A DNA stretch of 64,000 nucleotides from Hydrogenophaga sp. BPS33 (GTDB lineage Bacteria; Pseudomonadota; Gammaproteobacteria; Burkholderiales; Burkholderiaceae_C). The stretch lies in contig NZ_CP044549.1 of NCBI RefSeq assembly GCF_009859475.1, forward strand, positions 6,129,501 to 6,193,500, written 5' to 3'. The position numbers and the translations under genes were made by a program. Numbering within the stretch: position 1 is the first letter of the stretch; every line of letters starts with the position of its first letter. The notes beneath the pieces are model-generated. The model was not told the DNA's origin, did not search any database, and saw only the letters and a program-made list of their open reading frames with translations. Below are positions 1 to 64,000 of the stretch, in pieces.

Positions 1-3000
1 TGCTCCGGAATGCCCGCGATCTCCACCGCCAGCGCGTGGTTGTCGGCGCTCAGACCCGACAGCACCATCTCGATGTCGCTCCGGTACTCGCCGATCAGGG
101 CGCGTTCGGTGCGGCGCTCTTGGGTGCGACCAAAGATGTCCAGCGCCGTTCCGCGAAGCCCCTTGAAGCGCGCCATGACCTTGAACACCTTGAACATGAA
201 TGGACCGAAAGGCTGTTTGATCAGTTCGCCGCGCTCGTTCTTCTTCGCGATCAACGGCGGCGCCAGATGCAGCCTGAGCTTGAAGTCGCCTTCGAACTGG
301 CTTGCCAGGCGGGCATGGAACGCCGGGTCGCTGTGCAGGCGTGCCACTTCGTACTCGTCCTTGTAGGCCATGAGCTTGAAGAGGTAGCGCACCACCGCCT
401 CGGTCAACGCGGTCTTGCCCAGCGGTTCTTCCACCGCGCGCACGCGCTCCACGAAGGTGCGGTACTGCGCGGCGTAGGCCGCGTTCTGGTAGTCCGTCAG
501 GAATTCGACCCGGCGCGCGATCAGGGCGTCGAGCGAATCGCGCTTCTTGAACTGGATCACCTGCTCGCTGCCACCGGCCACCTTCTGGCACAGCGCCGCC
601 ATGGCTTGCGGATCGTGGGCGGCGCGGCGGCCCCACTCGAATGCCGCCTTGTTCTTCTCCACCTGGACCGCATTGAGCTCCATGGCGCGCATCAGCGCAT
701 CCAGACCCAGCGGCAGCCAAGCTTTTTGCCACGCGTAACCCAGCATCATGGGGTTCGTGTACAGGCTGTCGCCCATCAGGCGCGTGGCAGCGGTTTCCGC
801 GTCGAAGGTGCCCACGGCTTCCTCGCCCAGGCTGCGCACCAGGGCGCTCACACACTCCTGCGCCGGGTTCTGCCAGTTGGCATTCGTCACGAACGCCGCC
901 GTGGGCGACGCATGGGTGTTGAGCGCGACATGCGTGCGTCCTGCGCGCAGGCGCTGCCACGTTTCCTTGTGCGCGGTCACGATCGGATCGCAGCCCAGCA
1001 CCAGGTCGGCCGATGCCGCGGAAACGCGCGTGGTGCGGATGTCATCCTGGCGCGCGCCGATCAGCACATGGCTCCAGGTCGCGCCGCCCTTTTGCGCCAG
1101 ACCTGCCGCGTCCTGCGTCACGATGCCCTTGCCCTCCAAGTGCGCGGCCACGCCGAGCAACTGGCCAATGGTGATGACGCCCGTGCCCCCCACGCCCGCG
1201 ACGATCACGCCCCAGGCATCCGCGCCGAGGGTGGGCAACACGGGCATGGGCACGCTGCCACCGGTCCATTCCATCCGGGCTGCGCCCTTGTCCTTCTTGC
1301 GCAGCTGCCCGCCTTCGACGGTGATGAAACTCGGGCAGAAGCCCTTGAGGCAGGAGTAGTCCTTGTTGCAGGTGCTCTGGTTGATGGTGCGCTTGCGCCC
1401 GAACTCGGTCTCCAGCGGCTCGACCGACAAACAGTTCGATTGCACGCCGCAATCGCCGCAGCCTTCGCACACCAGCTCGTTGATGACCACGCGCTTGGTC
1501 GGATCGACCATCGTGCCGCGCTTGCGGCGGCGGCGCTTTTCGGTGGCGCAGGTCTGGTCGTAGATGATGACCGTCGTACCCTTGATCTCGCGGAACTCTT
1601 TTTGCACCGCGTCCAGCGTGTCGCGGTGCACGATCGCGATGCCCTCGGGCAGGCCCTTCACGCTGTCGTATTTCTCGGGCTCGTCGGTGACGATGGTGAT
1701 CTTCACCGCCCCTTCGGCGCGCATGCTCTGCGCGATCTGCACCACGCTGTGCCCCTCGGGCCGCTCGCCCACTTGCTGGCCACCGGTCATGGCGACCGCA
1801 TCGTTGTACAGAATCTTGTAGGTGATGTTGACGCCGGCGGCGATGCTCTGGCGCACCGCCAGCAAGCCGCTGTGGAAGTAGGTGCCATCGCCCAGATTCG
1901 CGAACATGTGCTGGTCGTGGCTGAACGGTTGTTGACCTATCCAGGGGACGCCTTCGCCACCCATCTGGGTGAAACCGACGGTGGCGCGGTCCATCCAGAT
2001 CGTCATGAAGTGGCAACCAATGCCGGCCATCGCGCGCGAACCTTCGGGCACACGGGTGCTGGTGTTGTGGGGACAGCCCGAACAGAACCAGGGCTGGCGC
2101 TCCGCACCCGCCACACCTTGCGTGAGCAGGGTCTGCATCGACTGCTCTTGCGCGGTGAGGATCGCCAGTTGCGCGTCGATGCGCGCCATGACATCTTCAG
2201 GGACCTGCCCCAGCTTCTTCAAGCGCCGCGCGATCGCGCGCGCAATGATGGCCGGCGACAGGTCGGCATTGGCACGCAGCAAGGTGTGTGCGCTGGGGTT
2301 GGGCATGGACCATTCGCCGCCGCTGAAGTCGCCCTCCACCTCGTCGAACTTGCCCAGCACGTTGGGCCGCACGTCCGGGCGCCAGTTGTAGAGCTCTTCC
2401 TTCAGTTGGTATTCGATGACCTGGCGCTTCTCTTCCACCACCAGGATTTCGCGCAAGCCGGTGGCGAATTCGCGCGTCGTCTGCGCCTCCAGCGGCCAGA
2501 CCACCGCTACCTTGTGCAGGCGCAGGCCGATGCGCTGGCAGGTGGCGTCGTCCAGGCCCAGGTCCAGCAAGGCCTGGCGCGTGTCGTTGTAGGCCTTGCC
2601 ACTGGCGATCAGGCCAAAGCGGTCGTTCGGGCCGGCGATCACATTGTGGTTGAGGCGGTTGGCGCGGATGTAGGCCAGGGCGGCATACCACTTGGTGTCG
2701 AACAGGCGGGCCTCCTGGTCCAGCGCATGGTCGGGCCAGCGGATATGCACGCCGCCGGGCGGCATGTCGAAATCGGGTACCACGATCTTCACGCGGTCCA
2801 CATCAATCTCGGCCGTGGCGCTGGACTCGACGATCTCCTGAATGGTCTTCATGCCGGCCCACACGCCGCTGAAACGGCTCATGGCGAAGGCATGCAGACC
2901 CAGGTCGAGGATTTCCTGGACCGACGCCGGGAAGAACACTGGTAGCCCGCAAGCCTTGAAGATGTGGTCGCTCTGGTGCGCGGCGGTCGAACTCTTGGCC

Positions 3001-3482
3001 ACATGGTCGTCGCCCGCCACCGCAATCACGCCACCCCAGGGCGTGGTGCCGGCCATGTTGGCGTGTTTGAACACGTCGGAACAGCGGTCCACGCCGGGGC
3101 CCTTGCCGTACCAGATGCCGAACACGCCGTCGAACCGGTTGGTGCCCGGCGGTGCGAAGCCCAGCTGCTGCGTGCCCCAGACGGCGGTGGCGGCCAGCTC
3201 CTCGTTCACGCCAGGCTGGAACACGATGTTCTGGGCCTTGAGGTAAGACGCTGCCTTTTGCAACGACTGGTCGTAGCCGCCGAGCGGCGATCCGCGGTAA
3301 CCGCTGATGAATCCAGCCGTGTTCTTGCCCACCACGGCATCGCGCTGGCGCTGCAGCATGGGCAGCTTCACCAGCGCCTGAATGCCGCTCATGAAGGCGC
3401 GGCCCTGGTCCAGCGCGTACTTGTCATCGAGCGTGACGGTCTCCAGCGCGCGGCGAATGTGTTCGGGCAGCGGTGCGTTCAT
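1..3482 (-). CDS. Indolepyruvate ferredoxin oxidoreductase, fused alpha/beta type (3' end cut by window edge)
   Basis: About 1,160 codons are present and the frame is still open at base 1. Family members are usually about 1,160-1,200 residues, so only a short C-terminus is missing. The enzyme oxidatively decarboxylates aryl pyruvates (indolepyruvate, phenylpyruvate) to acyl-CoA with ferredoxin as acceptor. A TPP-binding stretch (GDGTYFHSG, then NDAVAMTGG) lies near residues 545-585. Ferredoxin-type cysteine groups (CEGCGDC...C, then CNKDYSCLKGFC) lie near residues 670-715. The start ATG at 3482 has a GGAG-type ribosome site upstream on the minus strand. It is transcribed divergently from an Lrp/AsnC regulator, the usual partner of this enzyme in Burkholderiales, which implies control by an amino acid or aryl-pyruvate ligand. 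Confidence 0.93.
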   Translation of the reverse strand, partial: MNAPLPEHIRRALETVTLDDKYALDQGRAFMSGIQALVKLPMLQRQRDAVVGKNTAGFISGYRGSPLGGYDQSLQKAASYLKAQNIVFQPGVNEELAATAVWGTQQLGFAPPGTNRFDGVFGIWYGKGPGVDRCSDVFKHANMAGTTPWGGVIAVAGDDHVAKSSTAAHQSDHIFKACGLPVFFPASVQEILDLGLHAFAMSRFSGVWAGMKTIQEIVESSATAEIDVDRVKIVVPDFDMPPGGVHIRWPDHALDQEARLFDTKWYAALAYIRANRLNHNVIAGPNDRFGLIASGKAYNDTRQALLDLGLDDATCQRIGLRLHKVAVVWPLEAQTTREFATGLREILVVEEKRQVIEYQLKEELYNWRPDVRPNVLGKFDEVEGDFSGGEWSMPNPSAHTLLRANADLSPAIIARAIARRLKKLGQVPEDVMARIDAQLAILTAQEQSMQTLLTQGVAGAERQPWFCSGCPHNTSTRVPEGSRAMAGIGCHFMTIWMDRATVGFTQMGGEGVPWIGQQPFSHDQHMFANLGDGTYFHSGLLAVRQSIAAGVNITYKILYNDAVAMTGGQQVGERPEGHSVVQIAQSMRAEGAVKITIVTDEPEKYDSVKGLPEGIAIVHRDTLDAVQKEFREIKGTTVIIYDQTCATEKRRRRKRGTMVDPTKRVVINELVCEGCGDCGVQSNCLSVEPLETEFGRKRTINQSTCNKDYSCLKGFCPSFITVEGGQLRKKDKGAARMEWTGGSVPMPVLPTLGADAWGVIVAGVGGTGVITIGQLLGVAAHLEGKGIVTQDAAGLAQKGGATWSHVLIGARQDDIRTTRVSAASADLVLGCDPIVTAHKETWQRLRAGRTHVALNTHASPTAAFVTNANWQNPAQECVSALVRSLGEEAVGTFDAETAATRLMGDSLYTNPMMLGYAWQKAWLPLGLDALMRAMELNAVQVEKNKAAFEWGRRAAHDPQAMAALCQKVAGGSEQVIQFKKRDSLDALIARRVEFLTDYQNAAYAAQYRTFVERVRAVEEPLGKTALTEAVVRYLFKLMAYKDEYEVARLHSDPAFHARLASQFEGDFKLRLHLAPPLIAKKNERGELIKQPFGPFMFKVFKVMARFKGLRGTALDIFGRTQERRTERALIGEYRSDIEMVLSGLSADNHALAVEIAGIPE

Positions 3483-3637
3483 GGTTCTTGTCTCCGTGGG
3501 TTGGATGCCTGCCTCCTAGGCAGGCCACAAACCGGATCGTGCGCGGGGTAGGGGCACGCACCCAGTGTGGCGCACAGTGTATGCCCACGAAACCGATAGG
3601 TGTTTGCGTTTCATGCCTGATTAAAGCCATAAAAAGA

Positions 3638-3650
3638 AAGAATCATTCTT
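3638..3650. promoter_or_regulatory. Dyad in the divergent promoter region, possible Lrp-family operator
   Basis: A 13-bp dyad (AAGAAT-C-ATTCTT) lies 13 bp before the lrp-type start codon, in the only AT-rich part of the 181-bp divergent intergenic region. Lrp/AsnC proteins bind imperfect palindromes and often autoregulate. The position fits autoregulation, but binding is inferred. Confidence 0.4.
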
Positions 3651-3663
3651 AAAATCGAGCCAT

Positions 3664-4173
3664 ATGGAAACACTTGATAAGTTCGACATCGCCATCCTGC
3701 AAGAACTGCAAAACGACGGGCGCCTGACCAACGCCGAGTTGGCACAGCGCGTGGGGCTCTCCGCCGCCCCTTGCTGGCGGCGGGTGCGCGCACTGGAAGA
3801 AGCGGGCTTCATCACCGGCTACCGGGCCGAGATCAACCGCGAAAAAATTGGTTTGGGGGTGTTCGCGTTCGTGCGGTTGGACGCCGACCGCAACAGCGGG
3901 GAGGTCACGCGCACGATGGAAAACGCCATTCGCGGCATTCCGGAAGTGATCTCCTGCCACTACATCAGCGGCTCCGGCACCTTCGAGCTGCAGGTGGTCA
4001 GCCGTGACCTGAACCACTTCAGCCAGTTCGCCCGCGAGGTGCTGCTCAATTTGCCCAACGTGAAGGATCTGCACACCAGCTTCTCGCTGGGCGAAGTGAA
4101 GTCCGGGAGTGCATTGCCGCTGTCGCACTTGTTAGACAGAAGTACAAGCTCGGCACCATCACAAAAATCTTGA
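3664..4173 (+). CDS. Lrp/AsnC family transcriptional regulator
   Basis: A 169-residue protein. The N-terminal winged helix-turn-helix (about residues 5-62: DKFDIAILQELQ, then RLTNAELAQRVGLS with recognition helix) is followed by an effector-binding/oligomerisation (RAM) domain from about residue 65 to 150. Both are standard for Lrp/AsnC proteins. The last 20 residues are low complexity and probably disordered. It is divergent from the indolepyruvate oxidoreductase gene, so the most likely target is that gene in response to an aromatic amino acid or its keto acid (inference). No clear Shine-Dalgarno precedes the ATG, so the transcript may be near-leaderless. Confidence 0.9.
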   Translation: METLDKFDIAILQELQNDGRLTNAELAQRVGLSAAPCWRRVRALEEAGFITGYRAEINREKIGLGVFAFVRLDADRNSGEVTRTMENAIRGIPEVISCHYISGSGTFELQVVSRDLNHFSQFAREVLLNLPNVKDLHTSFSLGEVKSGSALPLSHLLDRSTSSAPSQKS

Positions 4174-4328
4174 GCAAAATTTTCAGCGCGGATCCAACAC
4201 TTTTAACAACCAAATAACAATGTCGGCGCAAGTACTTGAAAAGCGTGCGTTTTTCCTCGGCCACGGATTGCCCACGGAGGTCGCCTTCCATAACATTCCT
4301 CCATCATCAACCCGTGGACCGCGTACCC

Positions 4329-4351
4329 AAAAGTGCACAGACCACACTTTT
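4329..4351 (+). repeat. Inverted repeat just upstream of the pilin-like gene
   Basis: Perfect 7-bp arms (AAAAGTG / CACTTTT) separated by 9 bp end 10 bases before the GAAGGA ribosome site of the next gene. It could be an operator or a 5'-UTR hairpin controlling the pilin-like operon. No known regulator is recognised. Confidence 0.35.
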
Positions 4352-4373
4352 GCACCCTTCTGAAGGAAACGCC

Positions 4374-4937
4374 GTGAAAAAAGCTCTGTTGCTCCCCTCT
4401 GCCCTGGCCGTGGCCCTGGCCATCCCGATGCTGGCTTCGGCCGAATCTCAGCTGGTTGCCGGCACCGGCACAGCCAATGCCCGCCTGAACCTGCGGGTGA
4501 TCGTTCCCGGTTTCATCGCCCTGAAAGTGGGCACGGGCGCGATCCTGTCGAACACCGCCACCATCGACACCGTGGAATTCGCGTTGACCGATGCGCAAAC
4601 CAGCGTGGACGGCACCGTCCCAGCCACTTCCGCCGGCGCTGGCGCAGTCCCTGTTCAGTTGATGGCCAACATCGGCAACGTGAATTTCTCTTCGGCTGGC
4701 GCCGCATTGACGTCCGGCCCCGACTCCATCCCCCTGTCGCGCATCGCTGTCGCGTCCGTGGGCACCTTGAACCACCCCACTTTCAGCGCAGCGGCGACGG
4801 CGGTGACTCCGACAACGGGACGGATCATCAATCGCTCCAGCACCTGGACCTACTCCTACAACCACCAAGGCGCCACGGCTCCGGTGGGCGCCGGCACCTA
4901 TACGACACAAGTGACCTACACCGCTGTCGCTCCTTGA
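4374..4937 (+). CDS. Secreted pilin-like protein (first gene of chaperone/usher-like cluster)
   Basis: I chose the GTG at 4374 because GAAGGA sits seven bases upstream and because a clear Sec signal peptide then begins at residue 1 (MKKALLLP..., cleavage after ASA near residue 23). The product is 187 residues. The mature protein starts with a GTGTANARLNLRVIVPGF segment and ends in alternating hydrophobic strands (GTYTTQVTYTAVAP), like fimbrial subunits that complete a neighbour's fold by donating a strand. There are no cysteines in the mature part. A similar N-terminal motif recurs in the last gene of the cluster (8975-9448). It is probably an extracellular surface subunit handled by the chaperone at 6101. 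No named family is recognised with confidence. Confidence 0.72.
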   Translation: MKKALLLPSALAVALAIPMLASAESQLVAGTGTANARLNLRVIVPGFIALKVGTGAILSNTATIDTVEFALTDAQTSVDGTVPATSAGAGAVPVQLMANIGNVNFSSAGAALTSGPDSIPLSRIAVASVGTLNHPTFSAAATAVTPTTGRIINRSSTWTYSYNHQGATAPVGAGTYTTQVTYTAVAP

Positions 4938-4976
4938 TGCGCGTGCGAATGCAGGCATGCCCAACAGAATGGCGCC

Positions 4977-5636
4977 ATGAAGCGATCGCCCTGTTCAAGC
5001 ACACACCGACGCTGGGCTGCCGCTTGCCTGGTGTTGCTTTGCATGGGGGAGATGGCGGGTGCCCATGCCTGGTCGCTGACGCTCACCGCCGGGGCGCGAC
5101 GCCTGTTCCTCCATGTCGGCAATGGAACACTCAGTGGCGCGAGCGGCACGCTGAACGGCGCCGTGGGAACGGGCGGCATTGTCAACACCGTGCAAGCCAG
5201 TTTGACGACGGCGCAATTGATCGGTGGCGCGCCGGTGGCCATGACCAGCGACAGCACCCAAAGCGTCAGCCTGTATGGTGACGGCAACATCACCTGCCCC
5301 TCGCCCGACAGCCAGGTCATGATCGGCGCAGGCTACCGCCGCAACAGCGGAGCCACCAGCGCCATGCTGACGGTGGTCTCCCCGCTCAACCTCACCAACC
5401 TGTCCACGGGTGACACGATCCCCATCACCCAGATCTCCTGGACAGCTTCTGCCCCGGGCAGCGGTGCACCCAATGTGATTCCCGGTGGCGCTTTTACCGG
5501 GGGGAGCCAGACGCTGGCCACGGTACCGGGGAACACCTATGTGGAGAATTGCCACAGCTTCGCCTACGCCAACAGCGCCGTGCGTGCCCAAGGGACGTAC
5601 ACCGGCACGGTGACCTACACGCTGAGCAGCCCATGA
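4977..5636 (+). CDS. Secreted pilin/adhesin-like protein, unknown family
   Basis: A 219-residue protein with an N-terminal signal peptide (hydrophobic AAACLVLLCMGEMAGAHA). The mature part is rich in Gly, Ser, Thr and Asn. Two cysteines (in NITCPSP and VENCHSF) could form a disulfide. The C-terminus (GTYTGTVTYTLSSP) closely resembles that of the preceding pilin-like protein, which suggests a shared strand-exchange fold. It lies 39 bp after the first gene and its stop overlaps the next start (ATGA), so it is co-translated with the rest of the cluster. It may be a tip or minor subunit; that role is inferred from context. Confidence 0.7.
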   Translation: MKRSPCSSTHRRWAAACLVLLCMGEMAGAHAWSLTLTAGARRLFLHVGNGTLSGASGTLNGAVGTGGIVNTVQASLTTAQLIGGAPVAMTSDSTQSVSLYGDGNITCPSPDSQVMIGAGYRRNSGATSAMLTVVSPLNLTNLSTGDTIPITQISWTASAPGSGAPNVIPGGAFTGGSQTLATVPGNTYVENCHSFAYANSAVRAQGTYTGTVTYTLSSP

Positions 5637-6094
5637 TCCAGCCGAAGCTTCTGGCCGCGATGTTGCTCCTTGGGTTCATGACGTCCATGGCCTGCGCCAA
5701 CCCGCACCGGTTGAACGATTCGCTGAGCCACACCGTGCCGCCCAACGTGCAGATGCAATGGCTGCCCATCCGATCGGGGCAGCCGTTTGCCGGCGGCATG
5801 GAAGCGTGGCTGCGCGTGAACATCCGCATCGACACCCGCGACTGGATCGGACGCACCGGTCGCATCTACATGGTCCTGGAGCGGGACCAGACCTCCACCA
5901 TCGAGGCGGTCTGGACCACGCACGGACGCCTTCAGGCGGGACGCCTGATTTCCGGTGAACGCACGCTGGTTTTCGCGGGTGCGATTCCCGGCAACACACT
6001 CGAAGACCAGTGGCAGGTGCGCTTGCGCTCGAACGCCGACTGGCTGTCCAACAGCCGGCGTTTGAATTTCCACTTCGAACTCGACGTCGACTGA
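5633..6094 (+). CDS. Secreted protein of the chaperone/usher-like cluster, unknown function
   Basis: A 153-residue protein with a signal peptide (MIQPKLLAAMLLLGFMTSMACA). The start ATG overlaps the previous stop as ATGA. The mature protein has an alternating beta-strand pattern and contains WLRVNIRIDT and GRIYMVLERD. It has no cysteine apart from one in the signal region, and no recognised domain. It lies between pilin-like and chaperone genes. It could be an adaptor or an anchoring subunit. I do not recognise the family. Confidence 0.65.
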   Translation: MIQPKLLAAMLLLGFMTSMACANPHRLNDSLSHTVPPNVQMQWLPIRSGQPFAGGMEAWLRVNIRIDTRDWIGRTGRIYMVLERDQTSTIEAVWTTHGRLQAGRLISGERTLVFAGAIPGNTLEDQWQVRLRSNADWLSNSRRLNFHFELDVD

Positions 6095-6100
6095 ATCTCC

Positions 6101-6934
6101 ATGCTCTGTGCGCACCCCTTGTCCCTGCTTCGTCCGCCGTCGCGTCTGCTGCTGAAGTGGGGGTGGGCCGCTGTCCTGGCATGCACCCCCTTTGTGCTGC
6201 ACGCGCAGGGCTTCGCCGTCTACATCACCCCACCCCGCTTTGAAGTGCAGGCAACGCCCGGCCAATCGCTGCGCCAAGTGGTGGAAATCCAGCACGTGGG
6301 GCAACAGAAAGGCAACTTCCGCGTCTACACCAGCGACTGGACACTGCAAGCCGACAACTCGGTGAGCTTCAGCGACGAACTCGCAGCCGACAGCTGCCGG
6401 CCATGGGTGGCCATCGAGCGTCGCAATCTGGTGATCGAGCCTGGCGCACGCTACCGCTACCGCTTCGAGATCACCCCACCGCCGGGCACGCCCGCGCGCG
6501 AATGCCGCTTCGCGCTCATGTTCGAAGGACTCGATACCACCAGCGCGCAGGGCAGCCTGAATATTCCCGTCGGGGGACGTATCGGAGTGATCGTCTATGC
6601 CGCCATTGGCGACGCGGCGCCCCGGCTGGAAGCGGTCGGCACGCGGGTCGTCTCTCTGGATGGCACGCCCACCGCGGTGGTCGACGTGCGCAACCGCGGC
6701 AATGCCCATGGGCGGCTGGAAGGCTTTGTCAACGGCACCGATGCATCCGGTGCGCGCTTCGAAATGTCGCCCGCGGATCTGCCCATCCTGCCGGGCGAGA
6801 CACGGGCTGTTGCCATCGTTCCGGTGGTGGAAGACGGAAAATCAGCGCCCACCATTCGCTTCCCGCTCACCGTGAAGGGCAACCTCGAGTGGGGACGAAA
6901 CCGTCTGCCGCTGGACGCCAGCTTCACCCCATGA
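6101..6934 (+). CDS. PapD-like periplasmic pilus chaperone
   Basis: A 277-residue protein with a signal peptide ending near residue 35 (PFVLHAQG). The following region matches the layout of fimbrial chaperones: a first Ig-like domain beginning FAVYITPPRFEV and containing a PRFEV-VEIQ beta pattern, then a second Ig domain from about residue 165. Periplasmic chaperones of this kind hold pilin subunits by donor-strand complementation and deliver them to an outer-membrane usher. Two cysteines (SCRPW and ARECRF) could form a disulfide in domain 1. It overlaps the usher-like gene by ATGA. The sequence is distant from classical PapD/FimC, so the subtype is uncertain. Confidence 0.78.
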   Translation: MLCAHPLSLLRPPSRLLLKWGWAAVLACTPFVLHAQGFAVYITPPRFEVQATPGQSLRQVVEIQHVGQQKGNFRVYTSDWTLQADNSVSFSDELAADSCRPWVAIERRNLVIEPGARYRYRFEITPPPGTPARECRFALMFEGLDTTSAQGSLNIPVGGRIGVIVYAAIGDAAPRLEAVGTRVVSLDGTPTAVVDVRNRGNAHGRLEGFVNGTDASGARFEMSPADLPILPGETRAVAIVPVVEDGKSAPTIRFPLTVKGNLEWGRNRLPLDASFTP

Positions 6935-8907
6935 GGGAGGGCTTGCGGCGCTCACCCCGGCGCCTGGCCGCCGCAATGGGTCTCGCGGCACCCCTGCTCG
7001 GCGCAATGGCCCAGGACGCGCCAGCGCCACCGGCCAGCGCTCCCGCCTATGTCGACAGGGTGATCGAGAACCTGCCCCCCGAGCCGGTGAACGACGCCGA
7101 AGCCCGGGCCTACGACCGCGAAGGCCTGCCGCGCTTCCTGCGCCTGGAAACACGGCTGGGCACAGCGCCCTTTGACCGCACGCACCGCGCCCGCATTGGC
7201 TACGGCATTTTTGGCCTCATCGAAACACCCAACCATGGCACGCTTTCGGTGGACGGTGCCTACGCACCACGCGACGGCAGTAGCACCGTCACGCTGCGAC
7301 AACGCGGCATGCCCCTGGATGGCGGGTGGCTGACCAACAACTCGCTGGGCGTGTTCAACGTCCCTGCGCCCGACATCACACGCCAGCCGTCTCGCATCTA
7401 TGTGCCCTCGGCCATCGTGCGCGGCCTGAGCACCGAATGGGAAAACCCGGACCAGGGCATACAGCTGCAGGCCGCCACCGGGGAACCGGGGCAACTGGGA
7501 TTTTTACCCGCCAATGGCTTTCGGCGCTTGCCTGGACAACGCACCACCGTGGGCGGCCAGTGGCGCATCAACGCAGCAGACGCCAGCCCTTCGTCTCATC
7601 AGGGTTGGACCGTGGCACTGCGGCACGAAGACGCGCGCAAGGTCTCCACCTTCGACACCCTCTTCCAACCCGGCGACACCGTCGACGCCGCCTCCACCTT
7701 GCTGGCGCTCCGGCACGAGGGCGCGGAACACCGCATCCAGGGCCAGGTGGTCAGCACGCACGCCAGCCAGCTGAACCGTGGCCGGACCGGCTTCTGGGTC
7801 GATGGCGAATGGGACGATGGCCCGCGCCGTCACGGCGCGGGGGCCTATCGACTGGATCCCGAACTGAGCTGGGCGCAACAGGCGCTGTCCAACAACATCG
7901 TGGGCGCCTACTTCAGATCGGGTTGGCACACCCGCCAGTGGTCCGCAGAAGGTTCGATCGACTGGCTGGACTCCATCGACGGCCGCAACGACAGCGGCTA
8001 CTTCGCCACGGGCTCAGCGCGCTGGCGCCTCGACCGGAGCAACTCCCTGGGCGTGGGCAGCACCGTGCGGCACTACAGCGGCAATGCCTGGAGCACCTAT
8101 GGTGACTGGCGTTTCCAGAACGCCTGGGGCAGCAGCGGGCTGCGCCTCCAGCTCACAGGCAGCGACAGCCAGGCCGATTCGCGCGGACTGGTGTGGGACC
8201 AGGAGTGGCAGGTGCCACAAGGCTGGGCACTCTCCACCAGCCTGGGGCCCGCCGCCTACAGCGCCTCCGTGTTCCAACCCGCCGAGACCCTCTGGAGCGC
8301 CGCCGTGAGCATGACTGCGCCCTTGAGCCCGAAGGCCGTCATGCGCGGCAACTTCAACACCGAGCGCAGCAACACCGGGCATCGGCGCCACAGCCTGAAC
8401 CTGGGTGTCCACTGGCGCATCGACACACGCTGGAGCTTCGAGGCCAACGTCAACCGCTCCACCGGACGCAGCCGCATCGTCGCGTCGCTCGATCCGCTCG
8501 CGCCATTGCCACTGGTGACGGCAGATTCCGACCGCTCCTTCTACGCCGTGTTGCGCTACGAGCTGGAAGCGGGCAGCCGCAACGTGCCGCTGGGCGGCAA
8601 ATCGAGCGACGGTGGTGGACGCATCGCAGGCACGGTGTATTTCGACGCCAACCGCAGTGGCACACAGGAAGCGAGCGAACAAGGCGTGCCCAATGTGACG
8701 GTCTATCTGGACAACCGCTATGCCGTGCGCACCGACAGCCAGGGGCGGTTCGAGTTTCCGTTCGTGGCCAGCGGGCCGCGCACGGTCAGCGTGCGCAGCG
8801 ACAGCCTGCCGTTGCCCTGGAACGTGGTCGACCAAGGCCAGACCAAGGTCGACGTGCGTTTGCGGGAGAGCATCCAGCTGACGATTCCGGTGCAACGCAG
8901 CGAATAG
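6931..8907 (+). CDS. Reduced usher-like outer-membrane beta-barrel with a C-terminal SdrD-B/carboxypeptidase-regulatory-like domain
   Basis: 658 residues from the ATG at 6931, which overlaps the chaperone stop. A signal peptide (about residues 1-28) is followed by a segment containing FLRLETRLG. Residues from about 70 to 570 show repeated amphipathic strands of 8-12 residues with aromatic ends (such as GFWVDGEWD, SAEGSIDWLD, STYGDWRFQ), typical of an outer-membrane barrel. Around residues 570-640 is an Ig-like domain (AGTVYFDANRSGTQ, GVPNVTVYLD, TDSQGRFEFP) of the SdrD-B/carboxypeptidase-regulatory fold. Classical ushers are over 800 residues with an N-terminal chaperone-binding domain and a plug; neither is evident here. 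Because it follows a chaperone gene I infer a secretion pore, but a plain barrel adhesin remains possible. Confidence 0.62.
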   Translation: MREGLRRSPRRLAAAMGLAAPLLGAMAQDAPAPPASAPAYVDRVIENLPPEPVNDAEARAYDREGLPRFLRLETRLGTAPFDRTHRARIGYGIFGLIETPNHGTLSVDGAYAPRDGSSTVTLRQRGMPLDGGWLTNNSLGVFNVPAPDITRQPSRIYVPSAIVRGLSTEWENPDQGIQLQAATGEPGQLGFLPANGFRRLPGQRTTVGGQWRINAADASPSSHQGWTVALRHEDARKVSTFDTLFQPGDTVDAASTLLALRHEGAEHRIQGQVVSTHASQLNRGRTGFWVDGEWDDGPRRHGAGAYRLDPELSWAQQALSNNIVGAYFRSGWHTRQWSAEGSIDWLDSIDGRNDSGYFATGSARWRLDRSNSLGVGSTVRHYSGNAWSTYGDWRFQNAWGSSGLRLQLTGSDSQADSRGLVWDQEWQVPQGWALSTSLGPAAYSASVFQPAETLWSAAVSMTAPLSPKAVMRGNFNTERSNTGHRRHSLNLGVHWRIDTRWSFEANVNRSTGRSRIVASLDPLAPLPLVTADSDRSFYAVLRYELEAGSRNVPLGGKSSDGGGRIAGTVYFDANRSGTQEASEQGVPNVTVYLDNRYAVRTDSQGRFEFPFVASGPRTVSVRSDSLPLPWNVVDQGQTKVDVRLRESIQLTIPVQRSE

Positions 8908-8974
8908 ATGGAATGGGGCAGGGCCTGCCGCACGGGCCGGCTCAAGTTCGTGGGGAGCGGGTCGATAGGGGTTC

Positions 8975-9448
8975 ATGAGCACCCCGAAACGCCCTCTTTT
9001 CTGCGCTTTGACCGTCAGCGCCTTGCTGCTGACGCCCATGAGCAGCATGGGAGAAAGCGCGTTGACAACCCAAGGCTCCGCCAGCGCTTCGCTGCAGTTG
9101 CGCATCATCATTCCGCCCGTCATGCGCGTGATGGAGAACAGCCACCCGCAGTTGCTTGACACCTCCGTCGGCGGCGAAGCCAGTGCCGAGCAGCGCCTCG
9201 TGGTGCAGTCCAACATGAAGCGAGGCTTCTGCGTTTCATTGCGCCGCGCCGCGCCCCAACTCGGCGCGTGGGACCTGCAGACCACGCCGCAAAGCGGTGT
9301 CCAACTGAGTGCATTGCCCGATGGCTACCGCGTCTGCGGCACCCGCCCGGGGCACTACACCCTGGTGCTCCAACACCGCTTCGCCATCAGCGAGCGCCAC
9401 ATCGAGGCACTGCGCTGGCCGGTGCAGACCGACATTTCCGCCATTTGA
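8975..9448 (+). CDS. Secreted pilin-like protein, last gene of the cluster
   Basis: 157 residues with an N-terminal signal peptide (ALTVSALLLTPMSSMGESA). The mature start (GSASASLQLRIIIPPVMRVM) resembles that of the 4374 protein (GTANARLNLRVIVPGF), so the two are probably distant paralogues at the ends of the cluster. It has two cysteines (GFCVSL and RVCGTR). It has no obvious C-terminal donor strand of the kind seen in the first two proteins. It lies 67 bp after the barrel gene with a purine-rich GGGG stretch before the ATG. The function is unknown; a terminating or anchoring subunit is one possibility. Confidence 0.6.
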   Translation: MSTPKRPLFCALTVSALLLTPMSSMGESALTTQGSASASLQLRIIIPPVMRVMENSHPQLLDTSVGGEASAEQRLVVQSNMKRGFCVSLRRAAPQLGAWDLQTTPQSGVQLSALPDGYRVCGTRPGHYTLVLQHRFAISERHIEALRWPVQTDISAI

Positions 9449-9628
9449 GCGGGCGCCGCGTGGTCGGGGGTCCACGGAATCGGGTTTCGGGATGTAAACC
9501 TCCCTCGCGCTTTCACGCGCCGCATCGCGGCGACTCATGTTGCAGTGCGCCATTTTGTTTTGCACTTAACAGCGCGAGCGCGTGCATGAAAACCATCTTG
9601 CCGTCCTACACGACAACGGCTTCTTGTC

Positions 9629-10051
9629 CTACGCACCGGGCGTGATGCCGTTGCGCTGCCACACGCGGCGGATGGTGGTGGCGCTCACGCCCAGATGCGC
9701 GGCCAGGCTGCGGGTGCTCCATGGCGTGTCGGGCGCCGGTGGGTTGTGCAGCGTGGTGCGCACGATGTGAGCCTCCAGCGCTGTCGTGAGGCTCGGTGTG
9801 CGCCCTGCGCGCGGCGCGTCGTGCAACAAGGCCTCCACGCCACGCTCCATGAACCGCCGTCGCCATAGGGCGACTTGCCGGCGGTCCAGCCGCACTTCCA
9901 CGGCGATCTCCGTGTTCTGCCAACCTTGCGCAGCCAGCAGGATGACGCGCGCACGCTGCTGTACGCGGGCCTCCACCCGCCGGCCCTTGGAGAGCGTGCG
10001 CAAGGCACGCTCGGTTTTCACATCCAGTTCGATCGCTTCTGCCACTCGCAT
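9629..10051 (-). pseudogene. Truncated IS630-type transposase (N-terminal helix-turn-helix part only)
   Basis: 140 residues carry the tandem helix-turn-helix DNA-binding region typical of IS630-family transposases (ARVQQRARVILLAAQGW, TEIAVEVRLDRRQVALWRRRF, then TRSLAAHLGVSATTIRRVWQ). The catalytic DDE domain, which should follow for about 200 residues, is absent: a stop occurs right after WQRNGITPGA and no transposase-like continuation is visible in other frames. It lies between the pilin-like cluster and the exopolysaccharide operon, so it marks an old insertion point. A free-standing DNA-binding protein is possible but less likely. Confidence 0.7.
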
Positions 10052-10131
10052 GGTCTTGTCCTCCGCAGGAATGCGAGTCTGTCAGAAATTTTAAGTTCTA
10101 TCAATTAAAGCGCACACGAAACGCGTGCCCC

Positions 10132-10159
10132 ACGCAACGCACAAAAGAGCGCGTTGCGT
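10132..10159. repeat. Inverted repeat upstream of the exopolysaccharide operon
   Basis: Perfect 9-bp arms (ACGCAACGC / GCGTTGCGT) separated by 10 bases, in the 292-bp gap (10052-10343) between the transposase remnant and the first exopolysaccharide gene. It could be an operator or a hairpin in the operon leader. Nothing else recognisable is seen in this gap. Confidence 0.4.
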
Positions 10160-10343
10160 TTCGATGCATTTGGCGCGCAGGAACTCAAAGCTCGTTACAT
10201 CAACGTCATGTGGCTGGCCTAAAAAGAAAAGGCGGAAGCGTTCTGCGTACCGCGCATTTCCAACGAGACAGGGAGTTTCACCATGACGTGTTTCAGACAC
10301 TCGCCATTTCCGCGTCCCTTGCATGTGCATTTCATGCACCGCC

Positions 10344-11957
10344 ATGGGGCCCGACCAACAAGCTTTCTTCGCGAGCGCTGACATGGACCGCGCGCGCAGT
10401 CCCCGCATCGAGCGGCAAGCCTCCGCCGAGAGCAGCGCGGGCAGCGTCGTCCCGCTCTACAACGAACACGACCTCGCCCGCCAGTTGGCGCCCTGGGGCG
10501 ACATCGCGCACCGCCAGCAACGCGCGCAGGCCGTGCTGGTGCTCACCGATCTGTGCGTGCTCGCATTCTGCTTCGTCGCGGGCCGTCTGCCCGCGTGGTG
10601 GCGCGGCGAAGCGAGCCTGCCCGAAGCCATGAACGTGTGGTGGACCGCCAATGGCCACCTGCGGCTCACGCTCTTCGCGGCCATCGCGATGGCCATGGTG
10701 ACCTGGATGTGGACCGTGCAAGGCCACTACTCGGCGCACCGCCGCAAGCCTTGGTGGGATGAGACCCGCCAGCTGATCCAGGTGATCGTGCTCGCGGCCT
10801 TGCTCGACGCGATGGTGATCTACCTCGCCAAGTGGCCGCTCTCGCGCTTGTGGACCGGCGCCACCTGGGGCCTTGTGCTGGTCTGCCTGCCGCTGGCGCG
10901 CATGGCCATGCGCGCTTACCTGCTGCGCACCGGCCTGCTCATACAACCCTATGTGCTGATCGGCCGCCCCGACGACGTCGAGAAAGCCGCGGCTGCGCTG
11001 GCCAGCGAGCCGCTCATGGGCTACAAGCCGGTGGCCGTCGTCTGCCCCGAGCCCGGCGCGCGCCTGGTCCACCTCGGTGGTGACCAGGTCGCCGCGCCGA
11101 CCGCGCTCACACCCAAGGTGCGCGCCTTTCTCGGCAAGCCAGGTCCGCACCAGCTCGTGGGCGTGCTCGGCGTTCACGACAACCACTGGCTGCGCGAACT
11201 CGCACAGGAAATCATGCTCACGCGCGACGACTTGGTGATCGTGCCGGCGCTGGGCGACCTGCCCATCTACGGCATGGAGGTCTCGCACTTCTTCAGCCAC
11301 AACGTGCTGCTGCTGCGCGCCCGCAACAACCTCAACCGCCGTGGTCCGCAGGTGCTCAAGCGCGCGCTCGACATCCTCGGCGCCTCGCTGCTGCTGGCGC
11401 TCTTGGCACCGCTGTTCGCCTGGGTCGCGTGGCGCATCAAACAGGACGACGCCGGCCCCGTGTTCTTCGTGCAGAAGCGCGTGGGCGCCGATGGCCAGCT
11501 GTTCGACTTCATCAAGTTCCGCAGCATGGTGATGGACGCCGATGGCGCGCTGGAGCGCTGGAAGACCGAGAACGAACAGCTCTATGTGCAATACCTGGCG
11601 AGCAACTTCAAGCTCGCGAAAGACCCGCGCGTCACCCCCATCGGCCGTCTGATCCGGCGCACCAGCATCGACGAGCTGCCGCAGCTCTTCAACGTGTTGC
11701 GCGGCGACATGAGCCTGGTCGGCCCGCGCCCGCTGCTCGCGCGCGAGCTCGGCGAATACGGCCGCAGCATCGCCGCCTACGGCAAGGCGCGCCCCGGCAT
11801 CACCGGCCTGTGGCAGATCAGCGGGCGCAGCAGCAGCACCTTCCAGCACCGCATCAACATGGACCTCTGGTACGTGCGCAACTGGTCGCTCTGGTACGAC
11901 CTGGTGATCATGCTGCGCACCGTGCGTGTGGTGCTCAAGCAAGAGGGGGCCTGCTGA
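10344..11957 (+). CDS. Polyprenyl-phosphate hexose-1-phosphate transferase (WbaP/WcaJ type)
   Basis: About 537 residues. It starts exopolysaccharide repeat-unit synthesis by moving a hexose-1-phosphate from a nucleotide sugar to undecaprenyl phosphate at the inner membrane. The N-terminal half has several membrane helices and a cytosolic Rossmann-like domain ([14 protein letters not shown]). The C-terminal catalytic part has the standard signatures [47 protein letters not shown] and the [10 protein letters not shown] loop. The start is uncertain: ATGs at 10323, 10344 and 10383 are in frame and none has a strong ribosome site. It is the first gene of the operon. The sugar transferred (glucose or galactose) cannot be read from sequence. 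Confidence 0.9.
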
Positions 11958-11989
11958 TGCGAACCGATTTCTTTCCACCGGGGTCCTCC

Positions 11990-12991
11990 ATGAACACACC
12001 AGACACCATCTACGTCGCGGGCCACCGCGGCATGGTCGGGTCGGCCATCGTGCGCCAGCTGCGCGCCGCCGGCCACCCTGAGCGCAACATCGTCACGCGC
12101 ACGCACGCCGAGCTCAACCTGACCGACCAGGCCGCCGTGCGCGCCTTCTTCGCGCAGACGAAGCCGCAGCAGGTGTACCTCGCCGCGGCCAAGGTCGGGG
12201 GCATCCACGCCAACAGCGTGTTCCCCGCCGACTTCATCTACCAGAACCTCATGATCGCGGCCAACGTGATCGAGGCCGCCTTCTGCAGCGGCGTTCAGAA
12301 GCTGCTGTTCCTGGGTTCGAGCTGCATCTATCCCAAGCTCGCCGACCAGCCCATGAGCGAGGACGCGCTGCTCACCGGGCCGCTGGAAGCCACCAACGAG
12401 CCCTATGCCATCGCCAAGATCGCCGGCATCAAGCTGTGCGAGAGCTACAACCGCCAGTTCGGCGCGAGCCATGGCGTGGACTACCGCTGCGTCATGCCCA
12501 CCAACCTCTACGGACCGGGCGACAACTACCACCCGGAGAACAGCCACGTCATCCCCGCGCTGGTCCGGCGCTTCCACGCCGCGAAGGAAGCCGACGCGCC
12601 CGAGGTCATCATCTGGGGCAGCGGCAAGCCCATGCGCGAGTTCCTGTACGTCGACGACATGGCCGCGGCCAGCGTGCACGTGATGAACCTGCCCAAGGCG
12701 GTCTACGAGCAGCACACGCAGCCCATGCTCAGCCACATCAACGTGGGCTCGGGTTCGGACATGACCATCGCCGAACTGGCCCACAGCATCGCGGCCATCA
12801 CCGGCTACACGGGCGAGATCCGCTTCGACGCCAGCAAGCCCGATGGCACGCCACGCAAGCTCATGGACAGCGCCCGCCTGCACCGCCTGGGCTGGCGCGC
12901 CAAGGTCGACCTGCCGCAGGGCCTGGAGATGACCTACCAAGACTTCCTGAAGCACACCGCTTCCGCCCCCACCCTCGTTGCCACGCCATGA
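11990..12991 (+). CDS. fcl: GDP-L-fucose synthase
   Basis: 333 residues. It converts GDP-4-keto-6-deoxymannose to GDP-L-fucose (epimerase plus NADPH reductase). An extended short-chain dehydrogenase fold is visible: nucleotide motif GHRGMVGSA near residue 10, SSCIYPK, and the catalytic Tyr-Lys in [10 protein letters not shown]. An alternative start at 11957 would be coupled to the previous stop (TGATG), but the family normally begins close to the GHRG motif, which favours 11990. The stop overlaps the gmd start (ATGA). The order is fcl then gmd, the reverse of that in E. coli colanic acid clusters. Confidence 0.95.
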
Positions 12992-14139
12992 CCACCAATC
13001 CCCCCATCCTCCCCTCCAACGGCAAGGTTGCCCTCATCACCGGCGTGACCGGGCAGGACGGCTCCTACCTGGCCGAACTGCTGCTCGAAAAGGGCTACAC
13101 GGTGCACGGCATCAAGCGCCGCAGCAGCCAGTTCAACACCCAGCGCGTGGACCACATCTACCAGGACCCGCACATCGACAACGCGCGCTTCCACCTGCAC
13201 TACGGCGACCTCAGCGACACCAGCAACCTGATCCGCATCGTGCAGGAAACCCAGCCCGACGAGATCTACAACCTGGGCGCGCAAAGCCATGTGGCGGTGA
13301 GCTTCGAGAGCCCCGAGTACACCGCCGACGTGGACGGCATGGGCACGCTGCGCCTGCTCGAAGCCATCCGCATCCTCGGGCTGGAGAAGAAGACGCGCTT
13401 TTACCAAGCGAGCACGTCCGAGCTCTACGGCCTGGTGCAGGAAATTCCGCAGAAGGAAAGCACGCCGTTCTACCCGCGCAGCCCCTACGCCGTGGCCAAG
13501 CTCTACGCCTACTGGATCGTGGTGAACTACCGCGAGGCCTACGGTATGTATGCCTGCAACGGCATCCTGTTCAACCACGAATCGCCGCGCCGCGGTGAAA
13601 CCTTCGTCACGCGCAAGATCACGCGCGGCCTGGCCAACATCGCCCAGGGGCTGGAGCACTGCCTCTACATGGGCAACATGGACGCGCTGCGCGACTGGGG
13701 CCACGCCAAGGACTACGTGCGCATGCAGTGGATGATGCTGCAGCAGGCGCAGGCGGAGGACTTCGTCATCGCCACCGGCGTGCAGTACAGCGTGCGCCAG
13801 TTCATCGAGATGACGGCCAAGGAGCTGGGCATCACGCTTCGCTTCGAAGGCCAGGGCGTGAACGAACGCGCCGTCGTGCAGGCCATCGAAGGCGACAAGG
13901 CCCCGGCACTCAAACCCGGTCAGGTGGTGGTGCAGGTGGACCCGCGCTACTTCCGCCCCACCGAAGTGGAAACGCTGCTGGGCGACCCGGCCAAGGCCAA
14001 GGAGCGCCTGGGCTGGGTGCCGCAGATCGCGCTGCAGGAAATGGTGACCGAGATGGTCGCCTCGGACCTGACCGACGCCCAACGCCACGCCCTGCTCAAG
14101 CACCACGGCTACGAAGTGCCGGTGACCAGCGAACACTGA
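12988..14139 (+). CDS. gmd: GDP-mannose 4,6-dehydratase
   Basis: 383 residues. It makes GDP-4-keto-6-deoxymannose, the substrate of the GDP-fucose synthase encoded just upstream. Family signatures are clear: [19 protein letters not shown] at the nucleotide-binding end, [14 protein letters not shown], the Thr-Ser-Glu active-site stretch STSELYG, the Tyr-Lys pair in [12 protein letters not shown], and [16 protein letters not shown]. It starts inside the fcl stop (ATGA). No mannose-1-phosphate guanylyltransferase is present in this window, so GDP-mannose must come from a gene elsewhere. Confidence 0.96.
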
Positions 14140-14146
14140 AAACGCC

Positions 14147-15475
14147 ATGTCCACCGCAGCCCCCTTGAGCACACCCACCGCCCTCGGCCGCCGTTCGGCC
14201 ATCGCGCGGCGCATCGCCTCGGGCGCGGGCGCATACGGCTACGCGCAGGCGGTGAGCATCGGCACGCAGTTGGTCGCGCTGCCGCTGTTCCTGCTGCATT
14301 GGGACATGGCCACCTACGGCACCTGGCTGGCGCTCACCGCTCTGCCGTTCTACCTGTCGCTGGCCGACGCCGGCATCTCCACCGCGTCGAGCAACCAGAT
14401 GATCGGCCTGATCGCGCAAGGCCAGAAGGCGCGCGCGGGCGAGGTGTTCCAGAGCGCCGTGGCCTTCCTGCTCTCGGTCGCGCTGCTGGTGCTGCTCGTT
14501 GTCGCGACCGTGCTGTGGCTGCTGCCCGCCGGCCTACTGCAGGTGGCGCACTGGAAGCCGGTGCTCATGCTGCTGTCGGTGAGCGTGGTTCTCGGGCTGT
14601 TCTGCAGCCTGGCCGAGGTGGTGTACAAGGCCACCGGCGGCTACGCGGCGGGCACCTACCTGGTCACCACCGGCCGTCTCGTGGAGTGGGCCGGCGGCCT
14701 CACCGGCCTGGTGCTCACGCGCAGCTTTCTCGGTGTGGCCACGGCCGCGCTGATCGCGCGCGCCGGCTATACGGTGCTGAGCATCGGCCTGAGCCAGCGC
14801 CGCACCGACTTCTTGCGCTGGGGCGTGCGGCACGCCAACGTGGCCGACGTGCGCCACGCCGCCAAGCCCGGCTTGCTGTTTCTCTCGCTCTCTCTCACCA
14901 ACGCGCTGAGCCTGCAAGGCTTCACCTTGCTCGTGGCGGCCACGCTCGGGCCGGCGGCCACCGCCGTGTTCAACACCTACCGCACCGTCGCGCGCATCGT
15001 GGTGCAGGTCACCAACGCGCTGAGCAACCCACTGTGGCCCGAACTCACTGCGCTCAAGGGCCAGAACGACGAAGGTGCGTTCTGGAAGCTCTACCGCCGC
15101 GCCAACCGCCTCGGCCTGCTCATCGCCATTGCCGGCGCGCTGCTGGTGTACCTGGTCGCGCCCGCGCTGCTGGAGGTCTGGACGCACGGCCAGATTCCCT
15201 TCACGCCCATCAGCATGGCGCTGTTCCTGCTCTACGCCGCCGTGTGCTCGGCCACGCAGGTGCCGCGCGTGGTGCTCATGTCCATCAACCGCCATGCCGG
15301 CCTGGCCTGGCAGAGCCTGCTGGCTGCCGTGGCCGCACTCGGCGTGGCGTGGCTGGCCTGGCGCGTGGCGGGCATGACCGGTGTGGTGGCGGCCATGGTG
15401 CTGGGCGAGGCCCTGGTGTGGTTCACCGCCACGCGCTCGGTGCGCCACCTGCACAAGGCCAAGGAGTCCGCATGA
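14147..15475 (+). CDS. Wzx-type oligosaccharide flippase
   Basis: 442 residues with about 12 hydrophobic membrane segments spread over the whole length, opening with a polysaccharide-transporter (PST/MATE-like) N-terminus (GAYGYAQAVSIGTQLVALPLFL). It should move the lipid-linked repeat unit across the inner membrane. It starts seven bases after gmd and overlaps the next gene by four bases. The sequence does not name the sugar. Its position between precursor enzymes and the polymerase fits a Wzx/Wzy-dependent pathway. Confidence 0.87.
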   Translation: MSTAAPLSTPTALGRRSAIARRIASGAGAYGYAQAVSIGTQLVALPLFLLHWDMATYGTWLALTALPFYLSLADAGISTASSNQMIGLIAQGQKARAGEVFQSAVAFLLSVALLVLLVVATVLWLLPAGLLQVAHWKPVLMLLSVSVVLGLFCSLAEVVYKATGGYAAGTYLVTTGRLVEWAGGLTGLVLTRSFLGVATAALIARAGYTVLSIGLSQRRTDFLRWGVRHANVADVRHAAKPGLLFLSLSLTNALSLQGFTLLVAATLGPAATAVFNTYRTVARIVVQVTNALSNPLWPELTALKGQNDEGAFWKLYRRANRLGLLIAIAGALLVYLVAPALLEVWTHGQIPFTPISMALFLLYAAVCSATQVPRVVLMSINRHAGLAWQSLLAAVAALGVAWLAWRVAGMTGVVAAMVLGEALVWFTATRSVRHLHKAKESA

Positions 15476-17070
15476 TCATCGACCTGAACACCGCACCGGC
15501 ACCCGAAGAGGCGCACGACGTCGTCATCGTCGGCGGCGGCACGGTGGCGCTGCTGCTGGCCGTGCTGCTGGAGCGCCGGGGCCAGCGCGTGCTGGTGCTG
15601 GAGAGCGGCGGCGGCGGCTTCGAGACGCCCGCGCAAGCGCTCAACGAAGCCCACGTGGTCGGCCGCGCGCACACCGGCATCTCGATCGCGCGCGGGCGCG
15701 CCCTGGGCGGCACCTCCAACCTCTGGGGTGGGCAGCTCACGCTGTTCGTGCCGTCCGACTTCGAGGCCCGCGCGGGCGTGTCCGACGCGCCCTGGCCCAT
15801 CGGCTACGAAGACCTGCTGCCCTGGTACGAAGCCGTGGCACAGGAACTGCGCCTGGCCGATGCGCTGGACGAACACACGCCCCAGGCGCGCAAGCTCTTC
15901 GGCGACCGCTACCCCGACATTCCGGGCTTCACGCTGTTCCTCACGCGCTGGCTCAAGGAACCGGCGATGGCGCGCTACTTCCACGAGCGCCTGCAGAACG
16001 CACCCCAGCTCACCGTGCTGCTGCACGCCCACGTCACGGGCCTGAACCTCTCGCCCGATGGTGAACGCGTGACGGCGGTGCGCGTGGCGCGCGCGGACGG
16101 CACATCCGTGGCCCTGGCCGGCGAACGCTTCGTGCTCGCCAACGGCACGATCGAGATCGCCCGCCTGCTGCTGGCCAGCGCGCGCGAACAGGCGCAAGCG
16201 CCGTGGGCCCGCAACCCGTGGGTGGGCGCGGGCTTCCAGGACCACCTCGAACTGCGCGGCGGCAAGGTGCACCTGCTGGACAAGCCGCGCTTCCTGCGCA
16301 CCTTCCAGAACATCGTGCTCGGCGGCCACAAATACCAGCCCAAGCTGCGCCTGAACGTGGGCGGTGGCGGTGCGGCCACCATGGCCCATCCGGCGCTCAA
16401 CGTCACCGGCTACTTCGCGTTCGAGTCCAACATCGCCGAACACCTGCAGCACCTGAAGGTGATGGCCAAGTCGCTGCTGCGCGGCGGGCTGCCCCAGCAA
16501 GGCCTGGGCGAGCTGCTGCGCCACGTGCGCGGCATGGGCAGCGCCTGGTTTCCCATGGTGGTGCAGTACCTTCGGCACCACCGCATCTACAACCCCGCCG
16601 ACCGCGGCGTGTGGCTGGTCATGCACGCCGAGCAGGTGCCGCGCGACGACAGCCGCATCACGCTCGACCCCGATCACACCGACCGCTTCGGCGTGCCCCT
16701 GGCCGTGCTGGACTGGCGCATCGGCGGCCAACCCGAACTGCGCGCCATGGCCGCCTTTGTGCGCCGCATGCGCGACAGCCTGCAGGCCTCGGGCCTGGCG
16801 CGCGTGGAGATCGACGCGCTGCTCGACGGCGAAGACGCGCAGGCGCTGGAGCAGGCCACCGACACCTACCACCAGTGCGGCGGCGCGCGCATGGGCCACC
16901 ACGCGGGCGACGGCGTGGTCGACCGCGATCTGCGCGTCTTCGGCACGCGCAACCTGTACGTGGCCGGCGCGGCGGTGTTCCGCACGTCCAGCTACGCCAA
17001 CCCCACGTTCACGGCCATGGCGCTCACCGCCCGGCTGGCCGAGCACCTGCGCCAGGAGGCTTCGACATGA
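15472..17070 (+). CDS. GMC-type FAD-dependent oxidoreductase in the exopolysaccharide operon
   Basis: 532 residues. The N-terminal Rossmann motif (VVIVGGGTVALLLAVLLE) and GGTSNLWGGQ loop bind FAD. The C-terminal GMC oxidoreductase signature is also visible (HQCGGARMG, then LYVAGAAVFRTSSYANPTFT). Such enzymes oxidise alcohols or sugars. The operon position suggests modification of a sugar precursor or of the glycan, perhaps together with the aldo/keto reductase encoded next (the starts and stops overlap by ATGA). No signal peptide is seen, so it is probably cytosolic. The substrate is unknown. Confidence 0.85.
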   Translation: MIIDLNTAPAPEEAHDVVIVGGGTVALLLAVLLERRGQRVLVLESGGGGFETPAQALNEAHVVGRAHTGISIARGRALGGTSNLWGGQLTLFVPSDFEARAGVSDAPWPIGYEDLLPWYEAVAQELRLADALDEHTPQARKLFGDRYPDIPGFTLFLTRWLKEPAMARYFHERLQNAPQLTVLLHAHVTGLNLSPDGERVTAVRVARADGTSVALAGERFVLANGTIEIARLLLASAREQAQAPWARNPWVGAGFQDHLELRGGKVHLLDKPRFLRTFQNIVLGGHKYQPKLRLNVGGGGAATMAHPALNVTGYFAFESNIAEHLQHLKVMAKSLLRGGLPQQGLGELLRHVRGMGSAWFPMVVQYLRHHRIYNPADRGVWLVMHAEQVPRDDSRITLDPDHTDRFGVPLAVLDWRIGGQPELRAMAAFVRRMRDSLQASGLARVEIDALLDGEDAQALEQATDTYHQCGGARMGHHAGDGVVDRDLRVFGTRNLYVAGAAVFRTSSYANPTFTAMALTARLAEHLRQEAST

Positions 17071-18026
17071 CCACACTCGCGATGAACACGTTCTCGCCCG
17101 ACCTGCTTGCCAGCCGGCTCGGCTTCGGCTGCGGCCGCCTCAAGGGCGGTGGCGACAAGGCCACCTCGCTGCGCCTCGTGCACGCCGCGCTGGATCTGGG
17201 CATCCGCTACTTCGACACCGCGCCACCCTACGGCCTGGGCACCTCCGAAGCCGTGCTGGGCGATGCGCTCAAAGGACGGCAGGAGCCCGTGCTGGTTGCC
17301 ACCAAGGTCGGGCTGGCGCGCCCGGCCTCGCCCGGCCTGCTGCAGAAGGCGCGCGCCGTGGTCAAGCCGCTGGCGCGCTGCATTCCCGGCCTGCGCCAGG
17401 CGGTGCTCAAGGGCATGGCGCGGCACGCAGCGCCCAGCAATCTCGACGCCGCCTTCGTCGCCCAGTCGTTCGCGACCAGCCTGCAGCAACTGCAGCGCGA
17501 TCGCGTGGACCTGGTGCTGCTGCACGAAGCCCGCAGCCAGCACCCGCTCGATCCCTTGCAGGCGCTGTTCGAACGCGCCATCGACCAGGGCCGGCTCGGT
17601 GCCTACGGCAGCTCCACCGGCGAGCCGCTGTACCAGTTGGTGCGCTTCGGCTCGGTGCTGCAATACCGCTGCCCGCCGCCGGACGCCACCTGGACCACGG
17701 TCGACCCGTCCGACGTGCTGCACGGCGCCTTGCGCTTCACCGCGCCCGCGATCCGGCAGGCCATGGCGCTCGACAGCCGCCTCACCGACCAGCTCACCAG
17801 CCTGTTGCCGCGCGGCACCGAGCCAGCGAGCGCGAGCGGTTCGCTGGCCCTGGCCTATGCGCTGTCGCGCTTCGACAGCCGCGTGCTGCTCTCCACCAAC
17901 GATCCGCGCCGCCTGGTCAGCACCGTCGAACAGTTGCGGCACATCACGGCTTCGCCCGGCTGGCGGCCCGCGATGCTGAACCTGCACGCCGCCTTCGCGC
18001 CCACAGGTGCCCCATGCGAACCCTGA
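17067..18026 (+). CDS. Aldo/keto reductase
   Basis: 319 residues. The catalytic tetrad of the superfamily is recognisable: Asp and Tyr in YFDTAPPYG, Lys in ATKVGL, and His in DLVLLHEA. The barrel ends with a nucleotide-binding region (LAYALSRFDSRVLLST). It overlaps the GMC oxidoreductase gene by four bases and the polymerase gene by 13 bases, so it is translationally coupled to both. A paired oxidation and reduction could invert a sugar stereocentre (inference only). The substrate is unknown. Confidence 0.86.
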   Translation: MTTLAMNTFSPDLLASRLGFGCGRLKGGGDKATSLRLVHAALDLGIRYFDTAPPYGLGTSEAVLGDALKGRQEPVLVATKVGLARPASPGLLQKARAVVKPLARCIPGLRQAVLKGMARHAAPSNLDAAFVAQSFATSLQQLQRDRVDLVLLHEARSQHPLDPLQALFERAIDQGRLGAYGSSTGEPLYQLVRFGSVLQYRCPPPDATWTTVDPSDVLHGALRFTAPAIRQAMALDSRLTDQLTSLLPRGTEPASASGSLALAYALSRFDSRVLLSTNDPRRLVSTVEQLRHITASPGWRPAMLNLHAAFAPTGAPCEP

Positions 18027-19339
18027 ACACGCAGCTCTCGCGCTGGCTGCTGGGCGCCTCGATCTACCTCACCGGGTGGTACTACGAAGGCCCGGCGCTG
18101 CAGGCCGCGCAGATGGGTGCGATCTGCCTGCTGCTGATGGCGGCCTTCTTCTCCGTGCTCTCCGGCGACACGCTGCGCATCCGTCCCAGCCTGGTGGAAT
18201 GGACCTTCGGCGCGGCCTTCATCTTCGCCATGCTGGTGGCCTGGGTCACCGGCAACGTGCTCTCCACGATGTACGGCGCCATGTTGCTGTTGGTGCTGGT
18301 GGGCATGTCGATGCTGGTGCGCCACCGCACGGCCGGCGAGCTGATCGTGGTGTTCCGTTGGGCCTACGTGGCGCTCGTGGCCTCGGTGGTGCTGCTGGAA
18401 CACCAGGACCTGCTCGCCTCGCTCACCGGCAATGTGGAGTACGGCCTGGGCCTGGTGCGCTACCAGCCGCTGGGCATGCACCCCAACCTGAGCGGCCTGG
18501 TGTACGGCGGTGGCGCGCTGCTGTTCTTCCAGCGCTTCCTGGCCGCGCCGCGCCCGCTGCAGAAGGCCTTCGCGCTGGCCATGGTGGCCGGCTGCCTGTG
18601 CGTGCTGCTGGCCGCCTCGGCGCGCGCCGGCATGCTGGCGCTGGCCGTGGCCGGTGCCACCGGCTTCACGCTGATCGCCTTGCGCGGCTCGCGCCGCTCG
18701 CGCCTGAGCCTGTTGCTGGCGGTGCTCGCGGCCGTGGGCTTCGTGCTCTTCAAGTGGACCGACATCAAGGAATACCTCACCCTCATCCTCGACCTGGAGT
18801 CGCCCACGCGTGGCGTGGACTCTGGCGCCACCGGGCGCACCGACATCTGGCGCGCGGGCATCGAACTCATCTTCGCCGACGGCGTGCGCATGCTCACGGG
18901 CACCGGCATCCGCTCGGCCCTGCCCGAACGCATCGGCTTCCCGGTCGAGAGTTCGTACATCAACCTGGCGCTGGAACACGGCCTGCTGTTCGGCTCGCTC
19001 ATCCTGCTGACCTTCGTGGCCACGGCCTGCCGCGCGCTCACGCACGGCCTGCGCCCGGGCCATGCCCGCTACCAGTTGTTCCTGGCCGGCCTGATGGTGG
19101 TCTTCATCCTCGCGCAGTCCATCTTCAACCGCTACCTCATCGGCGTGGGCAACCCGTATTCGCTCTGGATCTTCGTGCTGGTGCTGCAGCTCAACCTGCG
19201 CCCCATCGCGGTGGCGCGCCAGGCCGCGCAGCCCGCGCGCGCCCCTGCGTTTCGCCAACGGCCTGCCAGCCCGCTGGCGTCCGGTCGCCAGACCTTCTCA
19301 CCCCTGACCCCGCGTCAGACCACCCGGATGGGAGCTTGA
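18014..19339 (+). CDS. Wzy-like polysaccharide polymerase / O-antigen ligase family protein
   Basis: 441 residues with about ten membrane segments and a large periplasmic loop before the RTDIWRAGIELI segment, the layout of O-antigen ligase/polymerase (Wzy_C) proteins. It should join repeat units in the periplasm after flipping. The start at 18014 lies 13 bases inside the aldo/keto reductase gene. The C-terminal 45 residues are a Pro/Arg-rich tail rather than a membrane helix. Ligase and polymerase functions cannot be separated by sequence; operon context supports polymerase. Confidence 0.85.
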   Translation: MRTLNTQLSRWLLGASIYLTGWYYEGPALQAAQMGAICLLLMAAFFSVLSGDTLRIRPSLVEWTFGAAFIFAMLVAWVTGNVLSTMYGAMLLLVLVGMSMLVRHRTAGELIVVFRWAYVALVASVVLLEHQDLLASLTGNVEYGLGLVRYQPLGMHPNLSGLVYGGGALLFFQRFLAAPRPLQKAFALAMVAGCLCVLLAASARAGMLALAVAGATGFTLIALRGSRRSRLSLLLAVLAAVGFVLFKWTDIKEYLTLILDLESPTRGVDSGATGRTDIWRAGIELIFADGVRMLTGTGIRSALPERIGFPVESSYINLALEHGLLFGSLILLTFVATACRALTHGLRPGHARYQLFLAGLMVVFILAQSIFNRYLIGVGNPYSLWIFVLVLQLNLRPIAVARQAAQPARAPAFRQRPASPLASGRQTFSPLTPRQTTRMGA

Positions 19340-19340
19340 A

Positions 19341-20327
19341 ATGACACGCCGACAAACCGACACCACGCTGATGCTGTTCATGGCCACGTGCCTGATCACC
19401 CTGTCGCACCTGGACGCCTTCGTGCCCGACCCGCGCATCGCCACGGGCGGTGCCATCGGCAACGCGCTGTTCTTCTTTCTCTCGGGCTTCGGGCTCACCA
19501 TGAGCCTGAACGCCGGCGAGCCGGGCAACGCCGCGCCCTCGCTGCTGGATTACCTGCGCAAGCGCGTGCTGCGCCTGTACCCGGCGGCCATCCTGGTGGC
19601 CATCGTGATGCTCGCGGTCGGCATGATCGGCATCGGCGGCCTGGCCGACGTGGTGAAGACCTTCGTCTGGCCCACGCCGTTCTGGTTCATCTCGGCGGTG
19701 ATGGTGTTCTACGTCCCGGTCTTCTACCTGGCGCGCCTGCAGCCGCGCGGCATCGCCATTGCCATGGCCCTGCTGCTGATCCCCTACGGGGTCTTCTACA
19801 GCCAGCTCGACCTGAGCCGCTTCGTCGTCGAAGGCGACGACTACTTCAAGTGGATCAACTACTTCGGCATCACCCTCATGGGCTGCCTGGTCGCGCGCCT
19901 GCGGCTCACGCCTCGGGTGAGCCTGGCGGCCATCGTGGGCCTGGCGCTGTCGCTGCTGGGGTTCCTGGTCGCCAAGCTCACGGTGTTCCGCTTCGACATG
20001 GGCGAGCTGCAGTTCGTCTTTCACGTGCTGCTGTATCCCATCATCTTTTTCAGCTACCAGGTGTTCGCCGCCGAAGCGGTGGTGCAGCCTGTGCGCGCCA
20101 CGCCGTTCTTCCCGGCCATCGCGCTGCTGGCCGGCCTCACGCTGGAGATCTACCTCACGCAAACCGCGTGGATCCACTGGCTGGAAGCGCAGAACTACCC
20201 CTACGGCTACGCCGTGCTGCTGCCGCTGGCCCTGGTGCCGCTGGTGGTGTTCTCCGTCCTCACGCAATGGCTCTCCAACCGCATGGCCCACGGCGTCTCG
20301 CGCCTGCTGCCGCCCGTGCCGGTTTGA
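19341..20327 (+). CDS. Membrane acyltransferase (acyltransferase-3 family)
   Basis: 328 residues with about ten membrane segments. The early His in ITLSHLDAF and the GNALFFFLSGFGLTMS segment match acyltransferase-3 proteins, which usually transfer acetyl or succinyl groups to sugars. It probably decorates the exopolysaccharide. It begins one base after the polymerase stop, with its GGGAG ribosome site inside that gene. The acyl donor and the position modified are unknown. Confidence 0.85.
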   Translation: MTRRQTDTTLMLFMATCLITLSHLDAFVPDPRIATGGAIGNALFFFLSGFGLTMSLNAGEPGNAAPSLLDYLRKRVLRLYPAAILVAIVMLAVGMIGIGGLADVVKTFVWPTPFWFISAVMVFYVPVFYLARLQPRGIAIAMALLLIPYGVFYSQLDLSRFVVEGDDYFKWINYFGITLMGCLVARLRLTPRVSLAAIVGLALSLLGFLVAKLTVFRFDMGELQFVFHVLLYPIIFFSYQVFAAEAVVQPVRATPFFPAIALLAGLTLEIYLTQTAWIHWLEAQNYPYGYAVLLPLALVPLVVFSVLTQWLSNRMAHGVSRLLPPVPV

Positions 20328-20366
20328 GCGCCCCACCCGATTCCGCACCTCCACAGGACCACCGAC

Positions 20367-21494
20367 ATGACCTACGTCTTCTGGCACTCCTACCTGATGT
20401 TCCACCAGGCCCCCTACATCCGCGCCCTGGCCGAGGTGCCCGGCCACACCGTGCACTGGTGCGTGAGCGAGGACCTGCCCGCCTACTACCGCGAACGCGG
20501 CTACCCGCTGCCCGACACCGGCGCGGTGCAGGTACACGTCGCGCCCGACGCCACGCAAATGGCCGAGCTGGCCACGCTGCCCGGCTCGGTGCAGGTGTTC
20601 TTCGGCCTGCGCGGTTTTGCCTTGCCGCTGGCCGCCTTCCAGGCCAGCCTGGGTGCGCCGGTGCACCGCTTCCTGATGTCGGAAAACCGCTACGAGCCGG
20701 GCGCGCGCCTGCTGCCGCGCTGGCTGGTATACACCTGGGACGCGCTGCGCTACCGCCAGCACTTGAGCGGCGTGTTCTGCATCGGCCATTCCGGGCGCTA
20801 CGGCGGCGCGCGCTTCTTCGCCGCCTGCGGCTACCCCTCGGCGCGCATCGCGCCCTTCCTGCACGTGGTGGAACCCGCTGCGGTTCGGGCGAGAGCGCTC
20901 AAGCGCGACCAACCTCAGATCCTCTACGTCGGCCAGCTCATCCCCCGCAAGCGTGTCGACCTGCTGCTCACCGCGTTCAGCCAGTTCGGCCAGCCCCAGG
21001 CGCAGCTGCGCATCATCGGCAAGGGCGCGGAGGAGCAGAACCTGCGCCAGCTCGCCCAGCAGCTCGGCGTGGCCGACCGCGTGCAGTTCTCGCCCGGCAT
21101 GCCCAACGCCGACACCGTCGCGGCCATGGCCGAGGCCGACGTGCTGGTGCTGCCCAGCCGCTTCGACGGCTGGGGCGCGGTGGTCAACGAAGCCTTGATG
21201 GTCGGCACGCCGGTGATCTGCAGCGACCGCTGCGGCGCCAGCGACCTGATCGAAGACGGCCGCAACGGCTACGTGTTCGAGGCCGGCAGCGCCAACGCTC
21301 TGCGCGCCTGCCTGCAGAGCTTCTTCCAATACGTGCGCACCGACCGCGCGGCGCTGGCGGCCGCAGAGTCGGCCCGGCTGGACGGCAACGCGGCGGCCGC
21401 GCGCTTCCAGCACAACGTCACCCGCCTGCTCGCCCCGCGAGGGCCGATGGGCCTGCAACCGAGCGCCACCGGCGCGGGAGTGTCACAGCCATGA
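20367..21494 (+). CDS. Glycosyltransferase family 4 protein
   Basis: 375 residues. The C-terminal GT-B half is typical of GT4 enzymes: ILYVGQLIPRKRVDLLL, GKGAEEQNL, VQFSPGMPNAD, and the nucleotide-binding EX7E-like region LPSRFDGWGAVVNEALMVG. It adds one sugar to the lipid-linked repeat unit at the cytosolic face. Donor and acceptor cannot be deduced. A 39-bp gap with an AGGA site precedes it, and it overlaps the pyruvyltransferase gene by ATGA. Confidence 0.9.
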   Translation: MTYVFWHSYLMFHQAPYIRALAEVPGHTVHWCVSEDLPAYYRERGYPLPDTGAVQVHVAPDATQMAELATLPGSVQVFFGLRGFALPLAAFQASLGAPVHRFLMSENRYEPGARLLPRWLVYTWDALRYRQHLSGVFCIGHSGRYGGARFFAACGYPSARIAPFLHVVEPAAVRARALKRDQPQILYVGQLIPRKRVDLLLTAFSQFGQPQAQLRIIGKGAEEQNLRQLAQQLGVADRVQFSPGMPNADTVAAMAEADVLVLPSRFDGWGAVVNEALMVGTPVICSDRCGASDLIEDGRNGYVFEAGSANALRACLQSFFQYVRTDRAALAAAESARLDGNAAAARFQHNVTRLLAPRGPMGLQPSATGAGVSQP

Positions 21495-22711
21495 ACATCG
21501 GCATCCTCACCTTTCACTTCAGCGACAACTACGGCGCCGCGCTGCAGGCCTACGCCTTGCGCCGCTGGCTCACCGAACAAGGGCACCGCGCCAGCTTCAT
21601 CGACTACCGGCCCGCGCACATCGAACACGGCGGCCGGCTTTGCCTGCCCACGTCGACGGCCCAGCTCAAGGCCAACCTGAAGGTGGTCTACCTGGCAACC
21701 TCCGCCTTCCTCAACCGCCACTTCGGCCACCGTGGCCAGCAGGAAAAGTTCGAGCGCTTCCGCGAACACTTCCTACAGCTGTACGGCAATGCCGCGCCCA
21801 GCGGCGACAGCGCCTGGCGGAAGGCCGCGCAGGGCTACGACCTCATCGTCGCCGGCAGCGACCAGATCTGGAGCCCCTCGCAGCACCACGGCTTCGATCC
21901 GAACTACTTCCTGGCCTTCGACGAAGCTTTGCGGGCGCGCAAGATCTCGTACGCGGCCAGCTTCGGGCGCGACCAGGTCTCACCCGAACAAGCCGAGCAA
22001 CTGCCTGCGCTGCTGCGCCACTTCGACGCGATCTCGGTGCGCGAGGCCTCGGGCGTGGCGCTGGTGGAGCGCGCCACCGGGCACAGGCCGGCGAACGTGC
22101 CCGACCCGACCCTGCTGCTGAGCAACTACACCGAACTCATCGAGCAAACCAGCGCCCCCTTGGAGGCGTTCGAAGCCGAGGAGAACGGCTACGTGTTCTG
22201 CTACGGCCTGCGCTCGCCCGACAACATCCGCCAGACCGCCGAACTGGTGGCCGATCGGCTCGACGCCGACATCCTCTCACCACACAACCCGCACCGCCGC
22301 TGGCCCGAGATCGGACGCACGGTCCATCCGGATCCGGGCGAATGGGTGGCGCTGGTGAAACACGCGCGCTTCGTCGTCACCAACTCCTTCCACGGCACCG
22401 TCTTCGCGCTGCTGTTCAAGAAGCCTTTCGTCGTCGCCGGGCTCACCGGCGACAAGGCCACTGCCAATGCGCGCGCGCTCAACCTGTTGCGCGCGGTGGG
22501 CCTGGAACACCGCTTCGCGGCCAAGTTCTCCGCGCCCAACGTGCGGGCCATGATGGACGACGAGATTCACTGGGCGCACGTGGACGAGCGGCTGGCCGAA
22601 TTGCGCGACGCCGGCCGCGCCTTCCTGCGCAGGCAGCTGCAAGCGGCGAAACCCTTGCAAGCCACGCGCCCGTCGCCAGCGGCCTTTCCTTTGCGGGCGG
22701 TGAATCCATGA
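21491..22711 (+). CDS. Polysaccharide pyruvyl transferase family protein
   Basis: 406 residues. The start MNIGILTFHFSDNYGAALQAYAL is the family's characteristic N-terminus. Further motifs are VAGSDQIWSP, a SVREASG segment, DPTLLL and the C-terminal TNSFHGTVFALLF. These proteins transfer pyruvate from phosphoenolpyruvate to sugar hydroxyls, adding negative charge, although some family members may act otherwise. It is coupled to the genes on both sides by ATGA overlaps. The sugar that is modified is unknown. Confidence 0.9.
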   Translation: MNIGILTFHFSDNYGAALQAYALRRWLTEQGHRASFIDYRPAHIEHGGRLCLPTSTAQLKANLKVVYLATSAFLNRHFGHRGQQEKFERFREHFLQLYGNAAPSGDSAWRKAAQGYDLIVAGSDQIWSPSQHHGFDPNYFLAFDEALRARKISYAASFGRDQVSPEQAEQLPALLRHFDAISVREASGVALVERATGHRPANVPDPTLLLSNYTELIEQTSAPLEAFEAEENGYVFCYGLRSPDNIRQTAELVADRLDADILSPHNPHRRWPEIGRTVHPDPGEWVALVKHARFVVTNSFHGTVFALLFKKPFVVAGLTGDKATANARALNLLRAVGLEHRFAAKFSAPNVRAMMDDEIHWAHVDERLAELRDAGRAFLRRQLQAAKPLQATRPSPAAFPLRAVNP

Positions 22712-23319
22712 GCGATTTCATGACCGACACCATGAGAGACACGCTCGGCGATGCCATGAGCGACTTCCGCTCGCTCAAGTACCGCAACCGCTTCAGCCGG
22801 GCCGACAAGCTGCGCCGCTTCGCCTGGGAAGTGGTGTGGCTACTGGCCTTCCGGCCCACGCCGCGCTGGGCGCTGCACGGCTGGCGGCGCTTCCTGCTGC
22901 GCGCGTTCGGCGCGCGCATCGGCGCCGGGTGCCGCATCGCGCCCACCTGCCGCGTGTGGGCGCCGTGGAACCTCAGCATGGGAACGCTCTGCGCGCTGGG
23001 CGACAACGTGGACTGCTACAGCATGGACCGCATCACCATCGGCTCCAAAGTGGCCGTGAGCCAGCGTTCGTTCCTATGCGCCGGCTCGCACGACGTGCGC
23101 TCGCTCACCCGGCCGCTGGTCACCGGCCCGATCGTGATCGAAGACCATGTGTGGATCGCCGCTGAAAGCATGGTGCACCCCAACGTGGTGATCCGCGAAG
23201 GCACCGTGGTCGGCGCGCGCTCGGTGGTGGTGCGCGACCTGCCGGCCTGGTCTGTCTGCGTCGGGCACCCGTGCCGCAAGATCCGCGAGCGCGTGTTGCG
23301 GGAGCATGACCATGCTTAG
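22708..23319 (+). CDS. Left-handed beta-helix acyltransferase (WcaF-like)
   Basis: 203 residues. The second half shows hexapeptide repeats of the left-handed beta-helix fold (GAGCRIAPTCRVWAPWNL, GDNVDCYSMDRITIG, IEDHVWIAAESMVHPNVVI, VVGARSVVVRDL), with the catalytic His in CAGSHDV. The family contains the colanic acid acetyltransferase WcaF. It is probably a cytosolic O-acetyltransferase acting on a sugar of the repeat unit. The first 35 residues are polar and repetitive (several MSDF/MTD units), so a later start such as the Met in MSDFRSLKY is possible. Confidence 0.86.
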   Translation: MSDFMTDTMRDTLGDAMSDFRSLKYRNRFSRADKLRRFAWEVVWLLAFRPTPRWALHGWRRFLLRAFGARIGAGCRIAPTCRVWAPWNLSMGTLCALGDNVDCYSMDRITIGSKVAVSQRSFLCAGSHDVRSLTRPLVTGPIVIEDHVWIAAESMVHPNVVIREGTVVGARSVVVRDLPAWSVCVGHPCRKIRERVLREHDHA

Positions 23320-24268
23320 CAAACTCTTCAAGGTCGCCGGCATCTTCAGCGAAGCCCTGCGCGACGCGACCGAGTTCCTGCGCTTCAACGCGTACTCGCC
23401 GTTCGCCAACAAGTCGCAGCGCGCGTTCTACAAGATCCTCATCGAGGCGCACACCATCGAGAAGGGCTTGTCCTTGCCGAACCCCAAGCTGCTGTTCGGC
23501 AAGGACAAGGTGCGCTTCGTCATGAACGCGCTCTCGCGCTACGACATCGGCCATTCGCCCGTGCCCGCCCACATGTCGCTGGGCGCTCTGGACGCCTACG
23601 TGAACTTCCACGCCAGGGCCGGCGCCCACGACCCGCTGCTCGACGAGATCGCGAACTACCTCAAGACGTGGGAGGCCAAGCTGCCCAAGCCGTGGAAGGG
23701 CGGCACACGCGAAGTGACCTTCAACGGCCAGCCACCGAACGACCTGCAGCACCTCATGGCCAGCCGCTCCAGCATCCGCGCGTTGCAGTCCACGCCGCTG
23801 CCGCCCGAGCGCATCTTCGAAGCCATTGCCATGGCGCAACTGGCACCTTCGCAATGCAACCGCCAGGCCTCGCGCGTACACGCCTACCAGGACCGCGCGC
23901 GCATCCAGGAACTGCTGGGCTTGCAGGGCGGCTCGCGCGGCTTCGCGGAATCGGTCGGCAACCTGTTCGTGGTGAGTTCGGAGATCTGCGCCTGGGGCGG
24001 CCCCGGCCAACGCAACCAGGCCTACGTGGACGGCGCGCTGTTCGCCATGTGCCTCATGTTCGCCTGCCGCTCCATGGGCTGGGGCGCCTGCCCGCTCAAC
24101 CTGGCCATCGACCACAAGACCGAGTCCGCGATCCGCCGCGCTGGCGGCATCCCGGCCGGCGAGCGGCTGATCATGATGATCGCCTTCGGCGAGCCCATCG
24201 CGCCCGACACGCGCGTGGCCTTCTCGCCCAGAAGGCCTGCCGCCGAAATCGCGACCCTTCACGCGTGA
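23312..24268 (+). CDS. Nitroreductase family protein
   Basis: 318 residues from 23312, chosen over 23306 because the GGGAG site is seven bases away. An N-terminal extension of about 130 residues precedes the FMN-binding nitroreductase core (SRSSIRALQSTPLPPERI, APSQCNRQASRVHAY, GALFAMCLMFACRSMGWGACPLN). Such nitroreductase-fold proteins occur beside polysaccharide pyruvyl transferases in many glycan clusters, but their role there is not established. It probably carries out a flavin-dependent redox step on a precursor. It overlaps the acyltransferase gene by eight bases. Confidence 0.85.
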   Translation: MLSKLFKVAGIFSEALRDATEFLRFNAYSPFANKSQRAFYKILIEAHTIEKGLSLPNPKLLFGKDKVRFVMNALSRYDIGHSPVPAHMSLGALDAYVNFHARAGAHDPLLDEIANYLKTWEAKLPKPWKGGTREVTFNGQPPNDLQHLMASRSSIRALQSTPLPPERIFEAIAMAQLAPSQCNRQASRVHAYQDRARIQELLGLQGGSRGFAESVGNLFVVSSEICAWGGPGQRNQAYVDGALFAMCLMFACRSMGWGACPLNLAIDHKTESAIRRAGGIPAGERLIMMIAFGEPIAPDTRVAFSPRRPAAEIATLHA

Positions 24269-24281
24269 GGACCACAACGCC

Positions 24282-25256
24282 ATGCACATCACCGCCATCA
24301 TCCTCACCTACAACGAAGCGATCCACATCGAGCGCGCCATCTGCTCGATACAGCCCTTCGCGGACCAGATCTGCGTGGTCGACTCCGGCTCCGCCGACGA
24401 CACGCGCGACATCGCCCGCGAGCTCGGGGCCGAAGTCCACACCCACGCCTTCGTCAACCAGGCCAAGCAGTTCCAGTGGGCACTGGACACGCTGGACATC
24501 CGCGGCCAGTGGGTGCTGCGGCTGGACGCCGACGAGATCATCGAGCCCGACCTGGCCGAGCGCATCGCCACCGAACTGCCCGAACTGCCGGCCGACGTGG
24601 TCGGTGTCAACTTCAAGCGCAAGCACATCTTCATGGACCGCTGGGTGCGCCACGGCGGGCGTTACCCGCTGGTGATGCTGCGCCTGTGGCGCCATGGCCA
24701 TGGCCGCATCGAAGACCGCTGGATGGACGAGCACATGGTGGTCTGGGGCGGGCGCACCGTGACCTTCGAAGGCGGCTTTGCCGACCACAACCTGCACGAC
24801 CTGGGCTACTTCACCGACAAGCACAACAAGTACGCCACGCGCGAAGCCATCGAGGTGCTCAACCAGCGCCTGCACCTGTTCGCCCGCGACGAGGCGCTCA
24901 ACGCGCACAGCGCCTCGGCCCAGGCCGCGCTCAAGCGCTGGGTGAAGGAGCGGATCTACAACCGCATCCCGTTCACGCTCAGCGCCACGCTGTACTTCCT
25001 GTGGCGCTACCTCTTCCAGCTCGGTTTTCTCGATGGCCGCAGCGGCCTGGTCTACCACTTCCTGCAGGGCTACTGGTACCGCTTCCTGGTCGGCGCGAAG
25101 GTGATGGAGCTCGAGCGCGCCGTGGCCCACCTGCACGACAAGAACCAGATCTGCGCCGAACTCAGCCGGCTCACCGGCCACCGCCTGGTGGCCGCCCAAC
25201 CCGAAGCGGCGGCGGTGCCGAACGTCCACCCCGACCCGCTGGCCACCCGAACTTGA
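24282..25256 (+). CDS. Glycosyltransferase family 2 protein (WaaE/KdtX-like)
   Basis: 324 residues with a GT-A fold. The start ITAIILTYNEAIHIERAI is followed by VVDSGSADDT and the metal-binding motif in WVLRLDADEII. The middle part (KRKHIFMDRW, HGGRYPLVMLRL) resembles the WaaE/KdtX group. It adds a sugar to the lipid-linked intermediate. The C-terminal region contains one hydrophobic stretch (TLYFLWRYLFQLGFL) that may associate with the membrane. Sugar specificity is unknown. Confidence 0.9.
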   Translation: MHITAIILTYNEAIHIERAICSIQPFADQICVVDSGSADDTRDIARELGAEVHTHAFVNQAKQFQWALDTLDIRGQWVLRLDADEIIEPDLAERIATELPELPADVVGVNFKRKHIFMDRWVRHGGRYPLVMLRLWRHGHGRIEDRWMDEHMVVWGGRTVTFEGGFADHNLHDLGYFTDKHNKYATREAIEVLNQRLHLFARDEALNAHSASAQAALKRWVKERIYNRIPFTLSATLYFLWRYLFQLGFLDGRSGLVYHFLQGYWYRFLVGAKVMELERAVAHLHDKNQICAELSRLTGHRLVAAQPEAAAVPNVHPDPLATRT

Positions 25257-25273
25257 CGAAAAAAAGGAACCCC

Positions 25274-26203
25274 ATGCGCACCAGCACCTTCCCCCCTTCC
25301 CGCGCCTGGCTGCTGGCCAGCCTGTTCATGTCGGCCCAGGCGTCGGCGCAAAGCGACGTGTCCCTGATCTGCCAGGACGCGTCGGTGCCGCTCGGGGCGA
25401 GCCAGGTGGGGGCGATGCAACCGCTGTTCCGCGATTGCCCGCGCATGGAAGACGTGGACTTCACCGGCCGCGCCGACGGCAAGAAGTACTACGCCGGCTT
25501 CTACGCCATGGGCGTGAAGGAACCCAGCATGTACGACACGGCCGAAGACGGCGTGGTGATCAAACGCGGCGGCCTGCTCACCACCGTGAAGACCAATTCC
25601 TACCCCGGCGGCTTCCCCCTGCTGGCCGGCAACCGGCCCTTCTACATCGAGGCCCAGACGGTGATCTCGAACAGCCACCCCGACAACTTTCCCGCCATCT
25701 GGCTCATGCCGATCGAGCACAACCTGCGCATGGAAGACGTGTACGAAGGCGACCCCAAGAGCTTCGAGCGCTGGTTCGAGCTCGACATCGACGAAGGCGG
25801 CTTCGGCCCCGGCGGCCACCACACCGCCATCTCGTGGACCGGGATCTACCCCCACTACAAGAAGATCCAGAACCCCAACCCGACCTCGAAGATCCCGCTG
25901 GACCGCACACGGCCCAACGTGTTCGGCGTGTCGTACGACCCCGCCACCCTCACCGTGCGCTGGTGGGTCAACGGCCAGCAGGTGCTCGAAGCCAGCGAGC
26001 CCTACGTGCCCGAGATCGCGCGGCGGCAGAACTTCTACCTGATCGTTTCTTCGCAAAGCCGCAAGAACGTCAACGACTACCAGACGAAATTCATGGGCGT
26101 GCGCGCCTTCGCGGGCGAGCCCACCGTGCAGCGACCCGCCAAGGCCAACGGCAAGGCGCAGGTCAAAGCCCACGGCAAGGCCCAGACCAAGGGGACACCG
26201 TGA
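25274..26203 (+). CDS. Secreted glycoside hydrolase family 16-like protein
   Basis: 309 residues. A signal peptide (about residues 1-25, ending AQASAQS) sends it to the periplasm or outside. A GH16-type acidic active-site motif ExDxxE is visible as ELDIDE in a beta-jelly-roll context (FPAIWLM before it, WWVNGQQVLE after it). It ends in a Lys/Ala-rich low-complexity tail. GH16 enzymes cut beta-linked glycans. Encoded within the operon, it probably trims, releases or length-controls the polymer rather than serving nutrition (inference). It is preceded by an AAAAAGGAA ribosome site and overlaps the next gene by four bases. Confidence 0.82.
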   Translation: MRTSTFPPSRAWLLASLFMSAQASAQSDVSLICQDASVPLGASQVGAMQPLFRDCPRMEDVDFTGRADGKKYYAGFYAMGVKEPSMYDTAEDGVVIKRGGLLTTVKTNSYPGGFPLLAGNRPFYIEAQTVISNSHPDNFPAIWLMPIEHNLRMEDVYEGDPKSFERWFELDIDEGGFGPGGHHTAISWTGIYPHYKKIQNPNPTSKIPLDRTRPNVFGVSYDPATLTVRWWVNGQQVLEASEPYVPEIARRQNFYLIVSSQSRKNVNDYQTKFMGVRAFAGEPTVQRPAKANGKAQVKAHGKAQTKGTP

Positions 26204-27465
26204 AGATCCTGGTCTACGGCATCAACTTCGCGCCCGAGCTCACCGGCATCGGCAAATACACCGGCGAGATGGCGCGCTGGCTGGCCCACGCCGGGCACGA
26301 GGTGCGTGCCATCGCCGCGCCGCCCTACTACCCGGCCTGGCAGGTGGGCGAGGGCCACAGCGCGCGCCGTTACCGCACCGAGATGTGGGAAGGCGTGCGC
26401 GTGACGCGTTGCCCGCTTTGGGTACCGCAACAGCCCGGCGGTTTGAAGCGCCTGCTCCACCTGGGCAGCTTCGCGCTCGGCAGCCTGCCGGCGCTGCTCG
26501 CGCAATGGCGCTGGAAGCCCGACGTGGTGTGGGTCGTGGAGCCACCGCTCATGTGCGCGCCGGCCGCCGTGGCCTTCGCGTCGCTGCGCGGCGCCAGGAG
26601 CTGGCTGCACATTCAGGACTACGAGGTGGACGCGGCCTTCGACCTCGGCCTCATCCAAGGCGCTGTGCTGCGCCGCTGGGTCGAGCGCGCCGAGCGCTGG
26701 CTCATGCGCCGTTTCGACCGGGTCTCCACCATTTCCGGCCGCATGGTGGAGCGCGCGCGCCACAAGGGCGTGGAGGCGCAGCGCATCGTGCATTTTCCGA
26801 ACTGGGTCGACATCGGCGGCGTCGCGCCGCTGGCCGCGCCCAGCCCCTACCGCGCAGAACTCGGGCTCGCGCCCGATGCCGTGGTGGCCCTCTACACCGG
26901 CAACATGGGCAACAAACAAGGTCTGGAGATCCTGGCCGACGTGGCCCGCCTGGTGCGGGACGATCCGCGTATCCAGTTCGTGTTCGGCGGCAACGGCTCG
27001 GGCCGCGCCGATCTGCAGGCGCGCTGCGCGGGCCTGAACCACGTGCGCTTTCTCGACCTGCAACCGCTGGAACGCCTGAGCGACTGGCTGGGCCTGGCCG
27101 ACGTGCATTTGTTACCGCAGCGCGCCGATGCGGCCGACCTGGTGATGCCCTCCAAGCTCACCGGCATGCTCGCCAGCGGACGCGCCGTGCTGGCCACCGC
27201 GCACGCGGACACCGAACTGTGCCGCGTGGTCGAACAGGACGCGGCCTGCGGCGTGGTGGTGCCGCCCGAGAACCCGATCGCCATGGCCGAGGCGCTGCGC
27301 GCCCTGGCCGCCGACCCGGCCCGCCGCGCCACGCTGGGCACGCTGGGCCGGCGCTACGCCGAAGCCGAACTGGGCCAGGACGCGATCCTGCGCCGGTTTG
27401 AAACGCAGCTGCAGGATTTGCTGCTGGATGGCAGCGTTGTACAGGATCGGCCTGCACCGCTATGA
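26200..27465 (+). CDS. Glycosyltransferase, WcaI/WbuB family
   Basis: 421 residues from a GTG that overlaps the hydrolase stop (GTGA). The N-terminus KILVYGINFAPELTGIGKYTGEMA is characteristic of the WcaI/WbuB group of GT4 enzymes, including the colanic acid fucosyltransferase WcaI. The C-terminal half has YTGNMGNKQGLEIL, FGGNGSGR and the nucleotide-sugar site DLVMPSKLTGMLASGR. Because GDP-fucose is made by this operon, a fucosyltransferase role is plausible but not proven. It is the last gene before the palindromic intergenic element. Confidence 0.9.
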   Translation: MKILVYGINFAPELTGIGKYTGEMARWLAHAGHEVRAIAAPPYYPAWQVGEGHSARRYRTEMWEGVRVTRCPLWVPQQPGGLKRLLHLGSFALGSLPALLAQWRWKPDVVWVVEPPLMCAPAAVAFASLRGARSWLHIQDYEVDAAFDLGLIQGAVLRRWVERAERWLMRRFDRVSTISGRMVERARHKGVEAQRIVHFPNWVDIGGVAPLAAPSPYRAELGLAPDAVVALYTGNMGNKQGLEILADVARLVRDDPRIQFVFGGNGSGRADLQARCAGLNHVRFLDLQPLERLSDWLGLADVHLLPQRADAADLVMPSKLTGMLASGRAVLATAHADTELCRVVEQDAACGVVVPPENPIAMAEALRALAADPARRATLGTLGRRYAEAELGQDAILRRFETQLQDLLLDGSVVQDRPAPL

Positions 27466-27477
27466 CCCATGCGCAGA

Positions 27478-27613
27478 CCCTCACCCCAACCCTCTCCCGC
27501 GCAGCGGGAGAGGCAGTGGATTACCGCGCTCTCCGGAAAGCGCGCGCTACTCCATCTCCGGAGCACGTGCCTTACTCCCTCTCCCGCTGCGCGGGAGAGG
27601 GAGGGGGTGAGGG
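27478..27613. repeat. 136-bp palindromic intergenic element inside the exopolysaccharide operon
   Basis: Two 36-bp arms (27478-27513 and 27578-27613) are inverted copies that differ at two positions. Each arm contains its own palindrome (CCTCTCCCGC-GCA-GCGGGAGAGG). A 64-bp spacer separates them. It fills nearly all of the 186-bp gap between the assembly genes and the export/kinase genes. Similar 'ccctctcccgc' palindromes are common dispersed repeats in high-GC proteobacteria (general knowledge). In RNA it would form strong hairpins and could attenuate transcription or protect the mRNA. Confidence 0.8.
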
Positions 27614-27651
27614 CGGGGCCCAACCCAAAACCATTTAAAGGAAGCTGAACC

Positions 27652-28389
27652 ATGACCCAGACCCAGCTCACCGACGCCACGCGCCACACCATCGCAGCGA
27701 TCGCCCTGCTGCTAGCGATCCCCGTCCAGGCACAAACCACCGACACCGGCGCCATCGCCCAACCGGTGGTCGCGCGCAGCGCCTCCAGCGTGGAGAGCAT
27801 GGGCGCGCCGCTGGCCGCGCCCAACACCGCCGGCGCCGACTACAAGATCACCGCCAACGACCTGATGGAGTTCGACGTGTTCGGCGTGCCCGACATGAAA
27901 CGCGACGTGCGCGTGAACGCCTCGGGCGAAATCTCGCTGCCGCTCATTGGACAGGTGCCGGTGGCCGGACTCACCGCGCAAGCCGCCGAAGACCGCATTG
28001 CCGCCAAGTACAAGGAGAAGTACCTGCAAGACCCGCAGGTCTCGCTCTTCATCAAGGAGTTCACCACGCAGCGCGTGGCCATCGAAGGCGCGGTGCTGCG
28101 CCCGGGCATCTACCCCATGACCGGGCAGCTCACGCTGCTGCGGGCCCTGGCGCTCTCCGGCGGCTTCGCGCCCTATGCCGACCTGAAGCAGATCGTGGTC
28201 TACCGCAACGAGGCCGGCGGCCAGCGCGAGCAAACCACCTACGACCTCGACAAGGTGCGCTCCGGCGCCGTGCCCGACCCTTCCATCCGATCGGACGACG
28301 TCATCGTCGTCCAGCGCGACGGCCGCCGCACGGCCCTGCGCGACTCGCTCTTCCGCGACGTGCTCGACACGCTCAACCCCTTCAAATAA
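27652..28389 (+). CDS. Polysaccharide export protein (EpsE/Wza family)
   Basis: 245 residues with a signal peptide cleaved near AQA-QT. The poly-export domain (YKITANDLMEFDVFGVPDM, GEISLPLIGQVPVAGL) is followed by one SLBB domain (RVAIEGAVLRPGIYPM) and a short C-terminal tail. There is no lipobox cysteine and no long C-terminal region, so it is shorter than E. coli Wza (about 380 residues) and like the EpsE type found with Burkholderiales-style clusters. It forms the periplasmic/outer-membrane part of the exporter together with the autokinase encoded next. An AAAGGAAG site precedes the ATG. Confidence 0.92.
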   Translation: MTQTQLTDATRHTIAAIALLLAIPVQAQTTDTGAIAQPVVARSASSVESMGAPLAAPNTAGADYKITANDLMEFDVFGVPDMKRDVRVNASGEISLPLIGQVPVAGLTAQAAEDRIAAKYKEKYLQDPQVSLFIKEFTTQRVAIEGAVLRPGIYPMTGQLTLLRALALSGGFAPYADLKQIVVYRNEAGGQREQTTYDLDKVRSGAVPDPSIRSDDVIVVQRDGRRTALRDSLFRDVLDTLNPFK

Positions 28390-28406
28390 ACGAGGGAGCA
28401 AACACC

Positions 28407-30836
28407 ATGGCCTACCACCCATCCCATCCCATGCCCGCCGCGCCCGGCCCGCGCGGCGGCCTGGCACTGCACCGTGACGGCGCCCTCTCCAACCACCTGC
28501 TGGTGCGCGACGAAGCCGGCATGCCCACCGAAGACCGCATCGACCTCAAAGCCATCTGGCGCGTGCTCGCCAAATACAAGTGGTCCATCGTCGGCGTCAC
28601 GCTGCTGTGCACCGTGGGCGCGCTGGTCTACACCCTGCGCATCACGCCGCAGTACCGCAGCAGCGTCATGCTGCAGATCGACCGCAACGCCCAGAAGGTG
28701 GTGGGCTTCAGCAACGAGGTGGAAGTGGACGAAGGCCCGCTGGCCGACCAACTGCAACTGCGCACCCAGATCGAACTGCTCAAGAGCCGCAGCCTGGCCG
28801 AGCGCGTGATCCAGGAGCTGGGCCTGTACAAAGGAGACACCACCACCGCGCCGGCACCGGAGTCCGTCACCGCCGCGGTGGCCGCCGCGAAGGCCGCCGA
28901 CGACCCGGTGAACCAGGTCACGGGCTTCTTCGGCAAACTGCTGAACAACCTGCGCATCCTCTTCGGCCCCGCGCAGTCCGACCCCGCCACGCTCAGCCGC
29001 ACCGGCACCGTGGCGCAGTTCTCCAAGTCGCTCAGCGTAGAGCCGGTGCGCAACTCGCGCCTGGTGCAGGTGAGCGTGCTCAACCCCGACCCGGAGATGG
29101 CTGCGCGCATCGCCAACAGCGTGGCCAAGACCTTCATGGCCAGCAACATCGAACGCAAGCTCGACTCGTCGATCTACGCGCGCCAGTTCCTCGAAGAGCA
29201 GATCAAGGAAACCAAGGCCAAGCTGGAAGAGAGCGAGCGCGTGATCAACCAGTACGCGAAGAAGAACGAGATCCTGAACCTGGGCGACAAGGGCAGCGCC
29301 GCCACCCAGACCTTCGTGGACTTCTCCGCCGCGCTGGGCAAGGCGCAGCAAGACCGCATCCGCGCCGAGACGCTCTACAACCAGGTCAAGCTCAACCCCG
29401 AGAGCGCGCCGCAGGCCGTGACCAACGAAGCCATTCGCGCCTACAAGGAACAGCGCGCCAAACTCGAAGCCGAGTACGCCAAGAACCAGGCCGTGTTCAA
29501 GCCCGACTACCCCGCCATGGTGCAGGCCCGCGCGCAGATCGCCGACCTGGAAGCGCGCATCAAGACCGAGGTGAACAACATCCTCGCCAGCATCCAGGCG
29601 CAGTACCTGGCGGCCAAGAAAACCGAAGACCAGATCCAGGGCAAGGTGGCCGCCAGCCGCAGCGAAGTGCTCACCGTGCAAGACCGCAGCGTGGACATGA
29701 ACCTGCTCAGCCGCGAGCTCGACACCAACCGGCAGGTGTACGACAGCCTGCTGCAGCGCCTGAAAGAGGTGAGCGTGACCGCCGGCATCACCGCCAACAA
29801 CGTGAGCATCGTCGACCAGGCCTCGGCACCGCTGTTCCCCGCCGCGCCGAACGTCAAGGCCAACCTCGGCCTGGGTGCGCTGCTGGGCATGTTCCTGGGC
29901 ATGCTGGTGGCGCTGCTGCGCGAACAGCTCGACGACTCGGTGAAGAGCGCCAACGACATCGAGAACCAGTACCAGTTGCCGCTGCTCGGCCTGATTCCAT
30001 TCACCAAAGCCGAGAAGCACCACACCGAACCCGTGGCCATGCTGGCCCACCGCGAGCCGCGCGGCACCTTCGCCGAGTCGTACCGCTCTGCGCGCACCGC
30101 GCTGCAGTTCAGCACCCCCGAAGGCGCGCCGCAGCACTTCATGGTGACCAGTTGCGGCAAGAGCGAAGGCAAGACCACCACCGCACTCGCGCTGGCCATC
30201 AACTTCGCGCAGCTCGGCCAGAAGGTGCTGCTGATCGACGCCGACATGCGCAAGGGCTGGATGCACAAGATGCTCAACCTGTCCAACGAGCGCGGGCTCT
30301 CCGACCTGCTGGGCAGCAACCGGCACCACGACCTCAGCGCGACGGTCAAGGAAACCATCATCCCCAACCTGGCCGTGATCACCGCCGGGCACATCCCGCC
30401 CGACCCGGTGGAACTGCTCATGGGTCCCCGGCTGGGCGAACTGCTGGAGAAGGCACAGGCCCAGGGTTACCAGCACGTGGTGATCGACGGTCCGCCCTTG
30501 CTCGGCATTGCCGACGCGATCGTGCTGGGCAACCAGGTGCAGAACATCGTGTTCGCGGTCAAGGCCGGCGCCACGCGCAAGGACGGCATCAAGGACGCGC
30601 TGCGCCGCCTGCGCAACGCGGGCCTGGCGCCCATGGGAGTGGTGCTCACGCACGCGCGCAACGAACACACCAGCGATTACGCCTACGCCGACTACTACGG
30701 CGACGGCTATACCGACCTGACGACACCGCACCCTTCGCGCACGCACGAACCTTCAGCCCACCACCCCGGCAACAGCCCCGTGCCGCTGCCCGGCAAGTCG
30801 CGCATCGAGCCCACGCTGGACCCCTACGCCACATGA
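28407..30836 (+). CDS. Polysaccharide co-polymerase/tyrosine autokinase (Wzc type)
   Basis: 809 residues. An N-terminal Wzz domain with a first membrane helix near residues 52-75 leads to a periplasmic coiled-coil (about 250-470), a second helix near 490-512 (GLGALLGMFLGMLVALL) and a cytosolic BY-kinase domain. Walker A-like SCGKSEGKTT is near residue 582, Walker A' VLLIDADMRKG near 607, Walker B VVIDGPPL near 690, and a C-terminal tyrosine cluster (DYAYADYYGDGY) near 757-768. Cycles of phosphorylation and dephosphorylation control polymer length and export. The matching phosphatase is the PHP-type enzyme at 31578. Confidence 0.95.
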   Translation: MAYHPSHPMPAAPGPRGGLALHRDGALSNHLLVRDEAGMPTEDRIDLKAIWRVLAKYKWSIVGVTLLCTVGALVYTLRITPQYRSSVMLQIDRNAQKVVGFSNEVEVDEGPLADQLQLRTQIELLKSRSLAERVIQELGLYKGDTTTAPAPESVTAAVAAAKAADDPVNQVTGFFGKLLNNLRILFGPAQSDPATLSRTGTVAQFSKSLSVEPVRNSRLVQVSVLNPDPEMAARIANSVAKTFMASNIERKLDSSIYARQFLEEQIKETKAKLEESERVINQYAKKNEILNLGDKGSAATQTFVDFSAALGKAQQDRIRAETLYNQVKLNPESAPQAVTNEAIRAYKEQRAKLEAEYAKNQAVFKPDYPAMVQARAQIADLEARIKTEVNNILASIQAQYLAAKKTEDQIQGKVAASRSEVLTVQDRSVDMNLLSRELDTNRQVYDSLLQRLKEVSVTAGITANNVSIVDQASAPLFPAAPNVKANLGLGALLGMFLGMLVALLREQLDDSVKSANDIENQYQLPLLGLIPFTKAEKHHTEPVAMLAHREPRGTFAESYRSARTALQFSTPEGAPQHFMVTSCGKSEGKTTTALALAINFAQLGQKVLLIDADMRKGWMHKMLNLSNERGLSDLLGSNRHHDLSATVKETIIPNLAVITAGHIPPDPVELLMGPRLGELLEKAQAQGYQHVVIDGPPLLGIADAIVLGNQVQNIVFAVKAGATRKDGIKDALRRLRNAGLAPMGVVLTHARNEHTSDYAYADYYGDGYTDLTTPHPSRTHEPSAHHPGNSPVPLPGKSRIEPTLDPYAT

Positions 30837-31552
30837 CTGCGAGGGCGCCCCAAGGGCGCAACCTGTTGCTCAAACTGCTGGACTTCGAGCGCTCCCCCGG
30901 CCGCTACCCGGTGGCCCTGCGCGAGCCCCGGCCGCTGTTCGACCACGTTCACAGCGTGATGCAACTCGCCGCCGGCCGCCCGGTGGACGGCCTGCGCGTG
31001 GCGGCGGCCAACGAACACGAGCTGCAACGCGCGGCGCGCTTCTTCGTGCGCACGGTCCTGCTGCGCCCGGGTGCCGACCCGCTCACCTTGCTCGGCCTGC
31101 ACCCTGGTTTCGAGCCCGAGCAACTGCGCGAGCACTACCGTCTGATGATCCGCCTGACCCATCCAGACTTCGTGGCGCAGGGCGAGCGCTGGCCCGCCGA
31201 TGCCGCCACGCGCATCAACCTGGCGAAGGACATGCTGTCGTCGCCACAGATGGTGGCCGGCCACGCCACCACGCAAGCTCCCGCGCAGATGGGCGGCGCA
31301 CCGGCCTGGGAGCCTGCCGCCAGGGTGGCGCGCATCAAGCACCCTCCACGCTCCCGGCCCATGATGCTGCCCAAGCCCGGCGCGAGTACTGCGCAGCAAG
31401 ACCCGCACGCACGCACGGCCGGCTGGGGCCCAGGCGGCAGCAGCAACGACGACCACTGGGCCGCGCCCCGGCGCCGCTGGACCCTGCGCGCCAAGCTCGC
31501 ACTGATCGGCATGGGCGCCTTGCTCATGACGGGCGTCCTGCTGTTCACCTGA
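30833..31552 (+). CDS. Tail-anchored J-domain (DnaJ-like) protein
   Basis: 239 residues, co-translated with the autokinase (ATGA overlap). Residues about 82-140 form a J-domain: DPLTLLGLHPGFEPEQLREHYR, the invariant HPD at 110-112 (in RLTHPDF), and INLAKDML. A Pro/Gly/Arg-rich linker follows. One hydrophobic helix at the extreme C-terminus (about 218-239, ALIGMGALLMTGVLLF) would anchor it in the inner membrane with the J-domain in the cytosol. J-domains recruit Hsp70 (DnaK). Context suggests recruitment to the export/kinase complex (inference). The N-terminal 80 residues are not recognised. Confidence 0.8.
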   Translation: MTARAPQGRNLLLKLLDFERSPGRYPVALREPRPLFDHVHSVMQLAAGRPVDGLRVAAANEHELQRAARFFVRTVLLRPGADPLTLLGLHPGFEPEQLREHYRLMIRLTHPDFVAQGERWPADAATRINLAKDMLSSPQMVAGHATTQAPAQMGGAPAWEPAARVARIKHPPRSRPMMLPKPGASTAQQDPHARTAGWGPGGSSNDDHWAAPRRRWTLRAKLALIGMGALLMTGVLLFT

Positions 31553-31577
31553 CGCAAGCCGATGTGAGGTGACCGCC

Positions 31578-32372
31578 ATGATCGACCTGCACTGCCACAT
31601 CCTGCCGGGCATCGACGACGGGTCGAAGTCGCTGGAGCAGTCGCTGGAGATGGCGCGCATTGCCGTGGACGACGGCATCCACACCCTGGCCTGCACGCCG
31701 CATATCTACCCGGGCATGTACATGAACGACGGCCCGGGCATCGAACGCGCGCGCGACGCGCTGCAGGCGCAACTCGACGAACACGGCATTGCCCTGAAGC
31801 TCGTGGTCGGGGCGGACGTGCACCTCGTGCCCGGCCTCGTCGAAGGCCTGCGCAGCGGGCGCGTGCCCACGCTGAACCGCTCGCGCTACTTCCTGCTGGA
31901 GCCCTCGCACACGACGCCACCACCCCGGCTGGAGGCGTCGGTGCTGCAGTTGATCTCTGCGGGCTACACCCCCATCGTCACGCACCCCGAGCGGCTGAGC
32001 TGGGTCGAGAGCCACTACCCCGTGTTCCAGCGGCTGATCGCACAAGGCGCCTGGATGCAGGTGACAGCGGGCGCGCTGACGGGGGTGTTCGGGAGTCGTG
32101 CGCGGTACTGGGGTGAGCGGTTCATTGGGGAAGGGCACACGCATTTGCTGGCGACGGACGCGCATTCGACCGGGCGGCGCTTGCCCCGCTTGACGCCGGC
32201 GTTGGCGGTGGTGCGGCGCTTGGTGGGAGAAGCAGAGGCACAGCGCCTGGTGGTGGAGCGACCGCAGGCGGTGTTGAACAACCTCGCGCCGCAAGACCAT
32301 GCGATTGCGCCTCGCCAGGTGGGTGGGCTTGCGAGCGTCAAGCGCTGGTGGTCGGAACTGCGGCCGACCTGA
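31578..32372 (+). CDS. PHP-type tyrosine-protein phosphatase (CpsB/YwqE family)
   Basis: 264 residues from the ATG at 31578, which has GAGG eight bases upstream. The N-terminal metal-binding signature DLHCHILPGIDDG and later THPER and ATDAHS motifs are those of manganese-dependent PHP-domain phosphatases (CpsB/EpsB/YwqE). They remove phosphates from the tyrosine cluster of the autokinase and so reset its cycle. Its place as the last gene of the operon, behind kinase and J-domain genes, fits this role. This phosphatase class is typical of Gram-positives but also occurs in Burkholderiales, instead of the low-molecular-weight Wzb type. Confidence 0.92.
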   Translation: MIDLHCHILPGIDDGSKSLEQSLEMARIAVDDGIHTLACTPHIYPGMYMNDGPGIERARDALQAQLDEHGIALKLVVGADVHLVPGLVEGLRSGRVPTLNRSRYFLLEPSHTTPPPRLEASVLQLISAGYTPIVTHPERLSWVESHYPVFQRLIAQGAWMQVTAGALTGVFGSRARYWGERFIGEGHTHLLATDAHSTGRRLPRLTPALAVVRRLVGEAEAQRLVVERPQAVLNNLAPQDHAIAPRQVGGLASVKRWWSELRPT

Positions 32373-32385
32373 CACACAGCGCCGC

Positions 32386-32412
32386 GGGGCCATCACCGAG
32401 GGTGATAGCCCC
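32386..32412 (+). terminator. Probable terminator hairpin of the exopolysaccharide operon
   Basis: Twelve-base arms (GGGGCCATCACC / GGTGATAGCCCC) with one mismatch and a GAG loop begin 13 bases after the last stop codon. The following bases (GTTCAACTTAAATCATTT) are AT-rich but hold no long T-run, so efficiency is uncertain. Confidence 0.6.
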
Positions 32413-32537
32413 GTTCAACTTAAATCATTTCACACACCCGGCATGGGGTCGTGTAATCCGATTCGCCGGCTTGGTCGAACACGGCCAAAGCGGCGGCAAC
32501 GGACGGGCATTCGTACCCACAGGAGACATCGAGACCC

Positions 32538-33449
32538 ATGCAAACACCTCATTCCTGGCGCTGCGCCCACGACATCGTGGCAGACAGCGCGCTGAACGTG
32601 CTGCTCCGCGAGTTTCTGCCCGACATGGAGCGGCTAAGCGGTGGCCAGTTGACCGTCAGCCTGCACCCCGATGGCGAATTGGGCGGCCCCGACGACATGG
32701 TGGACATGCTGGCTCGCAATGAGATCCAGATGCACCCGGTGTCCGGCATGATCCTGTCGCGCCTGACACCGGTGGTCGCCATCGAGGGATTTCCGTTTGC
32801 CTTCGGCACCAGCAAAGAGGCCTGCGCCGCCATGGCGGGCGCACCCGGCGACCGGGTGCGCGATGCCTTGCGCCAGCTGGGCATCCACGCCTTCAGGGCC
32901 GTGCTGCCGCAAGGCTTGAACCATGTGTTCAGCCGTGGCCGGCGCATCGAGCGCGCGACCGATCTCGATGGCCTGCGCATTCGCGTTGGCAACTCGCCGT
33001 ACCTGAAAGACCTCTACCGCTCCCTGGGTTGCGATCCGCAGCCGGTCGACCTGCAACACGTGACCGCGGCGCTGGCCGACGGCCGGGCCGAGGGGGTGGA
33101 GATGACCATCAACAGCGTGGAGCGCAGCCCCCGCCACCGCCACATGGACCACATCGCGATGGTCGGCATTCGGTTCGCGTGCTTCTGGCTGTGCGTGAAC
33201 CTGGACGCGTGGCAGATGCTCGATGCGCCCACACAGGAACGCCTGGAAGCGCATTTCGAGACGCTGGCCGCGCGCTACTCCGAAGACATGGACCGCCTGC
33301 ACGAAGAAAGCCTGAGCGTGCTGGAAAGCAAGGGCTACACCGTCACCGAGGTCCACCGCGAAGGATTGGTCACGCGCCTGAAAGAGAGTGGATTCATCGA
33401 ACGCTGGCGCGCGCATGCAGGCATTGCCCACACCGAGGAGCCATCATGA
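32538..33449 (+). CDS. DctP-type TRAP solute-binding protein lacking a signal peptide
   Basis: 303 residues of the TRAP-transporter DctP family: GGQLTVSLHPDGELGGPDDMVDML, a middle FPFAFGTSKEA, and the ligand-arginine region in GLRIRVGNSPYLKDLYRSLG. Members normally carry a Sec signal of about 25 residues. Here the sequence starts directly in the mature domain (MQTPHSWRCAHDIV), an AGGAG site sits before this ATG, and no in-frame upstream start with a hydrophobic stretch is visible. No DctQ or DctM membrane genes are nearby. It may be a cytosolic sensor or a decayed gene. It is coupled to the Bug gene by ATGA. Confidence 0.82.
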   Translation: MQTPHSWRCAHDIVADSALNVLLREFLPDMERLSGGQLTVSLHPDGELGGPDDMVDMLARNEIQMHPVSGMILSRLTPVVAIEGFPFAFGTSKEACAAMAGAPGDRVRDALRQLGIHAFRAVLPQGLNHVFSRGRRIERATDLDGLRIRVGNSPYLKDLYRSLGCDPQPVDLQHVTAALADGRAEGVEMTINSVERSPRHRHMDHIAMVGIRFACFWLCVNLDAWQMLDAPTQERLEAHFETLAARYSEDMDRLHEESLSVLESKGYTVTEVHREGLVTRLKESGFIERWRAHAGIAHTEEPS

Positions 33450-34423
33450 TTTCAAGACGCAAGACCCTCCAAGGCCTGGCAGGCGCGAGCCTGCTGGGGC
33501 ACAGCCTCCTGGCGAACGCGAACCCCAACTACCCCGAGCGGCCCGTACGGCTGGTGGTGGCCAAGCCCCCGGGAGGTCTGGACGACCGGGTCGCGCGCGC
33601 CATTCACGTCGAAGTGGAGAAGGTGCTGCGCCAACCTTTGGTGATCGAGAACATCGCCGGCGGCCAAGGGATCATTGGCACGCAGAACCTGATCCGCGCG
33701 CAACCCGATGGGTACAAGATCATGCTGCTCAACACCAAGCAGCAGATCACCGCTGGCGCCGTGATGGAGAAGACGCCCTACGACCTGACGAAGGACGTCA
33801 CACCCATCATCGCGTTCGCGAGCTACCGCTCCGCCATCATTGCGCACACCAGCATGGCCGGCACCTTCCAGGACATGCTGCGTTTCGCGAAGAGCAACCC
33901 CGGCAAAGTGCTGTACGCCTCCGCTGGCGTGGGCACCACCGGCCACCTGATTCTCGCGGTAGCGGCCCAGCAGGCGGGCGCGGACATGCTGCACGTGCCC
34001 TACCAGGGCGGTGGCCCGGCTTCGGCCGCCATCATGGCCGGGCAAGCGCATCTGTTCTATTCGGACATGACGACCGCCTTGCACGCCGCACGAACAGGCC
34101 GCGCCCGGATCGTGGCGCAGTCCGGCACCACGCGGTACAGGGAAGCGCCGGATGCGCCGCTGTTTTCCGAGCTGGGCTACAACCAGTTCAGCAATGGCTC
34201 GATCTCGCTCGTCGGCCCGGCCGGCATGGACCCGGCGGTGGTCGAGAAGATTCAAGCCGCCGTGCGCCAGGCCTGTGCGCAACCCGCGCTGATCGAGCTG
34301 CTGCAGAACGTGGGTGTGGAAGTCGATCTGGTGAACGGCGCGGGTCTGCGCAAGGAGATCGAAGACACGGCGGCGCAATGGGGGCCGCAGGCGAAGGCGG
34401 TGTTGGCTTCGGCGGGGAAGTAG
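33446..34423 (+). CDS. Bug-family (TctC-like) tripartite tricarboxylate binding protein
   Basis: 325 residues with a twin-arginine-like signal (ISRRKTLQGLAGASLLG) ending near ANA. The rest is standard for Bug proteins: YPERPVRLVVAKPPGGLDD, NIAGGQGIIGTQ, YASAGVGTTGHL and HVPYQGGGPA. These periplasmic proteins bind carboxylates and other small molecules; Burkholderiales have many orphan copies without TctA/TctB, as here. Its partner in the two-gene operon is an orphan DctP-like protein, which is an unusual combination. It ends seven bases from the convergent Fic gene. Confidence 0.92.
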   Translation: MISRRKTLQGLAGASLLGHSLLANANPNYPERPVRLVVAKPPGGLDDRVARAIHVEVEKVLRQPLVIENIAGGQGIIGTQNLIRAQPDGYKIMLLNTKQQITAGAVMEKTPYDLTKDVTPIIAFASYRSAIIAHTSMAGTFQDMLRFAKSNPGKVLYASAGVGTTGHLILAVAAQQAGADMLHVPYQGGGPASAAIMAGQAHLFYSDMTTALHAARTGRARIVAQSGTTRYREAPDAPLFSELGYNQFSNGSISLVGPAGMDPAVVEKIQAAVRQACAQPALIELLQNVGVEVDLVNGAGLRKEIEDTAAQWGPQAKAVLASAGK

Positions 34424-34430
34424 GGGGGCG

Positions 34431-35576
34431 TCAGGCGTAAGACTGGAATTGGTTACTGTCCCTGCTGAGCAGTTGCATCAGCTTGGGATGGATAAAAAGC
34501 TTCTCCTTGCCAAACGGCATTTCGCGCAGCACGCCCAGGGTGGCAAGATCGTGGAGGTAGCGTGAGGCGGCCTGCCGCTGGGCAATGCCTTTGTCTACCA
34601 GGTTGCCGATGCGGCAGTAGGGCTGCTCAAAGATCACGTCCACCAGCTCACGGGTGTAGATCTTGGGCAGGCGCGCGCGCACGTGTTCGGTGGTGTGCTC
34701 GGCCAGCGCGCGGATGGCGGCAATCTTGCCCGTGGTCCACTTGGACGTCTCGGCGACTGCTTGCAGCATGAAGATCAGCCACGGTTCCCAGGCCTCGTCT
34801 CTGGTGACGCTGAGCAGCAGGCGGTAGTAGTCGGCCTTGTGGGCGATCACATGGCGGCTCAGGTACAGGATGGGCAGGCTCAACAACTCTTCCTGGATGA
34901 GGTACAGGATGTTGAGCACGCGGCCGGTGCGGCCGTTGCCGTCGGTGAAGGGGTGTATGGCTTCGAACTGGTAGTGACCCACTGCCATGCGGATCAAAGG
35001 GTCCAGTTCGGTCTGGTTGTGCAGAAAACGCTCCCAGTTGGCCAACATGTCGCGCAAGCGGGCTTGGCCTTCGGGCGGGGTGTACACCACTTCGCCGGTG
35101 CGGTCGTTGGCGAGCTGGGTGCCCGGTGTGCGGCGAATGTCCATGTCCACCCCCTTGAGCGTGCGGCAAACGTTCACGGCGGTGGCGGTGCACAGCGGGC
35201 GCGCCTTGAGCGACTGAAAGCCTTGGTGTAGCGCGGTGCGGTAGCGCAGCGCCTCTTTGGTGGCTGGGTCGGCGTTGTCGTGGCCTTGCGCGTACTGAAA
35301 CAACTGGTCTGTCGTGGTCACGATGTTTTCAATTTCCGAGCTGTCTTTGGCTTCCAGCAGCGGAATGGTGTTGATCAGCATCGCCTGATTGGGGATCAGT
35401 TCAGCCGCCTGTTTGAGCTCGGCCAGGGCGGCGCGCGCCTCGATGCAGGCTTTGAGCACGGCCCGGCTTTCCAGCTCGTGCACTGGAGGCAGCGCGGGCA
35501 ATTCGTTGTGAGGCTGCTCGGGGTGCCAGGCGGGGGCGGCATTTTTCATGATGAAAAAATCTGATTTCAGCGACAC
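34431..35576 (-). CDS. Fic family protein (class II AMP-transferase)
   Basis: 381 residues. The Fic core motif [12 protein letters not shown] is intact near residues 208-219 and carries the catalytic His. An N-terminal inhibitory helix of the form [S/T]xxxE[G/N] is visible at residues 79-84 (SSEIEN), placing it in class II, where the Glu blocks productive ATP binding. The C-terminus has a winged-helix-like domain (residues about 295-375). Such proteins transfer AMP, or sometimes other groups, to Ser, Thr or Tyr of target proteins. The target is unknown. It stands alone, with repeated CGACA half-sites upstream. A later start at 35549 is also possible. Confidence 0.92.
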
Positions 35577-35664
35577 GTCGGCAGCTTATGTCGCCGCAGG
35601 CGACACGTCAATGAAACATGTTCTTTTTTAGAGGAAATGACGACATGTAATGGTTTCATGTCGT
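35570..35664. promoter_or_regulatory. Cluster of CGACA/TGTCG half-sites upstream of the Fic gene
   Basis: Five CGACA or TGTCG pentamers occur in 95 bp. Two inverted repeats stand out: TGTCGCC-GCA-GGCGACA (35589-35605, perfect 7-bp arms) and ACGACATG-N9-CATGTCGT (35640-35664, perfect 8-bp arms). The stretch covers the expected promoter of the minus-strand Fic gene. It looks like a multi-site operator. The protein that binds it is unknown; autoregulation through the winged-helix tail is one idea. Confidence 0.5.
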
Positions 35665-35722
35665 TCTGGAAACCCTATATGAACGGATCGGCTGGCTTCG
35701 CCGCCGGCAACTTGAAATCGAT

Positions 35723-36394
35723 TCAATGCGTGGCACCCGCCGCCAGCGCCGCGTCCTTCCGCACCCGCAACGCGCACTGCACGGCCAGTCGCAGGCCACG
35801 CACGATGTCGTCCAACGGCATGCCGGGCGTGCCCTGTTCGGGCAGCCAGGGCACGTGCACGAAGCCGCCGCGCGTGTGGCGCAAGCTGCGGCGGGTGGTC
35901 AGGGCGTGCATCAGGCCGTAGAACACGTGGTTGCAGACGAAGGTGCCGGCCGTCTGCGAGACTTCGGCCGCGAGCCCGGCCGCCTGCAGTTCGGCGAGCA
36001 TGGACTTGATGGGCAGGCCGGTGAAGTAGGCGGGGGGCGCACCGCGCCGCACCGGTGCATCGACAGGCCGAGCGCCCGCGTTGTCGGCCATCGGCGCGTC
36101 GTCGATGTTGATGGCCACGCGCTCGAGCGAGATAGCCCCACGTCCGCCGGCCTGGCCCACGCAGATCACGAGCGCGGGTCGGTGGGCCTCCAGCAGCGCC
36201 GTCAGGCAGCGCAAGGATTCGCCGAACACGGTGGGCAGTTGCGCCGCCACCACCGGGTGGTCCTGCAGTCGCTCACCGTGCAGGGCCTGCACGGCCTGCC
36301 AACTCGGGTTCACGGTTGCGCCGCCGAAGGCGTCGAAACCAGTGAGCAGAACCGTATGGGACGGCGGGGAGGTCGGGCGTCGGCGGGCGGGCAT
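35723..36394 (-). CDS. pcp: Pyroglutamyl-peptidase I
   Basis: 223 residues. This cysteine peptidase removes N-terminal pyroglutamate from peptides in the cytosol. The family pattern is clear: VLLTGFDAFGGATVNPSW at the N-terminus, GQAGGRGAISLERVAINIDD with the active-site Glu, the nucleophile Cys in TAGTFVCNHVFYG, and the catalytic His in GGFVHVPWLPEQ. The length is normal. It stands on the minus strand between the Fic gene and a DUF3014 gene, with no sign of co-transcription beyond shared orientation. Confidence 0.94.
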   Translation of the reverse strand: MPARRRPTSPPSHTVLLTGFDAFGGATVNPSWQAVQALHGERLQDHPVVAAQLPTVFGESLRCLTALLEAHRPALVICVGQAGGRGAISLERVAINIDDAPMADNAGARPVDAPVRRGAPPAYFTGLPIKSMLAELQAAGLAAEVSQTAGTFVCNHVFYGLMHALTTRRSLRHTRGGFVHVPWLPEQGTPGMPLDDIVRGLRLAVQCALRVRKDAALAAGATH

Positions 36395-36434
36395 CGCGCC
36401 AATCTAACCGCAGAAGGGCAGAAGGGCCGCCGCC

Positions 36435-37310
36435 TCAGCGCTTCGCAACGCGCCCGCGAATGTCCACCAGCTTCGCCTGCAAGCGGCGCTGGTTGCCCGC
36501 ACCCACGCGCAGCAGCATCTTCTGCCCGGCAGACATCGATTGAAGTTTCGGGTCCGCGTACTCATAGCGCACCCACGGTCGGGTCGACGGCACCTCCCCC
36601 TTGACCTCCACCAGCACCACGGCCGGTGGCGCGGCGGGCACGGGCGTGGCGATGAGCTGGTCCAGCACCTGCACCAGGCGGTCATTGAAGTAGCGGCCCG
36701 GGAAGCCCAGTTCCTCGTACGCCTGCTGGAACAGCGGGTAGAGGCGTCGGTACAGCGCCACGGCCTGGCCCGTGTCCACCGATTCGACAAACCGCACGAA
36801 GGGCTCGTAGCGCGCGGCGTTGTCGGGGTGAATGGTTTGCGCGCTGCCGTCGGCGCTCTGGGCCGGGGAGAATTTCCCCGGGGTGGGGTTGACCGGCCAG
36901 ACCAGCACCGGCGCGTGCGAGCGCCCCAGGTTGTCCACCGTGGCCACCGTTCGCTTCACGAAGCCCTCGAGCTGCAGGAAGCGCAGCACGTTCGGGCGGC
37001 CCAGCAGTTCGCCCAGGCGCTCACCGACGTAAGGGTCGGCGTCGGCCAGCGCGGGCAGGGATGCGGGCTCGGCCACTGGCTCGCCGGCCGGAGGCTCCAC
37101 CGGGTGCTGAATGGCGGGCGCTGCGGGCTCGGCCGGCGCGGGCGGTGCGACGGGGGCGCTCGCCACCGGCGCAGGCTCAGGGGGGACTGGGGCCTGCCGG
37201 GCTTGGTAGTACTGCCAGCCGAAGTAGCCGGCCACAGCGAGCAGGAGCAAGGCCAACACGTACAGGGTCCAGTGGGGTTTGTCGTCTCGTTCAGGGTAGC
37301 GTGGTGGCAT
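36435..37310 (-). CDS. DUF3014 membrane-anchored protein
   Basis: 291 residues. One membrane helix near residues 15-35 (LYVLALLLLAVAGYFGWQYY) is followed by a Pro/Ala-rich linker to about residue 85 and a conserved C-terminal domain (YVGERLGELLG, EGFVKRTVATVDNLGR, RYEPFVRFVESVDT, GFPGRYFNDRLVQVLDQLI). This is the DUF3014 family, common in beta- and gammaproteobacteria, whose function is unknown. The C-terminal domain is expected in the periplasm. The neighbouring genes give no clue. Confidence 0.88.
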   Translation of the reverse strand: MPPRYPERDDKPHWTLYVLALLLLAVAGYFGWQYYQARQAPVPPEPAPVASAPVAPPAPAEPAAPAIQHPVEPPAGEPVAEPASLPALADADPYVGERLGELLGRPNVLRFLQLEGFVKRTVATVDNLGRSHAPVLVWPVNPTPGKFSPAQSADGSAQTIHPDNAARYEPFVRFVESVDTGQAVALYRRLYPLFQQAYEELGFPGRYFNDRLVQVLDQLIATPVPAAPPAVVLVEVKGEVPSTRPWVRYEYADPKLQSMSAGQKMLLRVGAGNQRRLQAKLVDIRGRVAKR

Positions 37311-37403
37311 GCCGCATCATCCGGGAAGGTCGCAAGACGGTCCATCCTACGCGCCTGCCTGTGTCCGGGCAAACGACGGCGAGATGCCGATCAAACCCAG
37401 ACA

Positions 37404-37437
37404 GAGGAGACGGTGTGCAACCGGCACACCGTTCCTC
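37404..37437 (-). terminator. Hairpin downstream of the Hsp20 pair, possible terminator
   Basis: Arms GAGGA-ACGGTGTGC / GCACACCGT-TCCTC (14 pairs, one bulged base, AACCG loop) lie 31 bases beyond the stop of the second Hsp20 gene and before the DUF3014 gene. There is no T-run on the minus strand, so it may be a stabilising or Rho-assisted structure. Confidence 0.45.
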
Positions 37438-37468
37438 CATGCCCTGCTTGGCTATCAGCAGTCGCGCA

Positions 37469-37894
37469 TCAAGCGACCTGCACCTCGATGCGCCTGGGTT
37501 GCGCGTGCTCGGCTTTGGGAATGCGCAGTTTCAGCACGCCCTGGGCCAGCTCCGCAGACACCTTCTCGGCATCGAGCTCCTTGCTCAAGGTGAACACCCG
37601 CCGAAACCGGGCCAGGTTCACCTCGGTGTGGTGCGAGGCCAGCCCTTCGGGGGCCGTCAGGTCGGACTCGGCCTCGATGGTCAAGGTGTCCGACTCCACA
37701 TGGAGATTGAGCTTCTCCTTGCTCACGCCGGGCAGGTCTGCGTAGAGCGTGATGCCGTTGCTGTCTTCCACCACGTCCACGGGCGGCGTGAGGGCGGCGT
37801 CGCTGTATTGGGTGCGTGGTTGTTCCTGCGAAGCCGCCGGCGCGGGGTTGCTGTTGTTGCTGCCGCTGGCGGTGGTCTGTACATCGTTGCGCAT
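37469..37894 (-). CDS. Small heat-shock protein, Hsp20/alpha-crystallin (second of two)
   Basis: 141 residues from the ATG at 37894, which has GGAG upstream. A polar, disordered N-terminus of about 40 residues (Gln/Asn/Ser-rich) leads into an alpha-crystallin domain: PPVDVVEDSNGITLYADLPG, SDTLTIEAES, FRRVFTLSKELDAEKVSAELAQGVLKLRIPK. The conserved A-x-L-x-x-G-V-L-x-L-x-I-P signature is complete. ATP-independent chaperones of this type hold unfolded proteins during stress. It follows the first Hsp20 gene by 22 bases and is surely co-transcribed with it. Confidence 0.93.
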   Translation of the reverse strand: MRNDVQTTASGSNNSNPAPAASQEQPRTQYSDAALTPPVDVVEDSNGITLYADLPGVSKEKLNLHVESDTLTIEAESDLTAPEGLASHHTEVNLARFRRVFTLSKELDAEKVSAELAQGVLKLRIPKAEHAQPRRIEVQVA

Positions 37895-37916
37895 GGCTGT
37901 GACTCCTTTCTTTCTC

Positions 37917-38354
37917 TCATTGGATGGCGATGCGGCGCGGCTGGGCGGAAGCGCGCCGCTGGATGGAGATGTGCAACACGCCATCTCGCAGCTTCGCAGA
38001 GACCTGTTCGGGGTCGGCGTCATCGGGCAGGGTCACGACGCGGCGGAAGCGGCCTGCGAAGCGCTCGTTGATGTGCACCGCGTTCTTGGCGTCCGACGTG
38101 GGCAGGGGGCTCTTGCGTTCACCGGCGATGGTGAGCACGCCGCGCTCCAGGTTGACCTCCAGCGACGACTGGTCGATGCCTGGCGCAAAGGCATAGATCT
38201 CGATCGTCTGGGGAGTGCCGCCCACGTTGAGGGCGGGAAAGCCGTGGCGTGCGAAGCCACGAATGGTGGGAGACAGATCGAAGGCCTGCTGCATATCGCG
38301 CTGCAGGCGATCCATCTCCGCGAGCATATCGCGAGGGAACAAGGATCGGTACAT
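37917..38354 (-). CDS. Small heat-shock protein, Hsp20/alpha-crystallin (first of two)
   Basis: 145 residues from the ATG at 38354, chosen because GGAGG precedes it. The N-terminus (MYRSLFPRDMLAEMDRLQRDMQ) resembles that of class A bacterial sHsps. The alpha-crystallin domain contains TIEIYAFAPGID, RGVLTIAGERK and the end signature AKLRDGVLHISIQRR. Paired sHsps of different type often form mixed oligomers (family knowledge). A sigma-32-like promoter lies 65 bases upstream, so heat-shock control is likely. Confidence 0.93.
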   Translation of the reverse strand: MYRSLFPRDMLAEMDRLQRDMQQAFDLSPTIRGFARHGFPALNVGGTPQTIEIYAFAPGIDQSSLEVNLERGVLTIAGERKSPLPTSDAKNAVHINERFAGRFRRVVTLPDDADPEQVSAKLRDGVLHISIQRRASAQPRRIAIQ

Positions 38355-38418
38355 GGCGAAACCTCCATTCAAGGGTTGAACAGAGCGCCGGAGGCGTCTC
38401 CAGCGCGTCCGGAGGGGG

Positions 38419-38446
38419 AGATAGGCGTTGTTGGGGGAATTTCAAG
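38419..38446 (-). promoter_or_regulatory. Sigma-32-like heat-shock promoter for the Hsp20 pair
   Basis: On the minus strand CTTGAA (38446-38441) is followed after 15 bases by CCTATCT (38425-38419). This closely fits the heat-shock sigma factor pattern CTTGAA-N(11-16)-CCCATNT. It is correctly placed and oriented in front of the first Hsp20 start. Confidence 0.68.
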
Positions 38447-38626
38447 AGGGGGTTTTGGGCTCTGGCCTTTGCTGGCGAAGAGCAGGAACTGCAGGAGAGG
38501 CTGGGCAAGCTTTCTGGACCTCCATTGATCCATGTCAAGCCCGGCTCCGAAGGTCGGGTCGCATGCACGGACGCGTTTCCACAATGCAGGTCTGTCACGC
38601 GCTCATCTGCCTTGAAAGAACTTCCC

Positions 38627-38950
38627 ATGAAACACCCCCCCTGTTTGCGCCATGGCCTGTTGGCGCTGTCATTCAGCCTGGCTGCGCTGCCCGCCCTGGC
38701 CGACGATGACTGCGAGGCGCCGCTGAATCGCTGGCAGTCACGCGATGCTGTGCGGCAGATGGCGGTTGCACAGGGCTGGCAGATCCAGCGGCTGAAGATC
38801 GACGACGGCTGCTACGAAGTGCGGGGCACGGATGCCCTGGGCCGCACCTTCAAGGCCCGGATCGATCCGGAGACCCTGAAGGTGTTGAAGCTGAAGCAGG
38901 ACGACCACCCAAGAGCCCGCGATCACGATCGCGATCGCAATGCCGAATAA
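38627..38950 (+). CDS. Secreted PepSY-domain protein
   Basis: 107 residues. A signal peptide (LLALSFSLAALPALA-DD) is followed by a single PepSY-like domain: SRDAVRQMAVAQGWQIQRLKIDDGCYEVRGTDALGRTFKARIDPETLKVLKL. It ends in an Arg/Asp/His-rich tail. The two cysteines (DDDCEAP and DDGCYEV) may form a disulfide. PepSY proteins next to flavin-transferase genes are often parts of extracytoplasmic electron-transfer or metal-responsive systems. It starts a four-gene cluster with DUF2271, PepSY/flavodoxin reductase and ApbE. Confidence 0.85.
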   Translation: MKHPPCLRHGLLALSFSLAALPALADDDCEAPLNRWQSRDAVRQMAVAQGWQIQRLKIDDGCYEVRGTDALGRTFKARIDPETLKVLKLKQDDHPRARDHDRDRNAE

Positions 38951-38975
38951 CCACCATTCCAACCGGAGAATCACC

Positions 38976-39452
38976 ATGTCCAGATCCCTTTTGACCCTTC
39001 TGGCCACCGCTTGTGCGACGGCCCTTCCCGCTCTTGCGCACAGCCGTCCACTCACGCTGACCGCCCAGCTCAAGAACTACGGCGGCGACGGCGCCTACCT
39101 GGCGGCGTACCTGACCGATGCCAAGGGGGCCTATGTGCGAACGCTGTGGGTCGCTGGCGGCAAGGCCAAGTACCACAAGCACTTGTCCGACTGGAGCCGC
39201 CTTTCGGCTGGTGACACCAAGCGGCTGGACGGCGTCACTGGCGCCAGCGTGGGCGCGGGGCGAACACTCAAGGTCACAGCCGATCTGGCCGATGCGCTGA
39301 TCGACGCAGGCTATGAGATCCGCATCGACGCCGCGGTAGAAGACATGCGCGACAGCCCTTCGGAGGTCCGCATACCGCTGTCCACCGCCAACGCCGGCAA
39401 GCCACAGCCCGGCAAGCAATACATCCAGTCCGTGAACTTCGAGTTCAAGTAA
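38976..39452 (+). CDS. DUF2271 periplasmic protein, candidate flavinylated carrier
   Basis: 158 residues from the ATG at 38976 (CCGGAGAA upstream). A signal peptide ends near residue 23 (ALPALAHS). The mature domain is DUF2271: LTAQLKNYGGDGAYLAAYLTDAKGAYVRTLWV, then KHLSDWSRLSAGDT. Residues 85-91 read DGVTGAS, which matches the Thr-containing pattern (D-x-x-T-G-A-T/S) that ApbE uses to attach FMN covalently to proteins such as NqrC and RnfG. Thr88 would be the acceptor. With an ApbE gene three places on, I infer an FMN-carrying periplasmic redox protein. Confidence 0.85.
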   Translation: MSRSLLTLLATACATALPALAHSRPLTLTAQLKNYGGDGAYLAAYLTDAKGAYVRTLWVAGGKAKYHKHLSDWSRLSAGDTKRLDGVTGASVGAGRTLKVTADLADALIDAGYEIRIDAAVEDMRDSPSEVRIPLSTANAGKPQPGKQYIQSVNFEFK

Positions 39453-39462
39453 AGGGCCTCGC

Positions 39463-41670
39463 GTGAGTTGGAAAGCCATCCACCGCTGGCTGGGTCTGAC
39501 GGTGGGCTGCCTGGCCGTGGTGCTGGGCGTCACCGGCGCCGTTCTGACGATCGATCCCGTGCAACAGGCGTGGCAGGCCCCCGCCGCACCGGGCGATTTG
39601 CCTGTGGCCACGCTGGTGGAGCGCGTCACGCGCACCGTTCCGACAGCGGAAGAAATTCGCCACCTGCCCTCGGGTGCCATCGTGGTGTTCAGCTTTGCTG
39701 GCGATCAACCGCAGGCAACTTACGTCGATCCGGCCGATGGCCGGGTGCTGAGTGCCTGGCAAGCCTCGTCGCTGCCGCGCTGGGTGAAGAACCTGCACCG
39801 CTCGCTGCTGATGGGCGACGCCGGGCGCTGGGGTGCTGCGGGCGTTGCGCTGGCCATGGCCTTGGTGTGCATTTCTGCCCTGGTGCTGCTGCTGCGCCGC
39901 ATGGGTGGCTGGCGGCGGTTGGCGGCGCGGGTGCGCGGTTCGCTGGCGCAACGCATCCATGTGGTCGCGGGTCGCGTGGTGCTCGCCGTTTTGTGCCTGA
40001 CGTCGCTCACGGCGCTGACCATGAGCGCATCGACCCTGGGGCTGGTGGTTCTCGATTCCAGGACCGAGCCTGATGTGCTTTCGGTGGTTTCCGGCCAGCC
40101 GGCCTTGCGTGGCGAGCAACTGGTCACGATGCAAAACCTGGCCGTGAAGGACCTGCGCAAGCTGAATTTTCCCGGCACCACCGATCCGGAGGACACGTGG
40201 AAGGTCACCACCGCCCAAGGTCAAGGCTGGATCGATCGGTATTCGGGGCAGATGCTGGTCTGGCAAGACGCCACCGTGGCGCAGCGCGTCAACCACCTGG
40301 CCGTGGTGCTGCATACGGGCGAAGCGTCCTGGCCCTGGGCCGTGGTGCTCGGGTGCGTGGGTGCCAGCGTGCTGCTGTTCTGGCTGTCGGGCGTGGTCCT
40401 CTGGTGGCAAGCACGTCGCCTGGAACCACACATCACGGGCAACGCCCCGCTGGCGCAGGCCGACGTGCTCATCTACGTGGCCAGCGAAGGGGGCAGCACC
40501 TGGGGCTTTGCCCAAACGCTGCAAGACGCGCTGAGCCAGGTTGGCCACCGCGTGCACACCAGCGCGCTGGAGAACTTTCAAACGACGGCCGCCACGCGGC
40601 AGGTGTTCGTGCTGGCCGCCACCTATGGTGAAGGCCAGGCCCCGGCCCATGCCAGCCATGCCCTGGAGCACATCGCCAAGCTCAAGGCCAACGCCGTGCC
40701 GGTGACGGTGCTTGGCTTTGGCGACCGGCAGTTCCCAACCTTCTGTGCCTTTGCCGAAACGCTGGACCAGAAACTGCGCGCGCTGGGCTGGCTCTCGCTG
40801 CTGCCGCTCGAATGCATCCACCAACAGTCCGGCCAACAGTTCGCGCTCTGGGGCGTTGCCCTGGCACAAGCGCTGGGCGAACCCTTGGTGCTGGAGCATG
40901 CGCCGCGCGTGCCCCCCGCCACAGCACTCACGCTCATAGCGCGACAGGACTACAGCAGTGGCGCCGGACCGGCCACTGCGATCCTGCGCTTTGCGTGGCC
41001 TGCACAGAGCCTGGGCGCACGCCTGCGCGGGCACGGCCTGGCGCGGTTTGCGGCGGGCGACCTCGTGGGCATCTTGCCGCCGGGATCGGCCGTGCCGCGT
41101 TACTACTCGCTGGCCTCGGGCCAGGAAGATGGGTTTCTGGAAATCTGCGCGCGGCAGATGGCCGGCGGTCTGTGCTCCACGCACTTGCTGGGCCTGAAGA
41201 TGGGGGACAGCATCACCGCCTTCATCCGGTCCAACCCTGGTTTTGCATTGCCGCGAACGCGTCGGCCTGTGCTGCTGATCGGGGCGGGCACCGGCGTGGC
41301 GCCGCTGGCGGGCTTCATCCGCCGCAACGACAGACACCGTCCCATGCATCTTTACTTTGGCGGGCGCGATCCGGCACGCGACTTCTACTTCGGCCCCGAC
41401 ATCCAGCACTGGCTCGTTGAAGGGCGCCTGACGACGTTGCACACGGCCTTCTCGCGCGTGCCAGAAGGCGGCGGCTATGTGCAGGACGCCCTGCGCCGGG
41501 ATGCCGAGAGCCTGCGCGATTGGATGATGCGGGGCGCCCTCGTGCGTGTCTGCGGCGGGCGCGCCATGGCGCAGGGCGTGGCCGAGGCGCTGGACGCGGT
41601 GCTGGCGCCACTGCAACTGAGCGTGGCCAAGCTCAAAGCCAGCGAGCGCTATGCCGAAGATGTCTTCTGA
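39463..41670 (+). CDS. PepSY membrane protein fused to a flavodoxin/sulfite-reductase-type flavoprotein reductase
   Basis: 735 residues from a GTG at 39463 (AAAGGG upstream). The first 330 residues carry PepSY-type segments and about four membrane helices (start KAIHRWLGLTVGCLAVVLGVTGA; others near 130-148, 168-190 and 288-315). A flavodoxin domain follows (IYVASEGGSTWG near 337), then an FAD-binding domain (RYYSLAS near 546, GGLCSTHL) and an NAD(P)H-binding domain (LLIGAGTGVAPLAGF near 606). This layout would move electrons from cytosolic NAD(P)H through FAD and FMN across the membrane to periplasmic acceptors such as the DUF2271 protein. Confidence 0.9.
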   Translation: MSWKAIHRWLGLTVGCLAVVLGVTGAVLTIDPVQQAWQAPAAPGDLPVATLVERVTRTVPTAEEIRHLPSGAIVVFSFAGDQPQATYVDPADGRVLSAWQASSLPRWVKNLHRSLLMGDAGRWGAAGVALAMALVCISALVLLLRRMGGWRRLAARVRGSLAQRIHVVAGRVVLAVLCLTSLTALTMSASTLGLVVLDSRTEPDVLSVVSGQPALRGEQLVTMQNLAVKDLRKLNFPGTTDPEDTWKVTTAQGQGWIDRYSGQMLVWQDATVAQRVNHLAVVLHTGEASWPWAVVLGCVGASVLLFWLSGVVLWWQARRLEPHITGNAPLAQADVLIYVASEGGSTWGFAQTLQDALSQVGHRVHTSALENFQTTAATRQVFVLAATYGEGQAPAHASHALEHIAKLKANAVPVTVLGFGDRQFPTFCAFAETLDQKLRALGWLSLLPLECIHQQSGQQFALWGVALAQALGEPLVLEHAPRVPPATALTLIARQDYSSGAGPATAILRFAWPAQSLGARLRGHGLARFAAGDLVGILPPGSAVPRYYSLASGQEDGFLEICARQMAGGLCSTHLLGLKMGDSITAFIRSNPGFALPRTRRPVLLIGAGTGVAPLAGFIRRNDRHRPMHLYFGGRDPARDFYFGPDIQHWLVEGRLTTLHTAFSRVPEGGGYVQDALRRDAESLRDWMMRGALVRVCGGRAMAQGVAEALDAVLAPLQLSVAKLKASERYAEDVF

Positions 41671-42643
41671 AACGGCCGTGACTTGCAAGCGCACCACCCT
41701 GCACGGTCCGACCATGGGCACGCGTTGGTCGGCCACGGTCGACACCGACAACACCATGGACCTCGAAGCCCTGCGCCAGGACCTCGCCACTGCGGTGGAG
41801 CAGGTGGATGAGCAGATGTCGCCCTGGAAACCGGACAGCGACCTCATGCGCCTGAACCGGGCGCCCGTGGGCACCTGGGTGGATCTGTCCGCTGACATCG
41901 TGGATGTGCTGGACTGTGCGCTCGAGTTCCAGCGCCTGAGTGCCGGTGCATTCGATCCGTGCGTTGGGGAACTGGTCGATGCCTGGGGCTTCGGCGCAGT
42001 GCGCGACACACCCGACGCGGACGCGATCCGCGCCGCACGCCAGCCCGAGGCGCATGCAGGGCCTGGGAGCATCGAGCTGGAAAGGCCCGCCGGCCGTGCC
42101 CGCAAGCGCCGGTCCTTGCAGCTCGACCTGTGCGGCATTGCCAAGGGCTACGCGGTGGACCGCATGGTCACGGTGCTGCAACAGCATGGTGTGCGGCACG
42201 CACTGGCCGCGCTGGACGGAGAGCTTCGCGCGGTGGGTCGCCAGGCCAGCGGCGCGCCCTGGGCCGTGGCGCTCGAACGCCCCGAGGTGGGGCTGCGCGC
42301 GGTGCAGGGTGTCATCGAGCTGGAGGACCTGGCCGTGGCCACCTCGGGCGACTACCGGCGCTGCTTGCAGGTGGGCGAAGCGCGCCTGGCCCACACCATG
42401 GACGCGCGCCGCCGCGCGCCGGTGAACAACGCAGTGGCGTCGGTCACCGTGCTGGCGCGTACCTGCATGCACGCAGACGCCTGGGCCACGGCCTTGCTGG
42501 TGGCAGGCTCCGACGAAGGTCTAGCCATGGCCCAGCGCATGGGGTTGGACGTGCTGTTCCTGGTGCGCCGTGCAGAAGGTTTGGTGGAGCTGGGACTGGG
42601 CCGGTTTGGCCGGTTTGGCAGGTCCGCAGCCCTGTCAAAGTGA
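41651..42643 (+). CDS. apbE: FAD:protein FMN transferase (ApbE family)
   Basis: 330 residues. ApbE moves FMN from FAD to a Thr in target proteins. Family motifs seen: GPTMGTRWSA, the DQMSPWKPDSDLMRLNR region, LCGIAKGYAVDRM, ATSGDYRR followed by LAHTMDARRRAP, and the metal-site region TCMHADAWATALLV. The usual His-x-Ile-Asp-Pro is here HTMDA, a small deviation. No signal peptide is obvious, so flavin transfer might occur in the cytosol before export, or an alternative export route is used. It overlaps the reductase gene by 20 bases; a second start at 41660 is possible. Confidence 0.92.
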   Translation: MPKMSSETAVTCKRTTLHGPTMGTRWSATVDTDNTMDLEALRQDLATAVEQVDEQMSPWKPDSDLMRLNRAPVGTWVDLSADIVDVLDCALEFQRLSAGAFDPCVGELVDAWGFGAVRDTPDADAIRAARQPEAHAGPGSIELERPAGRARKRRSLQLDLCGIAKGYAVDRMVTVLQQHGVRHALAALDGELRAVGRQASGAPWAVALERPEVGLRAVQGVIELEDLAVATSGDYRRCLQVGEARLAHTMDARRRAPVNNAVASVTVLARTCMHADAWATALLVAGSDEGLAMAQRMGLDVLFLVRRAEGLVELGLGRFGRFGRSAALSK

Positions 42644-45277
42644 AGGCCGTCGGCGGGCCCATTTGATGCCTTCGAACCACAGCACGCTCAGCAATCCCAG
42701 ACCGCAGGCGGCGGCCAGCTCGTGCAACGGCAGGGGTGCGAAGCGCAGCACCGCCACCGCCCAGGGAACGTAGAGCGAAGCCAGCAACAGCGCACTGGCC
42801 AGTCCCAACACACCCCACAGCGTGCGGTTGGGCGTGCGCAGCGTTGCCCACAGCGAGCGGGTGGTCGAACGGTTGGAGAGGATCAGGGCCAGGTTGCCCA
42901 CGACCAGGGTGGCAAACGCAAAGGCCCGCGCCTCGGGTTCGGGGATGCGCGCACTGGCCCATGCGAACGCGGCCATGACCACGGCCAGCACACCCAGCCC
43001 CTGAACCAGCGCCAGCAGCAGCGTGGTGCCGCCAAACAGGGGGGTGGTCGCATCCCGCGGCGGGCGCTGCATCACATCGGCTTCTGCCGGCTCGTTCTCG
43101 AAAGCCACCGAGCAGGCGGGATCGATGATGAGCTCCAGCAAGGCAATGTGCATCGGGTAGAGCAGGGCCGGCCAGCCCAACAGCACCGGCAGCATCGCCA
43201 TGCCGGCGATGGGAACGTGCACCGCCAGGATGTACGACATGGCCTTGCGAAGGTTGTCGAAGATCCTGCGTCCCAGGCGCACCGACGCGACGATGGCCGC
43301 GAAGTTGTCGTCGATCAGCACGAGCGAAGCCGACTCGCGGGCCACGTCGGTGCCGCGTTTGCCCATGGCCACACCCACGTGCGCCGCGCGCAGCGCCGGC
43401 GCGTCGTTGACGCCGTCGCCCGTCATCGCGACGATGTCGCCCCGCGCCTTCAGCGCCTGGACGATGCGCAACTTCTGCTCGGGCGCGATGCGTGCGCAAA
43501 CGCTGACGGTGGCCATGCGTTCGCGCAGTGCCCCATCGTCCAGCCCCGCGATCTCGTCGCCGGTGAGCACGTCACCGTCGCGCCCGGCCAACCCAGCATG
43601 TTGGGCGATGGCCCGTGCCGTGGCCGGGTAGTCACCGGTGATCATGACCACACGAATGCCGGCGGCGCGGCACTCGGCCACAGCGGCGGGCACTTCTGCG
43701 CGCATCGGATCGGCCAGCCCGAGCAAGCCGATGAACTCGAAATCGAAGCCGTGCTCGTCTGTCGGCCAGTCCTGGCCTTCAAACGATCCGCTCGCGACAG
43801 CCAGCACGCGCAGCCCCTGGGCCGCCAGCGTCTCCACCGCGCTGCCGACATGGGCCCTCTGCGCATCGTCGAGGTGGCACAGGTCCATCACCGCCTCCGG
43901 CGCACCCTTGGCGGCAACTGTCTGGACACCGTCACCCGGCGCTGCCCACACGTGCGACATCGCCCGCAGCGCCGGGCTGAGCGCGTAGGTGCGAACCAGA
44001 CGCCAGTTCCGGTGCAGGTGTTCGGTGTCCGTGAGGAAGCGCTGACCGAGTTGATGGAAGGCCTTCTCCATCGGGTCGAACGGGTCGATCACGCTGGCCA
44101 GGATCGCGTGCTCCACCAGCGCGTGAAAGGCCTCGGGCAACCGGTCTTCGGTCCGCGCATTCAGTGCGAGGCTCTCGCTCAGATCGACACCGCCGGCGAC
44201 CAGGTTCGTCACCGTCATGCGGTTCTCCGTCAGCGTGCCCGTCTTGTCGGTGCAGAGCACGGTGGTGGCGCCCAGCGTCTCGATGGCATTGATGCGACGG
44301 GTGAGCACACCTTCCCGGGACAGTCGGCGCGCGCCGAGCGCCGGAAACACCGTCAGCACCACCGGGTACTCCTCGGGCAACAAGGCCATGGCCAGGGCAA
44401 TGCCCGCCAGCAGGGCTTGCAGCCAGTCGCCCTTGATCAACCCGTGCGTCAGGATCAGCAGCAGGCTGAGCGTCAGCGCCAGCAAGGCGAGGTTGCGCAC
44501 CAGCCGTGTGGTCTGCTTTTGCAGCGGCGAGCGCTCGTTCTCCACGGTGCTCAGCGAGGTACCGATGCGGCCGATCTCGCTGCGCTGGCCCGTGGCTGTC
44601 ACACAGGCCAGCGCATTGCCCTGCACGATCAGCGTGCCCGCGTACACCCAAGGCAGATCGTCACCGCCCGGCACCTGGCGCTTGGCGCCGGACGCCTTCC
44701 CCGATGCAGCCTGTTCATCGGCCTTTGCCACCCGCTTGCCCACCGGAACAGCCTCACCTGTCAGCAGCGATTCATCGGCCCTTACGCCATCAGCAGACAC
44801 CAGCAGCGCATCGGCCGGAACACGGTCGCCTTCGCTCAGCTTGAGCAGGTCGCCGCGAACCACGTCGCGCCCGGCAATGCGCTGGGGTTGTCCGTCGCGA
44901 ATGACCAGCGCGCGCGGGCTCGTGAGGTCACGCAACGCTTCTATGGCCCGCTCGGTCTTGCCTTCTTGGTACAGCGTGAGCCCCACGGTGACCGCCACGA
45001 ACCCGAAGAGCGTCAGACCCTCCTGCAGGTCCCCGAAGGCGAGGTACAGGGTGCCTGCTGCGAGCAGCAAAAGGAACATCGGCTCCCGCACCGTTCCCAC
45101 AGCGATGGACAGCAGGGAGCGGCGCTGTCCACCGGGCAGCGCGTTGGGGCCGTCTTCGGTCAGGCGCTGGGCAGCCTGGGCTGCGGAGAGACCCGATTCG
45201 AGGAGGGCCGCATCGGCTGACACCTCGATGGGGGACACCGCGCCGGGTTCGGCCAGATCAGCTTGGGTCGCAGTCAT
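42635..45277 (-). CDS. P-type cation-transporting ATPase (P2-like, ion unknown)
   Basis: 880 residues. All P-type landmarks are present: actuator loop LLTGEAVPVG near residue 172, phosphorylation motif DKTGTLTEN near 342, nucleotide-binding KGAPEAV, and hinge MTGDGVNDAP near 617, with about ten membrane helices. The architecture is that of P2 (calcium/cation) pumps. However, the helix-4 ion site is LPEEYPVV instead of PEG[L/I]P, and helix 6 reads LIIDPACSVAFE, so calcium specificity cannot be assumed. Its 3' end overlaps the convergent apbE gene by nine bases. Confidence 0.92.
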   Translation of the reverse strand: MTATQADLAEPGAVSPIEVSADAALLESGLSAAQAAQRLTEDGPNALPGGQRRSLLSIAVGTVREPMFLLLLAAGTLYLAFGDLQEGLTLFGFVAVTVGLTLYQEGKTERAIEALRDLTSPRALVIRDGQPQRIAGRDVVRGDLLKLSEGDRVPADALLVSADGVRADESLLTGEAVPVGKRVAKADEQAASGKASGAKRQVPGGDDLPWVYAGTLIVQGNALACVTATGQRSEIGRIGTSLSTVENERSPLQKQTTRLVRNLALLALTLSLLLILTHGLIKGDWLQALLAGIALAMALLPEEYPVVLTVFPALGARRLSREGVLTRRINAIETLGATTVLCTDKTGTLTENRMTVTNLVAGGVDLSESLALNARTEDRLPEAFHALVEHAILASVIDPFDPMEKAFHQLGQRFLTDTEHLHRNWRLVRTYALSPALRAMSHVWAAPGDGVQTVAAKGAPEAVMDLCHLDDAQRAHVGSAVETLAAQGLRVLAVASGSFEGQDWPTDEHGFDFEFIGLLGLADPMRAEVPAAVAECRAAGIRVVMITGDYPATARAIAQHAGLAGRDGDVLTGDEIAGLDDGALRERMATVSVCARIAPEQKLRIVQALKARGDIVAMTGDGVNDAPALRAAHVGVAMGKRGTDVARESASLVLIDDNFAAIVASVRLGRRIFDNLRKAMSYILAVHVPIAGMAMLPVLLGWPALLYPMHIALLELIIDPACSVAFENEPAEADVMQRPPRDATTPLFGGTTLLLALVQGLGVLAVVMAAFAWASARIPEPEARAFAFATLVVGNLALILSNRSTTRSLWATLRTPNRTLWGVLGLASALLLASLYVPWAVAVLRFAPLPLHELAAACGLGLLSVLWFEGIKWARRRPSL

Positions 45278-45558
45278 ATCAGGGCCGGATCGCCGGCTAC
45301 CTCCTGGGCCACAAGCTTACGTGCAGCAGCGCTGTTCCGAGAGCATCAGCACAAAAATGCCAATGAAGCACTGCGCATCGCTCCGAAGAGCCCGGACGTG
45401 TGGCTGGCATTCGCACAGGCTGCGGACCGGTCGGCGCATTCGCTGCTGCCGCTCAAAAGCCGTTGCGGGTGCCCGATACCCGTCGAGGCTGTATGAAAAC
45501 GCCTGGAATGGCTGCTGTGATCGCGTAATGGTCGGCAACGCGACTTTGGGTGAGCCAC
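45278..45558. other. Intergenic stretch at the edge of the accessory island, no gene seen
   Basis: Only short frames with no recognisable protein are present between the ATPase start and the transposase remnant. The last 70 bases (including GGCTGTATGAAAACGC) could be the outer end of the neighbouring insertion-sequence remnant. Confidence 0.5.
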
Positions 45559-45712
45559 GTGAAGCGATTCATCGAGGGTGAGGCACGCAGCCAGATCACG
45601 CTACTGCCAGAGTGCCTGGACGACCACATCGCTGAGGACTACCCGGGGCGGGTTGTCGATGTCTTCGTCGATGAGCTGAACTTGCACCAGCGCAGGTTCA
45701 AGGACGGCTGTG
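45559..45712 (+). pseudogene. N-terminal remnant of an IS1182-type transposase
   Basis: About 51 codons from GTG at 45559 read VKRFIEGEARSQITLLPECL, then DDHIAEDYPGRVVDVFVDEL. This is the characteristic start of IS1182-family (IS5-like superfamily) transposases. After QRRFKDGC the sequence diverges into a low-complexity frame with no transposase similarity, so nearly all of the gene is missing. It marks the left boundary of the low-GC island. The 160 bp that follow (45713-45871) hold no gene I can support. Confidence 0.72.
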
Positions 45713-46268
45713 CGGCGGTTGCTGCCGGTGGTGCTTGCGCACCGAACGTGCGATCTGCGCCACGTTGCAGTCATTCAGTGTTTCGGCTTGCAGGCAGCGG
45801 TGCCGCGGCTAGGCCGCCGCTATCGGCTAAGCGCGGACCCTTCGTTAGAGGCGATTGGCCCGCCGTGAACATTAGAGCGACTCGGCCTGCGGCGATGACG
45901 TAGAAGGCGCGAACTTAATCTTGGTCATATCCGGCACATAGGCGTAGTGGACCGGGCACTCAGAACGAGGTTTCTCCACAGCGGACAGGATGATTGGGAA
46001 ACTAGCTGCTCGATATTGCTCTAGAGATAGGATGAAGGTTCCCTCTGCAACGTATCGCAGATAGGTTGTGATTTCTTGCATCTCCTCATGCACGTAGACT
46101 TGCTCAACATTGTCGCGATCCACAATGCCCCAGACTGGCAAGCCGATCTGACCATTTGGTAATACCCTGAAGTTGTATATCTCAGTCCTTTTGCTCTCTT
46201 CGCGGATGTGCTCTGCGTGGTTTCGTAGCTCAACAATGCGCCTCACAAGGACTGCCTGTTCAACTACG

Positions 46269-46275
46269 AACTGCA
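46269..46275. repeat. Target-site duplication, left copy (AACTGCA)
   Basis: Direct repeat AACTGCA next to the left terminal repeat of the IS4-type element. The identical right copy is at 47606-47612. Removing one copy with the element restores the reading frame of the host gene. Confidence 0.85.
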
Positions 46276-47605
46276 CCACTACTGTCCGGTTAAAAGTCGA
46301 ACAAATTCAATTGGTTAACGGCGTCGGGCATATCGGTCTGGGACGCGTCGGCCTGCAAGGCGCATGAAATCTCGGTTTTCTCGAAGACCGACACCGACAA
46401 GATCTGTAGACATGTGTAAAGCGAGACATCGAGTTGAAGCTCCTTCTTGACGATGGCAATGAGCACGTAGGTGGCCACGGCACACCACACCTGCGTCTTC
46501 ACGGCGTTCTCGCTGTTGCCGAGAAACTTCTTGATGCGCAGATGCTGCTTGATCCATTTGAAGAACAGCTCGACTCGCCAGCGGCTCTTGTACAGCGCGG
46601 CGATCGTCAGCGCCGGCAGCGCCGTGTTGTTGGTCAGGAAGATCAGTGTTTTGCCGGACTCGGGATCCTTGAATCGCACACGCCGCAAATGCTCGGGATA
46701 CTTCTTGGCCGAGTAGTGACCGTTGAGCATGACCTGCTGGTCGCTGATGACGCCAGTGCTGCGGTCGGTGGGTGCCGAGTAGACACGTCTGGCATCCATC
46801 GGCGACTTCGCGCGCGTAACGAAGAAGGCGCCAGCCTGGTGCAGCGCATACAGCCGTGCGAAGTCCACATAGCCGCGATCCATCACGTAGAACGCACCGG
46901 CCTCGAAACTCAGCATGTCCAGCACGTTCACGTCGTGCAGCTTGCCATCGCTGATGTGGATGAAGGCCGGGATAGCGCCGCGCAGATCCAGCAGCGTGTG
47001 CAGCTTGATGGCCGCCTTGGTCGATCGAAACGGTGCCCAGTCGAACAGGCTCAAGCACAGATCGATGGTGCTGGAGTCCAGCGCATAGACCGTGTTGTCC
47101 AAGTCGACGCCGAGCGCATCGTTCGCGTACAGCTTGCGTGCGCGCCGGATCAGCAAGGCAGCCAGGTCCGACCAGATGCGCCAGTCGCGCGATTCGTTGG
47201 CGTCGGCCAGCGTGGAGCGCTTGACCGCCGAGCGAAACCCCATCGCATACAGCTTGCCGGCATTGGCCGACAAGCTGGCCTCGATGTCGCGCAGACTCTC
47301 TCGCCAAGTCAGCTGCGCGAAGGCCATCGCCCGGAACTGCTCGGCGCACGACAGCGCTCGCACACCCGAGTTGCCTCCATGGCGCTGCACGATGCGCGCG
47401 AAGCTGGTCCATGGGACGAACTCCATGATCTGAGAAAACAAGGTCTTGCCGATGTGCACGCGCTTCCCCAGAGACAGTCAAGCCCGGGAAAGTACGCGGT
47501 TTTGGAAGAGCGAAGTTCAAATCGGCACCAAACGAAATCGGTCTGCAACCCGCGCCAATGCTTGATCTCAGGCTCGGCGCGGACCATTTAACCGGACAGT
47601 AGTGG
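46276..47605. mobile_element. Complete IS4-family insertion sequence (about 1,330 bp)
   Basis: Perfect 19-bp terminal inverted repeats (46276-46294 and 47587-47605, core ACTGTCCGGTTAAA) enclose a single full-length DDE transposase gene. Seven-base direct repeats flank it. Intact ends, an intact transposase frame and an exact target duplication point to a recent insertion. The element interrupts the HEPN-like gene. The base CCA shared after both duplications means the exact outer boundary could shift by up to three bases. Confidence 0.92.
46290..47459 (-). CDS. IS4-family transposase
   Basis: 389 residues. The N-terminal DUF4372-like region (FSQIMEFVPWTSFARIVQRHGG, SCAEQFRAMAFAQLTWRESLRDIE) leads to the DDE catalytic core: first Asp in YALDSSTIDLC, second Asp in FYVMDRGYVDFARL, and the Tyr-x2-Arg-x3-Glu-x6-Lys signature (YKSRWRVELFFKWIK) of IS4-family enzymes. 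The gene is complete and lies within the 19-bp inverted repeats. Its 3' end runs to within the left repeat, as is common in compact insertion sequences. Confidence 0.94.
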   Translation of the reverse strand: MHIGKTLFSQIMEFVPWTSFARIVQRHGGNSGVRALSCAEQFRAMAFAQLTWRESLRDIEASLSANAGKLYAMGFRSAVKRSTLADANESRDWRIWSDLAALLIRRARKLYANDALGVDLDNTVYALDSSTIDLCLSLFDWAPFRSTKAAIKLHTLLDLRGAIPAFIHISDGKLHDVNVLDMLSFEAGAFYVMDRGYVDFARLYALHQAGAFFVTRAKSPMDARRVYSAPTDRSTGVISDQQVMLNGHYSAKKYPEHLRRVRFKDPESGKTLIFLTNNTALPALTIAALYKSRWRVELFFKWIKQHLRIKKFLGNSENAVKTQVWCAVATYVLIAIVKKELQLDVSLYTCLQILSVSVFEKTEISCALQADASQTDMPDAVNQLNLFDF

Positions 47606-47612
47606 AACTGCA
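47606..47612. repeat. Target-site duplication, right copy (AACTGCA)
   Basis: Right partner of the duplication at 46269-46275, directly outside the right terminal repeat of the IS4-family element. Confidence 0.85.
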
Positions 47613-48380
47613 CCAGCGTTGAATCTTGGGAAAGCGCGGCTGCAAGCGTCTTGCTGAGGTGATCAAAATTGGAGTCTTCTTTAAGATCTGCGAACAGACG
47701 GGGAATACCGCAGATGGCGCGCACGACCTTGTTGGCGCCGATGAGGAAGTTGTTGGCCTCAGGGTGAAGGTCTGCGACTTGTGGGAATGGATTGAAGCCC
47801 CTGCCATGGTTGTCTCGAGGAAGCTCGTTGCGCTCGATCTTTCCGGTGATTTCCATAACAGCGGCATTGATGCGCAGAGCGATCTGCTCGCACTGCAGTA
47901 AGTCTTCCTTGACCTTGTGCATGTGTCGCAGGACTTTGTCTTTATCTACACCATCAGGGAGTTGCACACTCTTCAGAAGTTCGCTGCTCTGGATGACCAA
48001 CCGCGACACGATTTCGTTGGCCGATCCCGCTCTGATGTTTACGGTGCTGACCCAGGGCGCGTTTGGATTCGTACGCTGCGGGTCAATGTCTTCGGGGCTC
48101 CGGAGCTGACTAGTGGCATCAGCTTTGTACATCTCAAGGAAGTTGCCGAAGCTCACCACGCTGATGATCGGCCCCGTTCCCTCTTTAAACGTGAAGCTGC
48201 CGGCCCCATCACGCGAGGGCATTGGTACCTTGGGCGGTTCGTACTTCTTGGCAATCAAATGATTTCCTTCAGCACAGTAGATCTGCACCAATGACGAGTG
48301 CGATTTCTTTCGTGCATTTCATCCACAGACACTGCTTACACCTCCAGCGTATCTCAAGCCCACAAGATGAAGCTCACACA

Positions 48381-48827
48381 TCAAAATCCCGCCGCCCGCT
48401 TCAGCAACTCCAGAACGGCCCCCTCACCAAGCCGACCTACCGCACGCCCGAGCACATCCATCATGTCCGAGCCGGGCTCGTCGAAAACCAGCGCTTCCCC
48501 CGTCTTAACAGTGAAGTGGTGAGCCATGTGCTGCATCTCCAACCTCGTCTCCTTGGAATGCGAGGCGATATGGTGCAACTCCACATACCGCGCGATGGCC
48601 AGGCTAGCGACGTACACAGCCAACACCGCAGTGCGCCGTCCCGGGTCACCCTGCCATAGCACAGACACGAACTCGTCTGACGCATCCTCTGTCCCATGGA
48701 AGGGGAGGATGAGCGTTCCATCGACAAGTGACCGAGCGCACCATTGGCCGTTTACCCGTTCGCCAACGTACGAGGGCATCAAGTTTGCGATGAACGCAAT
48801 GATCCGTTCATTGCTACCTTCTTCCAT
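48381..48827 (-). CDS. Hypothetical protein of the accessory island
   Basis: 148 residues, no signal peptide. A central hydrophobic/helical part (RRTAVLAVYVASLAIARYVELHHIA) is followed by a His-rich stretch (EMQHMAHHFTV) and a C-terminal helix (LGRAVGRLGEGAVLELL). I do not recognise a family. It lies 90 bp upstream of the disrupted HEPN-like gene in the same direction, so the two may have formed an operon. No nucleotidyltransferase motif is visible, so it is not an obvious MNT partner. Confidence 0.6.
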   Translation of the reverse strand: MEEGSNERIIAFIANLMPSYVGERVNGQWCARSLVDGTLILPFHGTEDASDEFVSVLWQGDPGRRTAVLAVYVASLAIARYVELHHIASHSKETRLEMQHMAHHFTVKTGEALVFDEPGSDMMDVLGRAVGRLGEGAVLELLKRAAGF

Positions 48828-49030
48828 AAGACCCCTTCGTTACCGAGTACAAGGCTGTTTGACACTAGTCGCACCAGTCTATAGACAGGAAGAGCTTTTA
48901 TGTGTGGAAGGTGCGTCCGGATTTTTTGGAGATAGGCCTGGACGAGCTGCACTAGGTCGCAGCGGCCTCCGGCGGATCGGACACAAGTGGGCCACTCTGT
49001 CTCTTGATCTCTGAATCGCCCCGGGGCGTT

Positions 49031-49273
49031 TCAAATCTTCGCCCCCTTGACGTTGGGGAAGCGCTTCATGTCGGCAATCTCGTCGTACAACAGCCGTCGC
49101 ACCTTGAACTTCACCACCTTGCCAGCGGGACCGTCGAGGTGATTCAGCGCCATGACAGGGCGCCCTACCGCCTTCGCTATGGGCCTTTCCCTCTTGAGTA
49201 CCGAAGTCAGCTGCGCCGTCCTCGTAGATGTAGATAGAGTTGCACCGGGGCAACTTGGCTGGACGTTGCTCAT
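49031..49273 (-). CDS. Small hypothetical protein, possibly degraded
   Basis: 80 residues, starting nine bases after the ASCH gene stop. The first 25 residues look noncoding (many Ser/Thr), while the rest (KRERPIAKAVGRPVMALNHL, then VVKFKVRRLLYDEIADMKRF) looks protein-like. In another frame the 5' part reads CNSIYIYEDGAADFG, so a frameshifted fragment is possible. No family is recognised. Co-direction with the ASCH and GNAT-PIN genes suggests it may belong to the same unit. Confidence 0.4.
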   Translation of the reverse strand: MSNVQPSCPGATLSTSTRTAQLTSVLKRERPIAKAVGRPVMALNHLDGPAGKVVKFKVRRLLYDEIADMKRFPNVKGAKI

Positions 49274-49279
49274 GGCGTA

Positions 49280-49714
49280 TCACTGCTCCATTGAAAGTCG
49301 CAGCTTGATCGACGAATCAGTCTTGAGGCGACAGTAAAACTGCGGTGGATGGAAGCCAGGCATTGCCGCCCGTAGAGCATCAAGCGTGATTGGCGCTTTC
49401 AATTTCCTTGAACCAGAAAGTGCCATCGCCGTCGCTACAACAGTCCCGTCAAAGTAGTTCATAAATTCGGACTTGCTGAGGCCTGAGACAGGCCCGTACT
49501 TACGCCATACGGTACTCGGCGCAGCCGAGTAGGTCTTTCCCACTGTCGCAAAACCAACCACCGCTCCGACGGGCTTCTTGACGTAGAGCCAAACGGTTGA
49601 ACCAGGCTCAACATGCATAGTTCGGCGTCTGAGCTCCACTTGCTTGGTCCCTACGAGGATGTTAGTTGCATGGCGCTCGTCAAGTGATATGAGCACATGC
49701 TGGGTCGGTTGCAT
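49280..49714 (-). CDS. ASCH-domain protein (PUA-like nucleic-acid reader)
   Basis: 144 residues. The start at 49714 overlaps the stop of the GNAT-PIN gene (TGATG). The N-terminal part contains the ASCH-type signature G-x-K-x-x-E-x-R exactly (GTKQVELR, residues 22-29) in a PUA-like beta-barrel: VLISLDERHATNIL, VWLYVKKPVGAVVGFATVG, and a C-terminal PPQFYCRL strand. ASCH/EVE/PUA domains bind RNA or modified bases, and some are nucleases. Tight coupling to a PIN-containing protein suggests a functional pair. The ligand is unknown. Confidence 0.78.
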   Translation of the reverse strand: MQPTQHVLISLDERHATNILVGTKQVELRRRTMHVEPGSTVWLYVKKPVGAVVGFATVGKTYSAAPSTVWRKYGPVSGLSKSEFMNYFDGTVVATAMALSGSRKLKAPITLDALRAAMPGFHPPQFYCRLKTDSSIKLRLSMEQ

Positions 49715-51873
49715 CAAAGGCCTTTGTCTAGGATCGCCTGAACCTGCTCGGAAGACAGTCGTTGGCTGGAAATGAGTTGGTGAGCTTCGCCGCACCGTAT
49801 GCTTTTGAGTTCGTGTAGAGGAACAGGTCTCGGCAAGCGCAGCACATTGTCGAACACAGTGATGGTCTTGGTCTTCGAGACCCCAATGCTTGAGAGTTGG
49901 CTGCGGTCCAACACGGAGGGTGCCAAGTCGCTGGCCTGCATTCCAGACTCATCACGAAGGTAGGCCTGCAATACACGCCCAACCGCAATGACAGCGCCAG
50001 CGCCTTTGTTCTTAACGGACTCATAGAAGAACATCAGATCGCCGCGGGAAAAGTTTCTCAATGTTTTCTTGTCACTCAAGTAGTGGCGCAAAGGGGCGAG
50101 TTGGGCCTTGCCGCGAGGGAGGAATGAGTCCTGCGGCGAATCTGCCAGGAGGTGCTCTTCAAACTGCTTTCGGATGGGGACCATCACCCCCTCTCGCCCC
50201 GGCAGACACAGTAGCATTGGGGCTAGCAGGGACTCCAGCTTGAACATAGGAACAAGGACCTTTTGACCATCTGGTCTGAGGACTGAAATTTGCTGATCGA
50301 CATGTCGGAATGGGGGAGGATCCTGGGGTAAACCGATTTTTCCCACGGTCGCCAGCGCTTCGCGGCCCGAAGTCCAACTTCGTTCGGTTAAACGACCCTT
50401 TGCAACGATCTTTTGTAAGTCGTTTGGCGTTGATGGGGACGCAACATAGCCAAACGTAGCTGCAACTTCTCGAAGCGAGGCCTGACGCGCGGGACAACTC
50501 AACCGTACACGGCCGATCTCGCCAGGCTTCACGATGCTCAGCACATGTCTGAGCAGGGACTGCGCAATTTCATGAGCGTCCTTCGGGCTCTCTGCGACGG
50601 CGGCATAAGCGCGAATTTCAAGGCCTCGAATTTTCGCCGGCAATACTAGGTAGCCAGCAACCACGCCATTCAAGCGTGCCACATGTCGTATGCAGGCCGA
50701 GCTGCCGGTGTCGGTTGCTGCCCACTCGCTAATTTGGGTTGCTGTGTCGATACCTAACGCCGTCAGCAACCGCCGAATGGCGACTGTGTCCCCGGCTGAA
50801 GCAACTTGCATTTCAATGAGGTCGGCGCCATGCGCTTCGTGAACTACTGAGCTTGCCGTGTGGTCTGGCTCGACTTGAAACAGCTCCGGCGATATGGCGT
50901 CCACGCCAAACCGCTGCCTGAGTTCAGGCGATCGATCTAGGATTCGTCCATCGCTTGTAATGAAACCTGGCAGACCGTGGTGAATGGCGGTCGCAAGATG
51001 CATCAGGTCAGATCTGTCGTTGTCCGACAGCGAGTCCGAGGCGTGGCGCTCTGGGAACACTAGCGAGGCAAGCATCGGCGATAAACGCGCCCACTCCTCA
51101 TCGGGCGGCGTCGCGAACTTCGGAAGAGTTCCTGCGAAAGAGAGCATTGGGTCTGTCTTGCCTTCGCGAGCGGTGCGCTTCAACTCCGTCACTACTTCGC
51201 TGCTAACTGCCAGGGCACATGCTTGCAGTCTCTCCGCCCTAAAGACGCTCATGGCTAACTCATGTCGGGGCCGACGAGGCCCCAAGTCGAAGAGTACGTT
51301 CAAATCCAGCAGATAAAGCGGCTTCGCCACGCCGCCGGCGATATCCAAGCCAAGTGGATCGGCGGCACTGATTCCGCTGGAAGCAAAAAGTTGAGGCGAA
51401 TCAAGCTCATGGGCTCGAACCACGATCATGCGATTTCGACTGGCACCTCCAACTGCAACCCGTTGAGCGTAAAACCCCTGTGCTTCCCAAAACATGTTGG
51501 CATCTCGTAGGTCTTCAGCGACGCGTGCATGAATTGAAATGAACTGCCACTCGGTCAGCATGTGCTTCATCGCGTTCAGCAGCGTCTGTCCGATGCTCCG
51601 ACCCCGATGCGTCTTGGGCACGTATATTTGCCGCACATGCGCCTTGGGAAAGCGCAGGTCGAACAACAGGTGGCCGGCATAGAACTCGCCAGTACTGCCT
51701 GATGCCAGTGCCACAAACAATTGTCCCTTGCGGCAGAAGTCTGCATACACGCTGCGTGAGAAGAAGCCAAGGGCATCCCTGTCGCTGTCTGCGGCCTGCA
51801 CCACCTCGCCCAAGAGTACCGAGACGGAGCTTGGGTCCGTGAGTACTTTGATCGAGAAGCCGTTGGTTTTCAT
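49714..51873 (-). CDS. GNAT-PIN-GNAT-like-PUA-like multidomain protein
   Basis: 719 residues from the ATG at 51873 (GGGGGAG upstream). Residues 1-155 form a GNAT acetyltransferase (RQIYVPKTHRGRSIGQTLL with the acetyl-CoA loop RGRSIG). Residues 186-320 form a PIN nuclease domain with the expected acidic residues D190 (LLDLNVLFDL), E226, D289 (RSDLMHLATAI) and D308 (ITSDGRIL). Residues about 355-485 look like a second, GNAT-like domain. Residues about 605-715 look PUA/EVE/ASCH-like (SRGDLMFFYESVKNKGAGAVIAVGRV). PIN domains cut RNA and GNATs acetylate small molecules, proteins or aminoacyl-tRNA. The combination suggests an RNA-targeting toxin or defence function (inference). Confidence 0.82.
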   Translation of the reverse strand: MKTNGFSIKVLTDPSSVSVLLGEVVQAADSDRDALGFFSRSVYADFCRKGQLFVALASGSTGEFYAGHLLFDLRFPKAHVRQIYVPKTHRGRSIGQTLLNAMKHMLTEWQFISIHARVAEDLRDANMFWEAQGFYAQRVAVGGASRNRMIVVRAHELDSPQLFASSGISAADPLGLDIAGGVAKPLYLLDLNVLFDLGPRRPRHELAMSVFRAERLQACALAVSSEVVTELKRTAREGKTDPMLSFAGTLPKFATPPDEEWARLSPMLASLVFPERHASDSLSDNDRSDLMHLATAIHHGLPGFITSDGRILDRSPELRQRFGVDAISPELFQVEPDHTASSVVHEAHGADLIEMQVASAGDTVAIRRLLTALGIDTATQISEWAATDTGSSACIRHVARLNGVVAGYLVLPAKIRGLEIRAYAAVAESPKDAHEIAQSLLRHVLSIVKPGEIGRVRLSCPARQASLREVAATFGYVASPSTPNDLQKIVAKGRLTERSWTSGREALATVGKIGLPQDPPPFRHVDQQISVLRPDGQKVLVPMFKLESLLAPMLLCLPGREGVMVPIRKQFEEHLLADSPQDSFLPRGKAQLAPLRHYLSDKKTLRNFSRGDLMFFYESVKNKGAGAVIAVGRVLQAYLRDESGMQASDLAPSVLDRSQLSSIGVSKTKTITVFDNVLRLPRPVPLHELKSIRCGEAHQLISSQRLSSEQVQAILDKGL

Positions 51874-52237
51874 AACTCCCCCAGTTTGATTTTGCGACAA
51901 CTGTAACGGCAAGTGTGGCTTTGGTGCCCCAGTGAAAATCTGGTGCACTAGCTCTAGGTGGCCCGCTCCATACGGCGCTGCCGTTCGGCATCTGGATAGC
52001 CCCCCTTTCCACCTCCGCCCTCGCAACTTAGCGGCTCGACCATCGTTCGAAGGCTGAGTGGGGGATGACTGGCAGACTCTTCCCGTCGGAGCCGCGGTTC
52101 GCGGAGTCAATCGGTGACGGCTTTGTTCGCTTCGCCGACATTCGGTGGCGAATTTCGACTGGCAGCACTCAGCCTCAAGCAGCCGCTCGTCCGAACTATG
52201 GAGGATCGACCCTTCCCGACTGTCTCGCCCCCGTGGC
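51874..52237. other. Intergenic stretch without recognisable genes
   Basis: This 364-bp stretch lies between the divergent GNAT-PIN gene and the structured element. It should hold the promoter of the GNAT-PIN gene. No convincing coding frame, repeat or RNA was seen. Confidence 0.5.
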
Positions 52238-52471
52238 TATACTCCGCCCGTCAAACCCAAAAAAGGTTTGATCGGGCTGGACACCCGTCGAAATCCCTGT
52301 AGCGAAAGCTGCAGGATCTACCTAACGCAGAGTCTGCGGCTTTCTCGCTTGAGCCCCTTTTTGGCGGCCCGAGCGGGGAGCTCTCGGGCTCGCCGGTTTC
52401 CGCAGGGATTTCACGGTTGTCCAACCCGCATCGGGCCGCCGCCCCTTACGCATCAAAGCAAAGGGCGGCGG
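52238..52471 (+). ncRNA. Strongly structured noncoding element (candidate ncRNA or long leader)
   Basis: A TATACT -10-like hexamer (52238-52243) is followed at once by a 12-pair hairpin (52246-52277, CAAAAAA loop, one bulge). A long stem (52273-52299 with 52403-52428, about 24 pairs, two mismatches, one bulge) encloses about 100 bases with further hairpins: CGCAG-AGT-CTGCG (52326-52338) and GGCG-GCCCGAG / CTCGGGC-T-CGCC (52363-52394). A GNRA-type hairpin CCTGTAGC-GAAA-GCTGCAGG (52295-52314) competes with the long stem. A final hairpin CCGCCGCCCCTT / AAGGGCGGCGG (52436-52471) ends it, 22 bases before the ribosome site of the next gene. The class is not recognised. The -35 box is weak. Confidence 0.55.
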
Positions 52472-52508
52472 TAGACACCTAACCGCAATCTCTAGGGAGC
52501 CACAAAAC

Positions 52509-52811
52509 ATGAATCAACAACTCACGGCCGCCGCCCAATGCGTCTCGTTGTCGGGCAAGGCATCTGAGCAGGCGATGGATCTGTCGTACAAGTTCAAGTC
52601 GTTCGTCGCGCTACAGCGCTTCGTTCAACCCCAGTACGAAGACGAGGCGCAAGACCACGTGCCAGTCACGCGCGCCGAGATGGACGCAATGTTGGAAACA
52701 CTCAATGCCGACGTGCTGCGGCGCATGGATGCGCTCGCAGACACCTTGACGGTGCTGGGTGCGCAGGCGCGGTTGAGCGTGACATCGCTTGCGCCTTCGC
52801 CATCTTCTTGA
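52509..52811 (+). CDS. Small hypothetical helical protein behind the structured element
   Basis: 100 residues, with an AGGGAG ribosome site ten bases before the ATG. It is polar and probably alpha-helical (KFKSFVALQRFV, TRAEMDAMLETLNADVLRRMDALADTL) with a Ser/Pro-rich tail. There is no signal peptide or membrane segment. I do not recognise a family. It sits directly downstream of the structured noncoding element, which could act as its leader and control its translation. Confidence 0.6.
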   Translation: MNQQLTAAAQCVSLSGKASEQAMDLSYKFKSFVALQRFVQPQYEDEAQDHVPVTRAEMDAMLETLNADVLRRMDALADTLTVLGAQARLSVTSLAPSPSS

Positions 52812-52901
52812 GAATCGGCGCGCGCTGGTTGTGCGACGACGCGGCCGCCTATTGGCTCTTCGGGCACAGCGCCGCGCCGGGTTCGATGTGGGAGAAGGCA
52901 G

Positions 52902-53117
52902 CTAAGTTGCTGCTGCTCTTTCCTGCCGGGGGTCAAGGCGTACCGCTTGACCATTGCGGAACACGATCAGGTCTGTTCCCGTCTGCAGCGCCACTTGCCG
53001 AGCGCGCTCCGCCGCCCGGCGCATAGCGGCCATTGAACCTTTGAGGTTGGCGCTGGCATTCGCGGGGAGCCCGCAGTAAGCAGGAGCAGGCTCGACGACC
53101 TTGTTGGGGGTGCTCAT
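52902..53117 (-). CDS. Small hypothetical protein
   Basis: 71 residues from the ATG at 53117; an upstream in-frame ATG at 53168 would give 88. The C-terminal part (SMAAMRRAAERARQVALQTGTDLIVFRNGQAVRL) has the helix-then-strand pattern of small antitoxin-like or DUF proteins that end in a 'IVFRNGKxV' strand. No toxin-like partner is adjacent. Function unknown. Confidence 0.55.
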   Translation of the reverse strand: MSTPNKVVEPAPAYCGLPANASANLKGSMAAMRRAAERARQVALQTGTDLIVFRNGQAVRLDPRQERAAAT

Positions 53118-53358
53118 GGATATTTCGCTCCAATCGATCATGGCAGGTTGTTCACCCGCGTTGTTCAAACATAGTCCGTGTGCGGTGACTACTGTGTGCT
53201 CGAAGGCTTAGCAGGGTGTATCTAGGCTCTGCTTACGCAATTTCAGACGCTGGTGGTCGATATAAGTCGTTGATTTTTGGGGATCGGGTCATCTATCACC
53301 CTCGAATCTATCGCCCAGCTATCGCCGATATCGCTTGGTTTGTCCAATAGCGGACTCC

Positions 53359-54992
53359 TCATACGGCCCAATACCTCCGCCATCGATTGCTGCCTTCGAA
53401 ACGCACTGCTCCGCGTCGAATCAACTCGTCCAGCGTGCGCTTGATCTGCTTTGTGTGGATTTCGCCGCCCACGCGGTAGTGGACATCGCTGATCGCCGAG
53501 GCCGGATACCGCCCGAGGTCTTCCAACACAAGGGCAGCCAGACGGTGTGGTTCGATGCGCTTGAGCGTAGTGGTTGCATTGAAGTTCAGCGTGCGCAGCA
53601 GGCTCGGTTCGACGTAATAACGCGTACCCTGGGTGCGGCCAACAGTACCCACAAGTCGCCACTCCAGCAGACGCTTAAGCCAAGGCTGCAGCGCGTCCGC
53701 CGTCGGCAACTCCAGCGCTGCAAGCAACTCGCGGGCCGTCATGGCTTCGTGCTGCGCCAGCAAGCCGAGCGCAATACGCTCCCGCTGGCTGAGCGGATAG
53801 GTCTGTTCCGCCTTAACCATGAAGTCGATAGAGGCCGGAGCCAAAATGCGGCGGCGCACGGTGACTTGCACGCGGTCGTAGGCTTCGACCAGTTCCGGCA
53901 CTGGCCTCCCCTGCGAAAGGAGCACCTCGAACATTCTGTCGAAGCCACTGCCTTCCCGCTCCATCAGCTTCAAGTCATGGAACAGTCGGGCAAGGTGCTC
54001 GTTGCGTCGCACGGTGGTGTGCAGCACGTTTTGCGGAGTCACGCCCAGCGGCAGCGGTCCGGGGTTCACCACCTCAAGCTTGTCGGGGTGCAGGTTCAGA
54101 AAAATGTCGCCGCGTTGAGTGTAGGGACGATGCACCAGGGCATTGACCAGCAGCTCGCGTACAACCACCTCGTCGAAAGCAGGTACGTGCTGCCGAAAAA
54201 GCCCGTCAGGAAGTTCATACCGTTCACGGAAGTCGGGGACCTCTCGCCACACGGCTTCAATCAAGGCCATGGGGCTTAACGTGTGGTCGTCCCACACCAG
54301 CTTGTTCACCTTCTGGCCAAGATCGTCGAGTTTTATGAACTGGATCACCGGTGCAGTGGCGAGCTGAGCGCGCTGGCGCTGGAGTCCCATGCACAAAATG
54401 CCCAAGTGAGTGAGTAAAGGGCCTTGTGCGAGTTGGTAGTGGTCCAGCAGTTCGTCGTCGGTTTTCTCCTTAACCGACGCCTTTACCCGATCGAGGCGCG
54501 CAAGCGCTCCAGCAGGCTATCGCGCTGGGCAGAGTCCGCCTGCATGCGAGGCACGTTAAGAGTGGTCAACGTCTCCCACGGCAATGCGGCGCGTTCGTTC
54601 GCCAGCCGCATTACGTCGTCGCCGGTGACAGGCTTGCTTTGGTCGGCCACACGCAGAAAGTAATGGCCGTCGGTAGTAGACGCAACGCCCAGGGCGCGCG
54701 GGATACGTAGAGCAATGTACTGACCGCCATTAGGCGCAGTCACCACGTCCAGTAACGCAGTGACGTTGACGGTCCTTTCAGCCAGTTTGCGACGCAAGGT
54801 GTCGGGCAGCTCGGCTGGGATGCGCTGGCCGGCGGGAGGTTCAGCCTCCGCGTCCTCGATGCCCAACAGCAACTGTCCTCCCGTGGCGTTGGCAAAGGCG
54901 ATGCAATCCTTGGCGAGTTCGGGCCAGTCCGCGGTCTTGCCGGTGATCGCGCGCAACGACTTCTTATCTAGGAGATGGCCTTCCAAACTCAT
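53359..54992 (-). pseudogene. AlbA_2 (Schlafen-like)/GHKL ATP-binding regulator with a one-base frameshift
   Basis: The first frame (54992-54483, 169 residues) holds an AlbA_2 domain (DWPELAKDCIAFANATGGQLLLGIED). It stops after LLERLRASIG. A shift at about 54490 continues in another frame as DRVKASVKEKTDDELLDHY, then LAQGPLLTHLGILCMG, and on through the second open frame to 53359. The second part has a GHKL/RecG-like ATP-binding region (VVVRELLVNALVHRPY, GDIFLNLHPDKLEVVNPGPLP) and a winged-helix C-terminus. The joined product would be about 544 residues. A single missing G explains the break; it could be a true mutation or an assembly error. Confidence 0.82.
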
Positions 54993-55094
54993 GGGACGGC
55001 CTCTTGCGCTTTGACTGCCCCGTCTCGTATGTGCGGGAGCGCGTTTACCGACCCGACCGGCTGTCGATTCCGGGCGTTTTGCATGGGTCTGTAT

Positions 55095-55116
55095 GTTAAC
55101 GATTCGCATCGTCAAC
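55095..55116. promoter_or_regulatory. 22-bp dyad upstream of the AlbA_2 gene
   Basis: GTTAACGAT-TCGC-ATCGTCAAC has nine-base arms with one mismatch, about 100 bp upstream of the AlbA_2 gene start. The spacing and symmetry fit an operator for a dimeric regulator, possibly the AlbA_2 protein itself. No match to a known box was recognised. Confidence 0.4.
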
Positions 55117-55232
55117 AGGCACGCTCTTCTAACCATCCTGGACACTTTGGCGGTAGTTGCCCCACAGCTGAGATCGCGAACGCCTGCGCTCTTTTTAAGG
55201 CTCGCCAGGGTCGGACACACCCTTACCGAAAC

Positions 55233-56540
55233 TCACCGCCCCCGCGTCACCCGCCAAACCGTATTCGCCAAGTCATCCGCCACGATCAACGCCCCCTTCG
55301 GGTCCACCGTCACACCCACCGGCCTCCCCATCGTCTTCCCATCGCTCTGAAACCCGGTGACGAAGTCCACCGGTGGCCCACTCGGGCGGCCGTTGGCGAA
55401 GGGCACGAAGATCACCTTGTAGCCCACCGGCTCTTTGCGGTTCCAACTGCCGTGCAGGCCGATGAAAGCCCCTTCCGCAAACGGCGCCGCAAACCCACTC
55501 TGTTGCGGCGGCACGAACGACAAGCCCAGCGGTGCCGAGTGCGACTGCAGCGCGTAGTCGGGCTTGATAGTGGCTTTCACTTTGGCCTCGTCCTGCGGCT
55601 GCACGCGGGTGTCGACGTTCTGGCCCCAGTACGCATAGGGCCAGCCGTAGAACGCGCCTTCTTTCACCGACGTGAGGTAGTCCGGCACCAGGTCGGGGCC
55701 GAGTTCGTCGCGCTCGTTCACCACGGCCCATAGCTGTTTGTTCGACGGCTCGAACGCGAGCGCCGTGGGGTTGCGGATGCCGGTGACGTAGTTGCGCGCA
55801 GCGCCCGTGTTGGCGTCGACCTGCCAGACCACGGCGCGGTTTTCTTCAATGTCCATGCCACGCTCGCCCACGTTGCTGTTGGAGCCGATGCCGACGTAGA
55901 GGTACCGCCCTTCGGCATCGGCCGCGAGCGATTTGGTCCAGTGGTGGTTGACGGCCGAGGGCAGCTTGGTGACGGACACGGGCGCTGCGCTGGCCTGGGT
56001 CTGCCCGGGCACGTAGTCGAAGCGCACCAGTTCGTCCTGGTTGGCCACGTAGAGCTTGTTGCCCACCAGCGCCAGGCCGTAGGGTGCGTTCAGGTCTTTC
56101 GCGTAGACCCACCGGCCTTCGTAGGTGCCATCGCCATCGGCATCGCGCAGCAAGGTGAGCTGGTTGCCGCCTTTCACGCTCGTGTTGCCCCTGGCCTTGA
56201 TGATGCCGGCAATGATGTCTTTGGGCTTGAGCGCGGGCGCGCCACCGCCCTTGCCTTCGGCCACCAGAATGTCGCCATTGGGCAGCACCAGGGACTGGCG
56301 CGGCACTTTCAAATCGGTGGCAATGGCTTTGATGGTCCAGCCTTGCGGCACGGTGGGCACGCGGTCGCCCCAGGCTGCGGGTTCGGCAATGCGCATGTTG
56401 GGCAGCAGGCCTCGCTGCGGCGGTGGCAGGTCCGGCTGGGCAGGGTTGTTTTGTGCGCTGCTCAAGCCGGCTGCGGCCAGCGCGGCGGCGGCAGCGATCA
56501 GCGTCAACGTGATGGTCAGGGTGCGGGTCGGGCGCGTCAT
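55233..56540 (-). CDS. PQQ-dependent sugar dehydrogenase family protein (sorbosone dehydrogenase-like)
   Basis: 435 residues from the ATG at 56540, which overlaps the DUF2231 stop (ATGA). A signal peptide (about residues 1-28) directs it to the periplasm. The rest is a six-bladed propeller of the soluble glucose/sorbosone dehydrogenase type: VPQGWTIKAIATDL, DADGDGTYEGR, NAPYGLALVGNKLYVANQ, HHWTKSLAADAEGRYLYVGIGSNSN, NPTALAFEP, HGSWNRKEPVGYKV. Such enzymes oxidise aldoses or related alcohols with PQQ and pass electrons to cytochromes. It sits next to a cytochrome/oxidase block, a plausible electron sink. The substrate is unknown. Confidence 0.88.
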   Translation of the reverse strand: MTRPTRTLTITLTLIAAAAALAAAGLSSAQNNPAQPDLPPPQRGLLPNMRIAEPAAWGDRVPTVPQGWTIKAIATDLKVPRQSLVLPNGDILVAEGKGGGAPALKPKDIIAGIIKARGNTSVKGGNQLTLLRDADGDGTYEGRWVYAKDLNAPYGLALVGNKLYVANQDELVRFDYVPGQTQASAAPVSVTKLPSAVNHHWTKSLAADAEGRYLYVGIGSNSNVGERGMDIEENRAVVWQVDANTGAARNYVTGIRNPTALAFEPSNKQLWAVVNERDELGPDLVPDYLTSVKEGAFYGWPYAYWGQNVDTRVQPQDEAKVKATIKPDYALQSHSAPLGLSFVPPQQSGFAAPFAEGAFIGLHGSWNRKEPVGYKVIFVPFANGRPSGPPVDFVTGFQSDGKTMGRPVGVTVDPKGALIVADDLANTVWRVTRGR

Positions 56541-56923
56541 GGTGCGACCCTCCGCAGAACGCCGGCCAGCCCGATGGCGCTGGCCACCGCAGCCAGCAGC
56601 ACGACCACCACCGACAGGACCAAACCGGTGGGCATGGCGGCCCAGCCGTCTTTGCCGTGGACGAAAGCATTGACCAGGCCGATGACGAAGGTGGCCAGCA
56701 GCAAGGCCACGTAGCCCCAGCCGGCGCGATGGCGGTGGGCCGCATGGCGCAGCACATGCACCACACCCCACAGCAGCGCGAGGCCGGCCATCACCAGCCC
56801 ACCCGCGATGAGCCACGAGGCGAAGTTGACCCACTGAATCTCGTGGGTGCGGTAGTAGGCCCAGTCACTGAGCAACGCGCCCAGGAAGAGCGGCACGGAG
56901 GAGAAGGTGAGGACGGCATGCAT
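56537..56923 (-). CDS. DUF2231-type small membrane protein
   Basis: 128 residues with four membrane helices (near 5-20, 33-55, 68-88 and 98-122). The N-terminal MHAVLTFSSVPLFLGALLSDWAYYRT resembles DUF2231 proteins, in which His and Asp residues near the start may bind a cofactor. DUF2231 genes often lie beside periplasmic dehydrogenases and c-type cytochromes. It is the first gene of a two-gene unit with the PQQ-type dehydrogenase. A role in electron entry to the membrane is only inferred. Confidence 0.8.
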   Translation of the reverse strand: MHAVLTFSSVPLFLGALLSDWAYYRTHEIQWVNFASWLIAGGLVMAGLALLWGVVHVLRHAAHRHRAGWGYVALLLATFVIGLVNAFVHGKDGWAAMPTGLVLSVVVVLLAAVASAIGLAGVLRRVAP

Positions 56924-57010
56924 TCGGGGTTTATCGCGGCGTAAGAGGCAAGCGTCTGTTCGCCAACGAACAGTGCGCGGCGCTGCTCCGTGGTGTCATG
57001 CGATGCGGAG

Positions 57011-57844
57011 ATGCGGCAAGTCGCCGGGCCGGTACCGCCGGTGCGCCCCTTGTTGGAGGTGAATGCTTTGGAAGAGTTGAAGCGGTGGGTCCCTTACTGC
57101 GGCGAGGCGCCCGGCCCCGAGGTCTGGCTGAGCCGCTGGAATCTGGACCCGGTGTTGTGGGTGGTGCTGTTGCTGCTGCTGGTTCGGCTGTTGTGGCCGG
57201 TGCGGGTAGGCAGCAGGGCCACGCCCCGGCGCTTGCTGAGCCTGCGGGGCGCGTGGGCGCTCACGTTCGTGCTGTACGTGTCGCCGCTGTGTGCGCTGAG
57301 TTCGGCGTTCTTCACGGTGCGGGTGGTGCACCACCTCGCGCTGGTGTTGGTGCTGGCGCCCTTGCTGGTGTTTGGTTTGGAGCCTTTCTTGCGGCGTTGG
57401 CCGGTGTCGCTGTGGCTGTCCACCGCGGTCTCGGTGGTGGTGTTCTGGGTGTGGCATGCGCCGGGCGCGTATGCGCAAGCGCTGTCGTCCGACGGGGTCT
57501 ATGCGGCGATGCAGCTCTCGCTGCTGGTCAGTGCCATGGCCTTCTGGCTTGCGGTGCGCCGCGCCGGGCCGCCCTTGGCCATTGGCGCGGTGCTGGTCAC
57601 CACGGTGTTGATGGGGCTGCTGGGCGCGTTGATCACCTTTGCCACGCGGCCGCTGTATCCGCCGCACTTCGCGTCTGCGATCGGTTGGGGCGTGGCGCCG
57701 CTGGACGACCAGCAGCTCGCCGGCATCATCATGTGGGCGCCGGGCAGCGTCGCGTACCTGGCGGCGGCCATGTGGATCGGCTGGCGCTGGATGAACGCCG
57801 AACGCGCGCGCGGCGTGCATGGCGCGCGTGGTGGGCTGGCATGA
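57011..57844 (+). CDS. Cytochrome c oxidase assembly factor, CtaG (caa3) family
   Basis: About 277 residues with seven membrane helices. Motifs: SRWNLDPVLWVVLLLLLV, a HHLALVLVLAPLLVFGLEPF helix with paired His, and VFWVWHAPGAYAQAL. These are typical of caa3-type CtaG (PF09678-like) assembly factors, which help build the CuB centre and are distinct from Cox11. The start is unclear: an in-frame GTG at 56990 and a GTG at 57059 are alternatives, and none has a well-spaced ribosome site. It heads the oxidase block and overlaps the cytochrome b gene by ATGA. Confidence 0.85.
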   Translation: MRQVAGPVPPVRPLLEVNALEELKRWVPYCGEAPGPEVWLSRWNLDPVLWVVLLLLLVRLLWPVRVGSRATPRRLLSLRGAWALTFVLYVSPLCALSSAFFTVRVVHHLALVLVLAPLLVFGLEPFLRRWPVSLWLSTAVSVVVFWVWHAPGAYAQALSSDGVYAAMQLSLLVSAMAFWLAVRRAGPPLAIGAVLVTTVLMGLLGALITFATRPLYPPHFASAIGWGVAPLDDQQLAGIIMWAPGSVAYLAAAMWIGWRWMNAERARGVHGARGGLA

Positions 57845-58488
57845 GCCTGATTGCGGCCATCGAATGGGCCGAGGGTTACCACCGGCGCGGCCTGTACACG
57901 CCGATCGGCGTCGCCTTCCATTGGGTCATGGCGGCGCTCATGTTTTTTCAGCTGGGCCATGGCTGGTACCTGAGCTGGCTGCCGGTGGGGGCGGACAAGT
58001 ACATCGGCTACCAGATGCACACGCAGGTGGGCTTGACGATCATGCTGCTGGGCTCGCTGCGCCTGTTCTGGCGCAGCCAGATCAGCACGCCCGAGACGGT
58101 GGACGAGGATTCGTTCGCCGGCCGGGCCAGCCACGTGCTGCAAACCTGGTTCTACTTCAGCTTCTTCGCCTTGCCCGTCAGCGGCTGGGTGATGTGGTCC
58201 ACCTTGCCGAGCGATCTGCCGCTGTCGATCGCGGGCGTGATCCCGTTTCCGAACCTGCCGTTCGATCAGTTGTCCGAAGGCCTGCAGCACACGCTCATGC
58301 AGTGGGCCGCCACGGCGCACTTCTACATCGTGTGGATCACGATGCTGGTCATTCCCGGCCATGCCGGAGCGGCCGTGCTGCACTATGTGGTGAAACGCGA
58401 CCGCGTGCTGCCGTCGATGTTCGACCTCAACGGTCCTGAAGCGCCGGGCGTAGTGGGATCTGGGCCAGATAAAGGCTCAGCTGCCTGA
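57841..58488 (+). CDS. Cytochrome b561-type membrane protein
   Basis: 215 residues with four to five membrane helices and conserved His residues for b-type haems: FHWVMAALMFFQLGHGWYL, YQMHTQVGLTIMLLGSLRL, LQHTLMQWAATAHFYIVWITML and VIPGHAGAAVLHYVVKRD. It belongs to the b561/Ni-hydrogenase-type cytochrome b family that links periplasmic donors to quinone. Its 3' end overlaps the convergent cytochrome c gene by 62 bases. The gene position suggests a bypass or donor for the adjacent oxidase. Confidence 0.88.
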   Translation: MSLIAAIEWAEGYHRRGLYTPIGVAFHWVMAALMFFQLGHGWYLSWLPVGADKYIGYQMHTQVGLTIMLLGSLRLFWRSQISTPETVDEDSFAGRASHVLQTWFYFSFFALPVSGWVMWSTLPSDLPLSIAGVIPFPNLPFDQLSEGLQHTLMQWAATAHFYIVWITMLVIPGHAGAAVLHYVVKRDRVLPSMFDLNGPEAPGVVGSGPDKGSAA

Positions 58489-59119
58489 CCTGCACCGCAT
58501 CGAGCTCTTGCGCCACCTTCAACATCTCATGACCACCGTCGTTGCGCCGTTTCGAAAGCTGCCAGTCCTGCAATTGCTGGGCGAGGTAGAAGGCCGGCTG
58601 GGCGTTGAGCGGCGGCCCGTTCACCGTGCCCACACCTTGCGCGCCATGGCAATGCTGGCAGGTGGCGGCGTACAGCGCGGGCGTGGCCGGGTCCACGGTG
58701 TCTTGCGTGGCGGGGCGCATGGCCCTTGCCGGCAGCGCGGCGTAGTGCTGGGCCACCCGCACGCGTTCGTGGCTGTCCAGAAAACGCGCCACGTCGCGCA
58801 TGACGTCGTGCGGCCGCAGGCCGGCGGCGTAGTCTTCCATCTGCTTCTGCAGGTAACCCACGGGCAGGCCGGAGAGGCGCGGCGCGTCGTACCCGTTGCC
58901 TTCGCCACGCGCGCCGTGGCAGGTGGCGCAGGCGTAGCGCGCGCCGCCTTCGCCACCGCTCATGGCAATGAGTTCGCCGCTCTGGCCCCAGCGGTCATCG
59001 GTGTCTTCCATGCGGTCGGTGCAGGCCGCGTTGAGGGCCACGGTGCAAAACACCAGCAACAGCTTGGCGCTGAACTTCGCAGGCCGGTGTGGGGTGTGCA
59101 GCGTGGAGTGTGTGCGCAT
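58427..59119 (-). CDS. Dihaem cytochrome c lipoprotein (c4-like)
   Basis: 230 residues from the ATG at 59119 (an upstream ATG at 59140 is possible but would overlap the divergent gene). A lipobox (LNAAC) follows a hydrophobic signal, so it is a lipoprotein. Two haem-binding CxxCH motifs occur: CATCHGARGEG and CQHCHGAQGVG, each heading a class I cytochrome c domain, as in cytochrome c4. It is likely to carry electrons to the oxidase. It is encoded opposite to its neighbours, inside the oxidase block, with 20 bp to the next gene. Confidence 0.88.
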   Translation of the reverse strand: MRTHSTLHTPHRPAKFSAKLLLVFCTVALNAACTDRMEDTDDRWGQSGELIAMSGGEGGARYACATCHGARGEGNGYDAPRLSGLPVGYLQKQMEDYAAGLRPHDVMRDVARFLDSHERVRVAQHYAALPARAMRPATQDTVDPATPALYAATCQHCHGAQGVGTVNGPPLNAQPAFYLAQQLQDWQLSKRRNDGGHEMLKVAQELDAVQVRQLSLYLAQIPLRPALQDR

Positions 59120-59138
59120 GGGAACTAGATCATCGTTC

Positions 59139-59555
59139 ATGACGGAGGTTCGCGGTTCACCCAAGGTCAAGGGCAACACCAGGGGCAAACGCAGTGCCTG
59201 GCTGGTGCTGGCCTGCTTGGGCCTGGTGGCCTGCGACGGCCCGCCCGACCGCACACCCACCTTGGCCGACGCGGACACGGCCAGTGGCCGCCGGCTCGTG
59301 AGCGACAAAGGCTGCGTGGCCTGCCACAGCTTTCCCGATGTGAAGTGGCCGCGCGGCGGCCTCGGGCCTTCGTTGCACGGCTTCGCCCGGCAGGGTTTGA
59401 TTGCCGGGCAGTTGCCGAACCAGCCCGGCGTGTTGATGCAATTCGTGAGGGACGCGCCCGGGCTGGTGCCCGGGACGGCCATGCCGGCCATCCCGATGTC
59501 TGACCAGGAAGCCCGCGATGTCACAGCCTACCTCCTCACGCTCCAATCTCGCTGA
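59139..59555 (+). CDS. Monohaem cytochrome c lipoprotein
   Basis: 138 residues. Signal and lipobox (LGLVACDG) mark it as a lipoprotein. One haem motif CVACHSF is followed by GPSLHGFARQ and a Met ligand region (PGTAMPAIPMS). It ends as a normal class I cytochrome c helix (EARDVTAYLLTL). It overlaps the CoxB gene by 38 bases, so it is translationally linked with the oxidase and is a likely direct electron donor to it. Confidence 0.88.
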   Translation: MTEVRGSPKVKGNTRGKRSAWLVLACLGLVACDGPPDRTPTLADADTASGRRLVSDKGCVACHSFPDVKWPRGGLGPSLHGFARQGLIAGQLPNQPGVLMQFVRDAPGLVPGTAMPAIPMSDQEARDVTAYLLTLQSR

Positions 59556-60513
59556 GGCCTTGAGCGGCTGGCCGCCGCCGGTGCTCGACCCGCAAGGGCC
59601 GTTCTCGAACACGGTCACCTCGCTCGCGTGGGGGTTGATCGCGCTCGTCACGCTGATCTTCGTGCTGGTCTGCGTGGCCATGTGGGTGGCGCTCTACGGC
59701 AGCGACACACTGCGCGCCAGGCTCGGGGGCGAAGGCGTCGTGAAATGGTTCGGGCTGTTCATCCCGGCCGGGGTGCTGTTCGTGTTGCTGGTGTGGGGGC
59801 TCACGCTGGCCTCGGGCCTGTCGACCATCAAGGGCGATGAGTTGCGCATGCGGGTGTCGGGCAACATCTATTGGTGGCGCGTGTCCTACCTGGACGCGGC
59901 CGGCCAAGAGACCCATGCCGACGCCAATGAGTTGCACATACCGGTAGGCCGCCCCGTGGTGCTCGACATGGTGAGCGAAGACGTGATCCACAGCTTCTGG
60001 GTGCCCAAGCTCGGCGGCAAGATGGACATGGTTCCGGGCCGCACCAACCGCCTCAAGCTGCAGGCCGACAAGGCGGGTGTGTACGGCGGGCAATGCGCCG
60101 AGTTCTGCGGCGGTGCGCACTCGCTCATGGGTTTCGTGGTGGTGGCGCACGAGCCGGCCGATTGGGAGCGCTGGCATGCGGCGCGGCTGGCGCGCCAGCA
60201 GCCGCAGGTGGCTCCCGTGGCCCCCGTGAACGACGAGGTGCAACGCGGCCGCCAGCTGTTTGGCGACATGGGCTGCGCCGCCTGCCACCGCATCGCGGGC
60301 ACAGAGGCGCAAGGCTTGTCGGGGCCGGACCTCACGCACGTCGGCTCGCGGCAGTCGCTGGGCGCGGGCATTCTGCCCAACACGCGGGGCACACTGATCG
60401 GCTGGATCGGCGACAGCCAGTCGATCAAGCCCAACAACCGCATGCCCGCCTACCGCACGCTGCAGGCCGACGAGCTCAACGCCTTGGCCGCGTACATGGA
60501 GTCCTTGAAGTGA
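59518..60513 (+). CDS. coxB: Cytochrome c oxidase subunit II with fused cytochrome c domain (caa3 type)
   Basis: 331 residues. Two N-terminal membrane helices (near 35-60 and 77-98) are followed by the CuA cupredoxin domain: His in VIHSFWVP and the ligand loop C-x3-C-x3-H-x2-M seen as CAEFCGGAHSLM. A C-terminal cytochrome c domain carries CAACHRIAG with a Met ligand region (NNRMPAYRTL). This is the caa3 arrangement. The protein starts 38 bases inside the preceding cytochrome c gene and overlaps the CoxA start by GTGA. No lipobox is seen. Confidence 0.94.
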   Translation: MSQPTSSRSNLAEALSGWPPPVLDPQGPFSNTVTSLAWGLIALVTLIFVLVCVAMWVALYGSDTLRARLGGEGVVKWFGLFIPAGVLFVLLVWGLTLASGLSTIKGDELRMRVSGNIYWWRVSYLDAAGQETHADANELHIPVGRPVVLDMVSEDVIHSFWVPKLGGKMDMVPGRTNRLKLQADKAGVYGGQCAEFCGGAHSLMGFVVVAHEPADWERWHAARLARQQPQVAPVAPVNDEVQRGRQLFGDMGCAACHRIAGTEAQGLSGPDLTHVGSRQSLGAGILPNTRGTLIGWIGDSQSIKPNNRMPAYRTLQADELNALAAYMESLK

Positions 60514-63110
60514 CGCCCCGCATTCCCCCTGGCGTGGCCGGTGCCGTGGAAGACGCCGCAAACGCCGCCTCAGACACAGGCTTCGACGCGCGGCTCTACG
60601 AACGTTTTCCGACCACGGGCCGAAGACCTCGCGGTGAATTCGAGGCGCTGAAGAAGGTGTGGGCCACGCCCACCGGATGGCGGGCGTTGAGCGCCGTCAA
60701 CAACAATTTCATCGGCTTCCTGTTCATCGTCACGGCGTTCGGCTTCTTCGTGGCGGCCGGCATCCTGTCGCTGGTGATGCGCGTGCAGCTGGCCGCGCCG
60801 CTGGCCGATGTGGTGCCGCAGGAGACCTACAACCAGCTGTTCACGATGCACGGCTCGGTGATGATGTTCCTGTTTGCCGTGCCGGCCGTGGAGGCCATCG
60901 CGGTGCTGTTGTTGCCGCAGATGATCGGCGCGCGCGACCTGCCGTTCCCGCGGCTGTCGGCGTACTCGTACTGGGCCTACCTGATCGGCGGCACCGTGTT
61001 CTTCTGCTCGATCTTCTTCAGCCTGGCGCCTTCGGGCGGCTGGTTCATGTACCCGCCGCTGAGTTCGGGGGTCTACGCCAAGGGCATCAACGCAGACTTC
61101 TGGCTGCTGGGCATCGGCTTCATCGAGATCAGCGCAATCGCCGGTGCCATCGAGCTCATCGTGGGTGTGCTGCGCACGCGCGCACCGGGCATGGCGCTGT
61201 CGAAGATGCCGATTTACGCCTGGGCGGTGCTGATCTTCGGTGTGATGATCATCCTGGCCTTTCCGGCCATGATCATGGTGACCTTTCTGCTGGAGCTGGA
61301 GCGCGCCTTCAACTGGCCGCTGTTCGACGCCACGCGCGGCGGCGACCCGCTGCTGTACCAGCACCTGTTCTGGTTCTTCGGCCATCCCGACGTCTACATC
61401 ATCTTCATACCGGCCTCGGCCATGGTGTCGGCCATGATCGTCACGGTGGCGCAGAAGCCGCTGGTGGGGCATGAGATCGTGGTGCTGGCCCTGATCGCCA
61501 CCGGCTTCATCAGCTTCGGCGTGTGGGCGCACCACATGTTCACCGTGGGCCTGCCAGGCTTGTCGGCGGGTTACTTCTCCGCCGCGTCGATGGCGGTGGC
61601 CATTCCCGCGGGGGCGCAGGTGTTCGCGTGGATCGCCACGCTCGCCTCGGGCAAGGTGCAGCGCAACGTGCCTTCGCTGTTTCTGGTGGGCGGCATTCTC
61701 ATCTTCGTGATGGGCGGGCTCACAGGTGTGATGGTGGGCATGGTCGCCTTCGATGGGCAGGCGCACGACACCTACTTCGTCGTCGCGCACTTCCACTACG
61801 TGTTGATCGGCAGCATGGTGTTTCCGCTGTTCGCCGGCTTCTACTACTGGACGCCGATGGTCAACGGGCGGCAACTGTCCGAGCGCGTCGGGCGCTGGGT
61901 GTTCTGGCTCAACTTCATCGGTGTGCACGTGTGCTTTCTGCCCATGCACCTCACGGGCTTGATGGGCATGCCCCGGCGTGTCGACACCTACCTGCCGGGC
62001 CGTTCGTTCGACGTGCCCAACATGGTCTCGACCGTGGGCGCGTTCATCATGGCGGCCGGGGTGTTGCTGTTTCTGATCGACGCGATTCGCTGCTACGGCC
62101 GCAAGGACGATGGCGATGGCAACGCGCGCAACGTGTACCACGGCGGCACGCTGGAATGGCTGTCCACCGGCAACTACGGCGTGCGTTCGATCCCGGTGGT
62201 GAGTTCGCTGGAGCCCTTGTGGAACGACGCCCAACTGCGCAAGGACGTGGAAGCCGGGCGCTACTTCCTGCCCGGCACCGCCACCGGCGCGCGCGAGACG
62301 CTGATCACCAGCAGCATGCGCGCAGAGCCGCAGTATGTGCAGATCATGCCGGGGCCTGCGTGGTCGCCGCTGCTGGCCGCGTTGTTCACCGCTGGCTGCT
62401 TCCTGCTGCTGACGGTGAAGGCCTTGGTGCTGAGCGCGGCCTGCGGCGTGCTGGCCATCGTCTGCATCATGTGCTGGGTGTGGCAGAACGACCGGCACAT
62501 TGCGCAGAAGCAGGTGGACGCGGGCGCGGGCATTCTGCTGCCGACCTATGTGACCGGCCCGCCATCGCACGGCTGGTGGGGTGCGGTGTTGCTGACCATC
62601 GTGCTCGGCATGATTTTTCTGATGGCGATGTTCGGCTACCTGTACCTGTTCGGCTCGCATCCGCAGTGGTGGACGGTCACCGCGCCGCGCAGCACGTTGG
62701 TGCCGGGCCTGATGTTGCTGGGCGCGTCGGCGGGCCTGGCCTATGGGGCGCGGCCGTTGATGGCGAGGTTCACGCGCGGCAGCGGGCTCAGCGCCTGGGC
62801 AATGGCGCTGAGCATGGCGTGCCTCGTGGCCGCGTTCGCGATGGACGTTCAGAGTTGGTGGAACGCCGGGCTGCGCGGCGATGCCAGCGGGCAAGGCGCG
62901 GCGGTGTATGCGATGTTGGCGTGGCACGGCTCCATCGTGCTGACGGTGGTGCTGTCGGCGTTCTACTACGTGGCGCGCTGGACGCGCGGTCTCGCGCCGG
63001 GCCCGGCCAACAAGACCCTGGAGGCGCTGCGCATCCTGTTCCTGTTCGCCGCACTCGAAGGTTCGGCCGCGCTGCTGCTGCCACGTCTGGTGCCGTGGGG
63101 TGGGGTGTGA
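60510..63110 (+). CDS. Cytochrome c oxidase subunit I fused to a subunit III-like domain
   Basis: 866 residues from a GTG overlapping the CoxB stop. The subunit I part (about 60-600) has the expected ligands: TMHGSVMMF, the GHPDVYIIF loop, AHHMF for CuB, and VVAHFHYVLIG for the haems. Where A1-type oxidases have GHPEVY, residue 294 here is Asp. About residues 680-866 form a subunit III-like domain (GPPSHGWWGAVLLTIVLGMIF) with several helices. I-III fusions occur in caa3-type enzymes of proteobacteria. The enzyme reduces oxygen to water and pumps protons. Confidence 0.92.
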   Translation: MTPRIPPGVAGAVEDAANAASDTGFDARLYERFPTTGRRPRGEFEALKKVWATPTGWRALSAVNNNFIGFLFIVTAFGFFVAAGILSLVMRVQLAAPLADVVPQETYNQLFTMHGSVMMFLFAVPAVEAIAVLLLPQMIGARDLPFPRLSAYSYWAYLIGGTVFFCSIFFSLAPSGGWFMYPPLSSGVYAKGINADFWLLGIGFIEISAIAGAIELIVGVLRTRAPGMALSKMPIYAWAVLIFGVMIILAFPAMIMVTFLLELERAFNWPLFDATRGGDPLLYQHLFWFFGHPDVYIIFIPASAMVSAMIVTVAQKPLVGHEIVVLALIATGFISFGVWAHHMFTVGLPGLSAGYFSAASMAVAIPAGAQVFAWIATLASGKVQRNVPSLFLVGGILIFVMGGLTGVMVGMVAFDGQAHDTYFVVAHFHYVLIGSMVFPLFAGFYYWTPMVNGRQLSERVGRWVFWLNFIGVHVCFLPMHLTGLMGMPRRVDTYLPGRSFDVPNMVSTVGAFIMAAGVLLFLIDAIRCYGRKDDGDGNARNVYHGGTLEWLSTGNYGVRSIPVVSSLEPLWNDAQLRKDVEAGRYFLPGTATGARETLITSSMRAEPQYVQIMPGPAWSPLLAALFTAGCFLLLTVKALVLSAACGVLAIVCIMCWVWQNDRHIAQKQVDAGAGILLPTYVTGPPSHGWWGAVLLTIVLGMIFLMAMFGYLYLFGSHPQWWTVTAPRSTLVPGLMLLGASAGLAYGARPLMARFTRGSGLSAWAMALSMACLVAAFAMDVQSWWNAGLRGDASGQGAAVYAMLAWHGSIVLTVVLSAFYYVARWTRGLAPGPANKTLEALRILFLFAALEGSAALLLPRLVPWGGV

Positions 63111-63412
63111 CAGCGCGCAAGCGTTTGGGTGCGGGGCCGATCCTCACGGCATTCGCCATCTGGTTCGCGCACTTCATGGTGGTCTGGGCGGCGGGCGAGA
63201 TCTGGCCGCACCAGTGGGTGGCCAACGTGCTGGCGTGGGGCCTCACCGTGGTCGCGCTGCTGGCCTTGGGCGGATATCACATGCGCTTGAAGCAGCAGCA
63301 CGCCGAAGGCTTGCTCTCCAGCTGGAGCTATCGCTTCGCGTGCGGGGCTGCGGCCATTGCGACTGCGGCGGTGGTGTTCAGCGCCATGCCCTCGGTGTTT
63401 TTTCTGCCTTGA
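63107..63412 (+). CDS. Small membrane protein, probable oxidase-associated subunit
   Basis: 101 residues from a GTG overlapping the CoxA stop (GTGA). Three hydrophobic helices: ILTAFAIWFAHFMVVWAAGEIW, VANVLAWGLTVVALLALGGY, and ACGAAAIATAAVVFSAMPSVF. Small proteins in this position often act as subunit IV or accessory factors of caa3 oxidases. I do not recognise a named family. Tight coupling to the oxidase genes supports a role in the complex. Confidence 0.72.
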   Translation: MTARKRLGAGPILTAFAIWFAHFMVVWAAGEIWPHQWVANVLAWGLTVVALLALGGYHMRLKQQHAEGLLSSWSYRFACGAAAIATAAVVFSAMPSVFFLP

Positions 63413-63554
63413 GTGGCGAGCGCGGTTGGTCGGCGGCGCAACGCAGGACAAGGCCTACAGCGGGCGTGACCGATGGCCTATGGGTAGGCCTTGGTACGGG
63501 GTTCAAACTGGTTTGACAGGTCCATGTCGGACCTTGCATCACCTGGAGCAAACC

Positions 63555-63749
63555 ATGTCCATCACCCCCAACCCACCGGGCCAGACCCCGGCCAAGCCCG
63601 TCGATCAACAGCCACCGGGCGACAACCGCGCCCCGGGTGCAAACCCCACCCATCCGGATCGAGCGCCACAGACGAGCCCTGCAGACCGCAAACCCGGTGA
63701 AAGGTCCATTGCAGACGTCGACCGCAAGGTTCGAGAAGGCGACGCGTAG
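63555..63749 (+). CDS. Small Pro-rich hypothetical protein
   Basis: 64 residues, preceded by a GGAG site. The sequence is hydrophilic, rich in Pro, Asp, Gly and Arg (NPPGQTPAKPVDQQPPGD), and ends with a short helix (RSIADVDRKVREGDA). It is probably disordered. Similar short proteins occur widely in Burkholderiales without known function. It stands alone and converges with the last gene. Confidence 0.6.
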   Translation: MSITPNPPGQTPAKPVDQQPPGDNRAPGANPTHPDRAPQTSPADRKPGERSIADVDRKVREGDA

Positions 63750-63754
63750 CGATC

Positions 63755-63979
63755 CTATGGCCACACGCGCAGGATGAAAACGCCGAGCGCCACCACCACG
63801 ACCAGGCCGATGACAGAAAGAACCTCGACGCCGAGCCAATCGTTGTCGACGGGGTTTAACGAGCGAGGGTAGCGGCCGAAGGTGATGATCTTTACCGCGA
63901 GCCAGCCGGGCCAGTAGAACACGAAGCTGAACAGGAGTTCCTTGAGCAGGTGCCCAGCAAAACCCAACAAGGCGTCCAT
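63755..63979 (-). CDS. Small two-helix membrane protein
   Basis: 74 residues. Two hydrophobic segments (LLKELLFSFVFYWPGWLAVKIITF and VLSVIGLVVVVALGVFIL) are separated by a polar loop (GRYPRSLNPVDNDWLG). No family is recognised with certainty. Its 3' end is five bases from the convergent Pro-rich gene, and the start lies 21 bases from the right edge of the window. Confidence 0.6.
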   Translation of the reverse strand: MDALLGFAGHLLKELLFSFVFYWPGWLAVKIITFGRYPRSLNPVDNDWLGVEVLSVIGLVVVVALGVFILRVWP

Positions 63980-64000
63980 GGCGTCTCCTGAGCGCGGCCG

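Follow-up and report, generated by a model that had tools for sequence, protein, structure and literature searches.

In the genome of Hydrogenophaga sp. BPS33 (6.77 Mb, 3 contigs), a long protein joining acetyltransferase-like, nuclease-like and modified-base-reader-type domains is encoded directly before a small ASCH protein, which raises the question of whether the two constitute an RNA-targeting conflict system and, if so, whether that system belongs to a class already predicted. The window analysed is the whole stretch of 64,000 nucleotides of contig NZ_CP044549.1 (assembly GCF_009859475.1), and both genes lie on its minus strand. Gene A (49714..51873, stop codon included) encodes a protein of 719 aa, as supported by full-length relatives and by an AlphaFold2 model (pLDDT 84.3, pTM 0.80). 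Gene B (49280..49714) encodes an ASCH protein of 144 aa, the start of which overlaps the stop of gene A in a shared TGATG. The domain order GNAT-PIN-GNAT-like-EVE that the initial annotation had proposed for gene A was confirmed by Pfam, hhalign and the structural model, and the low-GC surroundings that it had described were found as well, GC being 0.56-0.57 across 46-52 kb of the window versus 0.65-0.70 on either side (36-46 kb, 55-64 kb).

The PIN, GNAT-like fold and EVE of gene A follow one another in the same order as in a class of proteins discussed in 2013 (Iyer et al. 2013, cited in PMC7641849) and again in 2020, when operons of (PIN)-GNAT-EVE and ASCH were presented as predicted toxin-antitoxin systems, with no characterised module in the available text (Bell, Wolf, Koonin 2020, PMC7641849). 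According to that text, the PIN of the class is placed N-terminally, the middle domain is called GNAT-like with no CoA motif being required, an ASCH partner is found in almost all operons and AAA_17 ATPases are frequent and not constant; PIN-GNAT-EVE is located near type I restriction systems and GNAT-EVE near prophages. Canonical proteins were obtained by searching 398 genomes of the phylum with the PADLOC model PDC-M11A and by a protein search, from which 120 of 1630 matches were listed and 113 of at least 455 aa were used. The PDC-M11A matches occurred in 55/398 genomes and were mostly short single-GNAT matches, four being nearly full length; the seven reference loci examined comprised four canonical PIN-GNAT-EVE and three GNAT-EVE. 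Aligned by hhalign, residues 187-718 of the window protein were collinear with residues 3-490 of a canonical PIN-GNAT-EVE (prob 97.9, E 6e-13), and the prob reached 98.7 with a 7-sequence canonical profile. Gene B matched PDC-M11B over residues 6-133 of 144 (PADLOC, E 3e-25). Gene A matched PDC-M11A over residues 563-717 alone: the M11A models are 376-501 long, and just 125-162 positions near their C-terminus match the 719-aa protein, a stretch that is also recognised in relatives, since one M11A model picks up the EVE part of 20 out of 24 at E<=0.001. We take the prefix of PDC-M11 to stand for "phage defence candidate".

The cassette therefore resembles the class in its PIN/GNAT-fold/EVE order, its ASCH partner gene, its accessory spread and a predicted toxin-antitoxin or defence role, and differs from it in an added N-terminal GNAT, in an internal GNAT without the CoA motif and in its ASCH protein, which has Trp42 and Phe126 where canonical ASCH has an aliphatic residue and Ser. 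None of the 120 listed canonical matches exceeded 560 aa. Since the source describing the class does not require the CoA motif, its loss marks a variant, and the cassette is a new rearrangement within an already predicted class. We did not find this rearrangement (an extra GNAT in front, a decayed one inside) described, the class itself not being new: the strings "gnat-pin", "two gnat" and "second gnat" are absent from the available text, figures apart, of PMC7641849, and neither another paper on the long form nor an experiment on any PIN-GNAT-EVE protein was found in the literature searched, which lacked bioRxiv and most subscription papers. In one locus (L050), the ASCH is fused to the end of PIN-GNAT-EVE in a single chain.

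Which of the two GNAT domains may act as an acetyltransferase was addressed by running identical motif patterns on the N-terminal, internal and canonical GNATs. The long-form alignment held 154 sequences (the window protein, 40 from loci and 113 from the protein search), 133 of which are less than 90% identical to one another and served as representatives, and the canonical set held 120 rows (117 PIN-GNAT-EVE and 3 GNAT-EVE; 119 distinct). The N-terminal GNAT acetyltransferase domain (51400..51858, residues about 6-158, minus strand) carries a CoA-type motif, R90-x4-G/A95, and is well conserved, with Q82 in 133/133 representatives, R90 in 129/133, G/A95 in 132/133, N126 in 128/133 and Y135 in 122/133. 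The R-x4-G/A pattern at the CoA loop was found in 148/153 N-terminal GNATs, 20/154 internal ones and 114/120 of the canonical set. The xGx(K/R)xG signature, present in all 120 rows of the canonical set, occurred in 15/153 N-terminal and 0/154 internal domains. The internal domain (50389..50826, residues about 350-495, minus strand) mostly has Pro where the canonical GNAT has Arg, keeps the first motif Gly in 38/154 sequences and still has Ala at the last position in 108/154; the window copy likewise lacks the acetyl-CoA motif. In the long-form lineage, the internal GNAT has kept its fold and its CoA motif has decayed.

The initial annotation had counted one or two acetyltransferases in gene A; the N-terminal GNAT stands, and the second GNAT-like part drops out, in the window and in most relatives. 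In most family members the N-terminal domain has the look of an active one, and it alone is expected, judging from these motifs, to be an enzyme. Its activity is not certain, because the strict textbook pattern Q/R-x2-G-x-G/A occurs in just 74/153 N-terminal GNATs, with 0/154 internal domains and 0/120 of the canonical set showing it. It would seem that the acetyltransferase active site has shifted to the front of the protein: the inherited internal GNAT would remain as a scaffold that separates PIN from EVE, and its enzymatic role would have passed to the added N-terminal GNAT. That the internal and canonical GNATs are equivalent is argued from the fold and from collinearity over the whole chain and not from a domain-only match, as the internal domain alone aligned with the canonical GNAT at a prob of 0.2-1.2 (hhalign) and its profile gave weak acetyltransferase matches to sequences of solved structures (best E 0.13). 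The N-terminal GNAT aligned with the canonical one at a prob of just 25-32.

Two possible origins of the front domain were considered and rejected. A recent duplication of one GNAT into the other found no support (hhalign prob 0.4), and the separate GNAT gene next to GNAT-EVE and ASCH on a Pseudomonas plasmid showed no similarity to the N-terminal GNAT (E 0.50). A stand-alone GNAT-PIN family was also rejected: residues 1-335 as query retrieved 56 proteins, and the ten examined resemble cut or frame-broken pieces of long forms; four of these ten (P0168, P0171-P0173) start at or just before the PIN, either by truncation or as genuine forms without the N-terminal GNAT.

The PIN RNase-type domain (50878..51318, residues about 186-332, minus strand) contains the acids D190, E226, D289 and D308, which we take to be the metal site of a PIN nuclease. 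The initial annotation had named these four residues, and they proved near-invariant: D190, E226 and D289 are each present in 133/133 representatives, and position 308 is D in 129/133 and E in 4/133. Such near-invariance indicates that the PIN was kept as an enzyme would be; a PIN fold is supported at residues 186-320, and the domain is a putative RNA-cutting one. The C-terminal EVE domain (49720..50190, residues about 562-718, minus strand), of the PUA superfamily and of modified-base-reader type, gave a Pfam EVE match above cut-off at residues 589-712 and aligned with the canonical EVE at a prob of 98 (hhalign), besides the PDC-M11A match given above. Profiles of PIN and EVE returned nothing usable among sequences of solved structures, and the matches listed for the whole model in the structure comparison all came from the N-terminal GNAT, which says nothing against PIN or EVE.

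An enzyme-like GNAT and an enzyme-like PIN in one chain, as the long forms have them, would suit a switch in which the N-terminal GNAT acetylates A itself or B and so turns the PIN on or off. By structure comparison, the N-terminal GNAT fold is nearest to protein N-terminal acetyltransferases, as would suit a protein substrate, though many GNATs would score likewise. Nothing else speaks specifically for such a switch, and the control of the nuclease by acetylation that the initial annotation had suggested gains no support here. Canonical forms pair the GNAT with base-reader domains, and GNAT-EVE forms without a PIN exist, from which it follows that the GNAT is not there for the PIN alone; we therefore consider the switch very unlikely.

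The second gene was followed in 44 related loci found among 84,980 species genomes. As the overlapping stop and start in the window had led the initial annotation to expect, an ASCH gene comes after A in 40/44 loci, and the other four run out of contig (their contigs stop no further than 145 bases from where the A frame ends, and three of them cut A itself short). With script-chosen starts, the A and B frames overlap in 37/40 loci (gaps of -1 to -35) and are 2, 4 and 16 bases apart in the other three; the pair is also present in 4/4 viral contigs. Position 42 is Trp and position 126 Phe in 44/44 long-form rows (43 distinct proteins, L004 appearing twice), in contrast to canonical ASCH, which has Val, Ile or Leu at 42 and Ser at 126 in 7/7 rows.

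Two characterised ASCH proteins suggest what B could do. ZmASCH of Zymomonas mobilis is a ribonuclease of single-stranded RNA that needs Tyr47, Lys53 and Ser128, with no GNAT or PIN partner mentioned in the available text (PMC5615036). Residues 6-138 of B are homologous to the ZmASCH structures 5guq, 5gus, 5y6b and 5y6c (E 1.4e-19), and in B Tyr47 is kept as Tyr44, Lys53 is replaced by Gly50 and Ser128 by Phe126; over the 44 rows, the Tyr is present in 44/44, Gly takes the Lys53 place in 40 rows and Ala in the other 4, and Phe takes the Ser128 place in 44/44. As B keeps just the Tyr of the three residues, it should not be taken for an RNase. YqfB of E. coli, according to the text available to us, deacetylates N4-acetylcytidine through Thr24, Lys21 and Glu74 (PMC6972931), and it belongs to the ASCH family, the Lys and Arg of its GxKxxxxR motif being also present in B. 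This likeness would allow B to erase a mark that the GNAT writes, as B has the motif Lys and Arg at the places of Lys21 and Arg26 by motif position, not by computed alignment. The place of the catalytic Thr24 is nevertheless Glu in 51/51 rows (44 long-form and 7 canonical), which breaks the published YqfB triad, and we regard an eraser role of B as extremely unlikely.

The tight coupling of the two genes, with overlapping frames at 37/40 junctions, is also what a plain toxin-antitoxin system would show, in which A would be a PIN and/or GNAT toxin and B an antitoxin that blocks A until it is released under stress, with no reading of modified bases. The classical type II PIN module, VapBC, has a small DNA-binding antitoxin gene, and this gene has no counterpart in B, in which ASCH families alone were matched and no DNA-binding domain, neither HTH nor RHH. 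The PDB chains homologous to B are named helix-turn-helix proteins, and their match covers the ASCH stretch; on a Rhizobium plasmid, a helix-turn-helix protein with such a match over its ASCH lies directly upstream of the GNAT gene, as would suit an antitoxin. The available text of PMC7641849 likewise treats the family under toxin-antitoxin systems and reports HTH-ASCH fusions for the class. Against this interpretation stand the toxin-first gene order found here, the lack of a matched DNA-binding domain in B, the ASCH contained in the same chain in L050, which is unlike a labile antitoxin, and the EVE, which would be superfluous. A plain toxin-antitoxin system is thus rather unlikely in our estimate.

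The distribution of the cassette is rare, patchy and accessory. It was found in 3/197 relatives and in at least 2/399 genomes of the order, own genome included in both, the latter count possibly being an undercount with a maximum of two candidates scored per genome and its second genome being a partial match (E 3e-10); it was also found in 8/249 Burkholderiaceae genomes. A genome of the same genus carries it too, and a distant copy with 31% identity is located on a Caulobacter plasmid. The five nearest loci (L005-L009) resemble the window in DNA sequence from a point between 49284 and 49446 to one between 51795 and 51910, with no match in the rest of the window, and A and B are the only window ORFs that cluster with 45 other loci. 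These features argue against a patchily distributed housekeeping enzyme of RNA maintenance or RNA modification, as do the copies on the Caulobacter plasmid and in the 4 viral contigs. Ordinary neighbours favour such an enzyme in part of the family: a LysR regulator and a membrane transporter (annotated on L012) come directly after the cassette in 10/44 loci (L012-L015, L019, L020, L026, L038, L039 and L045), all from Burkholderia or Paraburkholderia except L038, a Rudaea MAG, and L018 and L041 share one of the two neighbours. Since ten loci share both, the cassette has there a fixed ordinary chromosomal address and is not in an island. A housekeeping role is, on balance, highly unlikely; homologues are rare, and they are linked to ASCH wherever the contig continues.

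Defence neighbours were found in some loci. Among the ten ORFs considered around the cassette, L009 has a type IIG restriction enzyme, L023 a Wadjet JetC and L032 a type III methyltransferase and SoFic, so that a link to defence islands holds for these loci and fails for the ten at the ordinary address. In a wider tally, 136 neighbour ORFs from 21 loci, which exclude all ten fixed-address loci, matched 128 PADLOC families versus 30 matched by 121 control ORFs, and Wadjet JetA, JetC and JetD, a type III methyltransferase, a type IIG enzyme and SoFic are among the matches listed (first 25 families). The neighbour ORFs were 136 of 164 picked in 24 loci, L035, L040 and L044 being left out entirely and L036 and L037 in part, and the controls were 121 of 125 ORFs from ten stretches of the window's genome, four having been dropped, three of them very long. 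The tally is just suggestive, because families and not genes were counted, several models may match one gene, the ORFs were picked by GC3 and a single genome served as control.

We therefore interpret the pair as an accessory conflict cassette, presumably aimed at RNA, of the (PIN)-GNAT-EVE and ASCH class, because the PIN acids are near-invariant, the ASCH gene is coupled, the cassette is rare, similarity is limited to the pair, some loci have defence neighbours and published guilt-by-association points the same way. The toxin-antitoxin or anti-phage module proposed in the initial annotation is, accordingly, upheld as a two-gene accessory unit of conflict type that combines an RNase-type domain, GNATs and two PUA-superfamily domains, in agreement with the available text of PMC7641849 and with PDC-M11, and qualified in that the class had been predicted earlier. 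Together with this assignment we propose a course of action, and to the whole we give roughly even chances of being correct. The EVE and the separately made ASCH would recognise RNA in which a base is unusual or modified; the N-terminal GNAT would acetylate an amine on the target RNA or on its aminoacyl group, and the PIN would cut the RNA and stop translation in an infected or stressed cell, the ASCH acting as a translationally coupled subunit of specificity and restraint. The RNA target, the recognition of a modified base, the acetylation substrate, the trigger and a protective effect are what we infer here. We count against this explanation the fixed ordinary address of ten loci, the strict GNAT motif in just 74/153 N-terminal domains, the Ala still found at the last motif position of 108/154 internal GNATs, the 3/44 loci (L024, L026, L038) in which gene A is broken across frames, the M11A match to the C-terminal part alone and the retention in B of just one of the three ZmASCH residues.

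The best hint that acetyl transfer may matter is that each of the two lineages has a GNAT with a CoA-type motif, the one in the middle of the chain and the other at its front. The long-form lineage constitutes a natural experiment in which the inherited GNAT decayed and another GNAT with a CoA motif stands in front, and this suggests that acetyl transfer, not a mere GNAT scaffold, is needed. A further-reaching possibility, distinctly unlikely in our view, is that the N-terminal GNAT marks a nucleobase or a tRNA with an acetyl group, the ASCH and the EVE read modified bases and the PIN destroys RNA according to its mark status. The ASCH would then have the Lys/Arg pocket of the N4-acetylcytidine hydrolase family with the nucleophile lost, and the front-shifted GNAT and the altered ASCH pocket would reflect a changed mark; if true, the pair would be a two-gene RNA counterpart of the restriction-modification systems that act on DNA. 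The gene pair itself is real, has well-defined limits and merits testing at the bench, and, being a compact, sharply bounded two-gene unit whose ASCH forms a matching lineage, it would allow domain swaps and mutants to settle which part is writer, reader and cutter.

Several neighbours in the window were considered as further members and rejected. The downstream ORFs at 49031-49273 (80 aa) and 48381-48827 (148 aa) had no blastp match in related loci at E<=1e-4, and an upstream C4 antisense RNA was found at gathering score in none of L005-L010. The AAA partners are a further difference from the canonical class: five AAA proteins of canonical loci, compared by tblastn with the window, 45 related loci (L004-L048) and the four viral contigs (L110-L113), matched nothing at E<=1e-3, a search that a more distant ATPase could escape. 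The upstream gene of Schlafen AlbA_2/RecG-C type at 53359-55220, presumably COG2865, is split by a frameshift and had no match in related loci. A COG2865-labelled type of gene appears in the available part of the published neighbourhoods of the class. Lastly, two loci, L035 and L113, in which no canonical PIN-GNAT-EVE was matched at E<=1e-6, have a second ASCH that faces the cassette and ends in the canonical PPQS.

In 10 of the related long-form loci from other genomes (L012-L015, L019, L020, L026, L038, L039 and L045), the cassette is adjoined by one and the same pair of genes, for a LysR regulator and a membrane transporter; in these 10 loci its chromosomal address is fixed, despite its rarity in the family. 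At the canonical-class locus L050 (1234-3150), a single chain of 638 residues carries PIN-GNAT-EVE and ASCH, so that both partners are fused. A second ASCH gene, of the canonical type and without a PIN-GNAT-EVE gene of its own, lies tail to tail with the long-form cassette in L035 (12658-13092) and in the viral contig L113 (4812-5186). On a conjugative Pseudomonas plasmid (L090, 4377-7009), the genes for an ATP-binding protein, an N-acetyltransferase of the size of a GNAT-EVE protein, an ASCH protein and a separate further GNAT stand in a row.

In the window, a C4 antisense RNA (52357-52446, forward strand; RF01695, 58 bits) is followed on the same strand by an ORF of 100 amino acids (52509-52811). 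Since the window's own genome holds 15 C4 matches above the family cut-off and since, of eight C4 loci retrieved, six (L092, L093, L096, L097, L099 and the window's own, L098) also hold the ORF or a relative of it at E<=3e-10, the C4 RNA and the ORF constitute a repeated unit. The ORF was matched only weakly in L094, and no match to it was obtained in L095.

Also in the window, a COG2865-like gene of Schlafen AlbA_2 and RecG-C type is broken over two frames (53359-55220), and both pieces match the phage protein family phrog_12156. An insertion sequence with a DDE transposase (46276-47605; DUF4372 and DDE_Tnp_1) has perfect inverted ends of 19 bases and is flanked on either side by AACTGCA. The ORF pieces that border it, 47606-48291 and 45872-46279, may represent a single interrupted gene.
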